NCBI RefSeq assembly: GCF_024704725.1
Contig: NZ_JALIQS010000001.1
Coordinates: 744,001-808,000, forward strand
DNA length: 64,000 bases
Reading direction: 5' to 3'
Origin: Shinella sp. CPCC 101442
Lineage (GTDB): Bacteria > Pseudomonadota > Alphaproteobacteria > Rhizobiales > Rhizobiaceae
Part shown: positions 1-64,000 of the stretch, in pieces
Position numbering within the stretch: position 1 is the first letter of the stretch
How the letters are laid out: each line of letters opens with the position of its first letter
Program-made: the position numbers and the translations under genes
Notes under the pieces: generated by a model
What the model saw: only the letters and a program-made list of their open reading frames with translations
What the model was told of the DNA's origin: nothing
The model's database searches: none

Positions 1-26
1 CCATCCGCGCCGTTAGACGCGGATGG
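1..26 (-). repeat. Stem-loop downstream of the binding-protein gene
   Basis: Perfect 9-bp inverted repeat (CCATCCGCG at 1-9, CGCGGATGG at 18-26) with an 8-nt loop, 15 bp beyond the stop codon of the minus-strand binding-protein gene. The window edge hides any U-tract, so it may be a terminator or an mRNA-stabilising hairpin before the next transporter gene. Confidence 0.6.
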
Positions 27-41
27 TATTCGCTCGGGAGA

Positions 42-1070
42 TTACTCCTCGATACCCTTGGTGCCGCGGCGCTTCAGGTACTTGTCCCAGTAGAAGTCGT
101 CGGCGTTTTCAGCGGTCACGATGGACAGGCCGTTGTCGACGACCGGAATGCTCATCGGGTTGAAACCCGAGCGCTTGGCGTCGTTCATCGGGTCGATGAG
201 TTCCGGGTGCTTGGCGAGCCACAGCAGCATGAAGCCCATGTAACCCTGCATGCCCTGGTTCGGGTTGATCGAACCGAAGACTTCGCCGGCCTTGATCATG
301 TCGAGGATATTGGCGTTGACGTCGGCGCACATGACGAGGACCTTGCCGCCGGCTTCCTTGTTGGCCTGTGCCGCGCCGATCGCCGAGTTGGCTTCCGGCA
401 TGAAGACCGCGCCGAGGTTCGGATTGGCCTGAATGAGGCTCGACAGGCCCTGATAGGCCTTGGTCGGATCCTGGTTGGAGGCCGCGCGGCCGACCAGCTT
501 CATGTCCGGCCACTTCTCTTCCATGCGGGCGATGAAGGCCGTGATGCGCTTGTCGTGATTGTCCTGGCCCGGATTTTCCAGGACCGCATATTCGCCCTTG
601 CCGCCCATCTTCTCGGCGATCGCGTCGGCTGCATAGGAGCCTTCGCGGTTGTTGTCCGAGGTGATGAAGGAAACGCGCTTGGACAGCGGCGAGTCGGCGG
701 CAAACGTCACGACGGCCGTGCCCTGGTCGATGGCGCGGTTGATCGGCTCGATGAACGGGTCGGAGTTCATCGGATGAACGAGAATACCGGCCGGGTTCTG
801 TGCGAGCGCCTGGTCGAAGGTGGCGATCTGCTTGTTGACGTCATATTCCGGCGTGCCGGTATATTCCGTCTCGCAGCCGAGCTGCTGGCCGGCCTGCTTG
901 AACATCTCATAGACCGGGAACCAGTATTCGACGCCCGATACCATGACGTTCATGACGTATTTTTCGCCCGGCTTGCAGCGGAACGGATTTTCCGTTTCAG
1001 CCGCGGCAGCGCCGGCAAAAAGCGTGGTCGCAAGGACCGCCATGGCGGTCGTCGTGAAAAAAGTGCGCAA
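42..1070 (-). CDS. Sugar-type ABC transporter periplasmic substrate-binding protein
   Basis: Predicted 342-aa periplasmic binding protein of the Peripla_BP_4 (ribose/sugar-type) family, which delivers a sugar or related solute to an ABC importer. The N-terminus is a signal peptide: a short basic start, a hydrophobic stretch and an AAAAE cleavage region near residue 25. The mature protein has the two-lobed type I pattern, including the VLENPGQDNHDKR stretch. I chose the TTG start at 1070 because GAGGAGG lies 4 nt upstream. An upstream ATG at 1103 would add 11 residues and place the ribosome-binding site inside the gene. Permease and ATPase genes are not visible and probably lie beyond the left edge. 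The ligand cannot be told from sequence. Confidence 0.85.
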   Translation of the reverse strand: MRTFFTTTAMAVLATTLFAGAAAAETENPFRCKPGEKYVMNVMVSGVEYWFPVYEMFKQAGQQLGCETEYTGTPEYDVNKQIATFDQALAQNPAGILVHPMNSDPFIEPINRAIDQGTAVVTFAADSPLSKRVSFITSDNNREGSYAADAIAEKMGGKGEYAVLENPGQDNHDKRITAFIARMEEKWPDMKLVGRAASNQDPTKAYQGLSSLIQANPNLGAVFMPEANSAIGAAQANKEAGGKVLVMCADVNANILDMIKAGEVFGSINPNQGMQGYMGFMLLWLAKHPELIDPMNDAKRSGFNPMSIPVVDNGLSIVTAENADDFYWDKYLKRRGTKGIEE

Positions 1071-1201
1071 GTGTCCTCCTCGGGGCGCAAAAGCCCCTCC
1101 CAAAAAGCCCGTGGGCGTCGGTTTCGACGCCGCTGATCTCAGTGAAGACCGGCTTCCTCCTCGAAGTCCGGTATGAGCAGCTAACCGTATTGCACATTAC
1201 G

Positions 1202-1207
1202 TGTCAA
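1202..1207 (-). promoter_or_regulatory. TTGACA -35-like hexamer upstream of the binding-protein gene
   Basis: The minus strand reads TTGACA at 1207-1202, about 130 bp upstream of the TTG start codon. No convincing -10 element was found at 17 bp, so only the hexamer is reported. It lies next to the palindromic operator at 1221-1236. Confidence 0.3.
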
Positions 1208-1220
1208 TATAATTCACACA

Positions 1221-1236
1221 ATGAAATATATTTCAT
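1221..1236. promoter_or_regulatory. Palindromic operator candidate ATGAAATATATTTCAT
   Basis: Perfect 16-bp palindrome upstream of the sugar-type binding-protein gene. A close copy, TGAAATATCTTTCA, lies at 1266-1279, so the centres are 44 bp apart, about four helical turns. This suggests cooperative binding of a dimeric regulator. The regulator is not identified. Confidence 0.5.
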
Positions 1237-1265
1237 GTTATCGAACTGAAATCAAGGCCGAGCGC

Positions 1266-1279
1266 TGAAATATCTTTCA
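1266..1279. promoter_or_regulatory. Second, near-palindromic copy TGAAATATCTTTCA
   Basis: Differs from the 14-bp core of the palindrome at 1222-1235 by one base. Same orientation and promoter region, 44 bp away. Probably the second binding site of the same regulator. Confidence 0.45.
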
Positions 1280-1527
1280 CACAAGCGATAGCAGACGCCA
1301 AGTCCAACGTCGTCCTGCGGTCGTCAGATAAGCCTGCGTGGGGTGATGCCGGTATCGGAGATCGCAGGAGCAAAGGGCGAGAGCAACAAAGGGGATGGGA
1401 CAGGCCCGCGAAAGGCGCTCACAGGCCGCCAGACGCAGGCACGCCCCTTGCCTGAGCCCCTTTCCTCGTCGAGAAACAAAAACGCGCCAGCGAGCCTCTG
1501 AGCGCCCGAAAGCCGCCATGCGTAGAT
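1280..1527. other. Gene-free stretch with nothing recognised
   Basis: The gap between the binding-protein gene and the dehydrogenase gene runs from 1071 to 1564. Its left part holds the promoter and operator elements and its right end holds a terminator. In this middle part I see no gene, repeat or RNA I can support. A 94-codon open frame on the minus strand (1277-1561) has no family resemblance and runs through the terminator. Confidence 0.6.
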
Positions 1528-1553
1528 AAAAAAAGAGGGGCCTTCCGCCCCTC
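1528..1553 (-). terminator. Rho-independent terminator after the sarcosine-dehydrogenase-like gene
   Basis: On the minus strand, GAGGGGC and GCCCCTC form a perfect 7-bp stem around a 5-nt loop, followed by seven T. It begins 12 bp past the stop codon of the minus-strand dehydrogenase gene. Confidence 0.85.
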
Positions 1554-1564
1554 CTTCCCATGTT

Positions 1565-4006
1565 TCAGGCCTTCACCCGCGCAGTTGCCGGGTCGTAGAG
1601 CGGCTCCAGATGAATTTTCGCCGGCGTGCGCTCCATCGCGACGACGAGTTCATAGTCGCCGTCACCAAGGAAGTTGTCGTCGATGCCTTCGGCGCGGCGC
1701 ACATAGCCGTAGCCGATGTTTTTACCGAGCGTGTAGCCGTAGCCGCCACTGGTAAGGTAGCCGACGGGCTCCCCATTGCGCAGGATCGTCTCGCGGCCGA
1801 CGAGCACGATATCGGGATTATCGACCGTGAAGCCGGCAAAGGCCTTTTTGCGCGGCTCGCCCTGCACGCCTTCCAGCGCCCGGCGGCCGAGGAAGTCGGT
1901 ATTCTTGCGCAGCTTCACCGCCCAGCCGAGACCGGCATCGAAGGGCGTATCGTTTGGCGTGATATCCGAGCCCCAGGCGCGATAGCCCTTCTCGAGGCGT
2001 AGCGATTCCAGCGCGCGGTAGCCGACAGGGCGGATATCGAAAGGCGCGCCCGCCGTCATCAGCGCATCGAAGACCGATCCGATCGCAGCGATCGGCACAT
2101 GCAGCTCCCAGCCGAGTTCGCCGACATAGGTGACGCGCAGCGCGCGGACATTATGGCCGGCAATGTCGATTTCCCGCACATGGCCGAAGGGGAAAGCGGC
2201 ATTGGAGACATCCGCATCCGTGACGGCGGCGAGCACGCCGCGCGCCTTAGGGCCCATCAGCGAGAGCGTGCCGAAATCCTCGGTGACGTCGCGCAAGGAT
2301 ACGTCGAGACCGGCCGGAATATGGTCCGCAATCCAGCCGAGATCATGGGTGCGGAAGCCGGTGCCCGTGACGATGTAGAATTTCTCCTCCGAAAGGCGCG
2401 CCACCGTCAGGTCCGCCTCGATGCCGCCCCGGGTGTTGAGGAGCTGCGTGTAGGTCAGGCGCCCGGCCGACTTGCCGACATCGTTGGCGCAGATCCAGTC
2501 GAGCGCCTTCAGTGCATCCGGCCCCGTCATCTCGTATTTGGCGAAAGACGACTGGTCGAAGATGCCGACGGCCTCGCGCACATGGCGGTGTTCGTCGCCC
2601 ACGGCGGCAAACCAGTTCTGCCGTCCCATGGAGTAGATATCCTTCGGCTCCGTTCCCTCGGGCGCAAACCAGTTCGGCCGCTCCCAGCCGAGTTTAGAGC
2701 CGAACACCGCGCCATGCGCCTTCAGGCGCTCATAGAGCGGCGAGACGACGCGCGGGCGGCCGCTCTCGTATTCCTCGTGCGGAAAACCGATCGTGTAATG
2801 CTTGCCATAGGCCTCCAACGTGCGGTCGAGCACCCACTGGCGGTCGCGGTGCATGCCGGCAAAGCGGCGGATATCCACCACCCAGAGATCGAGCGGCGCC
2901 TCTCCGTCGACGACCCATTGCGCCAGCACCCAGCCCGCCCCTCCCCCGGAAGCAATACCAAAGGCATTGAAGCCGGCGCCGACGAACATGTTCCTGCATT
3001 CCGGTGCCACGCCGAGGATGAAATTGCCGTCGGGCGTAAAACTCTCGGGACCGTTGATCATCTGTTTGACGCCAACGTTTTCGAGCGCCGGCACGCGGGC
3101 GATCGCCTCGCCCATATGCTGCTCGAAATGGTCGAAATCGTCGTCGAACAGGCGGAAGGCCCATTCGTCCGGCACATCGCCGGTCGTCCACGGCTGCGGG
3201 TTGGGCTCGTAGCCGCCCATGACGAGCCCGCCGACCTCCTCCTTGAAGTAGGTTCGCCGATCGGGATCGCGGATGGTTGGCGCGTCGGTCGAAAGGCCGG
3301 GCACCTTTTCCGTGATGATATACTGGTGTTTGACCGGCTGCAGCGGCACGTTGATGCCGGCCATCGCGCCCACCTGCCGCGCCCACTGGCCGGCGCAGTT
3401 GACGACCTTCTCGCAAGCGATATCGCCGTGCGTGGTGCGCACACCGCGGATGCGGCCGTCCTCCATGTCGAAGCCCGTGACGCGCACGTTCTCGACGATC
3501 TTCGCGCCATGCATGCGGGCACCCTTGGCGAGCGACTGAGTGATGTCGGAGGGGCTCGCCTGCCCGTCCGTCGGCAGCCAGCTGGCGCCGACGAGATCGC
3601 CGACCTCCATCAGTGGCCACATCGCCTTGACCTCCTGCGGCGTCAGCAGGTGCATGTCCATGCCGAAGCTCTTGGCGGTCGTGGCGAGGCGGCGGAACTC
3701 GGTCCAGCGGTCCTGGTTGGTGGCAAGGCGCAGGCAGCCGCTCATCTTCCAGCCAGTGGCAAGGCCGGTTTCCGCCTCGAGGCCCTTGTAGAGATCGACG
3801 GAGTATTTCAGCACGCGGGTAATGGAGGCCGAGGAACGCAGCTGCCCGACCAGGCCTGCCGCATGCCAGGTGGAGCCCGACGTCAGCGTACCCTGCTCCA
3901 GCAAGACCACGTCCGCCTTGTGGTCGCGCGCCAGGTGATAGGCCGTCGAGCAGCCGATGATGCCGCCGCCGATGACAACGATCTCGGCATGGGATGGCAG
4001 GGTCAT
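1565..4006 (-). CDS. Dimethylglycine/sarcosine dehydrogenase-like FAD oxidoreductase with GcvT domain
   Basis: Predicted 813-aa two-module flavoenzyme. The N-terminal half is a DAO-type FAD domain with the dinucleotide-binding GGGIIG at residues 13-18. The C-terminal half is an aminomethyltransferase (GcvT-like) domain, the tetrahydrofolate module of dimethylglycine and sarcosine dehydrogenases. Such enzymes remove N-methyl groups oxidatively and pass the one-carbon unit to folate. The length fits the family. The ATG at 4006 overlaps the upstream kinase-like gene's stop codon as ATGA, so the two are translationally coupled. A terminator follows at 1528-1553. Which N-methyl amine is used (dimethylglycine, sarcosine or a related compound) cannot be decided. 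Confidence 0.85.
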   Translation of the reverse strand: MTLPSHAEIVVIGGGIIGCSTAYHLARDHKADVVLLEQGTLTSGSTWHAAGLVGQLRSSASITRVLKYSVDLYKGLEAETGLATGWKMSGCLRLATNQDRWTEFRRLATTAKSFGMDMHLLTPQEVKAMWPLMEVGDLVGASWLPTDGQASPSDITQSLAKGARMHGAKIVENVRVTGFDMEDGRIRGVRTTHGDIACEKVVNCAGQWARQVGAMAGINVPLQPVKHQYIITEKVPGLSTDAPTIRDPDRRTYFKEEVGGLVMGGYEPNPQPWTTGDVPDEWAFRLFDDDFDHFEQHMGEAIARVPALENVGVKQMINGPESFTPDGNFILGVAPECRNMFVGAGFNAFGIASGGGAGWVLAQWVVDGEAPLDLWVVDIRRFAGMHRDRQWVLDRTLEAYGKHYTIGFPHEEYESGRPRVVSPLYERLKAHGAVFGSKLGWERPNWFAPEGTEPKDIYSMGRQNWFAAVGDEHRHVREAVGIFDQSSFAKYEMTGPDALKALDWICANDVGKSAGRLTYTQLLNTRGGIEADLTVARLSEEKFYIVTGTGFRTHDLGWIADHIPAGLDVSLRDVTEDFGTLSLMGPKARGVLAAVTDADVSNAAFPFGHVREIDIAGHNVRALRVTYVGELGWELHVPIAAIGSVFDALMTAGAPFDIRPVGYRALESLRLEKGYRAWGSDITPNDTPFDAGLGWAVKLRKNTDFLGRRALEGVQGEPRKKAFAGFTVDNPDIVLVGRETILRNGEPVGYLTSGGYGYTLGKNIGYGYVRRAEGIDDNFLGDGDYELVVAMERTPAKIHLEPLYDPATARVKA

Positions 4007-4914
4007 GTGTGTGGTTTCCCGTATTGCGATCTGTAGTGGTCGAGCGCCTTGTCGAGGCGGGCGAGATTGTCCGAGGTGTAGCCGACATAGTCGGCGCCGG
4101 GCGCGGTGAGATGCAGCTCCGAGACCATGCTCCACATCGCCTCGCGCAGCAGCGAAGCGCATTGCATGGCGGCATGCGAGCGGCGGATTGCCGGATCCGT
4201 GGCGCTCCCGAAATAGGCGTCCAGAAAATCCTCCGCCTCTTCAGGCGAAAGCCCCGCATTGGAGGTCGCGCCGGCCAGATCGAACATGGCGGTGGAAAAG
4301 CCGGCATATTCGAAATCGATCAGCCAGAGCCGCTCGCCGTCGTCGAGAATGTTAGCCGGCAAAAGATCGTTGTGACCGAAGACGATGGGCAGCGCAGCCT
4401 GCGCGGCCTCCAGCTCGTCCGCCAGCGCGAGGTAGCCAGGCAGATGCGGCGCCATGCGGCTATTGCCGGCCTTCAGCGTGCGAGCGTAGTCACGCACCAC
4501 ATGAAAGGGCCAGAAGAGGAAGGCGGCGCCGCTGATTTCCTTCGGCATCTGCGTGTGGAAACGGTGAAGCAGATCGGCAACGCGCCGCCGTTCCGCGACG
4601 ACCTCCCCTGCCCCATAGGTTTTCGCCCCGAGATAGGCGGACACCATGATGCCGGGCTCGGCATAGCGCACCTCCGGCCCGAATCCGGCCGCATGCGCCG
4701 CCCGCGCCGTCATCAATTCGCGATCGCGAAACACGTGGTGGAACGGGTAGTCCTTGCCGAAGCGCACGACATGGCGCCCGGCGCCATCGCTGACGACGTA
4801 GCTCTCGTTGCTGATGCCGCCCTTCAGCGGCGCAATCCCGATCCGGCCGTGCCAGCAGGGCATCGCACGAATGCGATCCTCCACGGCGCGGCTGAGCTCG
4901 ACGTGTCCGTCCAT
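4003..4914 (-). CDS. Choline-kinase/APH-type phosphotransferase
   Basis: Predicted 303-aa cytoplasmic kinase-fold phosphotransferase of the choline/ethanolamine kinase and aminoglycoside phosphotransferase (APH) superfamily. The catalytic HxDxxxxN motif is seen as HNDLLPAN at residues 181-188, and the metal-binding DFE at 200-202. A glycine-rich KGGISNESY lies near residue 31. I chose the ATG at 4914 because GGGGAGAG sits just upstream. A longer reading to 5034 adds 40 unconvincing residues. It is coupled by ATGA overlap to the dehydrogenase gene, which suggests both act on one methylated-amine or choline-like substrate. A resistance role seems less likely in this context. Confidence 0.75.
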   Translation of the reverse strand: MDGHVELSRAVEDRIRAMPCWHGRIGIAPLKGGISNESYVVSDGAGRHVVRFGKDYPFHHVFRDRELMTARAAHAAGFGPEVRYAEPGIMVSAYLGAKTYGAGEVVAERRRVADLLHRFHTQMPKEISGAAFLFWPFHVVRDYARTLKAGNSRMAPHLPGYLALADELEAAQAALPIVFGHNDLLPANILDDGERLWLIDFEYAGFSTAMFDLAGATSNAGLSPEEAEDFLDAYFGSATDPAIRRSHAAMQCASLLREAMWSMVSELHLTAPGADYVGYTSDNLARLDKALDHYRSQYGKPHT

Positions 4915-5005
4915 CAACGCTCTCCCCAAGCGGCCGCGCGGATGTACCGCGTGCCTTGCCGGAGCGCCGTTCCCTATTGGTCTTGTTGGTCGCCCCGCGT
5001 CGACA

Positions 5006-5034
5006 ATCTCATGCAGGATGAAAGCGGGTGTCAA
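5006..5034 (-). promoter_or_regulatory. Candidate promoter of the kinase-dehydrogenase operon
   Basis: The minus strand has TTGACA at 5034-5029 and, after a 17-bp spacer, TGAGAT at 5011-5006. The -35 is perfect and the -10 weak. It lies about 90 bp upstream of the phosphotransferase start, in the gap shared with the divergent DeoR gene. Confidence 0.4.
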
Positions 5035-5140
5035 TCCTCAAATGTGGCTTTTTCTGTTTTTGTGACCGATTTTGCGGCTTTCTTGCCAGATGGCTTCGAG
5101 AAGATTATGAAGGGAACAACGTCGCCGCGGACCAAAAGAC

Positions 5141-5902
5141 ATGAACCATTCCAAGCGCCATAACGACATCCTCCGGCTTCTCCAGCAGGACGGCACGGTG
5201 ACGATCGCCGATCTCGCCAAAAAACTCGACGTTTCGCTCGAAACCGTGCGGCGGGACATCAAACCGCTGACGACAAACGGCGCAGTGGTGAAGATGCACG
5301 GCGCCGTGGCGCTGCCCTCCATACTCGGTGAAGCACCATTCGAAAAACGCATGCGCGAAAATAGCGATGCGAAGAAGGCGATCGCCATCGCGGTCGCCGC
5401 GACGATCCGCGACGGCGATTCAATCATGCTCGATACGGGAACCACGACGAGTTATCTCGCCCGCGAGCTGCTCGGCCACAGGCGACTGACGGTCGTGACC
5501 AATTCCTCCGACATCGCCCGCACGCTTTCGACGGTCAACGACAATCGCGTCTATATGGCGGGCGGCGAGTTGCGCAGCGACAATGGCGCGGCCTTCGGCA
5601 TTTCGGCCATCGAGTTCATCAGCCATTTCACAGTCGGCCACGCCGTCATATCGACGGGCGCGATCGACGCCACGATCGGCATCATGGACTATGATCTGGA
5701 GGAAGCCGAATTCGCCCGCGCCGTGGTGGCGCAGGGCCGCCGCGCCGTCGTTATTACCGACCATACGAAGTTCGGCCGGCAGGGCCTGGTGCGCGTCTGC
5801 GACTTTGCAGCCCTCACCGACCTCTTCACCGACAAGGCCCCGCCGCGCGATGTCGCAACGGCCCTCAAGACCGCCGGCGTGACCATTACCCTCACCCACT
5901 AA
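5141..5902 (+). CDS. DeoR-family transcriptional regulator
   Basis: Predicted 253-aa regulator. The N-terminal DeoR helix-turn-helix covers about residues 1-57, with the family's SLETVRRDI recognition helix. The remainder is the DeoR C-terminal sugar-phosphate sensor domain, with the conserved DTGTT (about 103) and a late ITDHTKFG segment. DeoR proteins usually repress catabolic operons until a phosphorylated intermediate appears. That fits its place divergent from a phosphotransferase-dehydrogenase operon, which it probably controls. The ribosome-binding site upstream of 5141 is weak. A bidirectional terminator follows. Confidence 0.9.
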   Translation: MNHSKRHNDILRLLQQDGTVTIADLAKKLDVSLETVRRDIKPLTTNGAVVKMHGAVALPSILGEAPFEKRMRENSDAKKAIAIAVAATIRDGDSIMLDTGTTTSYLARELLGHRRLTVVTNSSDIARTLSTVNDNRVYMAGGELRSDNGAAFGISAIEFISHFTVGHAVISTGAIDATIGIMDYDLEEAEFARAVVAQGRRAVVITDHTKFGRQGLVRVCDFAALTDLFTDKAPPRDVATALKTAGVTITLTH

Positions 5903-5919
5903 GTTGCCTGCAGTAAACT

Positions 5920-5949
5920 AAAAACCCGGCGATTGATTCGCCGGGTTTT
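5920..5949. terminator. Bidirectional terminator between the DeoR and TonB-receptor genes
   Basis: Perfect 12-bp inverted repeat (AAAACCCGGCGA at 5921-5932, TCGCCGGGTTTT at 5938-5949) with a 5-nt loop. A/T tails on both sides allow it to end both the plus-strand deoR-type gene and the minus-strand receptor gene. Confidence 0.9.
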
Positions 5950-5973
5950 GTCTTTCGGGACCGCTTCGATCTA

Positions 5974-8205
5974 TCAGAACGAGGTGCTTGCCTTGAGCAT
6001 GAACGTGCGGCCTGCGCCATAGCCGCAGCTCACTGCGCTTTGGCAGGACGCAACGTAACGCTTGTCGAACAGGTTCGACGCATTCAATGCCACCGACCAG
6101 TTATCCTTTTCGTAGCGGATGGCCGCGTCCACCAGCGTGGCGGACGGCACTCTCAACGTGTTGGCGTCATCTGCCCAGGACTTGCCCACATGGCGGACAC
6201 CGGCAGCGACGCTCAAGCCGCTGAGGGCGTCGTTCTGGAACGAGTAGTCAAGCCAGAAGGATGCGGTGAGGTCGGGAACCTGCACCGGGGTGTTACCGAC
6301 GAGTTCCGGCCGAAGGTCCTTGACGACCTTCATGTCGAGATAGGTAAAGGCGGCAATCGCCTTGAGACCTTCCGTCACATTCGCCTGGGCCGAGGCTTCG
6401 AACCCGCGAACATCCACTTCGCCGATAGCGTAGTATCGCGTCAGGAACCGCTTCCCGTCAAATTCAGACTTGACGACATTTTCCCGTGTTATGTCGAAAT
6501 AGGCAGCGGTGAAAATCGCGTCCATGAAGTCCGGCTGGTACTTCACGCCGGCTTCCCACTGCCTGCCCACATCCGGGTCTGGCAATCCATTGTCCGGATC
6601 GACAGACGTCGCCGGGTTGAAGGACGTCGAATAGCTTACATACGGCGTCAGGCCGTTGGAAAATTCGTAGGCCAGCGCCGTGCGCCAGGTGAACTTGCCG
6701 TTGTCGGTATCGGTGGAGCCAAGCGCCGCCGCTGTGCGGTCGTCGATCTTCGTGGAGACGAAGTCGTAGCGCCCGTTCAGCGTCGCGATCCAGCCGCCGC
6801 CGAACTTGATCTGGTCCTGTGCATAGATACCGACCTGGTCCCGCTTGAATTCGTTATCCGCATAGGGGTCGAAAAGTCCGGGCAGGACAACATTACCGTA
6901 AACGGGATTTTGCGGATCGATGTCCAGATCCCCCGGGACAAATCCGCCGGTCGCCTGAACCTGGTCGATGTTGTAATGGCGGTAGTCCAGGCCGACGAGC
7001 AGGCTATGCTGAAGGGCGCCGGTGGCGAATTCACCCTCGAGCTGGTTGTCGACCGTCAACAGACCGACATCGGTGTCGTGCGCGAACCGATAGCGGGCAA
7101 TCTTGGTCGGGTCGACCAAGGACGGACCGTTGGCATACAGCGCATCCTCGTGCAGCGAAACGTTCGCGTAACGAACGTTCTGACGGACCGTCCAGTTGTT
7201 GTCGAACGAGTGCTCAAACTCGTAGCCGATCATCGCCTGCTGGCGCTCGTAAGTATCGAAGTCCGGATCACCGTAGAAGAAATCACGCGGGATGCGCCCG
7301 AAATTCGGCGAGTCCACGACCGTCCCGACATAGGGCAGGAAACCGGTGCTCGTGTGCGTCAGGTCGATGTTCTGGTACGAACTGAGGATCGTCAGGCTGG
7401 TCGCATCATCCGGGCTCCAAGTCAGGCTCGGCGCGATCGTGCCGCGAAAATCCTTGGCGTGGTCCGTCTGCCAGCCGCCACCGGAAATCTTGCCGGTGAC
7501 GCGATAGCTCATGACATCGCTGCTGCCGAGCTTGTCGCTGAAATCAAGGCCGAGATAGCCATTGCCGAAGCTGTTGATGCCGGTTTCCACATAACGAAGC
7601 GGCTCTTCGGTCGGCCGCTTGCTGATCATATTGACGAAACCGCCGGGATTGCCGCTGCCGTAAAGTACGGAGCTGGGTCCTTTGATGACTTCGATGCGCT
7701 CAAGGAAGAAGGGATCGACGAGGAAAGTGCCGAAGCCGGTCTGGAAAAGCGAAAGCCCGTCGAGAAAAACGCCGGTCTGCTCGGCCTGGAAGCCACGGAT
7801 GAAGAACCAGTCCGTGTCAGCGTCGGTACCATAGGTAGATGTACTGACACCTGCGACGTAGCGCAGCGCCTCGTCTATCTTCTGCGGGCTCTGGTCGTCG
7901 ATCTGCTCACGACCGACGACGGTGACCGACTGGGGCACCTCGGTCAGCGCAGTGGTCGATTTCATGCCGCTCCGCGTTGATTTCGCAACGATCCCCCGCA
8001 CGGGCTCCACGCCCGTTTCTGCGGCACTCCCATTCGGATCGCCCTGTTCGACCCGGATCTCCTCAAGCCGGGTCGCACCATCGGCGTCCTGCGCAAAGGC
8101 CGAGGCCGATGCCAGCAAGGCAATTGCGGCCGTTCCGCAGGCCAAAGCCAGCCTCAGAGCATGCGTATTCTTCGTCGTCTTCATCATTGCGGGCACCCCA
8201 CTCAC
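5974..8205 (-). CDS. TonB-dependent siderophore receptor (FhuA-like)
   Basis: Predicted 743-aa outer-membrane beta-barrel receptor for a ferric siderophore. A signal peptide ends near ASAFAQ. A plug domain follows, with the family signature EVPQSVTVVGREQI, then FIRGF and IEVIKGPSSVLYGSG. The C-terminus ends in aromatic Phe, as in outer-membrane barrels. Length and motifs resemble hydroxamate (ferrichrome/ferrioxamine) receptors, but the ligand is not proven. The GTG at 8205 has GGAGAGGGG upstream. ATG codons at 8187 and 8184 are alternative starts that still leave a signal peptide. An AraC regulator lies just upstream on the same strand, and a TGA-N9-TCA iron-type box lies in the promoter gap. 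Confidence 0.9.
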   Translation of the reverse strand: MSGVPAMMKTTKNTHALRLALACGTAAIALLASASAFAQDADGATRLEEIRVEQGDPNGSAAETGVEPVRGIVAKSTRSGMKSTTALTEVPQSVTVVGREQIDDQSPQKIDEALRYVAGVSTSTYGTDADTDWFFIRGFQAEQTGVFLDGLSLFQTGFGTFLVDPFFLERIEVIKGPSSVLYGSGNPGGFVNMISKRPTEEPLRYVETGINSFGNGYLGLDFSDKLGSSDVMSYRVTGKISGGGWQTDHAKDFRGTIAPSLTWSPDDATSLTILSSYQNIDLTHTSTGFLPYVGTVVDSPNFGRIPRDFFYGDPDFDTYERQQAMIGYEFEHSFDNNWTVRQNVRYANVSLHEDALYANGPSLVDPTKIARYRFAHDTDVGLLTVDNQLEGEFATGALQHSLLVGLDYRHYNIDQVQATGGFVPGDLDIDPQNPVYGNVVLPGLFDPYADNEFKRDQVGIYAQDQIKFGGGWIATLNGRYDFVSTKIDDRTAAALGSTDTDNGKFTWRTALAYEFSNGLTPYVSYSTSFNPATSVDPDNGLPDPDVGRQWEAGVKYQPDFMDAIFTAAYFDITRENVVKSEFDGKRFLTRYYAIGEVDVRGFEASAQANVTEGLKAIAAFTYLDMKVVKDLRPELVGNTPVQVPDLTASFWLDYSFQNDALSGLSVAAGVRHVGKSWADDANTLRVPSATLVDAAIRYEKDNWSVALNASNLFDKRYVASCQSAVSCGYGAGRTFMLKASTSF

Positions 8206-8237
8206 GCCGTCCCCTCTCCGGGCCGGATACGATAAGA

Positions 8238-8252
8238 TGAGTGATTAACTCA
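8238..8252. promoter_or_regulatory. Iron-responsive operator candidate (TGA-N9-TCA)
   Basis: TGAGTGATTAACTCA fits the rhizobial iron-responsive operator consensus TGA-N9-TCA recognised by RirA. It lies 33 bp upstream of the siderophore receptor start codon, where binding would block expression under iron-replete conditions. Confidence 0.5.
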
Positions 8253-8341
8253 ATTTTAAGGACCAGGATTGTCACATTCCGCGAAAATAGAACGTTCTTG
8301 GGCAATTTTCCGGGCGGCGAAGATTCGCTCGCAACCAGAGA

Positions 8342-9238
8342 TCAGGCAGCATTCGCCTTCTGCCAATACGCCGGCGTCGTTCCGAAATTCTTCCGGAAAA
8401 CCCGCGTGAAATGTGCCTGATCGGCAAAGCCGGTTTCGGCCGCGATTTCGGTCAGGGACTGCTCCCCCTTGAGAATCAAATGCTTGGCATGCCGAAGCCG
8501 CGCATTCACCTGCCACTGATGCGGAGCGATGCCCGTCGATGCCTTGAAGGCGTGACTGAAATGGGATTGCGACAGGCCCATGAGGCCGGCGATCTCTTCC
8601 AGCCGAATGTTGCGCAAGCAGTTTTCTTCAATGAAGTCCGTCGCGCGGCGCAGCTGCCAGGCGGCAAGCTTGCTGCGCTTGCGGCCGGGCGCCTTGGCAA
8701 GCTTCATCACATCGATGATCAGCGCCAGAGAGAGCCCGTCGCCATAGAGGTCATGCAACGGTTGCGGGTTGGTGCATTCGGCCGCGATCAACTGCGCGAG
8801 CGACAGGAGTTTGCTGTCGGCAAAGAAGAGTTGCGGCGTCACGAGGCGCTCGGGATCGAGGTCCTCGGCGAGCCGCCGGCTGATCGTTTCCACGTCGAAA
8901 TGCAGGTCGAGATGGCGCAGGAACCGATGATCGGCTAGATCGGCCCAGAGCTCGAAGTCGGCAGGGATGAACGAAATCGGGCGGCTTGCCCAATCGCCGA
9001 TGGTTTCCACGCCACCCGGCGAAAGCCGGGTGCGGGAGGCGCCCGGCCCTCGCTTGTCGAGGAGGATGAACAGCCGCGGATCCCGTCCGACATAGTAGCC
9101 GCCGGCATGCGGCGCGCATTCGACGTCCCAGACATCCGCCACGATACCGTTCCAGTGCCGCCGGTTCAGCCCGCCGACCACCGAAAATCCTTCGATCTTG
9201 TTTTGCATGCGCGGCTGGAACGTCATTGCGTCGCCCAA
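8342..9238 (-). CDS. AraC-family regulator of the siderophore receptor
   Basis: Predicted 298-aa activator. The last 100 residues hold the two AraC helix-turn-helix motifs, from about NCLRNIRLEEIAGLMGLSQS to the typical GFADQAHFTRVFRKNFGTTP signature. The N-terminal part is a ligand-sensing domain. AraC proteins beside TonB receptors usually activate the receptor when the cognate ferric siderophore is present. The gene lies 136 bp upstream of the receptor on the same strand. The start is uncertain: TTG at 9238 has AAGGA very close, and an in-frame ATG at 9226 removes only four residues. Confidence 0.85.
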   Translation of the reverse strand: MGDAMTFQPRMQNKIEGFSVVGGLNRRHWNGIVADVWDVECAPHAGGYYVGRDPRLFILLDKRGPGASRTRLSPGGVETIGDWASRPISFIPADFELWADLADHRFLRHLDLHFDVETISRRLAEDLDPERLVTPQLFFADSKLLSLAQLIAAECTNPQPLHDLYGDGLSLALIIDVMKLAKAPGRKRSKLAAWQLRRATDFIEENCLRNIRLEEIAGLMGLSQSHFSHAFKASTGIAPHQWQVNARLRHAKHLILKGEQSLTEIAAETGFADQAHFTRVFRKNFGTTPAYWQKANAA

Positions 9239-9305
9239 TATTCCTTCACCTTTTTGTCAAGTTTTATCCCGACCGTCGCCGCATTGCAATATCGTCGCAA
9301 AGCAG

Positions 9306-9332
9306 AAGGGGCGGCCTGCTTGGCCGCCCCTT
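9306..9332 (-). terminator. Stem-loop after tctA
   Basis: Perfect 11-bp inverted repeat (AAGGGGCGGCC at 9306-9316, GGCCGCCCCTT at 9322-9332) with a 5-nt loop, 23 bp past the tctA stop codon. The minus-strand 3' side is only mildly T-rich, so termination may be partial. Confidence 0.65.
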
Positions 9333-9355
9333 CCCGCCATCGCTTTGAACGATGC

Positions 9356-10861
9356 TCAATCTTCTTCCTGAAACACCTGTTCGCGCTTCTTCTTGACCGA
9401 CGGCAGGAAGACGACGACGAGAACCGCGAGCGCGATAGCCAGCAGGATCGCGCTGATCGGTCGTGTCACGAACGTCGTCGGGTCCCCCCGCGACAGGATC
9501 ATGGCACGCCGCAGGTTCTCCTCCAGCAGCGGGCCAAGCACGAAGCCGAGCAGCAGCGGCGCAGGCTCGCAGCGCAGTTTCACCAGCAGATAGCCGCCGA
9601 GACCGAACAGCGCGACCGCGTAGAGGTCGTAGACATTGGTGTTCACGCTGTAGACGCCGATGGAGCAGAACGCCATGATGATCGGGAAGAGCACATAATA
9701 GGGCACCGTCAGCAGCTTTACCCAGAGGCCGATCAACGGCAGGTTCAGCACCACGAGCATCAGGTTGCCGATCCACATGGAGGCGATGATGCCCCAGAAC
9801 AGGGTCGGCTGTTCGGTCGCGACGTTCGGGCCGGGCACGATGCCCTGAATGATCATTGCGCCGACCATCAGCGCCATCACCGGGTTTGCGGGAATTCCAA
9901 GTGTTAACAATGGGATAAAGGATGTCTGCGCACCGGCATTGTTGGCCGATTCCGGGCCTGCAACGCCGGCAATGGCACCATGACCGAACTCTTCCGGATG
10001 GTCCGAGACGCGTTTTTCCACCGTGTAGGAGGCGAAGGCGGCGAGAATGGCCCCTCCCCCCGGCAAGATACCGAGTGCCGAACCGATGACCGTTCCGCGC
10101 AGAACCGGGGCGGCCATACGCTTGAAATCGTCTTTGGTGGGCCAAAGCCCGGACACCTTGGCCATCAACACGGTGCGGTTCTTTTCGCCTTCGAGATTGC
10201 GCAGGATTTCCGCGATGCCGAAGACGCCCACTGCAACGGCGACGAAATTGAGACCGTCGGCATATTCCCGGATGCCCAGGGTAAACCGCGGCGTCCCCGT
10301 ATAGATATCCGTGCCGACAAGGCCGAGCAGCAGGCCCAGCGCGACCATGGCGAGCGCCTTGACGATGGAGCCGTGAGCAAGCGCGATCGAAGAAACGAGG
10401 CCAACGACCATCAGCGAAAAATACTCCGCCGCACCGAACTTCAGCGCGATGGCCGTCAGGGGGAGGGCGAAGATCGCGACGAGGAACGTGGAGACCGTGC
10501 CGGCGAAGAACGAACCCAGCGCGGCAATGGACAGCGCGGCGCCCGCCCTGCCCTTGCGCGCCATCTGGTAGCCGTCGATGGCGGTCACGGCAGACGAGGA
10601 CTCGCCCGGCATATTGATCAGGATCGCAGTGGTGGAACCACCGTACTGCGCACCGTAATAGATGCCCGCAAGCATGATCAGCGAGGATACCGGCTCCAAC
10701 TGGAAGGTGATGGGCAGGAGCATGGCGATCGTCGCCGTGGCGCCGATGCCGGGCAGCACGCCGATCAACGTACCGAGAAGGACACCGATCAGGCAAAACG
10801 CGAGGTTCGCGGGGGAGGCGGCCGTGGAAAAACCAAGCGCCAGATTGTTGATAAGATCCAT
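9356..10861 (-). CDS. tctA: TctA, large membrane subunit of the tripartite tricarboxylate transporter
   Basis: Predicted 501-aa inner-membrane protein with about a dozen hydrophobic segments. It matches TctA in length and in its N-terminal region, with GVLPGIGATATIAMLLP near residue 36 and a repeat of this kind (SALGILPGGGAILAAF) mid-protein. With TctB and the periplasmic TctC it forms a secondary, ion-driven uptake system for carboxylates such as citrate or related acids. It is last in the order tctC-tctB-tctA and starts 10 bp after tctB. Confidence 0.92.
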   Translation of the reverse strand: MDLINNLALGFSTAASPANLAFCLIGVLLGTLIGVLPGIGATATIAMLLPITFQLEPVSSLIMLAGIYYGAQYGGSTTAILINMPGESSSAVTAIDGYQMARKGRAGAALSIAALGSFFAGTVSTFLVAIFALPLTAIALKFGAAEYFSLMVVGLVSSIALAHGSIVKALAMVALGLLLGLVGTDIYTGTPRFTLGIREYADGLNFVAVAVGVFGIAEILRNLEGEKNRTVLMAKVSGLWPTKDDFKRMAAPVLRGTVIGSALGILPGGGAILAAFASYTVEKRVSDHPEEFGHGAIAGVAGPESANNAGAQTSFIPLLTLGIPANPVMALMVGAMIIQGIVPGPNVATEQPTLFWGIIASMWIGNLMLVVLNLPLIGLWVKLLTVPYYVLFPIIMAFCSIGVYSVNTNVYDLYAVALFGLGGYLLVKLRCEPAPLLLGFVLGPLLEENLRRAMILSRGDPTTFVTRPISAILLAIALAVLVVVFLPSVKKKREQVFQEED

Positions 10862-10871
10862 GTCAGGCCTC

Positions 10872-11333
10872 CTAGAGCCGTGTCCAGGGGCCGAACCGCT
10901 CGAACGGCAGACCGAGGGCGTAGCTGAACACCGCTACCGAGAAGAGCGTGATGGCGGCCGCGAGAACCACCGCCATGCCGGGCTTCATGCGGCTGGAAGC
11001 GAAAGCAGCAATGAGTGCCGCGAAGAACAGCGAAGGCACGAAGCCGAGACCGCGCACCGTCAACCCGAAAAAGACCGGAGCCGGCAGAATGAAAAGCATG
11101 CCGCGCAACGCAATCGGCCCGATCGGCTCGCCCTGAACCCGCGTTGACTGCACCAGGACGACAACGCCGAGAAGGGTGAGAATGACCGCCAGAACAAGCG
11201 GAAAATAGCCGGGGCCCATACGCAACGCCGTGCCCAGCTCCAGTGTAAAGCATTGATAAATAAAGAAGCTGCCAAGGGCGATAAAGGTCAGGCCGCATAT
11301 CGCATTGATACTGTCGAACTGCAGGTTTTTCAT
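10872..11333 (-). CDS. tctB: TctB, small membrane subunit of the tricarboxylate transporter
   Basis: Predicted 153-aa membrane protein with four hydrophobic segments, the size and topology of TctB. The ATG at 11333 is preceded by GGAGGAGGGG, a near-ideal ribosome-binding site. A reading from 11420 would add 29 polar residues and is rejected. It sits between tctC and tctA and would assemble with TctA in the inner membrane. TctB proteins are poorly conserved, so the call rests on context as well as topology. Confidence 0.88.
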   Translation of the reverse strand: MKNLQFDSINAICGLTFIALGSFFIYQCFTLELGTALRMGPGYFPLVLAVILTLLGVVVLVQSTRVQGEPIGPIALRGMLFILPAPVFFGLTVRGLGFVPSLFFAALIAAFASSRMKPGMAVVLAAAITLFSVAVFSYALGLPFERFGPWTRL

Positions 11334-11376
11334 GAAATCCCCTCCTCCGTGATCGCGGAAAGATCGCGCGCCGTCA

Positions 11377-11411
11377 GGAATCGCAACGGCGTTTACCGCC
11401 GTCACGATTCC
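11377..11411 (-). repeat. Stem-loop in the tctC-tctB gap
   Basis: GGAATCG (11377-11383) pairs with CGATTCC (11405-11411), and ACGGCG (11386-11391) with CGCCGT (11397-11402), with a small CA/CA internal loop and a 5-nt hairpin loop. It lies 15 bp after the tctC stop codon and has no T-run, so it probably stabilises tctC mRNA or partly attenuates. Confidence 0.6.
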
Positions 11412-11426
11412 ATTTCGCAAACAGGA

Positions 11427-12410
11427 TCAGTCGGCGTACTGGCCCGCCGCCTCGATGACGAGCTTCCAGCGAGCGATTTCGCTCTCCAGCTTGGCCTTCA
11501 ATCCAGCCGGCGTGGCGTCGGCGTCGGAGGAGGGGGCCGTGCCCAATTCGGCAAAACGGGCGACGACATTCGGGTCCTTCAGCGCTAGCTGCAGGGACTT
11601 CGAGAGCCTATCCGTCACCTCCGCGGGCGTGCCCTTCGGCGCGTAGATGCCGTGCCAGATACCGACCTGGAAGCCCGGCAGTCCGCCTTCTTCCGCCGTC
11701 GGCACATCGGGTAGATTACCCAGCCGGGCGGGGGAGGTCACGGCATAGGCCTTGATGGTGCCGCCCTGGATCTGCTTCGTGGTGTTGGTGGTCTGGTCGC
11801 ACATCACATCGACCTGGCCGCCGAGCAGATCGGTCATGGCAGGGCCAGTGCCCTTGTAGGGAACGGTGGTAAACTGTGTTTGAAGCGCACTCATCAGCAT
11901 CATGCCGCACAGATGCGACGCTGCGCCAATGCCGGCATTGGCAACCGTCACTGTGTCCTTGTTCGCCTTCATGTACTCGACCAAACCCTTGAGGTCGGTC
12001 GCCTCCAGGTCCTTGCGAGCGACGATGGTCATGGGAACGTCGGTGACGAGACCGACATATTCGAAAGCATTCAGGGTTTCGTAGGCGAGCTTGCGATACA
12101 GCGTGGCGCTGGTTGCCATGCCAATGTGGTGCAAGAGAAGCGTATAACCGTCAGGGTCCGCGCTCGCGACACGCCCTGCGCCGAGCGTTCCGCCCGCGCC
12201 GCCGACATTCTCCACCACGATCTGCTGGCCAAGGTCCTTCGACATGGCCTCGGCAACGAGGCGTGTGACCGTGTCGGTGGGGCCGCCGGCGGAGAAGGGC
12301 ACGACCATGGTGATCGTGCGTTCCGGATAGGTTTGTCCGAACGCGGCCGTCGCGAGCAGGCTGGTTGCAAGAACAGCGGACAGGCCGAACAGGGCTTTCA
12401 AGGTCTTCAT
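11427..12410 (-). CDS. tctC: TctC-type periplasmic tricarboxylate-binding protein
   Basis: Predicted 327-aa extracytoplasmic solute receptor of the Bug/TctC family. The signal peptide ends near ATAAFGQ. The mature protein starts with TYPERTITMVVPFSAGGPTD, the hallmark of the family, and later has the GGQVDVMCDQ segment. It captures a carboxylate and presents it to TctAB. GGAGG lies just upstream of the ATG at 12410. A longer reading to 12503 lacks a signal peptide at its start and is rejected. The adjacent two-component genes suggest substrate-induced, sigma-54-dependent expression. Confidence 0.92.
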   Translation of the reverse strand: MKTLKALFGLSAVLATSLLATAAFGQTYPERTITMVVPFSAGGPTDTVTRLVAEAMSKDLGQQIVVENVGGAGGTLGAGRVASADPDGYTLLLHHIGMATSATLYRKLAYETLNAFEYVGLVTDVPMTIVARKDLEATDLKGLVEYMKANKDTVTVANAGIGAASHLCGMMLMSALQTQFTTVPYKGTGPAMTDLLGGQVDVMCDQTTNTTKQIQGGTIKAYAVTSPARLGNLPDVPTAEEGGLPGFQVGIWHGIYAPKGTPAEVTDRLSKSLQLALKDPNVVARFAELGTAPSSDADATPAGLKAKLESEIARWKLVIEAAGQYAD

Positions 12411-12492
12411 CAAATCCTCCCGAGATGAAATGACCAGCCGATGCAGCTCCTCCCGCACCGATTCTGGTTGTCCCGAGAGTGAAGCAACACGC

Positions 12493-12508
12493 GCCTGGAA
12501 CAAGCCAA
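12493..12508 (-). promoter_or_regulatory. Candidate sigma-54 promoter of tctC
   Basis: The minus strand reads TTGGCTTGTTCCAGGC. It has GG and GC doublets separated by 10 bp, as required at -24/-12. The -24 half fits well and the -12 half (AGGC for TTGC) poorly. It lies 83 bp upstream of tctC, next to a DctD-like activator gene. Confidence 0.35.
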
Positions 12509-12526
12509 CCGAGGGGTTGACGGCCA

Positions 12527-12542
12527 GTTTACGGCGGTAAAC
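12527..12542. repeat. Dyad GTTTACGGCGGTAAAC (activator site or parS-like)
   Basis: Inverted repeat with 6-bp arms GTTTAC/GTAAAC around GGCG, about 50 bp upstream of the putative tctC transcription start. This suits a DctD-type activator site. The same 16 bp also fit the GTT-N4-GC-N4-AAC pattern described for repABC centromere sites, 5 kb from repC. The sequence does not decide between them. Confidence 0.45.
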
Positions 12543-12585
12543 CTAGGCAGAATGGGTGTCTTCGGGGACAATGGAGGCTATCCAT

Positions 12586-12601
12586 GGGTGGAAATCCACC
12601 C
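12586..12601. repeat. Perfect dyad GGGTGGA-AA-TCCACCC
   Basis: Perfect 16-bp inverted repeat 9 bp past the stop codon of the DctD-like gene and about 110 bp upstream of the putative tctC start. It could be a distal activator site. No T-run supports a terminator reading. Confidence 0.45.
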
Positions 12602-12609
12602 AATCACCG

Positions 12610-13965
12610 TCAGGCGTCGTCCTGAAAGGCGTCGGACCCGGCATATTTGTCCAGCCCGTATTTCTGCATCTTCTCGTAAAGCGTCTTTCGCGACACGCCG
12701 AGCTGTTCGTAAACCGGTTTGAGGCTTCCGCCATGTGCGGCCAGCGCACTGGCGATCAACCCGCGTTCGTACGATGCGACCCTGTCTGCGAGACGCTGCG
12801 GCCCCGCATCGGGCTGGTTTTCCTCCGGCGTCGCGGGGAGGCCGAGCACCAGGCGGTCGGCGGCATTGCGTAACTCCCGGACGTTACCGGGCCAGCCGCG
12901 CGCGGCAATCTCGGTCAACAGCTCCGGCGCGACGTCGATATCGCTGCGCATATAACGTGCCGCGGCTTCGCGCACGAGCTGAAGGAAGAGGAGGGGGATA
13001 TCGGCCAGACGTTGCGACAGAGCCGGCACATGGAGGGTCGCGACATTCAGGCGATAGAATAGGTCGGCACGAAAGCGACCGGCGGCGACCTCCGCATCAA
13101 GGTCAACCTTGCTGGTGGCAATAAAACGCACGTCGAGCGGGACCGGCTCGTTCGAACCCAGGCGCGTGATGACGCGTTCCTGCAGCACGCGGAGGAATTT
13201 TGCCTGCAAATCGAAGGGCATAGAGCCTATTTCATCGAGCAGAATCGTGCCGCCCCGGCCATGTTCGAACTTACCGTAGCGAGGACGAACGGCACCCGGA
13301 AAGGCGCCAGCCTCATGGCCGAACAATTCGCTCTCGATAAGATTGTCGGGTAGGGCCGCACAGTTGATCGCAATGAACGGCCGGCCGGCGCGGCCGCTGA
13401 TGTCGTGCAACGCCCGGGCCACGACTTCTTTCCCGACACCTGTCTCACCGATGATCAAGGTGTCCGCGTCGGTCGCGCCGATAGCCCGGAGCCTGTAGCG
13501 CAGATCGACCATGATCTGGGTGCGGCCGGGCAGGCGCGCCTCGATATCATCGCGCTTTCCGGCGACGGCGCGCAGACGGCGGTTCTCCAGAACGAGGCTG
13601 CGCCGGTCCATCGCGCGTCGAATGACGACAGCCAGATGCTGGGCGGCAAACGGCTTTTCAACGAAGTCATAGACGCCGGCGCGCATGGCGCTGACCGCGA
13701 GCTGCACGTCCGCGTGTCCCGTCACCAGAATGACCGGCACTTCCGGATCGACCTCGCGGACACGCTGGAGCAGCGTCATGCCATCCATGCCGGGCATGCG
13801 GATATCGCTGACCACGACACCATCGAAAGAATAGCCGACACGCTCCAGAACCGGTTCGGCTGCCGAAAACGTCTCGACCACGAAGTCGAAGAGTTCCAAA
13901 GCCTGGGCAGACGAGCGGCGCATCTCTTCATCGTCGTCGATCAAGAGGACATGGGGGCCCTTCAT
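12610..13965 (-). CDS. DctD-like sigma-54 response regulator
   Basis: Predicted 451-aa NtrC-class regulator with three domains. The receiver domain spans about residues 1-120, with phospho-acceptor D54 and K104. The AAA+ domain has Walker A GETGVGKE at 173-180 and Walker B ILLDEI at 241-246. The C-terminal Fis-type helix-turn-helix includes YEQLGVSRKTLYEKMQKYG. The sigma-54 contact loop reads GAFPGA (220-225) instead of the usual GAFTGA. It is coupled by ATGA overlap to its sensor kinase and lies directly upstream of tctCBA, which it most likely activates in response to an external carboxylate. Confidence 0.9.
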   Translation of the reverse strand: MKGPHVLLIDDDEEMRRSSAQALELFDFVVETFSAAEPVLERVGYSFDGVVVSDIRMPGMDGMTLLQRVREVDPEVPVILVTGHADVQLAVSAMRAGVYDFVEKPFAAQHLAVVIRRAMDRRSLVLENRRLRAVAGKRDDIEARLPGRTQIMVDLRYRLRAIGATDADTLIIGETGVGKEVVARALHDISGRAGRPFIAINCAALPDNLIESELFGHEAGAFPGAVRPRYGKFEHGRGGTILLDEIGSMPFDLQAKFLRVLQERVITRLGSNEPVPLDVRFIATSKVDLDAEVAAGRFRADLFYRLNVATLHVPALSQRLADIPLLFLQLVREAAARYMRSDIDVAPELLTEIAARGWPGNVRELRNAADRLVLGLPATPEENQPDAGPQRLADRVASYERGLIASALAAHGGSLKPVYEQLGVSRKTLYEKMQKYGLDKYAGSDAFQDDA

Positions 13966-15785
13966 TCCGCCGCCTCGCGAGCGATACCGGCCGGGGCGAG
14001 CACCACGCGGAAGACCGCACCGCCGTCCGGATGGTTGGTGACCGCCAGATCGCCGCCGAAGTCTTTGATAATATTGTAGGAAATAGAGAGCCCCAGGCCT
14101 AGCCCCTTGCCCACGCCCTTCGTGGTGAAGAAGGGATCGAAGATCCGCTCGGCTATAGCCGCCGGCACGCCCGGTCCATGATCCCGCACTGTAATGACAA
14201 TGCGCCCGTCAACCTGGTCGGCCGAAAGCACGATGTCCCTGTTCTCCAACCCCTCGACTGCGTCCGCCGCGTTGCTGATGATGTTGACCAGAACTTGTTG
14301 CAACCGCACCGGCCCCGCCAGCACCGCTAATCCTTGTTTCTCTACGTGAAGCTTCAGCTGCGCATCAGCCGCCTTGAGCCTGGGCGTAACGATTTCAAGC
14401 GTGTCCGCAATGACGTCGGAGAGTAGAACCGAACCGAGTTTTTCATTGGGCTTGCGGGCGAAATTACGTAAGTGCCGACTTATAGAAGCCATTCGATCGA
14501 TCAGGCTGGAAATACGCCGCACATTATCCTGCGCCTCCGGCACACGGCCTCGGTCGATCAACAGAGCGGCGCTATCCGCATAAGTCTTTGCCGCGGCGAG
14601 AGGCTGATTGAATTCATGCGAGAGCGCGGCCGACATCTGGCCCAGCCCAGCGAGTTTTCCGGCCTGAATCAAATCGGCCTGGGTTTTGCGCAGTTCCTGC
14701 TCGGTCAAACGGCGCTCCGCGATTTCCAGTTCTATCTGTTCGTTGACCCGTGCCAGATCGGCGGTGCGTTCCTCGACCCGTCGCTCGAGTTCGTTTTGGG
14801 TTTCCTCCTGCAGGCGCAAGCGTTCGACCACTCGGGCGCGGCGCTGCCAAAGCACGGCGCCACCAAGTCCGGTCAGGCAAATGAAAAGCAAAACGGCAAT
14901 CAAGGTCGTGCGCGCTTGTGTTCGCACCGACGCCGTATCGAGAAGGACGTTCACCGTCCAATCCGCTTCAGGCATGTAGTGAGAAAGTCGCAGATATTCC
15001 CGGCTTACCCCGTCGGAGGCAATGCGCATCAGATGTTGACCGTGGTAAACCGTTTCGGTCACGGGGAGGGGGCGTAGCTGCGCCTCGGCGTATCGGCGGG
15101 AGGCCTGCGTGCGTGCGAGGCGAGATGCATCCAAAGGTAGAACGCCGGTATAGAGCCATTCCGGGCTCCCCGTCATGAAGATGATCCCCTCGGGGTCGGC
15201 GACGAAGATCTTGTATTCACCACCCCGCCAGGATGTTTCGATGGAATCGATATCCACCTTGAAGACGATGACGCCGAGGATCTTTCCGCCAACCTCCACG
15301 GGCGAGGAGAAATAGTAGCCTCGCTTCAGTGACGTGGTTCCGAGCGCAAAGAAGCGAGCCTGCCGTCCCTTGATCGCATCCTGGAAGTAGGGACGATAGT
15401 GAAAGTTCTGCCCGACGAAGGTCGCCGGCCTGTCATAGTTGCTGGCCGCTATCGTATTGCCGTCAGGCGTCATCACATAGATATCCGACGACTCCAGCAA
15501 TCCATTGATTTCCTTCAGGTAATCATTTGCCACTCGGCGAAGGACCGGATCGCCAGGCTTTTGAAGAAGCGCTTCGATATCGTCATGGTCGGCGATCAAT
15601 GCGGGCAGCGGTTCGTATCGGCTGAGATGACCGCCGAGCGCTGCGACAGCGAGGCGCAGAGCGGAGCCGGCCTGCAACGACGCTTCATCCATGTAACTGC
15701 GCGTCATCAGCGTTCCGCCTTGCAGGATCGCAAGGACGATGGCGATCGGCAAGATCGCGAACGCCAGGGCATGACGCACTTTCAC
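13962..15785 (-). CDS. DctB-like sensor histidine kinase
   Basis: Predicted 607-aa membrane kinase. One transmembrane helix lies near the N-terminus, followed by a periplasmic double-Cache-like sensor of about 250 residues. A second helix lies near 295-315, then a coiled coil, then the kinase core with phospho-acceptor His at about 390 in LSHEFNQPLAAAK. The ATP-binding domain has the G boxes DHGPGVP and GKGLGLGLS. DctB kinases sense dicarboxylates. I chose GTG at 15785 because GGAGGAGAGGAG lies upstream. A GTG at 15821 would put this site inside the gene. It is coupled to the response regulator. Confidence 0.87.
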   Translation of the reverse strand: MKVRHALAFAILPIAIVLAILQGGTLMTRSYMDEASLQAGSALRLAVAALGGHLSRYEPLPALIADHDDIEALLQKPGDPVLRRVANDYLKEINGLLESSDIYVMTPDGNTIAASNYDRPATFVGQNFHYRPYFQDAIKGRQARFFALGTTSLKRGYYFSSPVEVGGKILGVIVFKVDIDSIETSWRGGEYKIFVADPEGIIFMTGSPEWLYTGVLPLDASRLARTQASRRYAEAQLRPLPVTETVYHGQHLMRIASDGVSREYLRLSHYMPEADWTVNVLLDTASVRTQARTTLIAVLLFICLTGLGGAVLWQRRARVVERLRLQEETQNELERRVEERTADLARVNEQIELEIAERRLTEQELRKTQADLIQAGKLAGLGQMSAALSHEFNQPLAAAKTYADSAALLIDRGRVPEAQDNVRRISSLIDRMASISRHLRNFARKPNEKLGSVLLSDVIADTLEIVTPRLKAADAQLKLHVEKQGLAVLAGPVRLQQVLVNIISNAADAVEGLENRDIVLSADQVDGRIVITVRDHGPGVPAAIAERIFDPFFTTKGVGKGLGLGLSISYNIIKDFGGDLAVTNHPDGGAVFRVVLAPAGIAREAAE

Positions 15786-15873
15786 GGAATGGGGGCTCCT
15801 CTCCTCCACCGGCCGAAACACTCCGGCCGGCCCATCCTACGCAGCCCTTTACCCCATTTCTAGAGGGGAGGGG

Positions 15874-16374
15874 TCAGTCCGGCAGGCGGCTGTCCCCGAG
15901 GTCCACCTTGAGGAAGGCGGCGATCGCATCTGTCACGATCGCATGGTCCGTCCGCTGCGGCACGCCGGAAACAGTCACCGCGCCAACACATCCGAGATCA
16001 GCGACGAAAAGCGGGAAGCTACCGCCGTGCACGGCAAAGTCTGATAGCGGGAGATTGTGCGCCTCTTCCTGGTCGCGACCCGTTAGTGCGAGACGGCGAC
16101 CGACCAGATAAGACGAATGCCAAAGCCGCAGCACCGTATTTCGCTTGCGGCGAATCCACTCGACATTGTCAGTGGAAGTGCCCGGAAGAACACAATGGAA
16201 GAGGAGCCGATCGCGCAGGGAAATGTCGATCGCGACGCCCGCGCCAATGGCAAGCGCCGTTTCCCGCACATGGTTGCCGAGGACCCAGGCATCGTCCGGG
16301 CTGAGCCGGGTAAAACGCAGGAGCCGTTCCTGCTCTTCAAGTCGGCGAATATCGTCCTCGATCATATCGGTCAT
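15874..16374 (-). CDS. HbpS/GlcG-like (UPF0303) protein
   Basis: Predicted 166-aa soluble protein of the UPF0303 branch of the haem-degrading-domain (HbpS/GlcG, PF03928) family. Family-like segments are KRNTVLRLWHSSY, AVHGGSFPLFV and GAVTVSGVPQRTDHAIVTDAI. The biochemical role is poorly defined; relatives bind haem or small cofactors. The ATG at 16374 has AGAGGGAA upstream, and longer readings to 16602 lack any similarity. It lies between the kinase gene and a divergent LysE gene. A link to iron is possible but not shown. Confidence 0.8.
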   Translation of the reverse strand: MTDMIEDDIRRLEEQERLLRFTRLSPDDAWVLGNHVRETALAIGAGVAIDISLRDRLLFHCVLPGTSTDNVEWIRRKRNTVLRLWHSSYLVGRRLALTGRDQEEAHNLPLSDFAVHGGSFPLFVADLGCVGAVTVSGVPQRTDHAIVTDAIAAFLKVDLGDSRLPD

Positions 16375-16537
16375 CGTGTTCCCTCTGCAAAAATGCCCTT
16401 CTGTTCCTAGCGGGACATATGGATGAGGGAAAGGGTGATCTTGCGAGCAGTTGAACCTCTTGACGGAGATCAAGGTTGCTCTACAGGAGGAGACATAGGA
16501 AGGGGAACGGCGATCGCGCCTTTCGTAGGAACCACCA

Positions 16538-17119
16538 ATGCCGGACAGCCTGTTCATCTTCGCCATCCTCGCTTTGCTCCTGACACCAGGCCCGACCAAC
16601 ACCCTGCTGACAGTGGGCGCGGCCGCAAACGGTTTTCGTAAAAGCCTGCCGTTGCTTCTTGGCGAATTGTTCGGCTATCTCGCCGTGGTCCTACCCCTGG
16701 CCACGGTCGCCGCCGCCCTTTTTGAGGGCCGCCCCACGCTGGCCGCCGCGCTGCGCATCCTCGCGTCGTGCTGGGTTCTTCTTCTCGCCGTTCGGCTATG
16801 GCGTGTTTCCGCAAAGCAGGAAGGGGAGGGGACTGCGAAGCCTGTGACCGTCAGTCAGGTTTTTCTGACCACGACGCTCAATCCGAAAGCGCCGATTATC
16901 GGGCTCGTCATCATGCCGCATGGTCCACTGTTGGAGATAGCACCGGCGCTCGGGCTTTTTTGTCTGCTTGTCGCGGCGGCAGGAACGAGCTTTCTCGCGC
17001 TCGGCAGCCTGGTCGGCCAAGCTCCGATCGTGCAGCCCCGGCTGGTCTACCGGATTGCGGCCGTTTTTCTGGTCATCTTTTCGCTCGGCCTTGCGACGAG
17101 CGCAACAGGCCTTATCTGA
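16538..17119 (+). CDS. LysE/RhtB-family exporter
   Basis: Predicted 193-aa inner-membrane protein with five to six hydrophobic segments. The N-terminus has the LysE-superfamily signature LLTPGPTNTLLTVGAAANGFRKSLPLLLGE, which fits the amino-acid exporter family, with later TTLNPKAPIIGLVI. It would export an amino acid or related metabolite in exchange for protons. TAGGAA precedes the ATG at 16538. The gene faces the small protein gene at 17129. The substrate is unknown, and the gene may be independent of its neighbours. Confidence 0.85.
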   Translation: MPDSLFIFAILALLLTPGPTNTLLTVGAAANGFRKSLPLLLGELFGYLAVVLPLATVAAALFEGRPTLAAALRILASCWVLLLAVRLWRVSAKQEGEGTAKPVTVSQVFLTTTLNPKAPIIGLVIMPHGPLLEIAPALGLFCLLVAAAGTSFLALGSLVGQAPIVQPRLVYRIAAVFLVIFSLGLATSATGLI

Positions 17120-17128
17120 TCCTGGCGA

Positions 17129-17422
17129 TCAAACATCTTCCGCATGGTGCATACGGAAGAGCTCCTGCTGCACTTCGTCCTGAAAAGCGAACACCGCGGC
17201 GCGGGCGCTATCGTCGCTCGATCCGAGCTTGCGCATTTCGTCTGCCAGCTCGCGGCAGACCTTTCGCCAATAAAGCCGCGCATCCTCGCCCTGCAAGCCA
17301 TCGAGCTCGCCGGCGCAATGACGAATTTTTGCCGTGCGGCGCTCAGCGGGGAAGGGGACAACCGGCCCCGTATCAACTGGAACAAAACGGCGGCGCATCT
17401 GAGCGGAGGCGTAGGGGGGCAT
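17129..17422 (-). CDS. Small conserved-looking protein downstream of repC
   Basis: Predicted 97-aa, charged, cytoplasmic protein that I cannot assign to a function. It has a basic N-terminus (MRRRF), a PVVPFPAERR segment and a helical, Cys-containing body with HCAGEL and YWRKVCRELADEMRKLG. Similar short proteins with PFPxxRR motifs are common in rhizobia. AAGGAAG lies 9 nt before the ATG at 17422. It follows repC on the same strand after 91 bp, so it may be cotranscribed with the replication genes. The reading frame keeps coding-like composition and faces the LysE gene. Confidence 0.6.
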   Translation of the reverse strand: MPPYASAQMRRRFVPVDTGPVVPFPAERRTAKIRHCAGELDGLQGEDARLYWRKVCRELADEMRKLGSSDDSARAAVFAFQDEVQQELFRMHHAEDV

Positions 17423-17462
17423 TGATTCGAGCTTCCTTGTCTTCCCCCCATGATTACGGATT

Positions 17463-17477
17463 GCATGGTTAACATGC
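17463..17477. repeat. Dyad GCATG-N5-CATGC downstream of repC
   Basis: Inverted repeat with 5-bp arms around GTTAA, 36 bp past the repC stop codon. Centromere-like sites of repABC plasmids are often found here, but this one does not fit the GTT-N4-GC-N4-AAC pattern. Function is unproven. Confidence 0.3.
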
Positions 17478-17513
17478 GGTTTCCAAAGCCGAATTCACTG
17501 TGCCGATTTGTGA

Positions 17514-18836
17514 TCATCCCGCACGTTTGGCAGGCGTGCCGTTCGCCCGCGCGAGCGCCATCAGCATCGGACCGAGCGTGAATTCACCGCGTTCCGCGCG
17601 TCGGCTGAGATCCCGCAGATAGCCGCCCGCCGAATTGATGTGCCCCGAACGCTCCAGAATGCAGGCGATCACGGTCGCCGCATTTTCCGGCCCAAGCACT
17701 GCGCAGGCATCCTCATACGCAGACGGGCTGATCGCCAGCATCGAGCGAACCACGACGGCCGCCGTCATCAGATCCCGCCAGCTAGAGATCGTCCCGCCAG
17801 GACCAAACGGAATAATTTCCGGGCAGGCCTGCAAAACAAGGGGGAGGGGATAGGGTTTCAGCGGGTCCGCCCCGGGCGTTGGGGCGCGCTGATGTCTGTC
17901 CGTCCTCGCGCTGCCAACGCCAAGCACCGGTTCACCGGCATCTCCGGATTTCGCTTCCGCTGTGGTATCAGCCGTCGCCAGCGTCTCCGATTGGAATTCA
18001 GCCTTTCCGCCCTGCTTCTTTTCGAAGCGAGGTTCAAAGTCAGAGGTGGATTCGGGTTTTGAATTCTGTTTGTGCCGCTCAGTTTGGCCGGGATAGCCAG
18101 CCGGATTATGTAAAATAATCTGATGTTCCATGCACTTGAGTATCTCCGACCGCAAGTCTTCGAGCGCTGAGAGGATCGGCGTCAGGATTTCTGGCGTTGC
18201 CACTCGCGGCAGGCCGAGTATCTGCACACGATATTCGGCTTCAAACTGCATCCAGTCACCGGAAAGGCCGTCTTCCAATGCGGTTTCTATCAGTTTGACG
18301 ATGTCACGGCGAACAAGCGTGATGCGTTCGCGAAGACGTTGCAGCAGCAGTCGTTCGGCAGTAACTGCTGCCGCAAGCTGTTCGATCTCCCCTGCCCGCG
18401 CGAGGAGGGGGGTCAGCGAAAAGCCGAAAGCTTCCCCGATCTCCCCTCCCCTGTCGCGGCGGACATATCGTTTGCCGTTGGGGCTGTCGCGTCGCGTCAG
18501 GAGACCGGCCTCGACCAGTGCGGCGAGATGCCGGCGTAGCGTCGTTTCCGCCATGCCATGCGTACGCAGGGAAAGCTGCATATTGGAAGGGAAGACGACC
18601 AGGCTGTCGCTGCCCGAAAGCTCCGTCTTCGGATAGAAACTCATCAGCGCGTTCAGCACGGAGAGCGCCCGATCGCTGACACGCAGCTTAGGCCGGGCTT
18701 CACAGAGCCAGCGATAGAGCTTCCACTTGTCGATGCTCGCTTCCGGCGAGACCGTCTTGGCAATGGCCTGGCTTGCCAACATGCCAAGCGTCATCGCTCG
18801 CTGCCCGAAGGGCGTCGTTATACCGTCCGTTTCCAT
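17514..18836 (-). CDS. repC: RepC replication initiator
   Basis: Predicted 440-aa initiator of repABC replicons, with the family's N-terminal GQRAMTLGMLASQA region and a winged-helix DNA-binding domain. The segment TTLRRHLAALVEAGLLTRRDSPNGKRY lies near residue 100. The C-terminal domain carries SAYEDACAVLGPENAATVIACILER and GGYLRDLSRRAERGEF, typical RepC motifs. Length matches the family. RepC binds and opens the origin, which in this family lies inside repC itself. GGTGAAGAG precedes the ATG at 18836. Its translation is expected to be held down by the counter-transcribed RNA in the upstream gap. Confidence 0.97.
   Translation of the reverse strand: METDGITTPFGQRAMTLGMLASQAIAKTVSPEASIDKWKLYRWLCEARPKLRVSDRALSVLNALMSFYPKTELSGSDSLVVFPSNMQLSLRTHGMAETTLRRHLAALVEAGLLTRRDSPNGKRYVRRDRGGEIGEAFGFSLTPLLARAGEIEQLAAAVTAERLLLQRLRERITLVRRDIVKLIETALEDGLSGDWMQFEAEYRVQILGLPRVATPEILTPILSALEDLRSEILKCMEHQIILHNPAGYPGQTERHKQNSKPESTSDFEPRFEKKQGGKAEFQSETLATADTTAEAKSGDAGEPVLGVGSARTDRHQRAPTPGADPLKPYPLPLVLQACPEIIPFGPGGTISSWRDLMTAAVVVRSMLAISPSAYEDACAVLGPENAATVIACILERSGHINSAGGYLRDLSRRAERGEFTLGPMLMALARANGTPAKRAG
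18040..18135. other. Relatively AT-rich segment of repC, candidate oriV
   Basis: In repABC replicons oriV lies in an AT-rich stretch within repC. This segment encodes the linker of RepC and is visibly richer in A/T than the surrounding gene, including the run TTATGTAAAATAATC. Placement is inferred from family knowledge, and no iterons are seen. Confidence 0.35.
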
Positions 18837-18897
18837 GTCTCTTCACCTTCAAAAAGGCAAAAGAGACCCCTTCATCGAAAGCCGATGCCAAAAACGC

Positions 18898-18903
18898 TTG
18901 ACT
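18898..18903 (+). promoter_or_regulatory. -35 hexamer of the counter-transcribed RNA
   Basis: TTGACT on the plus strand in the repB-repC gap, opposite to the repABC operon. The -10 element is not clear. The position predicts a start near 18933. Confidence 0.4.
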
Positions 18904-18932
18904 GTGATTCGGGGAAGTGCGACTCTCAGGCT

Positions 18933-18985
18933 GCTAAACGATGAGAAGGGCTTCCGCGACGGTAACGTTGAGGGGGCCTTTTTCT
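18933..18985 (+). ncRNA. Candidate antisense RNA (ctRNA) regulating repC
   Basis: Every repABC replicon studied encodes a small antisense RNA of about 50-60 nt in the repB-repC gap, and it limits RepC synthesis and sets incompatibility. This 157-bp gap has a TTGACT -35 at 18898 on the antisense strand. It also has an imperfect G/C-rich hairpin ending in GGCC followed by TTTTTCTTTT at 18979-18988, as a terminator would. The predicted RNA is about 53 nt, matching the known size. Exact ends are inferred. Confidence 0.55.
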
Positions 18986-18993
18986 TTTGCGGA

Positions 18994-20022
18994 TCAATCT
19001 CCCGATTTCTGTTTCTTTTCAGCCCGGTACGCATCGTAGAGGCGATCCAGGTTCTGCGTGATATAGGCGCCGAAAGCCGCGGCTTCCGCAGCTTTCAGAG
19101 CAATCGTGTATTGGCGGCCATTGCCCTTGATGCTGGCGCGGATCGAGCCATCCTTGCGCTCCCACGCGGCGGGGGCGGGTTTGACGGCATTTGTCGGCGT
19201 TTCGGCCTTGGAGAGGTGACCGCTCACAAGATTGAAACGCTCCTCCGGCGCGCGAACCCTGATCCGCTCCCGCCCGAGGAATTCGACGGCCCTATCCTCA
19301 TTGGCCGGCTCGTTGAAACGGGTCGCCAACTCGTGCCAACGATCGCGGCCGATGGCGAGCGCTGGGCCGATGCCGGTTCGCACCGCCTTCGGAATCCTGT
19401 TCACAACCGACAACATTTTTGAAACTGTCGTCTTGTCGATACTGAGTGCGGCCATGATCGTCTCACGATCAAAACCGCGACTTTCCAGTTCACCGGCAAA
19501 GGTCGCACGCTCCAGGAACGAGAGGTCTGCGCGGGCGCTGTTTTCCTGGCCCTGCGCGATAACGTGGTCGCGGTCGGTAAGGGCCTTGACTACCGCGCGC
19601 ACCGGGCGGCCGAGCAGGCGCGCCGCCTTTGCGCGGCGATGGCCAAAGGCGATCTGATAGACGCCGTCCTTTGTCGGGTGCGGACGCACGAGGATCGGCG
19701 AGTCCTGGCCGCGCACACGCATTGCATCCACCAGCTCCTGAAACTGCTGGTCGGAATGAGCAAGGCGATCCGAAACGAAGGAATCCTCGATCTGATCTGG
19801 CTCAAGCTCGATGACGACCTCTCCGGCCGTCAGCTTTGCTTCGATCTCCTTGGCCGCATCCGCCTTCGCCGCAAGTGCATCGATGCTGCGCGTCACCGCG
19901 CCGAGTGCTCCGATGCCCTTGTAGGTGACATGCTGGCGTTGCTCTTCCGCCACCGGGTTTACCGGCGTCAACTTGTCGTTGGCAGGGGCCATCAGATTGG
20001 AAAGAACGTTCTTGCGCGCCAT
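18994..20022 (-). CDS. repB: RepB, ParB-like partition protein
   Basis: Predicted 342-aa centromere-binding protein of the repABC partition system. It has a ParB/sulfiredoxin-type nucleotide-binding domain with GHRR at residues 127-130, then the ENSARADLSFLE box near 160. A helix-turn-helix follows (about 185-205: IMAALSIDKTTVSKMLSVV). The C-terminal part is for dimerisation. With RepA it segregates the replicon and autoregulates the operon. The ATG at 20022 is separated from the repA stop codon by one base, so the two genes are tightly coupled. Confidence 0.97.
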   Translation of the reverse strand: MARKNVLSNLMAPANDKLTPVNPVAEEQRQHVTYKGIGALGAVTRSIDALAAKADAAKEIEAKLTAGEVVIELEPDQIEDSFVSDRLAHSDQQFQELVDAMRVRGQDSPILVRPHPTKDGVYQIAFGHRRAKAARLLGRPVRAVVKALTDRDHVIAQGQENSARADLSFLERATFAGELESRGFDRETIMAALSIDKTTVSKMLSVVNRIPKAVRTGIGPALAIGRDRWHELATRFNEPANEDRAVEFLGRERIRVRAPEERFNLVSGHLSKAETPTNAVKPAPAAWERKDGSIRASIKGNGRQYTIALKAAEAAAFGAYITQNLDRLYDAYRAEKKQKSGD

Positions 20023-20023
20023 A

Positions 20024-21232
20024 TCAACGCCCCCATGCCTTATGGATCAGTTCGACGAGCTCCGAATTGACCGCTTCCATGGACTCGAACGCGCGGTCAT
20101 AGGTCGCGCGGGTGAACTGACTGCGGTCGACTTCGTAAAGCGTCTGGTTGGTCAGCGCGGCGTCGGCGATCGCGACGCTGCGCACCATCGGACTGGTCAG
20201 CACATGCTGCTTGAACATCGAGCGCATGAAGGCGACCATCTGGGTCTGCGGTCCGTCCGCCGGATCGTATCGGGTGACGAGGTAGCGCAGCCAATCCAGG
20301 TTCATGTTGCCACCCGCGCTCTTCAGCGTGTTCAACACCTCGCCGAGCATCTGCAGGAACTGGCACATCGACATGACGTCAAGCATCTGCGGATGCACGG
20401 TGATCAGCACCGCCGTCGCGCCGCAGATCGCGCTCATCGTCAAGAAACCGAGCTGCGGTGGGCAGTCGATGACCACTACGTCATAATCGTCGGCGACGGA
20501 GGACAGCGCCTCGTCGAGGCGGGCAAAGAAGATACGGCCATAATCGCCCCGGTTGCCCTGTGCCAGGACGCGCGGCGTATCGTGCTCGAACTCCATGAGT
20601 TCGAGATTGCCCGGCACGATATCGAGGCCTGGAAAATTCGTCTTGCGAATGATTTCCTTCAGCGGCCGGCGCTGGTCGTCGTAGCGGATGGCTGCGTAGA
20701 GCGTCTCGTTCTCGTTGACATCGAATTCCGGCTGGAAACCATGAATTGCCGAAAGACTGGCTTGTGGGTCGAGATCGACGGCGAGAACGCGGTGACCGGT
20801 GAGCGCGAGATGCTGCGCCAGATGCGCCGTCGTCGTGGTCTTGCCGGAACCGCCCTTGAAATTCACGACGGCCACGACCTGCAGATGCTCGCGGCCCTTT
20901 CGATGAGGAACGTAGCGCTGGCCACGGCTGTTCTGCTCCAGATACTTGCGCATCTCCTGGAGCTGGTCGGCGGAATAGGACCGGCGTCCGGACGGCGTTA
21001 CCTGCGGCAGCGGCCCCTTGGATTCCAGGGAGAGATTGCGCAGATAGCCACTGGTGACGCCAAGGAAATGCGCCGCCTCGCTCAGCTGAAACTGGCGCAG
21101 GGTCTTTTGCGCAACGGGCGGAAACATTTCCAGCCGATGCTGCTTCAGCTTGTCCGACAGCTCGTGCGCCTGACCAATGATCAGTTGATCGACCTCGGAA
21201 ATTGCCTGCCCGAACATTGCAGCCATATTCAT
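20024..21232 (-). CDS. repA: RepA, ParA-like partition ATPase
   Basis: Predicted 402-aa partition ATPase. An N-terminal helix-turn-helix region (QFQLSEAAHFLGVTSGYLRNL, cited only to show its place near residue 48) is followed by the deviant Walker A KGGSGKTT at 126-133 and VDLDPQ at 152-157, as in ParA proteins. RepA drives segregation with RepB and represses its own promoter. It is the first gene of repABC. The ATG at 21232 has a modest GAGATTAG upstream. The 278-bp gap upstream holds an inverted repeat that may be its operator. Confidence 0.97.
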   Translation of the reverse strand: MNMAAMFGQAISEVDQLIIGQAHELSDKLKQHRLEMFPPVAQKTLRQFQLSEAAHFLGVTSGYLRNLSLESKGPLPQVTPSGRRSYSADQLQEMRKYLEQNSRGQRYVPHRKGREHLQVVAVVNFKGGSGKTTTTAHLAQHLALTGHRVLAVDLDPQASLSAIHGFQPEFDVNENETLYAAIRYDDQRRPLKEIIRKTNFPGLDIVPGNLELMEFEHDTPRVLAQGNRGDYGRIFFARLDEALSSVADDYDVVVIDCPPQLGFLTMSAICGATAVLITVHPQMLDVMSMCQFLQMLGEVLNTLKSAGGNMNLDWLRYLVTRYDPADGPQTQMVAFMRSMFKQHVLTSPMVRSVAIADAALTNQTLYEVDRSQFTRATYDRAFESMEAVNSELVELIHKAWGR

Positions 21233-21245
21233 GTCGCTAATCTCA

Positions 21246-21286
21246 AAATGCGTTTCAAAGCCTATTTGGCAATTTAAATCGCATTT
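21246..21286. promoter_or_regulatory. Inverted repeat upstream of repA, candidate RepA operator
   Basis: AAATGCG (21246-21252) and CGCATTT (21280-21286) form inverted arms around a 27-bp AT-rich centre, 14 bp upstream of the repA start codon. RepA/RepB repress repABC promoters through such sites in related plasmids. The rest of the 21233-21510 gap shows no supported gene. Confidence 0.45.
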
Positions 21287-21510
21287 AGAACCGATTCGGA
21301 AGGAAGGGCAAGGCTAGCGGCGCGGATGTACAGCACGGGAAAGCCGTGGCGCATCAATAATTTGCAGCCTGGCGTATTGACGCCCGACCGCCAATGGGCG
21401 TCCCGCGATTCGTTCGGGCGAATACGGGAAGTGGGGCCGTCCATACCGGCTCTCTCTTTCGTGATTCGCTATTGTCTCGCGCGCGACGGTGCGTCGCGCA
21501 TCAAATAGGC

Positions 21511-22071
21511 TCAGCCACCCTGCCAGGTTTTCACCGCTTCCAGCGGCCAGACGAGCATCAGGACATTCAGCGTCAGGCCGTCGCGGATCAGATAGGTGGT
21601 TGTGGCTTCGAAGATCACGATGATAGCAACGCTTGCCCAGACCGGCAGGCGAGACGCCAGGAAGAAGCCGACGACCATCGCGAGGATGTCGGCGCTCGAG
21701 TTGATGACGCTGTCACCGAAATAGTCGAGCGAGATGGTCGACTCTCGGTAGCGATTGATGATCATGTCGGTGTTTTCGAGGATCTCCCACGCGCATTCGA
21801 CGATCAGCGATAGCGTAAGACGCACGTTTATGCTCGCCTTGGGCAGGATCAACGTGAAGAAGCCGAAAAACAGGATGCCGTGAATGATGTGGCTCGGCGT
21901 GTACCAATCGGACAGGTGCTGCGAGTTTTCCGAAGAAATAACGACGCCATGCCAGAGTTTGACATATCCGCACTTGCAGATGAGCGGCTGACCCATCGTA
22001 TAAAGGATGGCGGCCGTCGCGGCGATGAAGGCTACGACGATCAGCAGGGAATTTCGAGCCGTGCGGTTCAC
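21511..22071 (-). CDS. DUF2585 (UPF0314) membrane protein
   Basis: Predicted 186-aa inner-membrane protein of the DUF2585/UPF0314 family, known mainly from alphaproteobacteria and without assigned function. The signature GQPLICKCGYVKLWHG lies near residue 28 and a conserved SDWYTPSHIIHGILF follows. Later comes WEILENTDMIINRYR, then two C-terminal transmembrane segments. I chose the GTG at 22071, which has AAGGA 8 nt upstream and gives an immediate transmembrane helix. Longer readings to 22287 run over the divergent gene's leader. It is divergent from the FAH-family gene. Confidence 0.85.
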   Translation of the reverse strand: MNRTARNSLLIVVAFIAATAAILYTMGQPLICKCGYVKLWHGVVISSENSQHLSDWYTPSHIIHGILFFGFFTLILPKASINVRLTLSLIVECAWEILENTDMIINRYRESTISLDYFGDSVINSSADILAMVVGFFLASRLPVWASVAIIVIFEATTTYLIRDGLTLNVLMLVWPLEAVKTWQGG

Positions 22072-22186
22072 GCGGGATTTCCTTGAAGAATGCGATGCGC
22101 CGCGGGGAGCGGCGCACGAGGGTGGAGGCAGGTAGCCGGAAGATGACACGATCCGACGGCTGCAAACAAGATCGGGAGAGACACGC

Positions 22187-23203
22187 ATGAAACTTGCGAC
22201 GCTGAAGAATTCCACCCGTGACGGCCGGCTGGTCGTCGTTTCGCGCGACCTGACGCGCTGCTCGGAAGTGGGCCACATTGCCCGCACCCTGCAAAACGCA
22301 TTGGATGACTGGGAGCATGTTGCGCCGCGGCTGGAGCGCGTCGCCGAGGGGCTCGAAACCGGCGCACAGCCGACCGCACGCTTTCACGAGCACGACGCGA
22401 CCTCCCCGCTGCCGCGTGCTTATGCTTGGGCGGATGGTTCTGCCTATGTCAATCACGTCGAACTGGTGCGCAAGGCCCGCAATGCCGACATGCCGGAGAG
22501 CTTCTGGACCGACCCCTTGATGTACCAGGGTGGTTCCGACAGCTTTTTGGGACCACGCGATCCGATTGTCGCAGCCGATGAGACCTGGGGCATCGACATG
22601 GAGGCCGAGATCGCCGTCATCGTCGATGACGTGCCGATGGGCGCAAGTGTCGAGGAAGCGCGCGATGCCATCAAGCTCGTCATGCTGGTCAACGACGTGT
22701 CGCTGCGCGGCCTCATTCCTTCCGAACTCGCCAAGGGTTTCGGCTTCTTCCAGTCCAAACCGTCTTCGGCCTTCTCCCCGGTCGCCGTTTCGCCCGACGA
22801 ATTGGGCGATGCCTGGAAGGATGGAAAGCTGCACCTGCCGCTTCTCGTCTCCCTGAACGGCAAGGCCTTCGGCCGAGCCGATGCCGGTATCGACATGACC
22901 TTCGATTTCGGCCAGCTCATCGCCCATGCGGCAAAAACCCGGCCGCTCGTCGCCGGCACGATCATCGGTTCCGGTACAGTCTCCAACAAGCTCGATGGCG
23001 GGGCCGGAAAGCCGGTTTCGGAGGGCGGCGCTGGGTATTCCTGCATTGCCGAACTCCGCACCATCGAAACGATTTCGACAGGTGCGCCCAAAACGCCCTT
23101 CATGAAATTCGGCGACATCGTGCGCATCGAGATGAAGGACAAGACCGGCCATTCGATCTTCGGCGCGATCGAGCAGACGGTCGAGAAATACGAAAAGGAT
23201 TGA
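22187..23203 (+). CDS. Fumarylacetoacetate hydrolase-family protein
   Basis: Predicted 338-aa FAH-family hydrolase, which cleaves carbon-carbon bonds in fumarylacetoacetate-like acids. Metal-ligand segments MEAEIAVIVDDV and the FQSKPSSAFSPVAV, GAGYSCIAELRTIE and TPFMKFGDIVRIE stretches follow the bacterial FAH pattern. With maleylacetoacetate isomerase 4 bp downstream, it fits the last two steps of homogentisate (tyrosine) or a related aromatic pathway, giving fumarate and acetoacetate. GGGAGAG lies upstream of the ATG at 22187. No homogentisate dioxygenase is seen in the window. Confidence 0.88.
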   Translation: MKLATLKNSTRDGRLVVVSRDLTRCSEVGHIARTLQNALDDWEHVAPRLERVAEGLETGAQPTARFHEHDATSPLPRAYAWADGSAYVNHVELVRKARNADMPESFWTDPLMYQGGSDSFLGPRDPIVAADETWGIDMEAEIAVIVDDVPMGASVEEARDAIKLVMLVNDVSLRGLIPSELAKGFGFFQSKPSSAFSPVAVSPDELGDAWKDGKLHLPLLVSLNGKAFGRADAGIDMTFDFGQLIAHAAKTRPLVAGTIIGSGTVSNKLDGGAGKPVSEGGAGYSCIAELRTIETISTGAPKTPFMKFGDIVRIEMKDKTGHSIFGAIEQTVEKYEKD

Positions 23204-23207
23204 AGCC

Positions 23208-23852
23208 GTGAGCGATGACATCGTGCTTTTCGACTACTGGCGCTCGTCCGCAAGCTATCGCGTGCGCATCGCACTCGAAAGCCTCGGCCTTGCCTATCGT
23301 CGGGAATCCGTCGACCTGCTCGCGGGCGCCCAGCGTTCCGCAGACCACCGCGCCCGCAACCCGCAGGGCCTCGTGCCGGCGCTTGCAATCGACGGGCACA
23401 TGTTGACGCAATCGCTTTCGATCATCGAATATCTAGCAGAAACGCGCCCTCAGGCGCGTTTCCTGCCCGCCGACCCGCTCGGACGGCAGCGCGTGCGTAC
23501 ACTTTCCTATGCCATCGCCATGGAAATCCACGCCGTCTGCAACACGGGCATCATCGGCCATGTCATGGAAATCACCGGGGGAGGAGACGAAGTCCGTATC
23601 GCCTGGATGAGGAAGTTCATCGGCGAGGGCCTTGCCGCTGTCGACGTGCTGCTGAGCGACCCGGCAACAGGCTTCTTCTGCCACGGGGATACCCCGTCCA
23701 TGGCGGACTTCTGCCTCGCACCGCAGGTCTACAACGCAGAACGCTGGGGCGTCGATATCGCCGACCTCACGCAGGTAAGGCGTATCGCCGAAAATTGCCG
23801 CGCATTGCCGGCTTTCAAGGCAGCGCATCCGGAAGCGGTGAAAGGCGCCTGA
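23208..23852 (+). CDS. maiA: Maleylacetoacetate isomerase (zeta-class GST)
   Basis: Predicted 214-aa glutathione-dependent isomerase converting maleylacetoacetate to fumarylacetoacetate. The zeta-class signature SSASYRVRIALE starts at residue 13 and contains the active-site serine. NPQGLVPAL and TQSLSIIEYL follow, as in the glutathione-binding domain. It starts with GTG 4 bp after the hydrolase gene, so the pair forms an operon. A strong terminator follows at 23934-23967. Confidence 0.92.
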   Translation: MSDDIVLFDYWRSSASYRVRIALESLGLAYRRESVDLLAGAQRSADHRARNPQGLVPALAIDGHMLTQSLSIIEYLAETRPQARFLPADPLGRQRVRTLSYAIAMEIHAVCNTGIIGHVMEITGGGDEVRIAWMRKFIGEGLAAVDVLLSDPATGFFCHGDTPSMADFCLAPQVYNAERWGVDIADLTQVRRIAENCRALPAFKAAHPEAVKGA

Positions 23853-23933
23853 TCTTTCGGCGCGAGAGGTGGTCGACCGGCTTACCCCTCGTGAATGTAG
23901 AGCTGGTTTGCCAGGACGGATATTGATTCGCAG

Positions 23934-23967
23934 AAAGATCGCCCCGCACGAGACGGGGCGATCTTTT
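23934..23967. terminator. Bidirectional terminator between maiA and gabD
   Basis: Perfect 13-bp inverted repeat (arms AAAGATCGCCCCG at 23934-23946 and CGGGGCGATCTTT at 23954-23966) with a 7-nt loop and a further T at 23967. It serves the converging maiA (plus) and gabD (minus). Confidence 0.9.
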
Positions 23968-23973
23968 GGTTCA

Positions 23974-25455
23974 TCAGGCGACGTCGCCCATGCAGACGTA
24001 TTTCAGCTCCAGATAGTCGTCCGCGCCATGCGCCGAGCCTTCGCGACCGAGACCGGACTGCTTGATGCCGCCGAAAGGAGCGGCTTCGGAGGAGATGAGG
24101 CCTGTATTGACACCGACCATGCCGTATTCCAGCGCTTCCGTGACTTTCCAGACCTTCTTCAGGTCGCCGGCGAAGAAGTAGGCGGCAAGGCCGAATTCGG
24201 TGTCGTTGGCCTGCTCGATGACATCCTCGACCGTGTCGAAGCGGAAGAGCGGGGCGACGGGACCGAAGGTTTCTTCCCGGGCAACCGTCATGCCACGGGC
24301 AACGCCCTTCAACACCGTCGGCTCGAAGAAAGTGCCGTTGCCGGCGATCCGCTTGCCGCCAGCAACGACGGTGGCGCCCTTGGAAACCGCATCGGCGATA
24401 TGAGCCTCGACCTTGTCGATGGCCGCTTCCTCGATCAGCGGGCCGATGGTTACGCCCTTGTCAAAACCGTTGCCGACAGAAAGCTCGGCGACCTTCTTCG
24501 CCAGCTTCTCGGCGAAGGCGTCATAGACATTCGACTGGACGTAGATACGGTTGGCGCAGACGCAGGTCTGGCCCGCATTGCGGTACTTCGACACCATCGC
24601 GCCTTCGACGGCCGCGTCGAGATTGGCGTCGTCGAACACGATGAAGGGTGCGTTGCCACCGAGCTCCAGGCTCACCTTCTTGATCTGGTCGGAGCACTGG
24701 CGCATCAGGATGCGACCGACTTCCGTCGAACCCGTGAAGGAGATTTTCCGGACTTTCGGGTTGAAGCAGAGTTCCTTGCCGATCGCCGGGCCGTCTGTGC
24801 CGAGGATCACGTTGAAGACACCGGCCGGAATGCCGGCCTTTTCCGCCAGCACGGCAAGGGCGATTGCCGAAAGCGGCGTCTGCTCGGCGGGCTTGGAGAC
24901 CACCGTGCAGCCGACGGCGAGCGCCGGAGCAATCTTGCGGGCGATCATCGCGGCCGGAAAGTTCCACGGCGTGATCGTGCCGACGACGCCGACCGGCTGC
25001 TTGATGACGAGCATGCGCTTGTCGACGGACGGGGCAGGGATCGTCTCGCCGTTGATGCGCTTGGCTTCCTCCGCATACCATTCGACATAGGAGGCGGCGT
25101 AGAGGATTTCACCCCTGGCTTCCGGCAGGGGCTTGCCCATTTCGGCAGTCAGGATGGCGGCGAGTTCGTCGGCATTGGCGATGATCAGGTCGTGCCACTT
25201 GCGCAGCAGCACGCTGCGGTCCTTGGCCGGGCGGGCGGCCCAGACGGCCTGCGCCTTGTAGGCGGCGTCGATCGCAGCAGCCGTCTCGGTCGCACCCATT
25301 TCCGGCAGGGTCGCAAGCTTTTCGCCGGTCGCGGGGTTGAAGACGTCGAAGGTCTCGGCGCCGTTGCCGCCGATCCAGTTGCCATTGACATAGCCTGCAT
25401 CGCGCAGGAATTCGGTCGACTTCAGGTGCCGGGTGAGAGCATCGTAGAAGGCCAT
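23974..25455 (-). CDS. gabD: NAD(P)-dependent succinate-semialdehyde dehydrogenase
   Basis: Predicted 493-aa aldehyde dehydrogenase that oxidises succinate semialdehyde to succinate. The general base Glu is at 264 (SLELGGNAP) and the catalytic Cys at 298 (NAGQTCVC). The neighbouring Cys at 300 is typical of the SSADH family. The cofactor-binding ITPWNFP and TGSTEVGR segments are present. It lies 95 bp downstream of gabT on the same strand, completing the GABA shunt. Confidence 0.93.
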   Translation of the reverse strand: MAFYDALTRHLKSTEFLRDAGYVNGNWIGGNGAETFDVFNPATGEKLATLPEMGATETAAAIDAAYKAQAVWAARPAKDRSVLLRKWHDLIIANADELAAILTAEMGKPLPEARGEILYAASYVEWYAEEAKRINGETIPAPSVDKRMLVIKQPVGVVGTITPWNFPAAMIARKIAPALAVGCTVVSKPAEQTPLSAIALAVLAEKAGIPAGVFNVILGTDGPAIGKELCFNPKVRKISFTGSTEVGRILMRQCSDQIKKVSLELGGNAPFIVFDDANLDAAVEGAMVSKYRNAGQTCVCANRIYVQSNVYDAFAEKLAKKVAELSVGNGFDKGVTIGPLIEEAAIDKVEAHIADAVSKGATVVAGGKRIAGNGTFFEPTVLKGVARGMTVAREETFGPVAPLFRFDTVEDVIEQANDTEFGLAAYFFAGDLKKVWKVTEALEYGMVGVNTGLISSEAAPFGGIKQSGLGREGSAHGADDYLELKYVCMGDVA

Positions 25456-25487
25456 GATTTCGTTCCTTTCGGCAATGAAAAGGCATT

Positions 25488-25511
25488 CACCCGGAGCATA
25501 TGCTCCGGGTG
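25488..25511. repeat. 24-bp perfect palindrome in the gabT-gabD gap
   Basis: Arms CACCCGGAGCAT and ATGCTCCGGGTG form a perfect palindrome with no spacer. In RNA this is a strong hairpin ending 32 bp before the gabD start. It could adjust gabD relative to gabT, or be a processing site. Confidence 0.6.
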
Positions 25512-25550
25512 CCGCCTTGGGAGATGTTGTTTGGGCGGTTGCGCCGCCGA

Positions 25551-26828
25551 TCAGGCGGCGCGGGCTTCGATCATCGCAGCTTCGAGGATGTCGAGCGCCT
25601 CGGCGAAAACCTCGTCCTGGATGGTGATCGGTGCGAGGAAGCGAATGACGTTGCCATGCACGCCGCAGGTGAGCAGGATCAGCCCCTTTTCGAGGGCTTT
25701 CAGGCGCACCTTGTTGGCGAATTCGGCGCTCGGCTGCTTCGTCGCGACGTCGTTGAACTCGACGGCATTCATGAAGCCCGGACCACGGATATCGACGATC
25801 TCGGGGATCTTGTCCTGCAGGGAGGCGAGACGCTGCTTGAGGCGCGCACCGAGATTTTCGGCGCGGTTGCAGAGATCCTCATCCTTGATGACGTCGAGAA
25901 CGGCATGGGCCGCCGCGACACCGATCGGGCTGCCAGCATAGGTGCCGCCGAGGCCACCGGGGCCGGGTGCATCCATGATTTCGGCGCGGCCGGTGACGGC
26001 GGCGATCGGGAAGCCGCCGCCAAGGCCCTTGGCCATCGTCATCAGGTCAGCTGCGATGCCGTAGTGTTCCATGGCGAAGAGCTTGCCGGTACGGGCAAAG
26101 CCGGTCTGCACTTCATCAGCGATGAGCAGGATACCGTGCTGGTCGCAGATTTCGCGCAGCGCCTTCATGAAGCTGACCGGTACCGGATAGAAGCCGCCTT
26201 CGCCCTGGACCGGCTCGACGATGATCGCGGCGACGCGGTTCGGGTCGACGTCAGCGGCAAACAGCTTCTTCAGAACGGAAAGCGACTGCTCGACCGTCGT
26301 GCCATGCATCTCGACCGGGAACGGCGCGTGATAGACATCGGCCGGCATGGCGCCGAAACCGACCTTGTAGGGTACGACCTTGCCGGTCAGTGCCATGCCC
26401 ATGAAAGTGCGGCCGTGGAAGCTGCCGGTGAAGGCAATGACCGCCTGGCGGCCGGTGGCGGCGCGGGCGATCTTCACAGCGTTTTCAACGGCTTCGGCAC
26501 CGGTCGTGACGAAGATCGTCTTCTTGGCGAAGTTGCCGGGCGTGATGGAGTTCAGGCGTTCGGCGAGCTCGACATAGTTTTCGTAGGGCACGACCTGGTG
26601 GCAGGTGTGCGTAAAGCGGTCGAGCTGGTTCTTGACGGCTTCGATAACACGCGGATGGCGGTGGCCGGTGTTGACCACGGCGATACCGGCGGCGAAATCG
26701 ATGTAGCGGTTGCCTTCCTTGTCCCAGATTTCCGCATTCTCCGCGCGATCTGCATAGATCTGCGTGGTCATGCCGACGCCGCGCGAAATGGCGGCGTTCT
26801 TGCGATCGGTAAGGGTCGTGGCGGTCAT
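25551..26828 (-). CDS. gabT: 4-aminobutyrate aminotransferase
   Basis: Predicted 425-aa class III, PLP-dependent aminotransferase that converts 4-aminobutyrate and 2-oxoglutarate to succinate semialdehyde and glutamate. The PLP-contact IADEVQTGFARTG (D238) is seen. The Schiff-base lysine is K267 in MAKGLGGGFPIAAVTG. Length and the VVNTGHRHPRV segment fit GabT. AGGA precedes the ATG at 26828. The gene heads the operon with gabD and is divergent from the MerR-XRE-cupin regulator, which probably controls it. Confidence 0.93.
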   Translation of the reverse strand: MTATTLTDRKNAAISRGVGMTTQIYADRAENAEIWDKEGNRYIDFAAGIAVVNTGHRHPRVIEAVKNQLDRFTHTCHQVVPYENYVELAERLNSITPGNFAKKTIFVTTGAEAVENAVKIARAATGRQAVIAFTGSFHGRTFMGMALTGKVVPYKVGFGAMPADVYHAPFPVEMHGTTVEQSLSVLKKLFAADVDPNRVAAIIVEPVQGEGGFYPVPVSFMKALREICDQHGILLIADEVQTGFARTGKLFAMEHYGIAADLMTMAKGLGGGFPIAAVTGRAEIMDAPGPGGLGGTYAGSPIGVAAAHAVLDVIKDEDLCNRAENLGARLKQRLASLQDKIPEIVDIRGPGFMNAVEFNDVATKQPSAEFANKVRLKALEKGLILLTCGVHGNVIRFLAPITIQDEVFAEALDILEAAMIEARAA

Positions 26829-26924
26829 GGCGCTATCCTGAATCTGGAGGCTTCGTTTCGTTCTGGTCTCACCGCGATTCCGAGCGCAAAACCGCTTCGC
26901 ACTTTTGCTGAAATCGCTTTAACT

Positions 26925-26941
26925 TACATTTTTTCTGCAAG
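26925..26941. promoter_or_regulatory. Direct repeat copy 1 (TACATTTTTTCTGCAAG)
   Basis: Exact 17-bp repeat, with copy 2 at 26958-26974. The copies are 33 bp apart in the same orientation (about three helical turns) in the gap between gabT and the divergent regulator gene. Candidate binding site of that regulator. Confidence 0.6.
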
Positions 26942-26957
26942 TATCAAGTGGAATTCC

Positions 26958-26974
26958 TACATTTTTTCTGCAAG
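26958..26974. promoter_or_regulatory. Direct repeat copy 2 (TACATTTTTTCTGCAAG)
   Basis: Identical to the copy at 26925-26941. A GGAATTCC palindrome (26950-26957) lies immediately before it. Confidence 0.6.
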
Positions 26975-27076
26975 AATGCAACCGGCATTTTACGCGGACA
27001 ATGCGACGGTTTTTCGGGCCGGACCCGACGTGGCGAGTGCTATAAGAAACCATATACAGAATCAGGGATTGGCGCG

Positions 27077-27892
27077 ATGGGTTCCGAGGAACCGGTGCAC
27101 TACAAGGTGGCGGAGGCCGCGCGGCTCGCCGGCGTTTCCGCCTCGACACTCAGGCTTTGGGAAACGCAGGGGCTCGTCATTCCCGGCCGTTCCGAGACCG
27201 GGCACAGGCAATATAGCGCCGACGACGTCGTCCGGCTGAAGCGTATCGCCTGGTATCGTACCGAACGCGGGCTCAATCCGGCCGCGATACGCGAAGCGCT
27301 GGAGGCGGAGGATCCCGCCATCGACAGCACCGCCACCGAAGGCGACACGCCGCAGGGTGTCGGCCGCAAGCTGCGCAGCCTCCGGCACGACGCGGGCAAA
27401 ACGCTGGAGCAGGTCGCCGGTGACATCGGCATCGCAACTTCCGTGCTTTCCACGTTCGAGCGCACCTCCCAGGGCGTGACCTTTCGCGTGCTGCATGATC
27501 TCGCGGAATATTACGGCACGACCGTCTCAAAACTTTCCGGTGAGGAAGAGAGCGACAATCGCTCCGTCGTCCGTGCCGGGGAATGGAAATTCTGGCCCGA
27601 GACGTCTCCCGGCGTGACGGTGCAGGTCCTGGCCGACGGGCGCAACATGATGGATTGCCACCGCTTCGTTCTGGCCCCCGGCGCCTCCTCGGACGGCGCC
27701 TACAAACACGAAGGCGAGGAATTCGTGCACGTGCTTTCCGGCCGCATCGAGATGGTGCTCGACGGCCAGGAATTCCACGACCTCGGCCCCGGCGACAGCC
27801 TCTATTTCGAAAGCGCCCGGCGTCATGCCTGGCGCAACCGTCACCACGGCGAGACGGTGCTCATCTGGATCAACACCCCACCGACCTTCTGA
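27077..27892 (+). CDS. Three-domain regulator: MerR HTH, XRE HTH and cupin
   Basis: Predicted 271-aa regulator with an unusual domain order. Residues 8-76 are a MerR-type winged helix-turn-helix (VAEAARLAGVSASTLRLWE, then TGHRQYSADDVVRLKRI). Residues 95-155 are an XRE/Cro-type helix-turn-helix (GRKLRSLRHDAGKTLEQVA, then LSTFERTSQG). Residues 195-268 are a cupin sensor domain (KHEGEEFVHVLSGRIEMVL, then LGPGDSLYFESARRHAWRN). XRE-cupin fusions are common regulators of amine and amino-acid catabolism, but the extra MerR domain is not usual. It is divergent from gabT, with two direct repeats between. I chose the ATG at 27077, since upstream codons lie in the repeat region. Confidence 0.88.
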   Translation: MGSEEPVHYKVAEAARLAGVSASTLRLWETQGLVIPGRSETGHRQYSADDVVRLKRIAWYRTERGLNPAAIREALEAEDPAIDSTATEGDTPQGVGRKLRSLRHDAGKTLEQVAGDIGIATSVLSTFERTSQGVTFRVLHDLAEYYGTTVSKLSGEEESDNRSVVRAGEWKFWPETSPGVTVQVLADGRNMMDCHRFVLAPGASSDGAYKHEGEEFVHVLSGRIEMVLDGQEFHDLGPGDSLYFESARRHAWRNRHHGETVLIWINTPPTF

Positions 27893-27954
27893 CCTTGACG
27901 CGGCGCCATCCATGGGTTTCGTAGCGGCACGAAACGAACGAACGGGAGAGAGCC

Positions 27955-28350
27955 ATGGCAAAGTCCATCCATTCGATGATCCGCGTGCTTGAAGAGGCAC
28001 GATCCGTCGATTTCTATCAGAGGGCTTTGGGTCTTTCTGTTGCCGAACGGCTTGATTTCGAAACCTTCACGCTGGTCTATCTCAGCAATGCGGAAAGCGA
28101 ATTCGAGCTGGAGCTGACGATCAACAAGGACCGTGCAGAACCCTACCAGCTCGGGGACGGCTACGGCCATTTCGCGGTCTCCGTGGATGACCTCGATACG
28201 GAACATGCCCGCGTCACGGACCTCGGCCTTGCACCCGGCAAGATCGTCGCGTTCAACCGCGATGGTGGGCTGCTCGCCCGCTTCTTTTTCCTCACCGATC
28301 CGGACGGCTACAAGATCGAGGTCCTGCAGCGCCACGGACGATACAAGTGA
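27955..28350 (+). CDS. VOC/glyoxalase-family protein (lactoylglutathione lyase-like)
   Basis: Predicted 131-aa vicinal-oxygen-chelate protein with the glyoxalase I-like pattern: MIRVLEEARSVDFYQRALGL at the N-terminus, ELELTINKD near the middle, GYGHFAVSVDDLD and FFLTDPDGYKIEVLQR at the end. His and Glu positions expected to bind a divalent metal (H10-region acid residues, E46-region, H68, E118-region) are broadly kept. It may remove methylglyoxal-type aldehydes with glutathione, or have another VOC role. GGGAGAG precedes the ATG at 27955. Its stop codon abuts that of the converging EamA gene. Confidence 0.8.
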   Translation: MAKSIHSMIRVLEEARSVDFYQRALGLSVAERLDFETFTLVYLSNAESEFELELTINKDRAEPYQLGDGYGHFAVSVDDLDTEHARVTDLGLAPGKIVAFNRDGGLLARFFFLTDPDGYKIEVLQRHGRYK

Positions 28351-29250
28351 TCAGCCGCGGCGCTTGAGCTGCTGCTCGCGGAAGAAGATGAAGAGACCGG
28401 AGGCGACGATGAAGACGGCGCCGACAAGCATGGCCGGGCGAGGTGCATCGCCGAAGAACATCCAGCCGAAGAGCACCGCCCAGATCAGCAGCGTGTATTG
28501 CAGCGGCACTACCGTTGAGGCATCGGCAAGCTTCAGCGACCGGTTGACCAGCATATGCGCGCTCATGGCGACGATTCCGAGCAGGCTGAGCAGACCGAAA
28601 TCGATGCTGCTCACCGGCGCCCAGCCGGCGGGATCGGTGAGGCACCAGATACCGGAAAAGACGGCCGCGCCGGCGATCTGCCAGAAGACCAGCGTCGTAT
28701 CGGGCGTGGCGCGCAGCGAGCGGCCGAGCACCATAGCCAGGCCGAACGCCATACTGCCGGCAAGTGCGATGAGGGCCGGCAGCGTGAAACTGTCCTTCGA
28801 CGGTTCCAGCGCGATGATGACGCCGACGAAACCGATAATGATTGCCGTCCAGCGCCGCCAGCCGACCTTTTCTCCCAGCATCAACGGCGAAAGCGCTGCG
28901 ACATAGATGGGGGCGGCGAGCCAATAGGTCATGGCATCGGCGAGCGGCATATAGGCGACGGCGAAGTAGAAGCCGGACGCCTCGAATGCGAAGAGGAAGG
29001 CGCGCAACAGGTGCAGCTTGGGCCGCTCGACCTCTATCAGCCGCCGCCAGCCGACACGCCAGAAGAACGGCGCCAGCACGACGAGCGCGGCGATGCTGCG
29101 GATCAGCATCAGCTGGCCGACGGAATAGGTGGCGACCAGCCACTTGCCGAGCACGTCGTTCAACGAGAACATGACCATGCCGAGCAGCATCAGCAGCACG
29201 CCAAGACGCGCGGTGCCGGTGGCGGAAGAGGGGGCTGCGATATCGGTCAT
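28351..29250 (-). CDS. EamA-family transporter (first of a pair)
   Basis: Predicted 299-aa inner-membrane protein with about ten transmembrane segments and two EamA (DMT superfamily) repeats. The N-terminal half has LLMLLGMVMFSLNDVLGKWLV-like sequence and the C-terminal half VVPLQYTLLIWAVLFGWMFFGD. Such proteins move metabolites, often outward. The ATG at 29250 has no strong ribosome-binding site, so the start is moderately uncertain. A second EamA gene of the same length lies directly upstream on the same strand. The substrate is unknown. Confidence 0.83.
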   Translation of the reverse strand: MTDIAAPSSATGTARLGVLLMLLGMVMFSLNDVLGKWLVATYSVGQLMLIRSIAALVVLAPFFWRVGWRRLIEVERPKLHLLRAFLFAFEASGFYFAVAYMPLADAMTYWLAAPIYVAALSPLMLGEKVGWRRWTAIIIGFVGVIIALEPSKDSFTLPALIALAGSMAFGLAMVLGRSLRATPDTTLVFWQIAGAAVFSGIWCLTDPAGWAPVSSIDFGLLSLLGIVAMSAHMLVNRSLKLADASTVVPLQYTLLIWAVLFGWMFFGDAPRPAMLVGAVFIVASGLFIFFREQQLKRRG

Positions 29251-29360
29251 GTCGGGGAACTCGGTCTCGGGATGCTGCGGCTGTGACACATTCCGCGCAG
29301 GCGATCCAGTCAGCAATTTTGATGGCTGCATCAAATGCGACGCAACCTTGAAGTCGACCA

Positions 29361-30260
29361 TCAGCCGCGGCGGGCGATCAGGATGCCGGCCAGAATGATG
29401 AGGCCGCCGACCGCCTGCAGCATGCCGAGCGGTTCCGACAGCACGATCCAGGCGAGAAGAGCCGCGACGACCGGCTGGAGCAGAAGCGTCAGCGATGAGA
29501 AGGCCGTCGGCAGATAGGCAAGCGCGTAGGTGAAAAGCCCCTGGCCGCCGACATGGCTGATGAAGGCAAGGCCGACCACCATGGCCCAGCCGAACAGCGT
29601 CACCGGCATCAGGCCGTCTTCGAAAAAGTAGGCGATGGGCAACATGCAGACGGTGGCCGCAATGGTTGTCCAGACGAGAATGCGCGGCGCCGAGAACCGG
29701 GCGCGGACATGGCCCAGCGCCAGCATGTAACAGGCGTAGAAGAAGGCGGCCGTGACGGCCGTCGCATCGCCCGCCAACTGCCCGCCGCCGAGCGCCTGGG
29801 GCCCACCCTTCAACACGACGATGCCGATGAGTGCGATCACAAGCCCGGTCAAAAAGATCGGCGTGATGCGGACGCGGAAGAACAGCCACGAACCGAGGGT
29901 CACGAAGACCGGCGCAAGGTTGGCAAGCAGCGTCGCATTGGCGACCGAAGTCATGTGCAGGGAAAGGTGCCAGGCAACGAGATCGGCGGCGAGAAAGACG
30001 CCCGGCAGCAACAGGAAGAAATAGTCGCGCAGGTCGGAGGGCTGCTCGTCACTCTGCTTTCCCAGGCGGGACATCAGGAAGAACGGCAGCAGCGCCAGCG
30101 AGACACGCCAGAACGCCGTCGCCAGCGGCCCCACTTCCGAGAGCCGCACAAAGATCGGCGAACCGCCGATGGCCATGCCGCCCAACAGGAGAGCGGCAAC
30201 GGCAAGGCGGGTGTTCGGGGAGGAGGCAGTCCTGGGCACGGCGGCAGTCCGATCATTCAC
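29361..30260 (-). CDS. EamA-family transporter (second of a pair)
   Basis: Predicted 299-aa DMT-superfamily membrane protein with ten hydrophobic segments. Signature segments are GGSPIFVRLSEVGPLATAFWR in the first repeat (near residue 30) and LPTAFSSLTLLLQPVVAALLAW in the second. The start is taken as GTG at 30260, although no clear ribosome-binding site is seen and the N-terminal 20 residues are polar. Upstream lies the terminator of the aldehyde dehydrogenase operon, so this pair probably has its own promoter. The substrate is unknown. Confidence 0.78.
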   Translation of the reverse strand: MNDRTAAVPRTASSPNTRLAVAALLLGGMAIGGSPIFVRLSEVGPLATAFWRVSLALLPFFLMSRLGKQSDEQPSDLRDYFFLLLPGVFLAADLVAWHLSLHMTSVANATLLANLAPVFVTLGSWLFFRVRITPIFLTGLVIALIGIVVLKGGPQALGGGQLAGDATAVTAAFFYACYMLALGHVRARFSAPRILVWTTIAATVCMLPIAYFFEDGLMPVTLFGWAMVVGLAFISHVGGQGLFTYALAYLPTAFSSLTLLLQPVVAALLAWIVLSEPLGMLQAVGGLIILAGILIARRG

Positions 30261-30341
30261 GAAAGCAGCGGGGCTATCAGACCGGGCCGCCTTGAACCAG
30301 CCAGTGCGTGTCGATTTGATCGGAAACTTTTGGAAGCATGT

Positions 30342-30372
30342 AAAAAGGCGACGCCCTTTCGAGCGCCGCCTT
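30342..30372 (-). terminator. Terminator after the aldehyde dehydrogenase gene
   Basis: On the minus strand AAGGCGGCGC pairs imperfectly with GGGCGTCGCCTT and is followed by a T-run (30346-30342). It lies 21 bp past the stop codon of the dehydrogenase and ends the cluster A operon. Confidence 0.75.
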
Positions 30373-30393
30373 CGCAATTGTCAGCAAAAACCG

Positions 30394-31827
30394 TCAGGCC
30401 GCATCGGGCCGGTGAACGGTCTTCACTTCGAGGAAGTCCTCGAGGCCGAACAGGCCCCCCTCGCGTCCGTTACCCGACTGCTTGTAGCCGCCGAAGGGGC
30501 TGCCATAACGGTGCGGACCGCCGTTGATATGCACCATGCCGGCACGCAGACGCGCAGCGACGCGCTCCGCGCGATCCGGATTGCCGGTCTGGAGATAGGC
30601 GGCGAGGCCGTAGGCGGTGTCGTTGGCGATCGCGATCGCTTCCTCTTCCGTGTCGAAGGGGATGATCGACAGCACGGGACCGAACACTTCTTCGCGGGCG
30701 ATGCGCATGTCGTTGTTGACGTCGGCGAAGATCGTCGGCTTGACGAAATAGCCGGTCTCGAAACCCTCTGGCTTGCCGGGACCGCCGACGAGCACGCGCG
30801 CACCTTCCGCCACGCCCGCCTCGATCAGCGCCTGAACGCGGCCGAACTGGATGTGCGAGACGAGCGGGCCGATATGCTCGCCAGCCTCTTCCGGATTGCC
30901 GACGCGGGCTTCCTTGCCGGTGCGCTCGGCGATTTCCACAACCTTGTCATAGACGGAACGCTCGACGAGCATGCGGGTCGGCGCGTCGCAGGACTGGCCG
31001 GAATTGTTGAAGCATTCGCGCACGCTGCCGGCAACGCGATCTTCGAGATCAGCGTCGGCGAAGACGAGGTTCGGCGACTTGCCGCCGAGTTCCAGCGTCA
31101 CGCGCTTGACCGTCTCGGCCGCATCCTTGCTGACGGCGATGCCGGCACGGGTGGAGCCGGTAAAGGACATCATGTCGACGTCCTTGTGCTTGGAGAGGGC
31201 AGCACCGCATTCGAGACCGTCGCCGTTGACGAGGTTGAACGTGCCCGCAGGGAAGCCGGCCTCGTGCACCATCTCCGCATAGAGCAGGGCGTTAAGGGGC
31301 GTGAACTCCGAGGGCTTCAGCACGCAGGTGCTGCCCGTCGCCAGTGCCGGCACGACCTTCAGCGCGATCTGGTTGATCGGCCAGTTCCACGGCGTGATGA
31401 GACCACACACACCGATAGGCTCGCGGCGCACAACGTCGCCGTTCGGCAGCACGTCGCGGGCCTTCAGGCGCTTCAGGCCGTCGATAAAGCCCTGGAGGTG
31501 GCCGACGCCGACATCCGCCTGCTGCTCGGTGCTCATGGAGATCGGCGCGCCGAGTTCCAGCGTGATCGTGCGTGCCATCTCCTCATAGCGGCGCTTGTAG
31601 ATCTTGAGCAGCTTTTCGAGCAGTGCAAGGCGCTCCTCGACGCTGGTCTGGCTATAGGTCGCAAACGCCATCTTGGCAGCGGCGACGGCGCGGTCGATAT
31701 CGGCCGCGGTGCCCATGGTGATGACCGCGATCGGCTTTTCCGTCGCCGGATTGATCACGGCGAGGTCATTGGCCTTCAGCGGATCCACCCACTGCCCGTC
31801 GATGTAGAATTTGCGTTTGTCGAGCAT
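30394..31827 (-). CDS. Aldehyde dehydrogenase (cluster A)
   Basis: Predicted 477-aa NAD(P)-dependent aldehyde dehydrogenase. General base Glu is at 246 (LELGGKSPN) and nucleophile Cys at 280 (NNSGQSCDAPTR). ITPWNWPINQIALKV and FGGYKQSGNGREGG are family segments. The ARTITLELGAPISMS region places it outside the GabD type. It is last in the operon after the ABC importer and MBL-fold gene, 12 bp behind the latter, so it probably oxidises an aldehyde made from the imported substrate. The natural aldehyde is unknown. Confidence 0.9.
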   Translation of the reverse strand: MLDKRKFYIDGQWVDPLKANDLAVINPATEKPIAVITMGTAADIDRAVAAAKMAFATYSQTSVEERLALLEKLLKIYKRRYEEMARTITLELGAPISMSTEQQADVGVGHLQGFIDGLKRLKARDVLPNGDVVRREPIGVCGLITPWNWPINQIALKVVPALATGSTCVLKPSEFTPLNALLYAEMVHEAGFPAGTFNLVNGDGLECGAALSKHKDVDMMSFTGSTRAGIAVSKDAAETVKRVTLELGGKSPNLVFADADLEDRVAGSVRECFNNSGQSCDAPTRMLVERSVYDKVVEIAERTGKEARVGNPEEAGEHIGPLVSHIQFGRVQALIEAGVAEGARVLVGGPGKPEGFETGYFVKPTIFADVNNDMRIAREEVFGPVLSIIPFDTEEEAIAIANDTAYGLAAYLQTGNPDRAERVAARLRAGMVHINGGPHRYGSPFGGYKQSGNGREGGLFGLEDFLEVKTVHRPDAA

Positions 31828-31839
31828 GCTTTTCTCCCG

Positions 31840-32568
31840 TCACTTCTGTTTTTCATCGAGCCAGCCCTTGATGAGCTGGCGGTAGCGTTCGCCGCCGAAA
31901 CTTGGAAAATGGCCACCGTGCACCAGCCGCACCGGCAGGGTCAGGAGCCGCTCCATCGAGGCGATATAGTCAATCCCATCGGAATGATAGGTATCCTCGA
32001 TCAGCGGACCGTCATAGACGATGTCGCCGGAGAACAGAATTTCCGTTGCCTTTTCGTAGAGCGCAATACCCCCTGGGGAGTGGCCCGGCGTGTGGATGAC
32101 CTCGAAATGGCGATTGCCGAGGTCGATCACGTCACCATCTTCGAGAATGCGCGTCGCCGGCGCCTTCTTCACGGCGTAGCATTTCGAGCAATAGGGCTCG
32201 GGTGGTAGCGCATCGAAGATTTCGTCCGTGACATAGGGATCGGCCAGCGTGTTTTCCCGCGTCGGATTGGCGAGAAGATCGGCCTCTGCCGAATGCACGG
32301 CGCGGCATTCGAATTCGTGATGGCAGCCGATATGGTCGAAATGGGTGTGGCTCGCCACCGCGATCAGATCTCGCTCCGTCACCAGCGGCACCCACGCGGT
32401 GAGAGAAACGACGCCCATGCCGCTATCGACCAGCATGTCTCGGTCACGACCGCGCACATGCCAGATATTGCAGCGATAGAACTCCTGGATATAGGGTTCC
32501 GAGATCGAGGTCACGTCGTCGTCGATGCGACGCACGCTGTACCAATCCTCGGGGCGGATGCGCCGCAT
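31840..32568 (-). CDS. MBL-fold metallo-hydrolase
   Basis: Predicted 242-aa metallo-beta-lactamase-fold hydrolase. The zinc motif HxHxDH is HTHFDH at residues 74-79. The HTPGHSPGG and FSGDIVYDG segments provide further metal ligands, and a late HGGHFPSFGG supplies the last histidine. Two cysteines (SKCYA region) lie in an insertion. Substrates of this family range from thioesters and lactones to glyoxalase II-type compounds. It starts 5 bp after the ATPase gene and precedes the aldehyde dehydrogenase, so it probably acts in the same pathway. Confidence 0.85.
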   Translation of the reverse strand: MRRIRPEDWYSVRRIDDDVTSISEPYIQEFYRCNIWHVRGRDRDMLVDSGMGVVSLTAWVPLVTERDLIAVASHTHFDHIGCHHEFECRAVHSAEADLLANPTRENTLADPYVTDEIFDALPPEPYCSKCYAVKKAPATRILEDGDVIDLGNRHFEVIHTPGHSPGGIALYEKATEILFSGDIVYDGPLIEDTYHSDGIDYIASMERLLTLPVRLVHGGHFPSFGGERYRQLIKGWLDEKQK

Positions 32569-32573
32569 AGACC

Positions 32574-33659
32574 TTACACTCCCGCTCCGTCCTCAAGCAC
32601 GACGATGCTATCCGCCTTCAGCCGAAGGTCAAGCTCGGCACCGACTTCAGGACTGTCGGTCTGGGGTAGATGCGCGGTAAGCGTCGTGCCGTCGGCCGAT
32701 ACATGGCAACGATGATGCGTGCCGAAGAAGGCGCTGCCGGTGATACGTCCGCGGCCGAGCGACACGGTCGGCGCATCCGCATTGGCGCTGCGGAAATGCT
32801 CCGGGCGGATGCAGAGCGTGACCGCACGACCCGCCACCGGGTGACCGGATGTGAAGGCGGAAGCGGGGAGGACGACGCGGCCAAGCGCCGTTTCCACCTC
32901 AACCTCGCCCCCGGATGCGCCAAGCACCCTGGCCGGCAGGAAATTGGCCTCGCCCATGAAGCCGGCCGAGAACAGCGAGCGCGGGCGCATATAGATCGAG
33001 GCCGGCGTACCGACATCCTCGATTCGCCCCTTGTTCATCACGACGATACGGTCGGCGATCGCCATCGCCTCCTCCTGATCGTGCGTGACATGGACGAAGG
33101 TCGTGCCGACACGCTTCTGGATAGCCTTCAGCTCATCCTGCATCTGCCGGCGCAGTTTCAGATCGAGCGCACCGAGCGGCTCGTCGAGCAGCAGCACGTC
33201 GGGATCGACGGCAAGCGCCCGGGCGAGGGCGACACGCTGGCGCTGGCCGCCGGACAATTCATGCGGCTTCTTGGCGGATGACGCCTTGAGCCCGACGAGG
33301 TCCAGATAGGAGAAAGCCTTCTCGAAGCGTTCGGCCTTGCCCATGCCGCGCATCCTGAGGCCGAAGCCGACATTGTCGCGCAGGCACATATGCGGGAACA
33401 ACGCATAATCCTGGAACATCGTCGTCGTCGGGCGCTTGGCAGGCGAGACATGTGTCATATCGCGCCCGCCAATCGATATCATCCCGGAGGTCGGTTCGAT
33501 GAAACCGCCGAGGATGGAGAGCAGGGTGGTCTTGCCGCAACCGGAGGGGCCGAGCAGCACGATGAACTCGCCGGCGGCGATATCGAGCGAGACATCGTCG
33601 AGTGCCCGGAATGCACCGAAGACCTTGGTGGCATTGCGGATGGAAAGGTCGGCGGTCAT
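32574..33659 (-). CDS. ABC transporter ATPase, polyamine type (cluster A)
   Basis: Predicted 361-aa ATP-binding subunit of a PotA-like importer. Walker A is GPSGCGKT at 37-44, the signature [15 protein letters not shown] is near 133, and Walker B LLLDEPLGALD and the switch VTHDQEEAM follow. The C-terminal 110 residues form a TOBE-type regulatory domain. It would power uptake with the two permeases just upstream; the gene overlaps the second permease gene by four bases (ATGA). Cluster A order is binding protein, permease, permease, ATPase, MBL hydrolase, aldehyde dehydrogenase. Confidence 0.94.
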   Translation of the reverse strand: MTADLSIRNATKVFGAFRALDDVSLDIAAGEFIVLLGPSGCGKTTLLSILGGFIEPTSGMISIGGRDMTHVSPAKRPTTTMFQDYALFPHMCLRDNVGFGLRMRGMGKAERFEKAFSYLDLVGLKASSAKKPHELSGGQRQRVALARALAVDPDVLLLDEPLGALDLKLRRQMQDELKAIQKRVGTTFVHVTHDQEEAMAIADRIVVMNKGRIEDVGTPASIYMRPRSLFSAGFMGEANFLPARVLGASGGEVEVETALGRVVLPASAFTSGHPVAGRAVTLCIRPEHFRSANADAPTVSLGRGRITGSAFFGTHHRCHVSADGTTLTAHLPQTDSPEVGAELDLRLKADSIVVLEDGAGV

Positions 33660-34444
33660 GAGGATTTCCCGGTTTTGCGGAAGACGGTGAATTCCATCAC
33701 GACGAGGAACGCAACGGAAATGAGGAAGACGATGCTGCCGATGGCGTTCGTCTTGGGGTCGAGGCCGGATCGCAGCATGCTCCAGATTTCCACCGGCAGC
33801 GTCACGTCGAAGCGCGACAGCAGGAACGCGACGATGAACTCATCCCAGCTGAAGGTGACGGACAGGAAGAAGGCGGCCAGGATCGACGGCAGCAGCATGG
33901 GTGCGGTGACAAGCAGCATGACCTGCCAGTCCTTGGCGCCGAGGTCGCGTGCCGCCCGCTCGATGTTCACCTGATGCCCGCCCATCGACGCGTAGATGAT
34001 GGCAAAGCAGAGCGGCAGGTTGATCACCACATGGCCGATGCCGACGGTGACGAGCGAAAGCCTGAGACCGGAGATGTTCAGCATCGAGAGCAGACCAAGC
34101 CCGATGATCAGCGTGCTGACCGTCATCGGCGCGACGATGAGGCCGCGCAGAAGGCCGGATGCAGGCAGCGTATAGCGGGCAAAGGCATAGGCCGCGAGGA
34201 AACCGAGAACGCAGGCGACGGCAGACGAGATCACCGCGACGAGCAGCGAGTTTCCAAGCGCCGCCATCAGCTTTCCATCGGCGAAAATCGCCTCGTACCA
34301 GCGCAGCGTCAGTCCGTTCAACGGCGGCACCGGCAGGCTGCCATCCTGAAAGGAGAAGAGCACCAGCACGACGACCGGCAGGAAGATGAAGAGGTAGATG
34401 AGGCCCGCATAAAGGGCGGCAAGGGCGGTGGAAAGGTGGCGCAT
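33656..34444 (-). CDS. ABC permease, PotC-like (cluster A)
   Basis: Predicted 262-aa inner-membrane permease with six transmembrane segments. It carries the family EAA loop, ERAARDLGAKDWQVMLLVTAP, and the typical FSWDEFIVAFLLS and TLPVEIWSMLR segments of PotC-type subunits. GAGGA precedes the ATG at 34444, which I prefer to an upstream ATG at 34471. The gene starts 2 bp after its partner permease and overlaps the ATPase gene. The two permeases form the membrane channel. Confidence 0.93.
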   Translation of the reverse strand: MRHLSTALAALYAGLIYLFIFLPVVVLVLFSFQDGSLPVPPLNGLTLRWYEAIFADGKLMAALGNSLLVAVISSAVACVLGFLAAYAFARYTLPASGLLRGLIVAPMTVSTLIIGLGLLSMLNISGLRLSLVTVGIGHVVINLPLCFAIIYASMGGHQVNIERAARDLGAKDWQVMLLVTAPMLLPSILAAFFLSVTFSWDEFIVAFLLSRFDVTLPVEIWSMLRSGLDPKTNAIGSIVFLISVAFLVVMEFTVFRKTGKSS

Positions 34445-34446
34445 GG

Positions 34447-35316
34447 TCAGGTCCTCTCCATCTTGAGCCAACGAGCGCAGGCGATATAGGCAAGCGTGAC
34501 GACGACCATCAGCACGAGCGAAAGGGCTGCCGCCATCGGGAAATCCGCCCGCCTTCCAAGTTGCAGCATGATGACCTGGGGCAGTACCAGTTCGTTATTG
34601 CCCCCGAGGATCTGCGGCGTGATGTAATCGCCGATGCACAGCACGAAAGTGAGGAACGCGCCGACCATGATGCCGGGCAACGTCAGCGGCAGCACGACGA
34701 ACCAGAAGGTCTGGAAGGCGTTTGCGCCGAGGTCGGCCGCGGCGCGGCGGTAATTCGGCGAAAGCTGGATGAGATTGGCGTAGATCGTCAGCGTCAGCAG
34801 CATGACGAAGAAATGCACAAAACCGATGACCGTCCCGGTACGGTTTGCCGAAAGCTCCAGCGGTTCGGCGACGATGCCGAGCCACAGCAGCGCCTGGTTG
34901 ACGACGCCGCCCTTGGAAAGCACCAGAAGCCACGAATAGGAGCGGACCACATAGGACGTCCAGAACGGCAGGATCGCCATGATGAGGGCGACGCGCTGCC
35001 ATTTCTTCGGGACACGCTCGGCGATGATCCAGGCCAGCGGATAGGCGAGCAGGATGGAAATGACGGTCACTGTCGCCGTGATTTCCAGCGACACGACAAG
35101 CCCCTTGAAGAAATGGGCTTTCCCGAAAAAGGCGACGTAGTTGTCGAGCGTCCAGGTCGCGACGATCTCGCGCCCCTGCCGCGTCCAGAAACTGATCGCC
35201 GCCATATAGGCGAAGGGCACCAGGAAGAAGAACCCCGTCCAGAGCAGCGCCGGTAGGGCAAAGGCCCAGGCCTTGCGGCGCTCCGTGCGTTCTAAGGCTG
35301 TGGCGGCCATGGGCAT
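34447..35316 (-). CDS. ABC permease, PotB-like (cluster A)
   Basis: Predicted 289-aa permease with six transmembrane segments and an EAA-type loop near residue 200 (RRAAADLGANAFQTFWFVVLPLTLPG region). The N-terminal part has a long periplasmic segment with WTLDNYVAFFG, typical of PotB subunits. CGGAG lies five bases upstream of the ATG at 35316. It follows the binding-protein gene after a 116-bp gap with a strong hairpin. Confidence 0.92.
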   Translation of the reverse strand: MPMAATALERTERRKAWAFALPALLWTGFFFLVPFAYMAAISFWTRQGREIVATWTLDNYVAFFGKAHFFKGLVVSLEITATVTVISILLAYPLAWIIAERVPKKWQRVALIMAILPFWTSYVVRSYSWLLVLSKGGVVNQALLWLGIVAEPLELSANRTGTVIGFVHFFVMLLTLTIYANLIQLSPNYRRAAADLGANAFQTFWFVVLPLTLPGIMVGAFLTFVLCIGDYITPQILGGNNELVLPQVIMLQLGRRADFPMAAALSLVLMVVVTLAYIACARWLKMERT

Positions 35317-35393
35317 GACACTCCGTTGACGCTGCAGCCTAGCCCAGCGCGGATCGAATTCCAGCGTATTTCAGAGGGGGAACGTTGGGCGTT

Positions 35394-35415
35394 ACCCTCC
35401 CCCGGAGGGGAGGGT
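35394..35415 (-). repeat. Stem-loop after the cluster A binding-protein gene
   Basis: Perfect 9-bp stem (ACCCTCCCC and GGGGAGGGT) with a CGGA loop, 17 bp past the binding-protein stop codon and without a T-run. It could protect the upstream mRNA and lower permease expression relative to the binding protein. Confidence 0.75.
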
Positions 35416-35432
35416 GGTCCACCGCATCAAGC

Positions 35433-36509
35433 TTACTGCTGGAGCGTTTCCGTCCAGATATCCTGCATCGCGGCGTCCATGTCGGCGTCCGCCACCGGAT
35501 AGAGTTGCGAGTTCTTCAGATATTCAGGCTGCTTGTCCCAGCGAAGCGCCGTCTTTTGCTGGTCGGTCAGGTGCGCACCCGCCTTGGCATTGGCCGGCAT
35601 CGCCCAGTAGCAGGCGGAGGTCGCAAGCCGTGCCTGGCCCTCGGGGCTGACGATGTACTGCACGAACTTCAGCGCGAGATCCTGCTTTTCCGAATCCTTG
35701 AAGACGCCGATCGATTGTGCCCAGCGCAGCGCTCCTTGCTTGGGGATCGTCCAGTCGAGATTGGGCTTTTCCGCCGAGAGGCCGGCCGTCAGCCACTCAC
35801 CGCCGCCCACGACGATATCGACCTCCCCGGTCGCCAATGCGGTCTGCGAGGCGACGACGTCGCTCACCTGGCGGGCGACCTTCTTCATCTCGAAGAGCTT
35901 TTCCTTGATCGCCGGCAGGTCGTCCTGCTTGAGATCGGCGGTCTTCTTGCCGATGCCGACAGCCGTCAGGCCAACCATCGGGAGATAGTAGTCATAGAGC
36001 GCGATACGGCCCTTGTACTTGTCCGACCAGACCACCGAGAGGTCTTCCATATCGGCCGGGTCGACCTTCGTCTTGTCGTAGGAAATCGTGTTGTAGCCGA
36101 ATTTTTCGGTGACCGCGTAGACCTTGCCGCCCTTGGTCGTCGTCGCGTCCATGCGCACTTCCGGGAAGAGATCGTTGAGCGGCAGCTTGTCGGCCGGCAT
36201 TTCACCGAGGATGTCCATGTCGATGGCGCGCGGTACGTCGACGGCGTCGATGACCAGCACATCCCAATCGCCGGGGCGGGATTGCTCGATGATCGAGATC
36301 GCAGCACCCGTGCCCTCGTATTCCTTGAGATTGACCTTGACGTTGTTGGCCTTCTCGAACGGCTCGACAAGCGCCGGATCGGTGTGGTCGCACCAGACGA
36401 GCGCATTCAGTTCGTCCTGCGCACTCGCACCGGCGGGCAGGAGCGAAACGGCGGCGGTGGCAAGCAGCATGCGGCGGGCAAACCCACCGGAAACGGTTCT
36501 TTTCATCAT
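35433..36509 (-). CDS. Polyamine-type ABC binding protein (cluster A)
   Basis: Predicted 358-aa periplasmic binding protein of the PotD/PotF type. The signal peptide ends at GASAQ. The mature protein begins DELNALVWCDHTDPALVEPFEKANN, as in this family, and has VYAVTEKFGYNTISYDK and GEVDIVVGGGEWL. It binds a linear amine, amino acid or related solute. Two adjacent ATG codons (36509 and 36506) follow GAGGGA, and the second has better spacing. It is the first gene of the operon and is divergent from a TetR regulator. Confidence 0.88.
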   Translation of the reverse strand: MMKRTVSGGFARRMLLATAAVSLLPAGASAQDELNALVWCDHTDPALVEPFEKANNVKVNLKEYEGTGAAISIIEQSRPGDWDVLVIDAVDVPRAIDMDILGEMPADKLPLNDLFPEVRMDATTTKGGKVYAVTEKFGYNTISYDKTKVDPADMEDLSVVWSDKYKGRIALYDYYLPMVGLTAVGIGKKTADLKQDDLPAIKEKLFEMKKVARQVSDVVASQTALATGEVDIVVGGGEWLTAGLSAEKPNLDWTIPKQGALRWAQSIGVFKDSEKQDLALKFVQYIVSPEGQARLATSACYWAMPANAKAGAHLTDQQKTALRWDKQPEYLKNSQLYPVADADMDAAMQDIWTETLQQ

Positions 36510-36577
36510 CTTTCCCTCTGGCTGAAGGCTTTTGGCCCTGGCGAATGGCGCTCGTTGCGACGCCTTGAGAAAAAGAT

Positions 36578-36589
36578 TGAACGAGTTCA
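36578..36589. promoter_or_regulatory. Palindrome TGAACGAGTTCA in the TetR/SBP gap
   Basis: Inverted repeat with arms TGAAC and GTTCA in the 127-bp gap between the divergent TetR and cluster A genes. Together with the dyad at 36601-36621 it is a candidate TetR operator. Confidence 0.4.
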
Positions 36590-36600
36590 TTTTTTAAGTC

Positions 36601-36621
36601 AATCTCATTTTTGAGGAGATT
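36601..36621. promoter_or_regulatory. Dyad AATCTC-N9-GAGATT upstream of the TetR gene
   Basis: Inverted arms AATCTC (36601-36606) and GAGATT (36616-36621), 15 bp before the TetR start codon. Likely operator or autoregulation site. Confidence 0.4.
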
Positions 36622-36636
36622 CCAACGGAGGTTCTG

Positions 36637-37263
36637 ATGGCCGGATTGCGCGCGAAACAGAAGGCGGACAAGACCCGCCGCATTCTCGAATCCGCGACGA
36701 CATTGTTCCGCGAGCAGGGCTATGACAGCGCCCGTATCGAGGACATCGCCGAAATGGCGGAAGTCTCCGTCGGCACGCTCTACAACTACTATCAGAACAA
36801 GGGCGACATCCTTGTTGCGACCGTGGCGATGGAAGTGACGGAAGTGCTGGAAGCGGGCACTCGGATCGTCGCCAATCCACCGCTCAACGTTGCGGAGGCG
36901 CTGCGCACGCTGATCGAGCAATATTACGACCACTCGCTGTTCTACCTCTCCAAGGAGATGTGGCGCACCGCGATGGCGATCTCCATCCAACAGCCGGAAA
37001 CGCCACTTTCCCGCCGCTATACGGAACTCGACGCCCAGCTCTGCGCACAGGTCGTGCAGCTCGTGCAGACGCTGCAGACCCGCGGCGTTGTCCATGCCAG
37101 CATCGACGTGCAGGTCATGGGCGAGCTATTCTTCAACAACCTCAACATGATGTTCATGGAGTTCTGCAAGGTGGACGCCATGCCGATCGAGGAGCTGAAG
37201 GCCCGCGTCAACGCGCAGCACGAGCCGATCGCCGCGCTCATCAGCACCGTCAAGATCGTTTGA
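36637..37263 (+). CDS. TetR-family transcriptional regulator
   Basis: Predicted 208-aa repressor. The TetR helix-turn-helix is near residues 20-55, ending in VGTLYNYYQNKGDILVAT. The remaining helices form the ligand and dimer domain. CGGAGG precedes the ATG at 36637. It is divergent from the cluster A transport operon and probably represses it until its substrate is present. It is followed after 7 bp by a small SnoaL-like protein gene. Confidence 0.9.
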   Translation: MAGLRAKQKADKTRRILESATTLFREQGYDSARIEDIAEMAEVSVGTLYNYYQNKGDILVATVAMEVTEVLEAGTRIVANPPLNVAEALRTLIEQYYDHSLFYLSKEMWRTAMAISIQQPETPLSRRYTELDAQLCAQVVQLVQTLQTRGVVHASIDVQVMGELFFNNLNMMFMEFCKVDAMPIEELKARVNAQHEPIAALISTVKIV

Positions 37264-37270
37264 GGCACCT

Positions 37271-37663
37271 ATGACTGACATGGAATCCACCGTCCTTGCC
37301 GCCGCCGACGCACTGGTCGGCGCCTTTTCCCGGCATGACCGCGATGCCTATTTCTCCGCCTTCGCGCCGGAAGCGACCTTCCTCTTCTACAATCTCGACC
37401 GACCGCTCGAGGGTCGTGCGGCCTATGAGGCGGAGTGGGCGCTCTGGGAGGAACGGGACGGTTTTCGCGTGCTGGCCTGCCGCTCGACGGACCGCAGGGT
37501 TCAACTCGTGGGCGATGTCGCGATCTTCACCCACGCCGTCGAGACGGACGTGTCCGTCGGCGGAGAGACGGTGAAGAACAACGAGCGCGAAACCATCGTC
37601 TTTTCGCGCACCCCCGCAGGCCGCTGGCTCGCCGTGCACGAGCACCTTTCCGCCGCCGCCTGA
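37271..37663 (+). CDS. SnoaL/NTF2-like protein
   Basis: Predicted 130-aa protein with a cone-shaped NTF2-like fold pattern: AADALVGAFSRHDRDAYFSAFAPEATFLFY, a GRAAYEAEWALWEE segment and a final ETIVFSRTPAGRWLAVHEHLS. Members include isomerases, hydratases and small-molecule-binding proteins, and no catalytic claim can be made. It starts 7 bp after the TetR gene, so it is likely cotranscribed and connected to the cluster A pathway. Confidence 0.8.
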   Translation: MTDMESTVLAAADALVGAFSRHDRDAYFSAFAPEATFLFYNLDRPLEGRAAYEAEWALWEERDGFRVLACRSTDRRVQLVGDVAIFTHAVETDVSVGGETVKNNERETIVFSRTPAGRWLAVHEHLSAAA

Positions 37664-37723
37664 TCCAACGCAATACGGGCAGACGCCGGTTTGCAGGTAT
37701 TGCTACAAGGGTTTGTTTCCGAC

Positions 37724-37745
37724 GCCGAAGCGGTCTTGCTTCGGC
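37724..37745. repeat. Stem-loop between convergent genes
   Basis: Perfect 8-bp arms GCCGAAGC and GCTTCGGC around a 6-nt loop, between the SnoaL-like gene (plus) and cueR (minus). No T-run, so it is only a possible terminator. Confidence 0.5.
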
Positions 37746-37756
37746 TGGAAAATGCT

Positions 37757-38167
37757 CTAGCAGCAACCGTCCTCGGCCTTGCCGGTCGCGAGCTGCTCGA
37801 GGATCGGACAATCCGGCCGGTCGTCGCCGTGGCAGTGGGCGGAGAGGTGCTCCAGCGTGTGCACCATCTCCTGCAGCAGGCGCATCTTCTGCTTCATTTC
37901 ATCGATATGGGCACCGGCGATACGCTTCACGTCACCCGATGCCCGGGCCCGATCCTGCCAAAGCGTCAGGAGATCGCGGATCTGGGCAATCGAAAAACCG
38001 AGATCGCGCGACCGCCGGATGAAGGACAGCGTCGAAAGATCCTTGGGGCCATAGGTGCGGTAGCCGGCACCCGTGCGGCCGGCCTCGCGGATGAGGCCGA
38101 TCTGCTCGTAGTGACGGATCATCTTGGCGGTGACGCCCGTGGCGTCCGCCGCTTCGCCGATGTTCAT
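37757..38167 (-). CDS. cueR: CueR-type copper-responsive MerR regulator
   Basis: Predicted 136-aa MerR-family activator. The N-terminal helix-turn-helix ([22 protein letters not shown]) is followed by a long dimerisation helix. The copper-binding loop has C112 and C120 in CHGDDRPDC, as in CueR. Two extra cysteines end the protein. It is coupled to the copA gene by ATGA overlap. It should activate copZ and copA through the two dyad promoters seen upstream of those genes. Confidence 0.93.
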
Positions 38168-40653
38168 GCCAGCTCTCCCTTCTGGAACGGCAGCTTGAAG
38201 CGCTTGAGGCGCAGCGCATTCGAGATGACGAAGACGCTGGAGAGCGCCATGGCGCCCGCGGCCAGCGCCGGCGACAACTGAATGCCGAAGGCCGGATAAA
38301 GGAAACCGGCGGCGACGGGGATCAGCGCGACATTGTAGCCGAAGGCCCAGAACAGGTTCTGCCTGATGTTGCGCATCGTCGCCCGCGACAGCGCGATGCC
38401 GATGGCGACACCGCGCATGTCGCCGGCCATCAGCACCACGTCAGCGCTTTCGATGGCGACGTCCGTGCCGGTACCGATGGCGATGCCCGTATCGGCGGCG
38501 GCCAGTGCCGGTGCATCGTTGATGCCGTCGCCGACAAAGGCGACCTTCTTCGCACCATTGGCAGAGAGTGCCTTCACGGCCGCAACCTTGCCGTCCGGCA
38601 GAACCTCGGCCATCACCCGGTCGATACCGAGCGTGGCCGCGACAGCCTCCGCCGTACGGCGATTGTCGCCAGTGATCATCGCGACCTCGATGCCGAGCGC
38701 CTTCAGCGCGGCAACCGCATCCTTCGTCGTCGGCTTGACCGGATCCGTCACGGCAAAGAGGGCGGCGAGCCTGCCGTCGATGGCTGCATAGAGCGGCGAG
38801 GCACCCTCGGCAGCCAGCCGCTCCGCGTCATCGGCGAAGCCGGCGACGTCGAGGCCAAGGGAATACAGGAAACCGACCGAACCGGCCTCGACCCTGCGGC
38901 CGGAAACGACGGCGGAAATCCCCTGGCCGGAAATAGCCCTGAAATCGCCGGCAGCGAGAATATCAACTCCCTCCGCAACCGCTCCCTCATGGATGGCGGC
39001 GGCGATCGGGTGTTCGGAATGCACCTCGGCGGCGGCGACCAGCGACAGGACCTCACGGCGCGAAAACCCTTGCGCCGGCACGATCTCCGTCAGCGTCGGA
39101 TGCCCGAGGGTCAGCGTGCCGGTCTTGTCGACGGCGACGATTTGCGTTCCCTCCAGCGTTTGCAATGCCGTGCCTTGCCGGAAAAGCACACCGAGTTCGG
39201 CGGCACGGCCGGTGCCCGTTATGATGGATGTCGGCGTCGCAAGCCCCATGGCGCAGGGGCAGGCGATGATGAGCACGGCGACGGCGTTGACCAGCGCATG
39301 GGCCAGAACCGGGCTCGGCCCGAAGGCGAGCCAGATACCGAAGGTGAGGAGCGCGACGCCCATGACGGCGGGAACGAACCATTGCGTGACGCGGTCGACC
39401 AGCGCCTGTATCGGCAGTTTCGCCGCCTGTGCGTCCTCGACCATGCGAATGATCTGCGACAGCACGGTGTCGGCGCCGACACGGGTGGCGCGGAAGGTGA
39501 GGGAGCCCGTCGTGTTGACCGTGCCGCCGGTGACCGTATCGCCGGCAGTGCGGGCGACGGGCATGGGCTCGCCGGTGATCATCGATTCGTCGATATAGGA
39601 ATTGCCTTCGGTCACCTCGCCATCGACGGGCACCTTCTCGCCCGGCCGCACCAGCACGATATCGCCGGGAACGACGCTTTCCAGCGGCACGTCTTCCGCC
39701 CTGCCATCGCGCAGGACACGCGCGGATTTGGCCCGTAAACCCGCCAGATGCCGGATCGCCTCACCGGTGCGCCCCTTGGCGCGCGCTTCAAGATAGCGGC
39801 CGGCGAGGATGAGCGTCACGATGACGGCTGCCGCCTCGAAATAGACATTCGCCGTACCGCCCGGCAGCAGGGCCGGCGCGAACGTGGCAACGGTCGAAAA
39901 ACTCCAGGCGGCAAATGTGCCGATGACGACGAGCGAGTTCATGTCGGGCGCCAGGCGCAGCAGGCTTGGAATGCCCTTGCGGAAGAAACGCAGGCCCGGT
40001 CCCAGAAGGACCAGCGTCGCCAGTACGAACTGGATGACGCGGCTCGTCTGCATGCCCAAGGTTTCATGGATGACGTGGCCGAAGGACGGGAAGGCATGCG
40101 CGCCCATCTCCATCACGAAGAGCGGCGCCGTCAGGATCGCGGCGATCACGAGGTCGCGCCGCAGGGTTCTGGCTTCTGCCGCGCGACGATCCTCCTCGGC
40201 AGGGGCCGTCTCCGTTTCACGGATCGCCCTGTAGCCTGTCCGTTCGATGGCCGCCGCAAAGTCCTCAAAGGCGGCGGCGCCCTTTAGGACGCGCACGCGG
40301 GCTCGCTCCTGAGCGAGATTGGCGGCCGCATCCAGCACACCCGGAACGGCCTTCAGCGCCTTCTCGACGCGACCGATGCAGGACGCGCAGGTCATCCCTT
40401 CGACGGGAAATTCGAACACCTCCTCGGCAACACCATAACCTGCCTTGCGCACGGCTTCGGCCACGGCCGCGGCATCCGGTGCGCCTGTGAAGATCACATC
40501 GGCTTTCTCCGTCGCGAGATTGACGGCGGCGCCGGACACGCCCGGCACCTTCTCTATAGCTTTCTCGACCCGGCGCACGCAGGACGCACAGGTCATGTCG
40601 GAGATGGAAAGCTTGATCGTCTGCCGGTCTGCCGGCGGTATTGTGGTGAGCAT
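38164..40653 (-). CDS. copA: Copper-exporting P1B-type ATPase
   Basis: Predicted 829-aa Cu(I) efflux ATPase. Two HMA metal-binding domains have MTCASC at residues 20-25 and 87-92. Membrane and catalytic motifs follow: TGEP (360-363), CPC (465-467), the phosphorylation DKTGT (509-513), and the GDGINDAPA hinge region. The order is standard for CopA. AGAAGG precedes the ATG at 40653. It pumps Cu(I) from the cytoplasm to the periplasm. It is the middle gene of copZ-copA-cueR and has its own CueR-type promoter. Confidence 0.96.
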
Positions 40654-40670
40654 GATGCGCCTTCTATCCC

Positions 40671-40718
40671 GAGGCCACCCCCTTCAGCCCGGGAGTGGAC
40701 CGAGGGGGGTATGGCCTC
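40671..40718 (-). repeat. GC-rich hairpin in the copA leader
   Basis: GAGGCCA (40671-40677) pairs with TGGCCTC (40712-40718), and C5 (40678-40682) with the G-run at 40704-40709. It lies between the CueR-type promoter and the copA start codon. No T-run follows, so it is a leader structure rather than a clear terminator. Confidence 0.55.
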
Positions 40719-40729
40719 AACTTAGATAG

Positions 40730-40760
40730 ATCGTGCACCTTCCCATCATGTCAAGGTCAA
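40730..40760 (-). promoter_or_regulatory. CueR-type promoter of copA
   Basis: The minus strand has TTGACC at 40760-40755, a 19-bp spacer and CACGAT at 40735-40730. The spacer overlaps the dyad ACCTT-N11-AAGGT (40737-40757). An overlong spacer with this dyad is diagnostic of MerR-family metal promoters. Confidence 0.75.
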
Positions 40761-40773
40761 GCGGTTTTTGCCT

Positions 40774-40983
40774 TCAGTCTGCTACGACCGGCGAATACCC
40801 TTCCGCCTCGATGACGGACGCGACGGCGGCGCGGTCACCGGCATTTTCGACCGAAACGCGCTTGGAGGGAAGGTCGATTTCCACCTTCGCAGCCGGGTAG
40901 GCACCCAGCACGGCGCTGGTAATGGTCTTGGCACAGTGGCCGCAGGTCATGTCCGATACGGTGAAGGAATGCGTGGCGCTCAT
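40774..40983 (-). CDS. copZ: CopZ-like copper chaperone
   Basis: Predicted 69-aa single HMA-domain protein. The Cu(I)-binding MTCGHC is at residues 12-17. CAGGAGA lies 6 bp upstream of the ATG at 40983. Such chaperones deliver Cu(I) to CopA, encoded 120 bp downstream. A longer reading to 41253 includes the promoter region and is rejected. It has a CueR-type promoter. Confidence 0.92.
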   Translation of the reverse strand: MSATHSFTVSDMTCGHCAKTITSAVLGAYPAAKVEIDLPSKRVSVENAGDRAAVASVIEAEGYSPVVAD

Positions 40984-41008
40984 GGGCAGTCTCCTGATTT
41001 GCCCAAGC

Positions 41009-41039
41009 ATGCTGAAGCCTTCCCCCATGGCAAGGTCAA
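41009..41039 (-). promoter_or_regulatory. CueR-type promoter of copZ
   Basis: The minus strand has TTGACC at 41039-41034, a 19-bp spacer and CAGCAT at 41014-41009. The spacer carries an imperfect dyad ACCTT-N10-AAGGC. It mirrors the copA promoter, so CueR probably controls both. Confidence 0.7.
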
Positions 41040-41060
41040 GCCCCGCGGGGATGATTCCGA

Positions 41061-41528
41061 TCAACTGAAAAGCCGCGAAAGAAGCGCCAGAAACTGATCG
41101 CGGGCGCGCGCGCCCCCCAATCGCTCCAGGCAATCCGCCTCGAAATCGGCCTCGGCACGCCGGGCATGGTTCAGAAGGTTTTCGCCTGACACCGTCAGAT
41201 AGAGCGCGTGGGAGCGGCGGTCGTTCGGAGCGCTCCGCCGCTCCGTCAGACATCGTCCCTCGAGATCGTTCATAAGCGACACGAAATTCGCGCGCTGAAT
41301 ACCAAGTGCCGCCGCAATTTCAGATTGTTTACGCCCTGGGTTTTCGGCGATCAACGCCAGCACGCTGTATTCCGTGGGGCGCAGGCTCACCACCGAGAAG
41401 TGGTGAAGGAACCGCTGCATGAACTGGCTGTGCGCTCGACGAAGTTGATGCGCAACGCTTTGAGAGACCGCAGACGCATCCAACCCCTCTACTGATGGAG
41501 CATCATAAGTTTCGCTTATCTTTTCCAT
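41061..41528 (-). CDS. MarR-family transcriptional regulator
   Basis: Predicted 155-aa winged-helix regulator. The conserved core is LRPTEYSVLALIAENPGRKQ, then SEIAAALGIQRANFVSLMNDLEGRCLTERR, with the DRR wing (NDRRSHALYLT). The protein would act as a dimer on a nearby target. The ATG at 41528 is preceded by AAAGGTGG. It lies upstream of the copZ promoter on the same strand, but nothing shows that it regulates copper genes. The target is unknown. Confidence 0.85.
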   Translation of the reverse strand: MEKISETYDAPSVEGLDASAVSQSVAHQLRRAHSQFMQRFLHHFSVVSLRPTEYSVLALIAENPGRKQSEIAAALGIQRANFVSLMNDLEGRCLTERRSAPNDRRSHALYLTVSGENLLNHARRAEADFEADCLERLGGARARDQFLALLSRLFS

Positions 41529-41750
41529 AGCTTGGCCACCTTTCCCCGGCGCCGGAAGAATTCCGGCGTGCGGCCCGCGCATGACCATAGAACCCCGCGC
41601 GGATGACGCAAGGCACCTGATACGCGATTGCAGGAATATTCCACTTGCAATCAAGGGACGAGGAATGATTTTGCGAATTTTCAAGTCGGGCTCGACGCCC
41701 TGAGTTTATTTCAGTACGCCTTAACTCAACCGAAAGAGGATTTACCGCGA

Positions 41751-42923
41751 TCAGTCCATCGCGAATCGATTGAGGCGCTCCCTCAGCAATCCGATTGTCT
41801 GCGTGTCGGCATTGGCAAAGGCAAATCGCAGATAGCCCTCCTGACCCGCGCCGAAATAGCTTCCCGGCAGGCAAAGAATCCCGGCTTCCTTGGCGAGTTT
41901 TTCCGCCACGCGGGCAGACGACACGCCTTCGAAGGGGTGGCCGATGAAGGCGAAATAGGCACCGACAGCACCGACCCGCCAGGCCGGTGCGCCCGCCATC
42001 GTCGCGAGCAGCGCCTCGACACGGCGCGCGATCTCCAGCCGGTTTTCCTGCCTCCATTCCGCCAGCAGCGGCAGCGCGGTGGCGACGGCCGCCTGTGCCG
42101 ACCGCGGCGGACAAATCTGCAGATTGTCCATGATCTTCGCCACCTGCTCGACCACATCGGCACCCGCCGTGATCGCGCCGAGGCGATGACCGGGAATGCA
42201 GAAGGATTTCGAGAAGCTGTAGAGGCTGATCAGCGTGTTCTCCCAGCCTGTGCGGCCGAAGAGATCATGCGGGCGTCCTGCGCCTGCCGGCAGGAAGTCG
42301 CGATAGGTCTCGTCGAGGATCAGCCAGATGCCGCGGGACGCGCAGAGATCATAGATCTCCGACAGCAGCGCCACGGGATAAACCGCACCCGTCGGATTGT
42401 TCGGCGACACAAGCGCGAGCGCCCTTACATCCGGCGTGATCGCCGCCGCGATCGTCCCGATATCCGGCAGGAAGCCATTGGCCGCATCGCAGGCGGCAAA
42501 CCGCGTCTTGATGCCCAGCATGGCAAGCGTGGTTTCCTGGTTGAAATAGTAGGGGTCCGTCATCAGCACGGCATCTCCGGCCCCGGCGATCGCCATGGCA
42601 GCACAGATGAAGGCTTGATTGCAGCCGGCCGTCACATGGACGTTGCCGGCGGCAAGCGGCAGGCCGTAGGTCCCGGAAAGATGATCCGCATAGGCCTTGC
42701 GAAGGCTGTCCTCGCCCTCGATCGGACCGTAACCGGTATAGGCGCGTGAAGCGGCGTACTCGCCAAGCAGGCGCAGCATCTCCGGGTGGGGCGGATAGCC
42801 GGGCACGGCCTGCGAGAAATCGATCATCGGGCCGCTGCGGCCGTCATAGGCATCGCCCCAGGCGAAGACATGCGGGATCGGCGGGGCGGCAAGGGTTTCG
42901 ACGAGCGGGTTGAAGCGAGGCAT
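41751..42923 (-). CDS. PLP-dependent class I/II aminotransferase (cluster B)
   Basis: Predicted 390-aa fold-type I aminotransferase. SPNNPTGA and LDETYRDF precede the PLP lysine (about residue 239) in SLYSFSKSFCIPGHRLGA. The start is uncertain: ATG codons at 42929 and 42923 are possible, with ACGGAA lying immediately before the first and 6 bp before the second. It follows the LysR gene on the same strand and is divergent from the arginase-family gene. It would transaminate an amino acid, perhaps one linked to the guanidino substrate. The true substrate is unknown. Confidence 0.88.
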   Translation of the reverse strand: MPRFNPLVETLAAPPIPHVFAWGDAYDGRSGPMIDFSQAVPGYPPHPEMLRLLGEYAASRAYTGYGPIEGEDSLRKAYADHLSGTYGLPLAAGNVHVTAGCNQAFICAAMAIAGAGDAVLMTDPYYFNQETTLAMLGIKTRFAACDAANGFLPDIGTIAAAITPDVRALALVSPNNPTGAVYPVALLSEIYDLCASRGIWLILDETYRDFLPAGAGRPHDLFGRTGWENTLISLYSFSKSFCIPGHRLGAITAGADVVEQVAKIMDNLQICPPRSAQAAVATALPLLAEWRQENRLEIARRVEALLATMAGAPAWRVGAVGAYFAFIGHPFEGVSSARVAEKLAKEAGILCLPGSYFGAGQEGYLRFAFANADTQTIGLLRERLNRFAMD

Positions 42924-42941
42924 GGTCATTTCCGTCAAAGA

Positions 42942-43952
42942 TCAGGCGCGGGTCTTGCGCTGGGGGTTGGACGCGGTCCGGCGTTTGGCCGGGATCGGGC
43001 GAAAGGGTTCGGCCGCACGGGCGCCGCGGCCACGCAGCAGCATACGTGCGGAAGTCTGTGGCTCGGGCATGCTTTCCTCGAGCGAGGAGAACAGCCACTC
43101 GATGAAGACCTTAACGATCGGCGCCTGCCGCGCGGATTGCCGGCAGGCCACATAGAACGCGTCATTGGCCGGCACCGTGAGATCGAACGGCACAACCAGT
43201 TCGCCGCGCGCGATCAAATGGCTGGCGGTGATCGTGTCGCCAAGCGCGATACCCTGGCCGTGCAGGGCCGCCTCGGTGGAAAGCCGCGCATCGCTCATGA
43301 AATGCTGGCGGCCGCGCACGATATCGATCGCATCGGCCGCCGAAAGCCAGGTGCTCCATTCGCGCCCGTCATCGCCATGAAAAAGCGTATGGTCGGAAAG
43401 GTCGCGCAGCGACCGAAGCGGGCGGCTGTTGAGCAAAGTGGGGCTGGCGATCGGAAAGAGGTCCAGACGCGACCAGAGCCGGGTCCAGTAGTCCGGCCAG
43501 TTGCCGTCGCCATAGAGTACGCTGACATCGGTATCGAGCGAACGCAGGTTTTCCGGATCGTTGGCGGCGATCAGCGTGACGCGCACACCGGGGAACTGGT
43601 CCGTGAAGGTGTTGAGACGCGGGATGAGCCAGAGCGAGAGCAGGGCCGGCACGCAGGTGACGGTGAGGTCGCCGCTCGTCACCGGCTGCTTCATCAGGGC
43701 GGTCGCCGCCGCAATCTCTCCGAAGGCATTGGTGACGGCGGGCAACAGCAGCGCGCCCTGCGGCGTCAGCTTCAGCCGCTTGCCGCCGCGTTCGAACAGT
43801 ACGGTATCCAGCGCCTCCTCGAGCGCCTTGATCTGATGGCTCACCGCGCCGTGGGTGACATTCAATTCCCGCGCGGCGGCCGACACGGCGCCGCGACGGG
43901 CGGTCGCCTCGAAGGCGCGAAGGGGGTTGAGCGGCGGAAGACGCGCGGCCAT
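42942..43952 (-). CDS. LysR-family regulator, GcvA-like
   Basis: Predicted 336-aa regulator. The LysR helix-turn-helix is at residues 5-65 (NPLRAFEATARRGAVSAAARELNVTHGAVSHQIKALEEAL, shortened here), in the GcvA-like subgroup. A co-inducer domain follows. The C-terminal 30 residues are a basic extension rich in Arg and Lys. It heads a two-gene unit with the aminotransferase and is divergent from the arginase-family operon. GTTAG-N11-CTAAT in the gap is a candidate binding site. Confidence 0.87.
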   Translation of the reverse strand: MAARLPPLNPLRAFEATARRGAVSAAARELNVTHGAVSHQIKALEEALDTVLFERGGKRLKLTPQGALLLPAVTNAFGEIAAATALMKQPVTSGDLTVTCVPALLSLWLIPRLNTFTDQFPGVRVTLIAANDPENLRSLDTDVSVLYGDGNWPDYWTRLWSRLDLFPIASPTLLNSRPLRSLRDLSDHTLFHGDDGREWSTWLSAADAIDIVRGRQHFMSDARLSTEAALHGQGIALGDTITASHLIARGELVVPFDLTVPANDAFYVACRQSARQAPIVKVFIEWLFSSLEESMPEPQTSARMLLRGRGARAAEPFRPIPAKRRTASNPQRKTRA

Positions 43953-43971
43953 GGAACGGAGAGCCCGATAT

Positions 43972-43992
43972 GTTAGTTTTTCTCACGCTAAT
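43972..43992. promoter_or_regulatory. GTTAG-N11-CTAAT in the LysR/arginase gap
   Basis: Near-inverted arms, 19 bp upstream of the LysR start codon, that fit the T-N11-A pattern of LysR sites. The CTAAT half matches the element reported for GcvA. Confidence 0.35.
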
Positions 43993-44138
43993 CGCTATAA
44001 CAATGTCAATTGCTTTTCCAGTCGTTTTATTACGATACTATGAAGAACGAGGGCAAAGCCCCGGGGGAACAAAATAGAAGACTTCTGCACCGGCCCCCGG
44101 TCTGCCTTCACATTTTCTAATGAAATGAGGTAGACACG

Positions 44139-45191
44139 ATGAGCGGCAGCAAGCTGGACGAACTCAAGGCGAAATACGGCGCAAGCCATGGCGGCGAAAT
44201 GTTCGATCCCGCCTTCCGCAAGGTCGCCGACAAGATCTTCACCAAGAACGGGACGCGCCTTGCGCCCTACGCCGGCGTCCCGACATTCCTCTCCGCGCCC
44301 TACATGCAGGTCGATGCCAACGAGCCCGATTTCGGCAACCTGCAGGTCGCCATCACCGGCGTGCCGATGGATCTCGGCGTCACCAACCGCCCGGGCTCGC
44401 GTTTCGGGCCGCGCGCCATGCGCACCATCGAGCGCATCGGCCCCTACAACCATGTCCTCGATTGCGCGCCGGTGCAGGAACTGCGCGTGGCCGATATCGG
44501 TGACGTGCCCTTCCAGAGCCGCTACCGCCTCGAACTCAGCCATGACGACATCGAGAAGCGCTTCAACCAGATCGTCGATGCCGGCGTGATTCCGCTTGCG
44601 GTCGGTGGCGACCATTCGATCACCCATCCGATCATGAAAGCGGTCGGCAAGAAGCAGCCGGTCGGCATGATCCATATCGACGCCCATTGCGATACGGGCG
44701 GCATGTTCGACCAGACGAAATTCCACCATGGCGGCCCGTTCCGCAACGCCGTGCTCGACGGCGTGCTCGACCCGACCCGCACCATCCAGATCGGCATCCG
44801 CGGTTCCTCCGAATATCTCTGGGAGTTCTCCTACGAGTCCGGCATGACCGTCATCCACGCGGAAGAAGTCAGCGGTCTGGGCATTCCCGCCATCATCGAA
44901 AAGGCGAAGGCCATCGTCGGCGACGGCCCGACCTATCTCTCCTTCGATATCGACAGCCTCGACCCGAGCTTTGCGCCCGGCACTGGCACGCCCGAGATCG
45001 GCGGCCTCACCACGCGGGAGGTTCTGGAGCTCATCCGCGGCCTCAAGGGCATCAATCTCGTCGGCGGCGATGTGGTGGAAGTCGCGCCGCAATATGACGC
45101 GACGACCAACAGCGCGCATGCCGGCGCGCAGGTTCTGTTCGAAATTCTCAGCCTAATGGTTTTCAGCCCTTCCGTGGCGCGGACGGCCTGA
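44139..45191 (+). CDS. Arginase-family amidinohydrolase (agmatinase/guanidinobutyrase type)
   Basis: Predicted 350-aa binuclear manganese ureohydrolase that would split a guanidino compound to urea and an amine. All metal motifs are present: GGDH (156-159), DAHCD (181-185) and SFDID (268-272, then SLDP). A long N-terminal extension of about 60 residues fits guanidinobutyrase and guanidinopropionase-type enzymes. The cluster with a polyamine-type importer, a nitrilase-family amidase and an aminotransferase supports guanidino catabolism. Agmatine, 4-guanidinobutyrate and 3-guanidinopropionate cannot be told apart from the sequence. Confidence 0.9.
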   Translation: MSGSKLDELKAKYGASHGGEMFDPAFRKVADKIFTKNGTRLAPYAGVPTFLSAPYMQVDANEPDFGNLQVAITGVPMDLGVTNRPGSRFGPRAMRTIERIGPYNHVLDCAPVQELRVADIGDVPFQSRYRLELSHDDIEKRFNQIVDAGVIPLAVGGDHSITHPIMKAVGKKQPVGMIHIDAHCDTGGMFDQTKFHHGGPFRNAVLDGVLDPTRTIQIGIRGSSEYLWEFSYESGMTVIHAEEVSGLGIPAIIEKAKAIVGDGPTYLSFDIDSLDPSFAPGTGTPEIGGLTTREVLELIRGLKGINLVGGDVVEVAPQYDATTNSAHAGAQVLFEILSLMVFSPSVARTA

Positions 45192-45259
45192 CGTAGAATA
45201 GCAACAACGGGAACGCTCCGGCCGGATCAACCGGTCGGCCTAACAGGAGAAAGACCACT

Positions 45260-46348
45260 ATGCGTGACATCCTCAAGACCAATGTCAGCCGCCGCGCCGT
45301 GCTGGGCGCCGGCGTTGCCGGCGCCTCGCTGCTCGCCATGCCGGCGATCCTGCGTGCGCAGGACAAGTCGCTGAAGGTCGGCGTCTACGGCGGCTATTTC
45401 AAGGACTCCTTCGACAAGAACATCTTTGCGGATTTCACCAAGGAGACCGGCATCGCCGTCGAATCGATCGCCGAGCCGACCGGTGAAGCCTGGCTCGTCC
45501 AGCTCGAACAGGCCGCCAAGGCCGGCCAGGCTCCGGCCGACGTCTCCATGATGTCGCAGGTCGCCATGCTGAAGGGCCAGTCGACCGAACTCTGGGCGCC
45601 GCTCGATGCGGCAAAGATCCCGAATCTGTCGAACCTCATCGATCACTTCGTCAACAAATATCCGGATGGCCGCCTCGCCGGCGTCGGCGCCGTTGCCTGG
45701 TACATCACGCTCGTCACCAACACGGATGTCTTCAAGGAAGCTCCGACCTCCTGGACGGCCCTCTGGGATCCGGCAAACGCCGACAAGCTCGGCCTGCTGG
45801 CACTCGTTTCCAACTCGTTCCTGCTGGAAGTGACCGCCAAGACCCATTTCGGCGGCACCAACGCGCTCGACACGGAGGAAGGTCTCCTCAAGGCGTTCGA
45901 AAAGCTCGCCGAGGTCAAGCCGAACGTTCGCCTGTGGTACCGTGACGAAGCCCAGTTCGAGCAGTCGCTGAAGTCGGGCGAAATCCCGATGGGCCAGTAC
46001 TACCACGACGTAACGGGCCTTGCCGCCGCTGACGGCCAGCCTGTGCGCTCTACCTTCCCGAAGGAAGGCGGCATCATGGACTCCGGTTGCTGGGCGCTGT
46101 CGCGCGCTTCGAGCAAGGTCGAGGAAGCCCACATCTTCATCAACTACATGAGCCAGCCGAAGATCCAGGCGCTGCTGTCGCGCAAGGTCGGCACCGCGCC
46201 CACCGTCAAACGCGACCTCATCGACCTCACGGCCGAAGAGTTCGCGGCGGTGTCCTCGGATATCGATCCGATCATCCCGCGCTACGACCTCTATACGACC
46301 AAGGCCGACTGGCTGAACCAGAAGTGGACGGAAATGATCGCAGGCTGA
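45260..46348 (+). CDS. Polyamine-type ABC binding protein with Tat-like signal (cluster B)
   Basis: Predicted 362-aa PotD-like periplasmic binding protein. The N-terminus has a Tat-like SRRAVLG at residues 10-16, a hydrophobic stretch and a cleavage region near LRAQD. LKVGVYGGYFKDSFDKNIF begins the mature protein. It lies 68 bp after the arginase-family gene and precedes its ATPase gene. The Tat-type signal suggests export in a folded state. The ligand is probably a guanidino or amine compound, inferred from context. Confidence 0.87.
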   Translation: MRDILKTNVSRRAVLGAGVAGASLLAMPAILRAQDKSLKVGVYGGYFKDSFDKNIFADFTKETGIAVESIAEPTGEAWLVQLEQAAKAGQAPADVSMMSQVAMLKGQSTELWAPLDAAKIPNLSNLIDHFVNKYPDGRLAGVGAVAWYITLVTNTDVFKEAPTSWTALWDPANADKLGLLALVSNSFLLEVTAKTHFGGTNALDTEEGLLKAFEKLAEVKPNVRLWYRDEAQFEQSLKSGEIPMGQYYHDVTGLAAADGQPVRSTFPKEGGIMDSGCWALSRASSKVEEAHIFINYMSQPKIQALLSRKVGTAPTVKRDLIDLTAEEFAAVSSDIDPIIPRYDLYTTKADWLNQKWTEMIAG

Positions 46349-46368
46349 TCCCTGCCTTTCCTGAAAAC

Positions 46369-46397
46369 GACCGGCCGGCTTCGATAGCCGGCCGGTC
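46369..46397 (+). repeat. Stem-loop after the cluster B binding-protein gene
   Basis: Perfect 11-bp stem (GACCGGCCGGC and GCCGGCCGGTC) with a 7-nt loop, 20 bp past the stop codon. No T-run. It separates the binding-protein gene from the ATPase and permease genes. Confidence 0.8.
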
Positions 46398-46427
46398 TCC
46401 AACCCGTCAGCGCCGAGCGGAGCCCCA

Positions 46428-47462
46428 ATGTCCGGATTGACCCTCCAGAATATCGTCAAGCAGTTCGGCCAGTTCACGGCCGTGAAGAATGTAGAACTTA
46501 CCGTGCCGCATGGCACCTTCGTCTGCCTTCTCGGCCCGTCCGGCTGCGGCAAGACCACGCTGATGCGCATGGTCGCCGGTCTCGACCTGCCGACCAGCGG
46601 CGCGATCAAGCTCGACGGCAAGGACATCACCAACGTTCCCACGCACAAGCGCGACCTCGGCATGGTCTTCCAGTCGCTGGCGCTCTTCCCCCACCTGACG
46701 GTCGGCGAAAACATCGCCTACTCCTTGCGCATCCGCGGCGTTGGCAAGGAGGAGCAGAAGAAGCGCGTCGACGAGCTTCTTTCGATGATCCACCTCACCG
46801 GCTATGCCGACCGCCCTGTCGCAAAACTCTCCGGCGGCCAGCGCCAGCGTGTGGCAATTGCCCGCGCGCTTGCCATCTCGCCGAAACTGTTCCTGCTCGA
46901 CGAGCCGCTTTCGGCCCTCGACGCCAAGCTGCGCGAGGCCATGCAGGTGGAACTGCGCCAGCTCCAGCAGCGGCTCGGCATCACCACCATCGTCGTCACC
47001 CACGACCAGCGTGAAGCCATGACCATGGCCGACACGGTCGTCGTGATGAACAGTGGCGAAATCCGCCAGGCCGCCGCTCCGGTGGAAATTTATCGCCGGC
47101 CCGCCGACACCTTCGTTGCCGACTTCATCGGCATGACAAACCTCATCGATTTCAGCGCCGATGGCGCCGGTGCGCACGTGCTCGGCGCCGCAATCCCCGG
47201 CCTCTCGGTTCCAGCAGGCCTCAAGTCCGGCATTATTTCGGTCCGTCCGGAAGACGTGCATCTCACCGCGCCCGGCAACGCGCCGGTCACGGGTACCGTC
47301 ACCTTCGTGCGCGATCTCGGCGGCACGATCGAGACCTTCGTGGAAGCCGCCGGCAAGCAGATCGTCGCCGTCTCCATGCCGAATGCCCGGCCGGACGTCA
47401 GCGTCGGCCAGTCCGTCGGGATCCAGCTCAACCCTGATGACTGCGTGGTGCTGAAGTCATGA
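46428..47462 (+). CDS. ABC transporter ATPase (cluster B)
   Basis: Predicted 344-aa PotA-like ATPase. Walker A is GPSGCGKT at 36-43, the signature is LSGGQRQRVAIARAL, and Walker B and switch are [10 protein letters not shown] and VTHDQREAM. The C-terminal domain is TOBE-like. It overlaps the first permease gene by four bases. It energises import with the two permeases downstream. Confidence 0.94.
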   Translation: MSGLTLQNIVKQFGQFTAVKNVELTVPHGTFVCLLGPSGCGKTTLMRMVAGLDLPTSGAIKLDGKDITNVPTHKRDLGMVFQSLALFPHLTVGENIAYSLRIRGVGKEEQKKRVDELLSMIHLTGYADRPVAKLSGGQRQRVAIARALAISPKLFLLDEPLSALDAKLREAMQVELRQLQQRLGITTIVVTHDQREAMTMADTVVVMNSGEIRQAAAPVEIYRRPADTFVADFIGMTNLIDFSADGAGAHVLGAAIPGLSVPAGLKSGIISVRPEDVHLTAPGNAPVTGTVTFVRDLGGTIETFVEAAGKQIVAVSMPNARPDVSVGQSVGIQLNPDDCVVLKS

Positions 47463-48313
47463 GACGCGAAGCCCCGCAAAAACTCACCGACTATGGCCCG
47501 CTGGTCTTCCCCGCCGGCATGCTGATCGTGTTCTTCGTCGTGCCCTTCGCGACGATGATCGCCGTTTCCTTCTTCCGGCGCGATCCGTCCGGCTTCTACA
47601 CACCGGATTTCGTCTTCGACAACTATGCCCGGTTCCTCAGCCTGTTCTTCGGCAAGGTGCTCGGCTTCTCGCTGTTCCTGGCGGTCACTGTCGCCATCTG
47701 CTGCGTCGTGCTGGCCGTGCCCTTCACCTACCTGCTTTCGCGCGCGAAACGCCGGACGCAGGTGCTCTGGCTGGTCGCGCTGCTGTCGATCCTGTCGCTT
47801 TCGGAAGTCATCATCGGCTTTGCCTGGTCGACGCTGTTTTCACGCACTGCCGGCATCACCAATCTTCTCGTGATGCTCGGCATCATGGATCAACCGGTGG
47901 CGCTGAACCCGAGTTTCGGTGCGGTGCTGACGGCCATGACCTACCAGGCGCTACCCTATACCGTGCTCGTGCTCTATCCCGCCTTGGTGCGGCTCGACCC
48001 GACCCTGACGGAGGCCGCGCGCACGCTCGGCGCTTCGCCGGTCAAATCCTTCTTCACCGTCGTCGTACCGGCACTCAGAAACACCATCGTCGCCACGCTG
48101 ATCATGGTCTTCATCTTCGCGCTCGGCTCCTACCTGCTGCCGCAGATCCTCGGCCGGCCGCAGCATTGGACGCTTTCGGTGCTCATCACCGACCAGGCGA
48201 TTTACCAGTCCAACATGCCGTTCGCCGCCGCCATGGCCGTTTTCCTCGTGCTCGTGACACTCGGCCTCGTCGCACTCACGGTCATTGCCGGCCGCAAGGG
48301 AGAAGCCGCATGA
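47459..48313 (+). CDS. ABC permease, PotB-like (cluster B)
   Basis: Predicted 284-aa membrane protein with six hydrophobic segments. The EAA loop is TEAARTLGASPVKSFFTVVVPAL. It overlaps both the ATPase gene and the second permease gene as ATGA. It forms the membrane channel together with the next permease. Confidence 0.92.
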   Translation: MRREAPQKLTDYGPLVFPAGMLIVFFVVPFATMIAVSFFRRDPSGFYTPDFVFDNYARFLSLFFGKVLGFSLFLAVTVAICCVVLAVPFTYLLSRAKRRTQVLWLVALLSILSLSEVIIGFAWSTLFSRTAGITNLLVMLGIMDQPVALNPSFGAVLTAMTYQALPYTVLVLYPALVRLDPTLTEAARTLGASPVKSFFTVVVPALRNTIVATLIMVFIFALGSYLLPQILGRPQHWTLSVLITDQAIYQSNMPFAAAMAVFLVLVTLGLVALTVIAGRKGEAA

Positions 48314-49107
48314 ACGGTCTTTTGCAAAAGGTCTATTTCGGCCTCGTCGGCCTCTTCCTGTCGCTGCCGCTCATCGTCGTTGCCGGCGTATCCGTAAACG
48401 AGAAGCAGGATCTGGCCTTCCCGCCGAAGGGTTTTTCGCTCGGCTGGTACGGCGAGATTTTCGCCAATGTCGAGTGGCGCAACGCGCTTTTCGCCTCGAT
48501 CACGCTGGCGGCGCTTTCGGCCGCCGTCGCACTGCTGATCGCACTGCCGCTCGCCTGGTTCCTCTGGCGGCGCCATGCGCCCTGGGCAAATATCTTCCAG
48601 CTGCTCGGTATCGCACCGTTCACGCTACCGCCTGTTATCACGGCGCTCGGCCTGCTCACCTTCTGGGCCGCGACGGGCTTCTACGGCCAGCCGGCGACCG
48701 CCGTCATCAGCCATGCGATCTTCTTCGTGACGCTGCCGCTGGTGACGCTGTCGCTCGGCTTTTCCTCCATCGACCGCTCGCTGGTGGAAGCCGCCGCGAC
48801 GATGGGCGCCGATGACCGCACGATCTTCCGCACGGTTGTCCTGCCGCTGATCCTGCCCTACCTGATCTCCGGTTATGCGTTCGCCTTCGTGCTGTCGCTC
48901 AACGAGTATATCGTTGCCTATATGACGATCGGCTTCACGATGGAAACGCTGCCGATCAAGATCTTCAATGCGCTGCGCTACGGCTATACGCCGACCATGG
49001 CCTCGGTCACGATCCTCTTCGTGGCGATCGCGGCCACGATCTTCGGCCTCGTCGCGCGCTTCGGCGACCTGCCGAAGCTGCTCGGCGCCATGTCGTCAAA
49101 GGACTAG
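48310..49107 (+). CDS. ABC permease, PotC-like (cluster B)
   Basis: Predicted 265-aa permease with six transmembrane segments, an EAA loop (VEAAATMGADDRTIFRTVVLPLI region) and the PotC-like SLNEYIVAYMTIGF. The ATG at 48310 overlaps the stop codon of the first permease as ATGA. The nitrilase-family gene starts 6 bp downstream. Confidence 0.93.
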   Translation: MNGLLQKVYFGLVGLFLSLPLIVVAGVSVNEKQDLAFPPKGFSLGWYGEIFANVEWRNALFASITLAALSAAVALLIALPLAWFLWRRHAPWANIFQLLGIAPFTLPPVITALGLLTFWAATGFYGQPATAVISHAIFFVTLPLVTLSLGFSSIDRSLVEAAATMGADDRTIFRTVVLPLILPYLISGYAFAFVLSLNEYIVAYMTIGFTMETLPIKIFNALRYGYTPTMASVTILFVAIAATIFGLVARFGDLPKLLGAMSSKD

Positions 49108-49113
49108 AAAACC

Positions 49114-49896
49114 ATGCGGATCGCCGCCCTTCAGATGCATGCGATTGCCGGTGACGGCGAGGCGAATATGGAGCGCATCGCGGCCGCCGCCGCCGATGCG
49201 GCCGGGGGTGGCGCCAAGCTGCTGATCGTGCCGGAGCTTGCCGTCACCGGTTACGGGGCAGGCGAGGCGGCGTTCGAAAAACTCGCCTCTCCCGCGACGG
49301 GCGCGGTGGCCGAACGCCTCAGCGCGATTGCGCGGGACAACGGGATCGCCATCGTGGCCGGCTTTGCCGAGCAGGAGGGCACGCTGACCTACAACAGCGC
49401 GCTCTTCACCGACGGCATCGGCACCAATGCCGTCTACCGCAAATCCCATCTCTACGGCGAATACGAACGCAACGTCTTCAAGCCCGGCACGCCCGCCTCC
49501 GTCATGGTGGAACTCGGCGGCATCAGGCTCGGCATGCTGATCTGCTACGACGTGGAATTTCCGGAAAACGTGCGCCGTCTTGCGCTTGCCGGTGCCGACC
49601 TGGTCGTAGTTCCCACCGCATTGCCCAAGGGCTCCTCCGGCACCTTCATCGCCAATCACATGATCCAGGTGCGTGCCTTCGAAAACCAGGTCTTCGTCGC
49701 CTATATCAACCACTGCGGCGCCGACGACAATTTCACCTATGCAGGCTTGTCGCGTATCGCTGCACCCGACGGCAAGCTGCTCGCCGAAGCGCCGGCTGAA
49801 GGCGAAACCCTGCTCTTTGCGGAAATCCGTCCCGAGGACTATGCCAGGTCACGGGCGGAAAACACCTATCTCGTCGATCTCGGCCGCCCGAGCTAG
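49114..49896 (+). CDS. Nitrilase-superfamily carbon-nitrogen hydrolase
   Basis: Predicted 260-aa amidase of the nitrilase superfamily. The catalytic triad is Glu41 (VPELAVTGYG), Lys110 (VYRKSHLYGEYE) and Cys144 (MLICYDVEFPE). It would hydrolyse an amide or nitrile to a carboxylic acid. As the last gene of the arginase-ABC operon it could convert an imported amide, such as a guanidino-alkanamide, to the acid used by the hydrolase. Its stop codon overlaps by 4 bp the converging EamA gene. Confidence 0.9.
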   Translation: MRIAALQMHAIAGDGEANMERIAAAAADAAGGGAKLLIVPELAVTGYGAGEAAFEKLASPATGAVAERLSAIARDNGIAIVAGFAEQEGTLTYNSALFTDGIGTNAVYRKSHLYGEYERNVFKPGTPASVMVELGGIRLGMLICYDVEFPENVRRLALAGADLVVVPTALPKGSSGTFIANHMIQVRAFENQVFVAYINHCGADDNFTYAGLSRIAAPDGKLLAEAPAEGETLLFAEIRPEDYARSRAENTYLVDLGRPS

Positions 49897-50768
49897 AGGC
49901 TGATCAAGGCAGTCCCGGCCACCGCCAGCGCCGCACCGATCCAGGCGGGAGCCGACGGCGAGATGCCGGTGCGCGCCCAGACCATGGGCAGGATGACGAT
50001 GGGCGTCATCGACGAGAGCGTTGTGACGACCCCGACATTGCCATGCGCCAGCGCCGCCATCAGGAGCGACATGCCGAGGCCGACGCCGAGGAAGGCGGAA
50101 CCGACAGCAAAACCCAGCGATCGCTTCGCAATGTTCGACGCCGGTTTCAGCGCCGGATGCGGCACGGCCATCAACAACAGGAAGAACAGCGCCGCAAGGC
50201 CGGACCGGACCGCCATGGCCGTAAAGGGCTCGACGCCGCCAACCATGGCCGGCCGCGCGGCGAGGCTGCCGAGCGCTTGTCCGAAAGCGGTAACGACACC
50301 CAGCACGATACCGAGCCAGGGCGTTCGCTCCACCTTGGCTTTTGAGGACGACCGGCCGCTGATCGCCAGCAGGATGCCTGAAAGAACGCAGGCGATGCCG
50401 ATGCCCTGCTGGCCCGACAGGGTTTCGCCCAGAAAGAAATAGCCGAGCACCACCGCGAAAGGTGAAGCGAGCGAGAAGAGAAGGGCCGTGGTGCGCGGGC
50501 CGGCCGTGTAGATCGTCGCGAAATAGGTCGTGCTGGCGATGACGATGCCGAAGAGGCTGGAAACCGCGAGATAGCCGAATTGCCAGAGTTCCACGGTGCG
50601 CCAGCCGCCAAGGAGAAGCGAAACGGCGGCCGTCATCAGAAAGGCGGCGCCCATCTGCAGGCGTGCGAGATCGAAGAGCGGCAGGCGGCCCTGCAATTCG
50701 CTGACGAGCATGCCGCTCATCGCAATGCAGACGGCGGCGGACAGGGCGAGAATTTCAGCGATGTACAT
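49893..50768 (-). CDS. EamA-family transporter
   Basis: Predicted 291-aa DMT-superfamily membrane protein with ten hydrophobic segments. Typical segments are YTAGPRTTALLFSLASPFAVVLGYFFLGE (shortened to its position near residue 115) and a second repeat with GVVTTLSSMTPIVILPM. The ATG at 50768 has no ribosome-binding site, because a terminator ends just before it. An internal start or leaderless translation is possible. The gene converges on the nitrilase gene. Substrate unknown. Confidence 0.82.
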   Translation of the reverse strand: MYIAEILALSAAVCIAMSGMLVSELQGRLPLFDLARLQMGAAFLMTAAVSLLLGGWRTVELWQFGYLAVSSLFGIVIASTTYFATIYTAGPRTTALLFSLASPFAVVLGYFFLGETLSGQQGIGIACVLSGILLAISGRSSSKAKVERTPWLGIVLGVVTAFGQALGSLAARPAMVGGVEPFTAMAVRSGLAALFFLLLMAVPHPALKPASNIAKRSLGFAVGSAFLGVGLGMSLLMAALAHGNVGVVTTLSSMTPIVILPMVWARTGISPSAPAWIGAALAVAGTALISL

Positions 50769-50769
50769 G

Positions 50770-50797
50770 AAAAGGCCGGGCGGTTGAATGCCCGGCC
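50770..50797 (-). terminator. Terminator after the YtcJ-like amidohydrolase gene
   Basis: Perfect 8-bp stem GGCCGGGC and GCCCGGCC with an 8-nt loop. On the minus strand TTTT follows at 50773-50770. It ends one base before the EamA start codon. Confidence 0.8.
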
Positions 50798-50840
50798 TAT
50801 CGCATGGATTCGGTCTGCCCGATAGGGCCTCTTTTCCAGA

Positions 50841-52511
50841 TCAGGCCTGATAGGTGATCCGGCCGTCGCAGATGGTGGTGACGGGGCGAACCGTTGCGAG
50901 CTTCGTGAAGTCGGTTGCCTCGACGTCGGCCGAAAGCACGACGATATCGGCGAGATAGCCGGGCTTCAGAACCCCCTTGCGGTCTTCCATGAACTCAACC
51001 CAGGCGCCGTTCTTCGTATAGGCGGCAAGCGTCTCGTGCAGTGAAAGCCGCTCGTCCTTCATGCCGTCCTTCCAGACCTCGCGCGACATGGCGCACTGGA
51101 TGCAGTTCATCGGATCGAGCGGGGAGACCGGCCAGTCTGTGGCAAACACGATCTCGGCGCCGGCGTCGACCAACGTGCGCCAGGCAAAGGCATAGGGCCA
51201 GCGGTCCTCGCCGATATAGGAGAGATACGGTTCCAGCGGCAGGCCGGCGCTGCCCGGCGGGTGGGTCGGCTGCATGGAAGCGACGGTGCCGAGCTCCTTG
51301 AAGCGCTTGATATCGTCGGGATGCACGACCTCGATATGCTCAATGCGGTTGCGGCTGTCACGCATGCCGTTCGCCTCGATGGCAGCCTCGTAGCCGTTCA
51401 GCACCATGCGCACCGCACCGTCGCCGATGGCGTGCACGGCAACCGGCAGGCCGAGCTTGTCGGAGGCGATGGCGACGTCGTTGAAGTGTTCCTGCGAGAA
51501 GAGCGGATCACCCTTCAGGCCCGGCTGGTGGCAATAGTCGTCGACGAAGACGGCGGTTCCGGATTCCGTCACGCCGTCCATGAACAGTTTGACGAAGTCC
51601 GAGCGCAGGCGATCCGAGTTGAAACGTTCGCGCCACGCGGCCGCCTTGGTCTCGAGGTCGGAAAGCGGCATGAAGTTCTTCATGTGGAAGGGCATGCGCA
51701 CGCGCACCGGCAGACCGCCCGTCTTCTCGATCTCGTCGAGCATTTCCAGCTGGTAGAGGCTGCCGTCCATGTTCTGCAGCGACGTGATGCCGAGCGACGC
51801 GACGTAGGCCAGACCTTCCTTGAGGATATCGATATCGCCGGCGCGCTCTTCCGTCGTCACGTGCTCCGGATCGCCGCCCGTGCCGACGCCGAGCATTTCG
51901 CGGCCACCCGTTTCGCTGAGCGAGGAAACCGGGCGGATGGCGTTGCTTTCGCGCAATTCGCCACTGGCAAGCCCGTCGTCGCCCATGACGATCTCGTTGC
52001 CCACACCGACATCGCGGCCTTCAAGGATACCGCCGAGCTTCAGTGCGAGCGTGTTCGCCCAGGCGGTGTGATGGTCCGGAGCGAAGATCAGCACGGCACG
52101 GTCCGGCAGGATGCGGTCGAGGTGATGGCGCGTCACGCGTTCGTCGTCGGAAAGGATCGTGTAGTCGGCGTGCTGGGCGATCAGCAACTGGCGTTCCGGA
52201 TACTCTTCGGCATAGGCCTTCAACGCCTTATCCAGCGCATCAAAGCCCTTCATTCCGTAAAGCGAGAGTTCGCGCAGCTCGGCGGAACCGCCGAAAATGT
52301 GCATATGCGCCTCGTTGAAGCCGGGCAGGACCGTCGCGCCCTTGGCATCGATCACATGCGTATCGGGGCCGGAAAAGGCATCGATCTGGGCTTCGGAACC
52401 AACGGCCAGAATGCGGTTTCCGGAAACGGCAACCGCGCTCGCACGCGGATTCGCCTCGTCCATCGTCAACACCCGCGCATTGCGGATGATAAAGCTCGCT
52501 TCGGTCTGCAT
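50841..52511 (-). CDS. YtcJ-like metal-dependent amidohydrolase
   Basis: Predicted 556-aa cytoplasmic amidohydrolase of the YtcJ/Amidohydro_3 family. The metal motif HMH is at residues 69-71 (GFNEAHMHIFGG). Later segments are LPVAVHAIGDGA (metal-ligand His) and FATDWPVSPLDP, the catalytic Asp region. Such enzymes cleave amide or cyclic-amide bonds. It is the last gene of cluster C, 21 bp after the serine hydrolase. Its target may be the imported solute. No more specific call is justified. Confidence 0.87.
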   Translation of the reverse strand: MQTEASFIIRNARVLTMDEANPRASAVAVSGNRILAVGSEAQIDAFSGPDTHVIDAKGATVLPGFNEAHMHIFGGSAELRELSLYGMKGFDALDKALKAYAEEYPERQLLIAQHADYTILSDDERVTRHHLDRILPDRAVLIFAPDHHTAWANTLALKLGGILEGRDVGVGNEIVMGDDGLASGELRESNAIRPVSSLSETGGREMLGVGTGGDPEHVTTEERAGDIDILKEGLAYVASLGITSLQNMDGSLYQLEMLDEIEKTGGLPVRVRMPFHMKNFMPLSDLETKAAAWRERFNSDRLRSDFVKLFMDGVTESGTAVFVDDYCHQPGLKGDPLFSQEHFNDVAIASDKLGLPVAVHAIGDGAVRMVLNGYEAAIEANGMRDSRNRIEHIEVVHPDDIKRFKELGTVASMQPTHPPGSAGLPLEPYLSYIGEDRWPYAFAWRTLVDAGAEIVFATDWPVSPLDPMNCIQCAMSREVWKDGMKDERLSLHETLAAYTKNGAWVEFMEDRKGVLKPGYLADIVVLSADVEATDFTKLATVRPVTTICDGRITYQA

Positions 52512-52532
52512 GGCGTGTTTCCTCGGTGTTAT

Positions 52533-53714
52533 CTAGATTGTCCGGCGGCAGAGCGCGCGGAAGAACGTGAAGATGTCCTGGTTCTCCTCGTCGCCCAGCG
52601 GCTCTGGCTGGGAGGAGAACTTGACGATGACCGTTTCCGTGCTGGGATCGACATAGAGCCACTGGCCGTGGATGCCGATAGCACAAAAGGCGTGGTCGGC
52701 TTCGCCGGACTGATACCATTGGCTGCGGTAGCGCCCGTTCGGCAGGTCGACATTACGGCCCAGCTGCCACGCTTGCCTGTCGCCGTTCTCCTGCATGTCG
52801 CGGATCCAGGCAACCGGGATGATCTGCTGGCCGTCACGAGCGCCATCGTTGCGCAGGAGTTCACCAAGACGGGCAAGGTCGCGTGCCGTCATGGAAACGC
52901 CACCCGCGGTGCGAGGCGTGCCGATCGCGTCGACCGTGATATCGGCGAGGCCCTTGGCGCCCATCGGCTTCCAGAGCAGATCGGCGGTGAGGTCCGCGAA
53001 GCGGGCGCCGGTGACGCGCTCGATGATCACGCCGAGCAGGTCGGCATTTGGCGACGCATAGTAGAACGGACCGCCATGCGGGCGCTCGGCCTTTTGCAGC
53101 GTGAGCAGGAAGGCGGCCAGGTTTTCAGGCTCCGCATCCGGCATCGGCGGGTTCCAGAGCATCGAGCGGCGATAGCGCGCGAAAGCGCCATAGGGGTCGA
53201 GATAGGCCTCCTCGAAATCGAGGCTGACACGCATGTCGAGCACGTCGCGATAGGTGCAGTCACCATAGACGCTGCCCTTGGCTTCCGGCAGATAATCCGT
53301 CACCGGGCGATCGGGATCGAGAATACCGTCGGCCTCCAGGATCCCGGAGACGACCGCCGTCAGCGACTTGGAAATGGAAAAGACGAGATGCGGCGCATCG
53401 GGATTGGCATGTGCGGCATAATATTCCGCGACGATCTCGCCCTTGCGCATCATCACGAAGGCATCCGTGTGGGCGAATTCCAGAAAGGCGCGGGCGGTTT
53501 CGGCGCCGGCAAGGCCGGTTTCCATCGCCTCGTCCAGGAACGTATCGCTGGCGAACGGTCGTTCCGCGACGACCGCTTCGGCGGCAATCACGGCCGTCGG
53601 CACGAAGTCGCGCACGTTCTGGAAGGTCCAGCGGCTGAAGGGGGAAGTGCGCCAATTGGCGAGCGTCACATCGGCGCGGGCAAAGCCGTGCCTGTCCTTA
53701 AAGGTCTTGATCAT
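52533..53714 (-). CDS. Serine hydrolase of the beta-lactamase/class C family
   Basis: Predicted 393-aa serine hydrolase with the SxxK motif at S113-I-S-K116 (HLVFSISKSLTAV) and a YASPN element in the Tyr-Asn position near residue 220. The family includes esterases, peptidases and amidases as well as beta-lactamases. No signal peptide is evident, so cytoplasmic action is likely. The gene lies between the binding-protein gene and the amidohydrolase gene and would process an imported amide or peptide-like compound. Confidence 0.87.
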   Translation of the reverse strand: MIKTFKDRHGFARADVTLANWRTSPFSRWTFQNVRDFVPTAVIAAEAVVAERPFASDTFLDEAMETGLAGAETARAFLEFAHTDAFVMMRKGEIVAEYYAAHANPDAPHLVFSISKSLTAVVSGILEADGILDPDRPVTDYLPEAKGSVYGDCTYRDVLDMRVSLDFEEAYLDPYGAFARYRRSMLWNPPMPDAEPENLAAFLLTLQKAERPHGGPFYYASPNADLLGVIIERVTGARFADLTADLLWKPMGAKGLADITVDAIGTPRTAGGVSMTARDLARLGELLRNDGARDGQQIIPVAWIRDMQENGDRQAWQLGRNVDLPNGRYRSQWYQSGEADHAFCAIGIHGQWLYVDPSTETVIVKFSSQPEPLGDEENQDIFTFFRALCRRTI

Positions 53715-53730
53715 GAAAATTCAGCCAAGG

Positions 53731-53757
53731 CGCGGGAAGGCGCATGACCTTCCCGCG
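53731..53757 (-). repeat. Stem-loop after the cluster C binding-protein gene
   Basis: Perfect 10-bp arms CGCGGGAAGG and CCTTCCCGCG with a 7-nt loop, 30 bp past the binding-protein stop codon and without a T-run. Confidence 0.75.
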
Positions 53758-53787
53758 TGGGCTGTCCTCTTTTGGCGGTAAAACCGC

Positions 53788-54822
53788 TTACTTCTGCAGT
53801 TCGGTCCAGATCTTGGTGTAAAGTTCCTGGACTTCCGGCGGGCAGGCGAGGTTGAACTTACCGGCAGCCTTCAGTTCGTCCGGGATCCGGATTTCCGGTG
53901 CATCCTTCATGTCGGCAGGCATGAACGGCTCGGAGCCCTTGATGCCGTTCGCATAGCGCCCGAAGGCCGAGAGCATGGCGGCGTTTTCCGGATCCATGAT
54001 GAAGTTCAGGAAGAGTTTTGCGTTATCGACGTTCTTGGCGTCCTTCAGGATGGCCGCGTTGTCCATCCAAACCGGGTAGCCTTCCTTCGGATAACCGTAG
54101 GTGACTTTCTCGTTCTGCAGGCGAGCGCGGAAGGAAGCGCCGTTCCAGTTCACGCCGGCCGCCAGGTCTTCCTTGGAATATTTCTCGATGTTGCCGTAGT
54201 CCATGGAAATCCACTTCGGCTTGGCGGCCGTGAGGATGTCGCGGGTCTTCTTCAGGATCGCCAGGTCACCCGTGCAGGGCTCGCCGCCGGCATAGGTCAC
54301 GGCCATATGCATGACGTCGGACATTTCCGGGATCACGTTGACCTTGCCGACGAGTTCGGCCGGCGGATCGAGGAAGATGGCGGAGGTGTTGATATCGCCG
54401 GCATAGACGCCCTTGTTGACGGTCACGCCCGTCGTGCCCCACAGCCACGGAACGGAGTAGTGGCGGCCTTCGTCGAAGGGAACCTTGACCCACTGCTCGT
54501 CGACGTTCTTGAAGTTCTCCATCTGGTTCGGTTCGGACTGCAGCAGCAGACCTTCCGAGATCCAGATCGGCATCACGCTTGCCGAGGGGACAACGATGTC
54601 GAAGCCATGGCCGCCCTGGCGAACCTTGGCGAGCGCGGTATCGTTCGAGTCATAGTCGGTGATCGTCACCTTGACCTTGTGGGCTTCCTCGAACTTCTTG
54701 ATCATTTCGGGGCTGGTATAGTTGCCCCAGTTGAAGATGTTGAGTTCGCCTTCCGCATGCGCGATGGCGGTGGAGGCCATCATGCCAGCAGCAAGTGCCA
54801 TCAATCCCAGTTTCATTTTCAT
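53788..54822 (-). CDS. Polyamine-type ABC binding protein (cluster C)
   Basis: Predicted 344-aa PotD/PotF-type periplasmic binding protein. The signal peptide is near residues 1-23 (AIAHAEG). The mature part starts [25 protein letters not shown], characteristic of PotD relatives. AGGAGA precedes the ATG at 54822. A longer reading to 55260 is rejected because it lacks a signal peptide. It is the fourth transport gene, after ATPase and two permeases. Confidence 0.93.
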
Positions 54823-54839
54823 CGGCTGTTCTCCTTTTT

Positions 54840-55652
54840 CTATTCGTTGTCTTTCTGAGGCGTGCGGCTCAGGAAGAAGAAGAGGGTGACGATCGCCAGC
54901 GACAGAACAAGGAAGACTGTCGAGATGGCATTCATCTCCGGTGTCACGACACGGCGCAATTGGCCGAGCATGTAGGTCGGCAGCGTGTCCTGTCCGCCGG
55001 ATTTCACGAATTCCGTAATGACGACATCGTCGAGCGAGATGACGAAAGCGAGCATCAGGCCAGCGAGAATGCCGGGCCACAGCAACGGCAGCGTGACATA
55101 ACGGAAGGTCTGGAACGACGAGGCGTAAAGGTCTGCCGCAGCCTTTTCCAGCGAGAGATCCATGCTTTCGAGACGCGCCCGGATCGGCATATAGGCGAAG
55201 GGTACGCAGAAGGCCGCGTGGGCGACGATGAGGTAGCCGAGGCCGGAATACCCCGTCCAAACTTTGACGCGCGAGAACAGGATAAGCAGCGCCACGGCCG
55301 TAACGATTTCCGGCACCAGGAGCGGCATATTGATGACGGAATACTTGAAGGTCAGGCCGCGATAGGGGCCGGTGCGCGTCGTGGCGATGGCCGCCAGCGT
55401 CGCGCAGGCCGTTGCAATGACCGCGGCGACAGCGGCGATCTGCAGCGAACGCCAGGAGGCTTCAACGACCTGCTGGTTGTTCCAGGCGCTTTCGAACCAG
55501 CGCAGCGAGAAGCCTTCCCAGGTGGCGATCGACATGCCGGAATTGAAGGAATAGACGACAAGCGTCGCGATGGGGAGGTAGAGCAGGAAGAAGCAGAACA
55601 TCGCAATGGTCGCGAAGCCCGGCTGGCGCTTGATCGAGAAGGACTTAGCCAT
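54840..55652 (-). CDS. ABC permease, PotC-like (cluster C)
   Basis: Predicted 270-aa permease with six hydrophobic segments and the PotC signature [15 protein letters not shown]. The EAA loop is [23 protein letters not shown]. The ATG at 55652 lies 8 bp inside the upstream permease gene (overlap). It ends 17 bp before the binding-protein gene. Confidence 0.93.
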
Positions 55653-56571
55653 GGGCGCTGCCTCCGGACTTCGATGCATTGCGGACATAGTAGAGCATCG
55701 CGAAGAGCACGATGATGACGAGCGTGACCGACAGCGCCGCGCCGAGCGGCCAGTTTCGTCCCTGCCCGAATTGCAGCTCGATCAGGTTGCCGACCATCAG
55801 GTTCTTGCCGCCGCCGAGAACGCGCGGGACCACGTAGGACGAGAGCGCCGGCACGAAGACGAGGATGGAACCGGCGATGATGCCCGGCTTCACAAGCGGA
55901 ATGACGATCCGCCACAGCACCCCGAAACGCGAGGCGTAGAGATCATAGCCAGCCTCGATCAGACGGAAATCCAGCTTTTCCAGGCTTGCATAAAGCGGCA
56001 ACACCATCAGCGGCAGGAAGACATAGGTCATGCCGAGCATGATGGCGAAGTCGGTGAACATCATCTGGATCGGCGCCGAGATGAGGCCGATCTTCAACAG
56101 CAGCGTGTTGATGATGCCTTCCGAGCGGATCACCTCCTGGATGGCGAAGGTGCGGATGAGCATGTTCGTCCAGAACGGGATGGTGATCAGGAACAGCCAG
56201 AGCGAGCGATTGTGGGGCGCGCGCGTCGCAATGAAGTAGGCCGTCGGGAATCCGAAGATCAGGCAGAAGACCGTCGTGGCGAAGGCAAGCTTGACGCTCC
56301 GCCAGAAGATCAGGAAATGGGCATCCGCCAGCGAGACCGTATCGTCGAAGATGTCGCGGCTGAAGAGAACGTTGAACCAGCCCTCGGTCGAGAATTCCCA
56401 CTTCACATCGCCATAGTTGCCGGGCGCGAGGAAGGAATAGAGCAACACGATGACGAGCGGGCCGACACTGGCCGACACGATGAGGATGAGGGCGGGGGCG
56501 CTGAGAAACCAGCGATCCCTGATTTCTTTCTTTTGTCGCTGTTCGCTGACCTCTTGAGGGCTGACCGTCAT
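55645..56571 (-). CDS. ABC permease, PotB-like (cluster C)
   Basis: Predicted 308-aa permease with six transmembrane segments, the EAA loop in IEAGYDLYASRFGVLWRIVIPLV, and a C-terminal PRVLGGGKNLMVGNLIELQF. The N-terminal tail is charged and cytoplasmic. The ATG at 56571 is 2 bp after the ATPase stop codon. Confidence 0.92.
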   Translation of the reverse strand: MTVSPQEVSEQRQKKEIRDRWFLSAPALILIVSASVGPLVIVLLYSFLAPGNYGDVKWEFSTEGWFNVLFSRDIFDDTVSLADAHFLIFWRSVKLAFATTVFCLIFGFPTAYFIATRAPHNRSLWLFLITIPFWTNMLIRTFAIQEVIRSEGIINTLLLKIGLISAPIQMMFTDFAIMLGMTYVFLPLMVLPLYASLEKLDFRLIEAGYDLYASRFGVLWRIVIPLVKPGIIAGSILVFVPALSSYVVPRVLGGGKNLMVGNLIELQFGQGRNWPLGAALSVTLVIIVLFAMLYYVRNASKSGGSAHG

Positions 56572-56573
56572 GG

Positions 56574-57671
56574 CTAGTCCCTCAATATCTGGGCAACGTC
56601 GTCATTGATGGCGATGCCCACGCGATCCTGCTCCGAGAAGCCGCAGGGGCCGCTCTTGGCATTCTGCTGGCGCACGATGAAAGTGCTGCCGCCATCGACC
56701 TTGACGTGGAAATGGTTGTCCGTGCCGAGATAGACGATGTCGTCGAGCACGCCTTCCAGCATGCCTGAACCGGGTGAACCGAGACGGGCATGTTCCGGGC
56801 GGACGACGATGGTGACCTTGCCCTTCGGCGTGATGCCTTCAGGATAGGTCGCATTGATCTCGGCGCCGGAGGAAAGCCGCACGCGGGCCCTTTCGCCCGA
56901 CACTGAAATGACGTCCGCTTCGAGGAAGTTCGTCTCGCCGATGAAGTCGGCGACGAAGCGCTCGGCCGGACGATCGTAGATATCCCAGGGCGAACCGACC
57001 TGACGGACCGTGCCCGTCGACATGACCGCGATGCGGTCGGACATGGTCAACGCTTCTTCCTGGTCGTGCGTGACGAAGACGAAGGTGATGCCGGTCTCGA
57101 GCTGAAGCCGCTTCAGCTCCATCTGCATGGACTTGCGCAGTTTCAGATCGAGCGCGGAAAGCGGTTCGTCGAGCAGCAGCACCTTCGGCCGCGGCGCAAG
57201 AGCGCGCGCCAGCGCAACACGCTGCTGCTGACCGCCGGAGAGCTGCGTGACGGGATTGTTGCCGCGCCCATCGAGGTGAACAAGCTTCAGCATGTCCTTG
57301 ACGACGCTATCGACTTCCGACTTCGGCTTACCGAGCATCTTCAGGCCGAAACCGATGTTTTCGGATACGGTCAGATGCGGAAAGAGCGCATAGTTCTGGA
57401 AAACGGTATTGACCGGTCGCTGGTTGGGCAGGAGGCGGGAAATATCCACGCCATCGAGCAACACCTGACCTTCGGTCGGCAGCTCAAAACCCGCAATCAT
57501 GCGAAGAAGGGTCGTCTTCCCGCAGCCCGAGGGGCCGAGAAGGGTGAAGAATTCGTTCGAGCGGATTTCCAGCGACACATTGTCGACGGCCTGGAAGGTG
57601 CCGAACCATTTCTTGATGCCATGCAGGCCTATGGCGCCGCCATGGGCCGCGGTCGTTCGGGTGTCAGTCAT
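56574..57671 (-). CDS. ABC transporter ATPase, PotA-like (cluster C)
   Basis: Predicted 365-aa ATPase. Walker A is GPSGCGKT at 46-53, signature [15 protein letters not shown], Walker [12 protein letters not shown] and switch VTHDQEEAL. The C-terminal TOBE-type domain is intact. The ATG at 57671 follows GGGGAA, preferred over an upstream start at 57752. It is the first gene of the cluster C operon and is divergent from a GntR regulator. Confidence 0.94.
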
Positions 57672-57929
57672 TGGTTCCCCGTTTTTCGACCGGCGTGCCC
57701 CGAGCGTCCTCTGCCCACATCGCCGGCTATCCTCTGTCCGGCCGCTGATCACGGCTCTTATGTGATAGGCTTGTCTTGCTTATGATCACAACAAACCATA
57801 ATTTGATCAAATCTGTAAAGGGTCATTTTGAGCTTTGCGAGATTATCAGTTCTGCGTGCAAAGCCCAGAGAATTCAGCTCAGAGACGATAACCGGCGCCG
57901 CCGGGTCCGACAGACGGGAGGGTATCAGC

Positions 57930-58616
57930 ATGCTGGTCGCAGCCGGGAGGGAAGCGTCCGAATCTGCCAAGCAATGGGTGTACCGCGTGTTGCGGCGAAA
58001 CATCATGACAGGTCAGTTCGAGCCGGGGGAACCGGTGACGATCAACGGCCTTGCCGAGGCGCTGGGCGTCAGCGCCATGCCGGTGCGCGAGGCCCTGCAC
58101 CGGCTCGTCGCCGACGGTGCGCTGGAGCTTCTCGACAACCGTCGCGTTCGGGTACCGGACCTCGATCCACAGCGCTTCGAGGAGGTGCTGGAGGCGCGTA
58201 TCGCGCTGGAAACCCGCGCGGCCGAACGCGCCATGCCCTTCATCGACGGCATGAGGCTGGCGCGTCTGCGTGCTTTCGATCAGCAGGCAGATCAGGCGCT
58301 CGCCGTGCGCAATTTCGGTCGGCTGGTCGAAGCCAATTTCGACTTCCATCGCTGCCTCTACGAAGCATGCCCGGGCACGATCACCCTGCCTCTCATCGAG
58401 TCCCTTTGGCTGCGTCTTGGTCCGTTCATGCGTCGTGCGGGCGAGGCCTTTTCGGCCGACTATCAGGTCGACCGCCATGCCGAAGCTCTGATCGCCATCG
58501 TCGCACAAGATGCCGAAGCCCTGAAGGCTGCCATCGCCGCCGATATCCGCGATGGCACCGGTCATCTCGGCCGCGGCCACTTCGAACGGATCGGTGCGCT
58601 CGGCAATCCGGGCTGA
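57930..58616 (+). CDS. GntR-family (FadR-like) regulator
   Basis: Predicted 228-aa regulator. The N-terminal winged helix-turn-helix is at residues 10-75 (EPGEPVTINGLAEALGVSAMPVREALHRLVADG region). The C-terminal all-helical FCD-type ligand domain follows, with the conserved FHRCLYEA and HAEALIAIVAQ metal-associated His regions. GGGAGGG precedes the ATG at 57930. It is divergent from the cluster C ATPase and probably controls it. Confidence 0.9.
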   Translation: MLVAAGREASESAKQWVYRVLRRNIMTGQFEPGEPVTINGLAEALGVSAMPVREALHRLVADGALELLDNRRVRVPDLDPQRFEEVLEARIALETRAAERAMPFIDGMRLARLRAFDQQADQALAVRNFGRLVEANFDFHRCLYEACPGTITLPLIESLWLRLGPFMRRAGEAFSADYQVDRHAEALIAIVAQDAEALKAAIAADIRDGTGHLGRGHFERIGALGNPG

Positions 58617-58702
58617 ACGATCTTTTCGACAACTGGATGCTTGCAGCCGGCCCCTCATGGCCGCTAAGTCTCTTGCCGACTCGCAGCGCGACGGAGGACG
58701 CC

Positions 58703-58864
58703 TTGAACGACAACAATGTTCTGAAATTCGAACCCCGCAAACCGAAGCAGGAGAAGAAGCCTGTCGCGCCGGGACCGAAAAAGGGACTGGTCTGGCTCGC
58801 TGTTGTCGTCGTGATTGCTCTCGTCTGGGCCTATTATCAGTTTCTCGCGCCACCGAGCCTGTAA
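58703..58864 (+). CDS. Small single-pass membrane protein
   Basis: Predicted 53-aa protein. The first 28 residues are rich in Lys and Pro (KFEPRKPKQEKKP, ending in GPKKG). One transmembrane helix follows (LVWLAVVVVIALVWAYY) with a short tail. The start is TTG at 58703, with GGAGG five bases upstream. The frame is well formed, but no family is recognised. It lies 86 bp after the GntR gene and converges on the flavin oxidoreductase gene. Confidence 0.6.
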   Translation: MNDNNVLKFEPRKPKQEKKPVAPGPKKGLVWLAVVVVIALVWAYYQFLAPPSL

Positions 58865-58870
58865 CCGCCC

Positions 58871-60865
58871 TCACAGCCTGGCCGCCACTTTCAGCCCCTC
58901 GTAGACCGCTTCCTCCGCCGTGCGCGGGGCAAGGCCGTCGCCAATGATGTGCACTTCCGGCACGAGATCGCGCAGGATGCCGGAGAGTTCGTCGACCGGC
59001 TCGTGCCCAAGACACAGCACCAGCGTGTCGACACCCTCGAAGAGGATCGGCTGGTCGCTCGTCGTGTGCTGCATGTAGACGGTGCCGCCGTCGCAGCCGT
59101 AGAGACGGGCATAGGGCGTCACCCGCACGCCGATACGGTGCAGTTCGGCGGCGATGTTGTCGCGCACGTAAAGCGGCAGCAACTCACCCGGATGCGTGCC
59201 GTTCACGGCGAGATCGACACTGCAGCCTTCGTTTGTGAGAAGTTCGGCGATGCCGGGACCGATCCAGTCGCAGCGCCAGTCGACCACGACGACGCGGCTG
59301 CCGGTCTTCACCTCCTTGCGCAGGACCTGCCAGGCATCGACGACCTGGACGCTGTCATCAAGCGGAAGCTCCGGCCGATAGGGTTTTGCACCGGTGGCGA
59401 GGATGACGGCATCCGGCCGTTCCGCCTCGACCAGCGCCCTGTCGACGCGGATGCCGCGTTCCACACGCACATTGGCGAGCGCCACCTCGTGGGAAAGGTT
59501 GGTGACGATGCCGCCGAATTCCGAGCGTCGCGGGAGTTGCTGGGCAAGCAGCGCCTGGCCGCCCAACTGGCTTGCGGCCTCGTAGAGCGTCACCCTGTGA
59601 CCGCGCGCTGCGGCAACGGATGCCGCCTTCAGGCCGGCAGGTCCACCGCCGACGACCATGACCGATTTCGGGCGGGCGGCCGGCTCGAGCGAGCCGAATT
59701 TCAGCTCGCGGCCGGTTTCGGGATGCTGGATGCAGGAGATCGGCACACCCCGATGGAAGTGGCCGATACAGGCCTGGTTGCAGGCGATGCAGGCCCGGAT
59801 GTCGTCCATGCGCCCCTCCAGCGCCTTGCCGGGCATCTCGGGGTCGCAGATCATTGCGCGCGTCATGCCGCAGACATCCGCCGAACCGCCGGCAATCACC
59901 GCCTCTGCCTCCTGCGGCTGGTTGATGCGGCCCGCCACAAAGACGGGAATGCCAAGCGCCTTGCGGAATCGCGCCGCGTCACCCGCGAGATAGGCGGCAC
60001 GGTAGGCCATCGGCGGCACGATATGCACGGCCCCGCCGAGCGAGGCGGACGTACCTGTCGTAATGCTCACATAGTCCAGCATCGGCTCCAGCCGACGACA
60101 GATTTCCAGCGCTTCGTCATTGGCAAGGCCCGCTTCGTCGCGTTCACCGGCGCTGATGCGCATGCCGATGACGAAGTCCTCCGACGTCGCCGCACGCATC
60201 GCCGCAAGCGCTTCCTCGGCAAAACGCAGCCGGTTTTCCAGCGAGCCGCCATAACCATCTTCACGGCGGTTGACGCGCGGATTGAAGAACTGTGCCGGCA
60301 GGTAGCCGTGACTTGCCACGAATTCGGCGCCATCGACGCCGGCCGCATGCATGCGCCGGGCCGCAGACGCATAGCCGGTGACGATCTCGTCGATCATGCG
60401 CTTGTCGAGCGCGCGAGGCATGACGCGAAACCGTTCGTTCGGCGTAACCGACGGGGCATAGGCAACAGTCAGAAGACCGTCGCCACCTTCCATGATTTCG
60501 CGGCCGGGATGAAAGAGCTGTGAGAAGAGCACACAGCCTTCGGCATGACAGAGATCGGCAAGCCGGCGATAGCCGTCGATACAGTCGTCCTCCGTCGCCA
60601 TCAGCATGTGCGAGGTATAGCGCGCCGTCTCGTGCACGCCCGCCACCTGGCTGACGATGAGGCCGACGCCGCCCTTGGCACGGGCGGCGTGGTAGGCGAG
60701 GAGGGCTTCGTTGACGAGGCCGTCCGTCGGCAGCGTCGTATCGTGGCCGGTGGACATGATCCGGTTCTTCAATTCCGCACCGCGGATCTTCAGCGGCTGG
60801 AACAGATGCGGAAACGCGGATGGCGCGTGCGCGACCGCTCCGCGCGAAAGGTCGGCTTCAGTCAT
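58871..60865 (-). CDS. NADH:flavin oxidoreductase with 4Fe-4S cluster (TMADH/dienoyl-CoA-reductase type)
   Basis: Predicted 664-aa multidomain flavoenzyme. The N-terminal TIM barrel binds FMN and has the old-yellow-enzyme segments LFSQLFHPGREI and NPRVNRREDGYGGS. A 4Fe-4S motif has Cys at 359, 362, 366 and 378 (ACIACNQACIGHF). The C-terminal half is a FAD/NAD-binding domain with GGGPAG at 406-411. This architecture is shared by trimethylamine dehydrogenase, N-methylproline demethylase and 2,4-dienoyl-CoA reductase. GGAGGAGG precedes the ATG at 60865. Its operon with a DAO-type oxidoreductase suggests an N-methyl or amine substrate. Confidence 0.88.
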   Translation of the reverse strand: MTEADLSRGAVAHAPSAFPHLFQPLKIRGAELKNRIMSTGHDTTLPTDGLVNEALLAYHAARAKGGVGLIVSQVAGVHETARYTSHMLMATEDDCIDGYRRLADLCHAEGCVLFSQLFHPGREIMEGGDGLLTVAYAPSVTPNERFRVMPRALDKRMIDEIVTGYASAARRMHAAGVDGAEFVASHGYLPAQFFNPRVNRREDGYGGSLENRLRFAEEALAAMRAATSEDFVIGMRISAGERDEAGLANDEALEICRRLEPMLDYVSITTGTSASLGGAVHIVPPMAYRAAYLAGDAARFRKALGIPVFVAGRINQPQEAEAVIAGGSADVCGMTRAMICDPEMPGKALEGRMDDIRACIACNQACIGHFHRGVPISCIQHPETGRELKFGSLEPAARPKSVMVVGGGPAGLKAASVAAARGHRVTLYEAASQLGGQALLAQQLPRRSEFGGIVTNLSHEVALANVRVERGIRVDRALVEAERPDAVILATGAKPYRPELPLDDSVQVVDAWQVLRKEVKTGSRVVVVDWRCDWIGPGIAELLTNEGCSVDLAVNGTHPGELLPLYVRDNIAAELHRIGVRVTPYARLYGCDGGTVYMQHTTSDQPILFEGVDTLVLCLGHEPVDELSGILRDLVPEVHIIGDGLAPRTAEEAVYEGLKVAARL

Positions 60866-60897
60866 AGAGTGTCCTCCTCCCAATGCGATCAGGCCCG

Positions 60898-61257
60898 TCA
60901 GGCGTCGCTGGCAAGCATCGTGTAGATCTTGCGGGTCTGTTCGTGGATCGTCCATTCGCCGCGCCAGCCGAGCGGCAGCACGAACATCTCGCCCGCACCG
61001 ATCTCACGCGACGTGCCGTCGCTGTTGTGCAGCGTGACGCGGCCGGTGAGCAGGTGGCAGACTTCGGCATTCTGGCTGCGGTCGGCGGTGAACCGGCCGG
61101 GTGTGCATTCCCAGATGCCGGTTTCCATCTTCTCGTGCGCACTGGTCCAAAGCACCAGCGTCGCCTCCGTCTGGTCGCCTTCGATGGAGGTGGGCTTGGC
61201 CGTGAAAGCGCCGATGTCGAGCTTCAGGAGGTCGCCGAAATTCTCAAAACTAATCAT
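60898..61257 (-). CDS. Cupin-domain protein
   Basis: Predicted 119-aa protein with one cupin fold. Core segments are WECTPGRFTADRSQNAEVCHLLTGRVTLH and GAGEMFVLPLGWRGEWTIHEQ. Several positions usually occupied by metal-binding His are replaced (CH in the first motif), so catalysis is uncertain and a binding or regulatory role is possible. AAAGGA precedes the ATG at 61257. The gene lies between the two flavoenzyme genes, 22 bp after one and 32 bp before the other. Confidence 0.83.
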   Translation of the reverse strand: MISFENFGDLLKLDIGAFTAKPTSIEGDQTEATLVLWTSAHEKMETGIWECTPGRFTADRSQNAEVCHLLTGRVTLHNSDGTSREIGAGEMFVLPLGWRGEWTIHEQTRKIYTMLASDA

Positions 61258-61279
61258 GGGAAAATCCTTTGAATAGGGG

Positions 61280-62665
61280 TCAGTGGCCGGTGATGCTGTC
61301 TGCCAGGGCCGCGAGTTCGGACGTGTGTTGCAGGCCGGCGAATTCGCGCTCGTCGGCCATGCGGTAGAGCTGGTACATGGAATGCACGCCGAGCCAGCGA
61401 AACGGTTCCGGCTCCCACTTGCGCACGGTGCGGTTGACCCAGGGCAGGCCTGTCAGTTCCGTATCGCGGCGAAGCACGAGGTCGGCCAGCGTGCGGCCGG
61501 CAAGGTTTGTGCTGGAAACGCCAAGCCCGACGTAACCGCCAGCCCAACCGATGCCGCTCTCGCGGTCGAAGCCCGCCGTCGTGCACCAGTCGCGCGGCAC
61601 GCCGAGCACGCCGCACCAAGCATGGTCGATCTTCAGCGATTTCGTCTGCGGCAGCAGACGCGTGAGGATACCGTGAAGCTGGTCGATGGTCGCCTGCTGC
61701 GTCTGGCCGTTGACGTCTGTCGCCGAACCGAAGCGATAGGGCACCCCGCGCCCACCCATGGTGATGCGGCCCTCACGGGTGCGCTGGGCATAGCAATAGG
61801 CGTGCGCAGCATCCCCAAGCAGTTCATGACCTTCCCAGCCGATCTCCCTCCACAGCGCCTCCGGCACCGGTTCGGTGACGATCTGCGCGCTGTTGAGCGG
61901 CAGCCAGGTGCGTTCGTGCCCCGGTAGACCGGCGGTGAAACCTTCCGTCGCACGGATGATGACCGGCGCGCGCACCACGCCACGATCGGTTTCGACGCGG
62001 CCCTTTTCGAAGCCCGTGACGGAAGTACCCTCGAAGATCGAGACACCCAGCCCTTCCACTACCTTCGCAAGACCGCGCACCAGCTTGGCCGGCTGGACGC
62101 GCGCCATGTCGCGAATGACGAAGGCGCCCAGGACATTGGCAACCCGGATGCGCTTTGCCGCAGCCTCTGCCGACAGCATTTCGATGCGCTCCGCCGGCAT
62201 CTGCCAGTCGAGATAGAACTGGTATTCCTCGCGGGCGCGTTCGAGCTGCGGCGTGTTGGTCGCGAAGGTAATATTGTCGACGCGCAGGATATCCGCGTCG
62301 ATGCCTTCGGCCTCCGTGACGCGGATCACCTCGTCGACGGTGCCGGCCATGGCGCGCTGCATGTCGACGACGGCGCCGCGGCTGGAGGTCTTGAGATATT
62401 TTTCGCGCGACCAGCTGAAGCCGCCCGACAGCCAGCCACCGTTGCGGCCCGATCCGCCGAAGCCCGCGAATTCCCGCTCGACGATGACGATGTTGAGCGA
62501 GGGGTCGGCCTTCTTCAGGTAATAGGCGGTCCACAGACCGGTATAGCCGGCCCCGATGATGCAGACATCGGCTTCGCGATCGCCGGGAAGGGCAGGGCGC
62601 TTCTGGGGTATACCGCCGATATCGGCATACCAGAAGGAAATGTTACCGTTGGTCTTGACGTCCAT
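61280..62665 (-). CDS. DAO-family FAD oxidoreductase (PuuB-like)
   Basis: Predicted 461-aa flavoenzyme of the D-amino-acid oxidase/glycine oxidase family. The FAD motif GAGYTG is at 38-43. GSGRNGGWLSGGFSWSR follows near residue 70, as in gamma-glutamylputrescine oxidoreductase-like enzymes. The C-terminal GYVGLGVSSTNLAGRTLADL is typical too. It would oxidise a secondary or primary amine. It begins 16 bp after the ABC ATPase gene, so import and oxidation are probably linked. Confidence 0.88.
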   Translation of the reverse strand: MDVKTNGNISFWYADIGGIPQKRPALPGDREADVCIIGAGYTGLWTAYYLKKADPSLNIVIVEREFAGFGGSGRNGGWLSGGFSWSREKYLKTSSRGAVVDMQRAMAGTVDEVIRVTEAEGIDADILRVDNITFATNTPQLERAREEYQFYLDWQMPAERIEMLSAEAAAKRIRVANVLGAFVIRDMARVQPAKLVRGLAKVVEGLGVSIFEGTSVTGFEKGRVETDRGVVRAPVIIRATEGFTAGLPGHERTWLPLNSAQIVTEPVPEALWREIGWEGHELLGDAAHAYCYAQRTREGRITMGGRGVPYRFGSATDVNGQTQQATIDQLHGILTRLLPQTKSLKIDHAWCGVLGVPRDWCTTAGFDRESGIGWAGGYVGLGVSSTNLAGRTLADLVLRRDTELTGLPWVNRTVRKWEPEPFRWLGVHSMYQLYRMADEREFAGLQHTSELAALADSITGH

Positions 62666-62681
62666 GGCAGTGCTTTCGGGT

Positions 62682-63797
62682 TCAGGTCAGCGTCACGTCG
62701 GCGCTGGCGTCATCTGGGAGGAGGATGAGATCGGAGGGCAGGAAGGCGATATCGACGGTGTCGCCGATGGCAAAATCGACGGCGCCAAGCGGACTGCGCG
62801 CGACGGCAGTGGTGCCATCCGCCAACCGCACCTCGTATTTCGAGCCGGAGCCTAGATAGATGGCTTCGGCCACCGTGCCGGTGAGGCGGTTTTCCCCCGT
62901 GATCGCATCAACGCCCGGGCGCTTCAACGCCACGCGTTCCGGCCGCAGCAGGATGACCGGGCGCGCATCGCCGGCAAGACGACCATGCGCAAGGATCTTC
63001 TGGCCGCTGATGGTCACGATCGTATTGTCGCCAGACGCTTCCGCTACGCCGCGCAACACGGTAGACTCGCCGATGAAGCGGCCGACGAAGAGCGTGGCTG
63101 GATTGTCGTAGAGTTCGCGGCCTGTGCCGATCTGCTCGATGCGACCACCATTGAATACGGCGATGCGGTCGGAGAGGACAAGCGCCTCTTCCTGATCGTG
63201 CGTCACGTAGACGAAAGTGGTGCCGAGTTCGCGGTGGATGCGCTTGATCTCGAGTTGCAGCCATTCGCGCAGCTTCTTGTCGAGCGCGCCGAGCGGCTCG
63301 TCCATCAGGAGAAGCGGCGGATCGAAGACAAGCGCGCGGGCGAGCGCCACGCGCTGCTGTTGACCGCCAGAGAGTTCGTTGGGGTAACGATGGGCGAAAT
63401 CGGCCATCTTCACCATGTCGAGCGCGCGCCTGACACGTTTCTCACGGTCGTCCCCTTTGATGCCGCGCAGGGACAATGGATAGGCGACGTTCTTGCCAAC
63501 CGTCATGTGCGGGAAAAGCGCATAGTGCTGAAAGACCACGCCGATGTTGCGCTTGTGCGAGGGCAGGCCGGTGACACTCTTGCCGCCGATCTCCAGCGCG
63601 CCGGAGCTGATGTCCGTGAAACCGGCGATCAGGTTCAGCGTCGTGGTCTTGCCGGAGCCTGAAGGACCGAGCAGCGTCATGAATTCGCCAGGTCGGATGT
63701 GGAGATCGATATCCTTGAGCGCCGTGAAGGCACCGTAGTGTTTCGAGGCCTTGCGGATTTCGATCGCGGCACCGGCGGAGCGTTGGGGTGCGGTCAT
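62682..63797 (-). CDS. ABC transporter ATPase, polyamine type (cluster D)
   Basis: Predicted 371-aa PotA-like ATPase with Walker A GPSGSGKT at 44-51, signature [15 protein letters not shown], Walker B LLLMDEPLGALD and switch VTHDQEEAL. The C-terminal TOBE domain spans the last 100 residues. The ATG at 63797 is 2 bp past the stop codon of an upstream permease gene. It is followed by the DAO-type oxidoreductase gene, so cluster D combines importer and catabolic enzymes. Confidence 0.94.
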   Translation of the reverse strand: MTAPQRSAGAAIEIRKASKHYGAFTALKDIDLHIRPGEFMTLLGPSGSGKTTTLNLIAGFTDISSGALEIGGKSVTGLPSHKRNIGVVFQHYALFPHMTVGKNVAYPLSLRGIKGDDREKRVRRALDMVKMADFAHRYPNELSGGQQQRVALARALVFDPPLLLMDEPLGALDKKLREWLQLEIKRIHRELGTTFVYVTHDQEEALVLSDRIAVFNGGRIEQIGTGRELYDNPATLFVGRFIGESTVLRGVAEASGDNTIVTISGQKILAHGRLAGDARPVILLRPERVALKRPGVDAITGENRLTGTVAEAIYLGSGSKYEVRLADGTTAVARSPLGAVDFAIGDTVDIAFLPSDLILLPDDASADVTLT

Positions 63798-63799
63798 GG

Positions 63800-64000
63800 T
63801 CAGGTCCTTCCACGGCGCATGCCCAGGAGCAGGCCGGCAATGATGATGAGCGACGTGGCTATGAAGAGCAGCGTGCCGACGGCGGCGACGGTCGGATCGG
63901 CGTCGCGCGTGATCGACGAGTAGATCTGCACCGGCAGCGTCTTGAGATAGGGGCTGGTGATGAACAGCGCGACGATGATTTCGTCGAACGAGGTGATGAA
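63800..64000 (-). CDS. ABC permease, PotC-like, partial (cluster D)
   Basis: Only the last 66 codons lie in the window; the gene continues past 64000. The visible part reads SFDEIIVALFITS near its start, the PotC-type signature, then a hydrophobic segment (VAAVGTLLFIATSLIIIAGLLLG, named by position near the C-terminus) and ends MRRGRT. The stop codon is TGA at 63802-63800. Partner permease and binding-protein genes are expected beyond the edge. Confidence 0.85.
   Translation of the reverse strand, partial: FITSFDEIIVALFITSPYLKTLPVQIYSSITRDADPTVAAVGTLLFIATSLIIIAGLLLGMRRGRT

Follow-up and report, generated by a model that had tools for sequence, protein, structure and literature searches.

Regulator gene and divergent gabT-gabD pair

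The window, by which we mean the whole 64-kb stretch of DNA analysed here, contains at 27077–27892 on the plus strand an open reading frame for a gabR-like regulator of 271 amino acids. Pfam domains in this protein are a MerR-type winged helix-turn-helix (HTH) at residues 9–77 (27101–27307, plus strand; MerR_1, E 1.2e-19), an XRE (Cro/CI-type) HTH at residues 96–150 (27362–27526, plus strand; HTH_31, E 2.3e-15) and a cupin sensor domain at residues 196–265 (27662–27871, plus strand; Cupin_2, E 7e-18), all of which exceed the Pfam cut-offs. A sequence-only reading of this DNA had proposed just such a three-part order. It is borne out by the Pfam scan, in which MerR_1, HTH_31 and Cupin_2 were each found in 58 of 58 orthologs as well; loss or degeneration of one HTH was looked for in these orthologs and not seen. 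Residues S23, T24, R26 and W28 in the recognition region of the MerR head, S122, L124, S125 and E128 in that of the XRE head, and Y209, H211, E215 and H250 in the cupin domain are invariant across the 58 orthologs. In an AF2 model made with 23 sequences (pLDDT 85, pTM 0.53), both heads and the cupin are folded and the linkers are loose at 81–91 and around 160–170; a helix at 68–78 precedes the disordered stretch 81–91 (pLDDT below 50), after which the XRE helices begin. The top Foldseek structure for this model is the XRE-cupin protein 1y9q, and sequence matches in the PDB each take in a single domain: the MerR head, the cupin or, weakly, the XRE head.

The regulator resembles the XRE-cupin regulators (PuuR of E. 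coli; PauR, PsdR and ErfA of Pseudomonas) in having an XRE HTH followed by a single cupin. It differs from the typical members in its extra N-terminal MerR head (residues 9–77), which makes it an atypical XRE-cupin protein, and in an operator that is often doubled. The PuuR model NF007408 aligns over residues 93–271 with a score of 55.4 bits against a cut-off of 211, and thus the regulator is not PuuR. The N-terminal winged HTH (MerR_1) is shared with the MerR family, of both the classical and the TnrA/GlnR/HspR type, but in place of the long coiled-coil C-terminal dimerisation helix of classical MerR proteins there is a second HTH and a cupin. Two proteins called GabR, one from Bacillus (MocR/GntR type) and one from B. 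thuringiensis (a sigma-54 activator), are alike in controlling gabT in response to GABA; as described in excerpts of the literature, however, they are unrelated to the window regulator, the former consisting of a GntR HTH and an aminotransferase domain and the latter of PAS-AAA+-HTH. Neither a GntR HTH nor an aminotransferase-like PLP domain is present among the Pfam matches of the regulator up to E 1.

Divergent from the regulator gene, with 248 bp between the two start codons, lies the presumed target, gabT (25551–26828, minus strand), for a 4-aminobutyrate--2-oxoglutarate transaminase (NF005692, 858 bits against a cut-off of 724). The presumed second gene of the operon, gabD (23974–25455, minus strand), for a succinate-semialdehyde dehydrogenase (SSADH), scores 728 bits against the SSADH subfamily cut-off of 646 (TIGR01780). 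Because only 95 bp separate gabT and gabD on the same strand, the two are probably co-transcribed. The GABA context that had been proposed for the regulator is upheld.

Dyads in the regulator–gabT gap

The 248-bp gap holds two exact copies of TACATTTTTTCTGCAAG, at 26925 and 26958; this pair of 17-bp repeats, 33 bp apart, had been described in the sequence-only reading, and the 33-bp spacing recurs in relatives. Elsewhere in the genome the sequence has five nearest places, each with 3 mismatches. When the base to its left is included, each repeat departs from a 17-bp inverted repeat at a single arm base, and therefore we treat the units as dyads: a gabT-proximal dyad TTACA-TTTTTTC-TGCAA (26924–26940), holding the first repeat copy (26925–26941), and a gabT-distal dyad CTACA-TTTTTTC-TGCAA (26957–26973), holding the second (26958–26974), neither being assigned to a strand. 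Both are near-perfect dyads of the pattern YTRCA-N7-TGYAR, which occurs only twice within the 64-kb window. Perfect arms (TTGCA..TGCAA or CTACA..TGTAG) are frequent in relatives, the two sides then differing together, and in many Rhizobium gaps the 7-bp core is variable and the arms constant.

Read on the gabT strand, an AT-rich hexamer, GTTAAA (26918–26923, minus strand), comes immediately after the proximal dyad; it is a possible –10 element that is conserved in relatives as GATAAT, GTTATT or TATATT. There is little conservation at the expected –35, and in a clade of regulators at 58% identity no consistent hexamer follows the dyad. A consensus scan found no sigma-70 promoter in the gap. In classical MerR promoters the dyad lies in a spacer of 19–20 bp between –35 and –10, whereas here a hexamer adjoins the proximal dyad and no –35 stands out. 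Since the conserved hexamer adjoins the proximal dyad, the dyads would overlie the likely gabT promoter. An attenuator or terminator was also considered, and none was found in the 248 bp.

Conservation of the dyads was examined at 123 loci with a divergent gabT, which gave 109 distinct gaps; these are related rather than independent sequences, and some represent one species twice with slightly different DNA. An exact dyad is present in 96 of the 109 and a single-mismatch dyad in the other 13, so that absence of the repeats beside orthologous gene pairs, which would have refuted the sequence-only reading, was looked for and is not the case. In 200 rounds of dinucleotide shuffling, a mean of 0.34 and a maximum of 4 gaps contained a dyad, and none contained two. 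A chance repeat is rejected, given that no copy elsewhere in the genome is closer than 3 mismatches and that 96/109 orthologous gaps have the dyad. Two dyads are found in 55 of the 109 gaps, 31–34 bp apart in all but one of the 55 (start-to-start spacing 33 in 40, 32 in 9, 34 in 4, 31 in 1 and 28 in 1). Gaps with a sole dyad occur in the 58%-identity clade, and the existence of such gaps means that the pair is not obligatory; in Ensifer-like gaps, the proximal dyad is good and the distal one degraded.

Five bases past the distal dyad, within TGCAA at 26977–26981, stands a CAA element (26979–26981, plus strand). CAA at +6 to +8 after the dyad, with five bases between, was found for all 71 distal or sole dyads scored, that is, in the 55 two-dyad gaps and in 16 of 19 gaps from the 58%-identity clade, and for 0 of 55 proximal dyads. 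In the single-dyad gaps of the close clade, where the exact dyad may be proximal or distal, it is present in 10 of 25.

A stricter form of the pattern, YTRCANNNNTTCTGYAR, has two matches in the whole 6.1-Mb genome, both in the regulator–gabT gap; a reversed control pattern gave two genome matches, and chance matches of that order are therefore to be expected. Binding elsewhere in the genome, which would have weakened the earlier proposal, is thus not suggested by the strict pattern, and a wider regulon in the window genome was rejected for lack of a further strict match. The first pattern used, TNCATTTTTTCTGYARR, matches in 34 of 247 genomes of the family. The regulator is present in 27 of these 34, and in 26 of the 27 the match lies in the regulator–gabT gap or, in genome G219, before gabT, while the match of the 27th, G204, is an exact dyad in a different gap; the seven genomes without the regulator (G006, G056, G072, G115, G126, G228 and G242) have one match each, that of G126 being inside a 786-aa ORF.

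Dyads outside gabT are found in two relatives. Genome G231 has a second exact, identical dyad 5 kb from the regulator (L219, 8489–8505), upstream of a minus-strand gene for an SBP_bac_8 solute-binding protein of transporter type, which is possibly a second target. Genome G204 has an exact dyad (L090, near 2693; C4:985693–985709) in the gap upstream of a 426-aa ORF and adjoining a GyrB-like ORF, with the regulator on another contig; this too is a possible additional target. Some relatives may therefore have a wider regulon. Besides the window genome, 25 regulator-bearing genomes were scanned, G231 and the genome of L110 among them; the strict pattern gave scattered single matches away from gabT, and recurrent matches such as TTGCATGGCTTCTGCAG in several genomes may represent the coding sequence of one gene.

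Near gabTD, on the minus strand of the window, a run of genes at 30394–36590 encodes an aldehyde dehydrogenase, a metallo-beta-lactamase-fold protein and an ABC transporter with an SBP_bac_8 protein. This run is possibly a cluster for the uptake of amines or GABA; no dyad precedes it, and the window holds no third dyad anywhere. A tie between its ABC transporter (32574–36590) and that of G231 was rejected, as the binding proteins are not significantly alike and there is no third dyad.

Distribution of the regulator and of the dyads

Orthologs of the regulator (E 1.7e-56 or better) occur in 45 of the 247 family genomes, 40 of which have gabT next to the regulator gene in divergent orientation. 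The regulator lies apart from gabT in G219, G178, G106 and G236, and a 40%-identical homolog in G105 has no adjoining gabT. In G057 and G107 the regulator was matched in two pieces each. The G057 pieces are in different frames, so the gene there is split in the linker; the frame break falls between the MerR and XRE heads (L033, 1238–2058) and could reflect a frameshift, an assembly error or two chains. Outside the family (E 1e-40; members of the window's family excluded) the regulator is rare, being found in 9 of 297 genomes drawn from the order, 1 of 289 from the class and 2 of 299 from the phylum. Among named genomes, at least 80 loci belong to Shinella, Rhizobium, Ensifer/Sinorhizobium, Mycoplana, Pararhizobium and others; judged by this protein, the closest named relatives among these loci are Shinella, the S. 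curvata regulator being 97% identical to that of the window.

Plasmid records with a regulator match number 119; among the 15 of these that are listed, the gene is named 'MerR family transcriptional regulator' in 10, and no gene is given in 5. One plasmid, NZ_CP084753.1, has its match at the coordinates of the G219 regulator (C2:414822–415634); it is labelled Roseateles, whereas G219 belongs to the same genus group as the window, and the organism name looks wrong. The window carries RepB-type and ParA/RepA-type partition genes at 18994–21232, and its contig resembles a repABC replicon, either a plasmid or a chromid.

The four genomes in which the regulator has moved away connect the sites with the regulator. 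The dyad is kept by gabT in all four: in G219, where 177 kb separate the two genes, both dyads remain with gabT, and in G178, G106 and G236 a single dyad with an altered core still stands before gabT. The control consisted of 24 gabT upstream regions from 23 regulator-less genomes, L082 being left out as a gabT paralog of G236, a regulator-bearing genome. These were drawn from 28 (E 1e-150 or better) plus 80 (E 1e-190 or better), that is, 108 of the 202 regulator-less genomes in the family draw. None of the 24 has an exact dyad (0/14 at gabT identity of at least 72%, 0/10 at 57–61%), and one of them, L068, has a one-mismatch dyad. The contrast of 4/4 with 0/24 agrees with the proposed link between sites and regulator. 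No dyad was found in the 8.5 to 12 kb of DNA examined around each of the four moved regulators. Autoregulation is therefore not general, and the dyad, which stays with gabT, would serve as operator chiefly for gabT and less for the regulator gene. The suggestion that two heads per subunit call for a paired site is not supported as a rule, in view of the sole-dyad gaps of the 58%-identity clade and the one dyad in three of the four moved-regulator genomes.

Proposed mode of control and distant relatives

The regulator probably controls GABA breakdown genes in rhizobia and their relatives via these mirror-symmetric sites. The account that we favour, and consider likely, is that the gene is the rhizobial gabR, encoding a local, ligand-released repressor that acts on the divergent gabT-gabD through the dyads; binding, ligand, sign of control and the assignment of heads to sites we infer, while the architecture, the dyads, their conservation and their association with the presence of the regulator are observed. 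The name gabR at the gabDT locus is already in print: in R. leguminosarum, a gene so named is grouped with gabD and gabT (gabDTR), according to passages of PMC6421345. At the loci of R. johnstonii 3841 (L110) and R. leguminosarum the ortholog adjoins gabT and runs the opposite way, as in the window, and by its place the R. leguminosarum gabR is very likely the same gene.

The cupin domain would sense GABA or a close metabolite. A regulator dimer would bind the 17-bp dyad in the gabT promoter region and occupy the promoter, most likely repressing gabT, until released by the ligand. Where there are two dyads at a distance of about three turns, as in the close clade, two dimers would sit on one face of the DNA and may give tighter control. 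By the title of Prell 2002, gabT is reportedly induced by GABA. This title, together with the statement in passages of PMC6421345 that gabDTR are reportedly about 80-, 65- and 7-fold up in pea bacteroids, is the reason for taking GABA as the inducer.

For a local, GABA-responsive regulator of gabTD, a repressor is more likely than an activator as the best reading, because the XRE-cupin precedents repress and the dyads lie over the likely promoter. According to passages of PMC7901475, those XRE-cupin regulators of P. aeruginosa whose regulons have been defined act as repressors through palindromic sites on core promoters, and each except PauR has one or two targets adjacent to its own gene. Local action, a palindromic site and a place in amine or amino-acid catabolism are likenesses that the window regulator would share with the XRE-cupin proteins, as excerpts describe them; in its sequence, the few-target palindromic operator near its own gene appears as two dyads and no other strict match in the genome.

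The hexamer-like sequence beside the dyad and the poor –35 would suit an activator too. A MerR-type activator, with a dimer on the dyad between the –35 and –10 of gabT, a ligand that realigns a poor promoter and a secondary XRE head, draws on the AT hexamer directly after the proximal dyad, the weak conservation at –35, the missing consensus sigma-70 promoter and the induction of gabT by GABA in the title of Prell 2002. TnrA and GlnR, of the MerR family, have sites that are 17-bp 5-7-5 dyads, and the present dyad has the same shape. We nevertheless regard this activator as rather unlikely: the hexamer is inconsistent in the 58%-identity clade, the model shows no long dimerisation helix (helix 68–78, then disorder at 81–91), and the XRE-cupin precedents in passages of PMC7901475 are repressors.

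The distal dyad agrees with the sole dyad seen in the 58%-identity clade, and its extra CAA might be read by a second head. Tentatively, both unlike HTHs may read one composite operator, the dimerized head on the dyad and the other on CAA, fixing the direction, with the proximal dyad a later cooperative addition. It is improbable that each subunit instead bridges two DNA segments, the unlike heads reading the two dyads or forming a small loop. Both heads are intact in 58/58 orthologs, 54 of the 55 gaps with two dyads have them about three turns apart, and four of seven racemase-fused relatives (L056–L059) have a second dyad-like element 28–30 bp on; but both window sites share one sequence while the heads differ, sole-dyad gaps exist, also before gabT in moved-regulator genomes, and 33 bp is short for a DNA loop. 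Least probable of all is another gabT regulator, for example of Lrp/AsnC type, whose sites may look like such dyads and which would make the neighbouring gene a bystander and explain why the dyad remains with gabT when the genes are separated, for the dyad tracks the presence of the regulator in the genome (4/4 against 0/24) and related elements stand upstream of distant homologs without an adjoining gabT.

With repression through the dyads as the favoured account, a presumed regulator of GABA catabolism genes gains a domain layout and a testable operator code, and lends itself to the question of why a single subunit has retained two unlike DNA-binding domains throughout a large clade. The excerpts of open-licence literature searched gave no description of a MerR-XRE-cupin protein or a YTRCA-N7-TGYAR operator and nothing on point for a racemase fusion of such a regulator; in passages of PMC4113996, a term search gave no mention of cupin, fusion or MerR-family.

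Among the distant homologs, one at 46% identity (L054, L180), without adjoining gabT, carries an exact dyad, TTACAGAAACAATGTAA, between itself and a divergent SBP_bac_8 gene; of 1000 shuffles of this upstream region, 3 produced an exact dyad. Upstream of L052 there is no dyad, and upstream of L060 and L061 neither a dyad nor the element CTACAT-N4-TCTG, which counts against a universal site. Seven homologs at 34–39% identity (L055–L061) lie within open frames of 629–721 aa. CTACAT-N4-TCTG stands upstream of five of the seven, with 0 mismatches in L055 and L056 and 2 mismatches in L057–L059; in 60 shuffling rounds it was found at a mean of 0.75 and a maximum of 2 loci, with no exact one. In L056–L059 the element 28–30 bp after it is a one-mismatch dyad.

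A proline racemase domain follows the cupin in both fused homologs scanned (L056 and the ORF of G324, the genome of L061), so that the regulator is joined directly to a catabolic enzyme. By domain scan, the MerR-XRE-cupin-proline racemase fusions lie at 424–2577 of L056 (minus strand) and 8021–9913 of L178 (minus strand), are about 630–717 aa long, and in L178 the fusion gene heads an operon. The G324 operon with the fusion gene includes ABC-transporter parts, a second proline racemase and an aldehyde dehydrogenase, and looks, from this content, like one for hydroxyproline catabolism.
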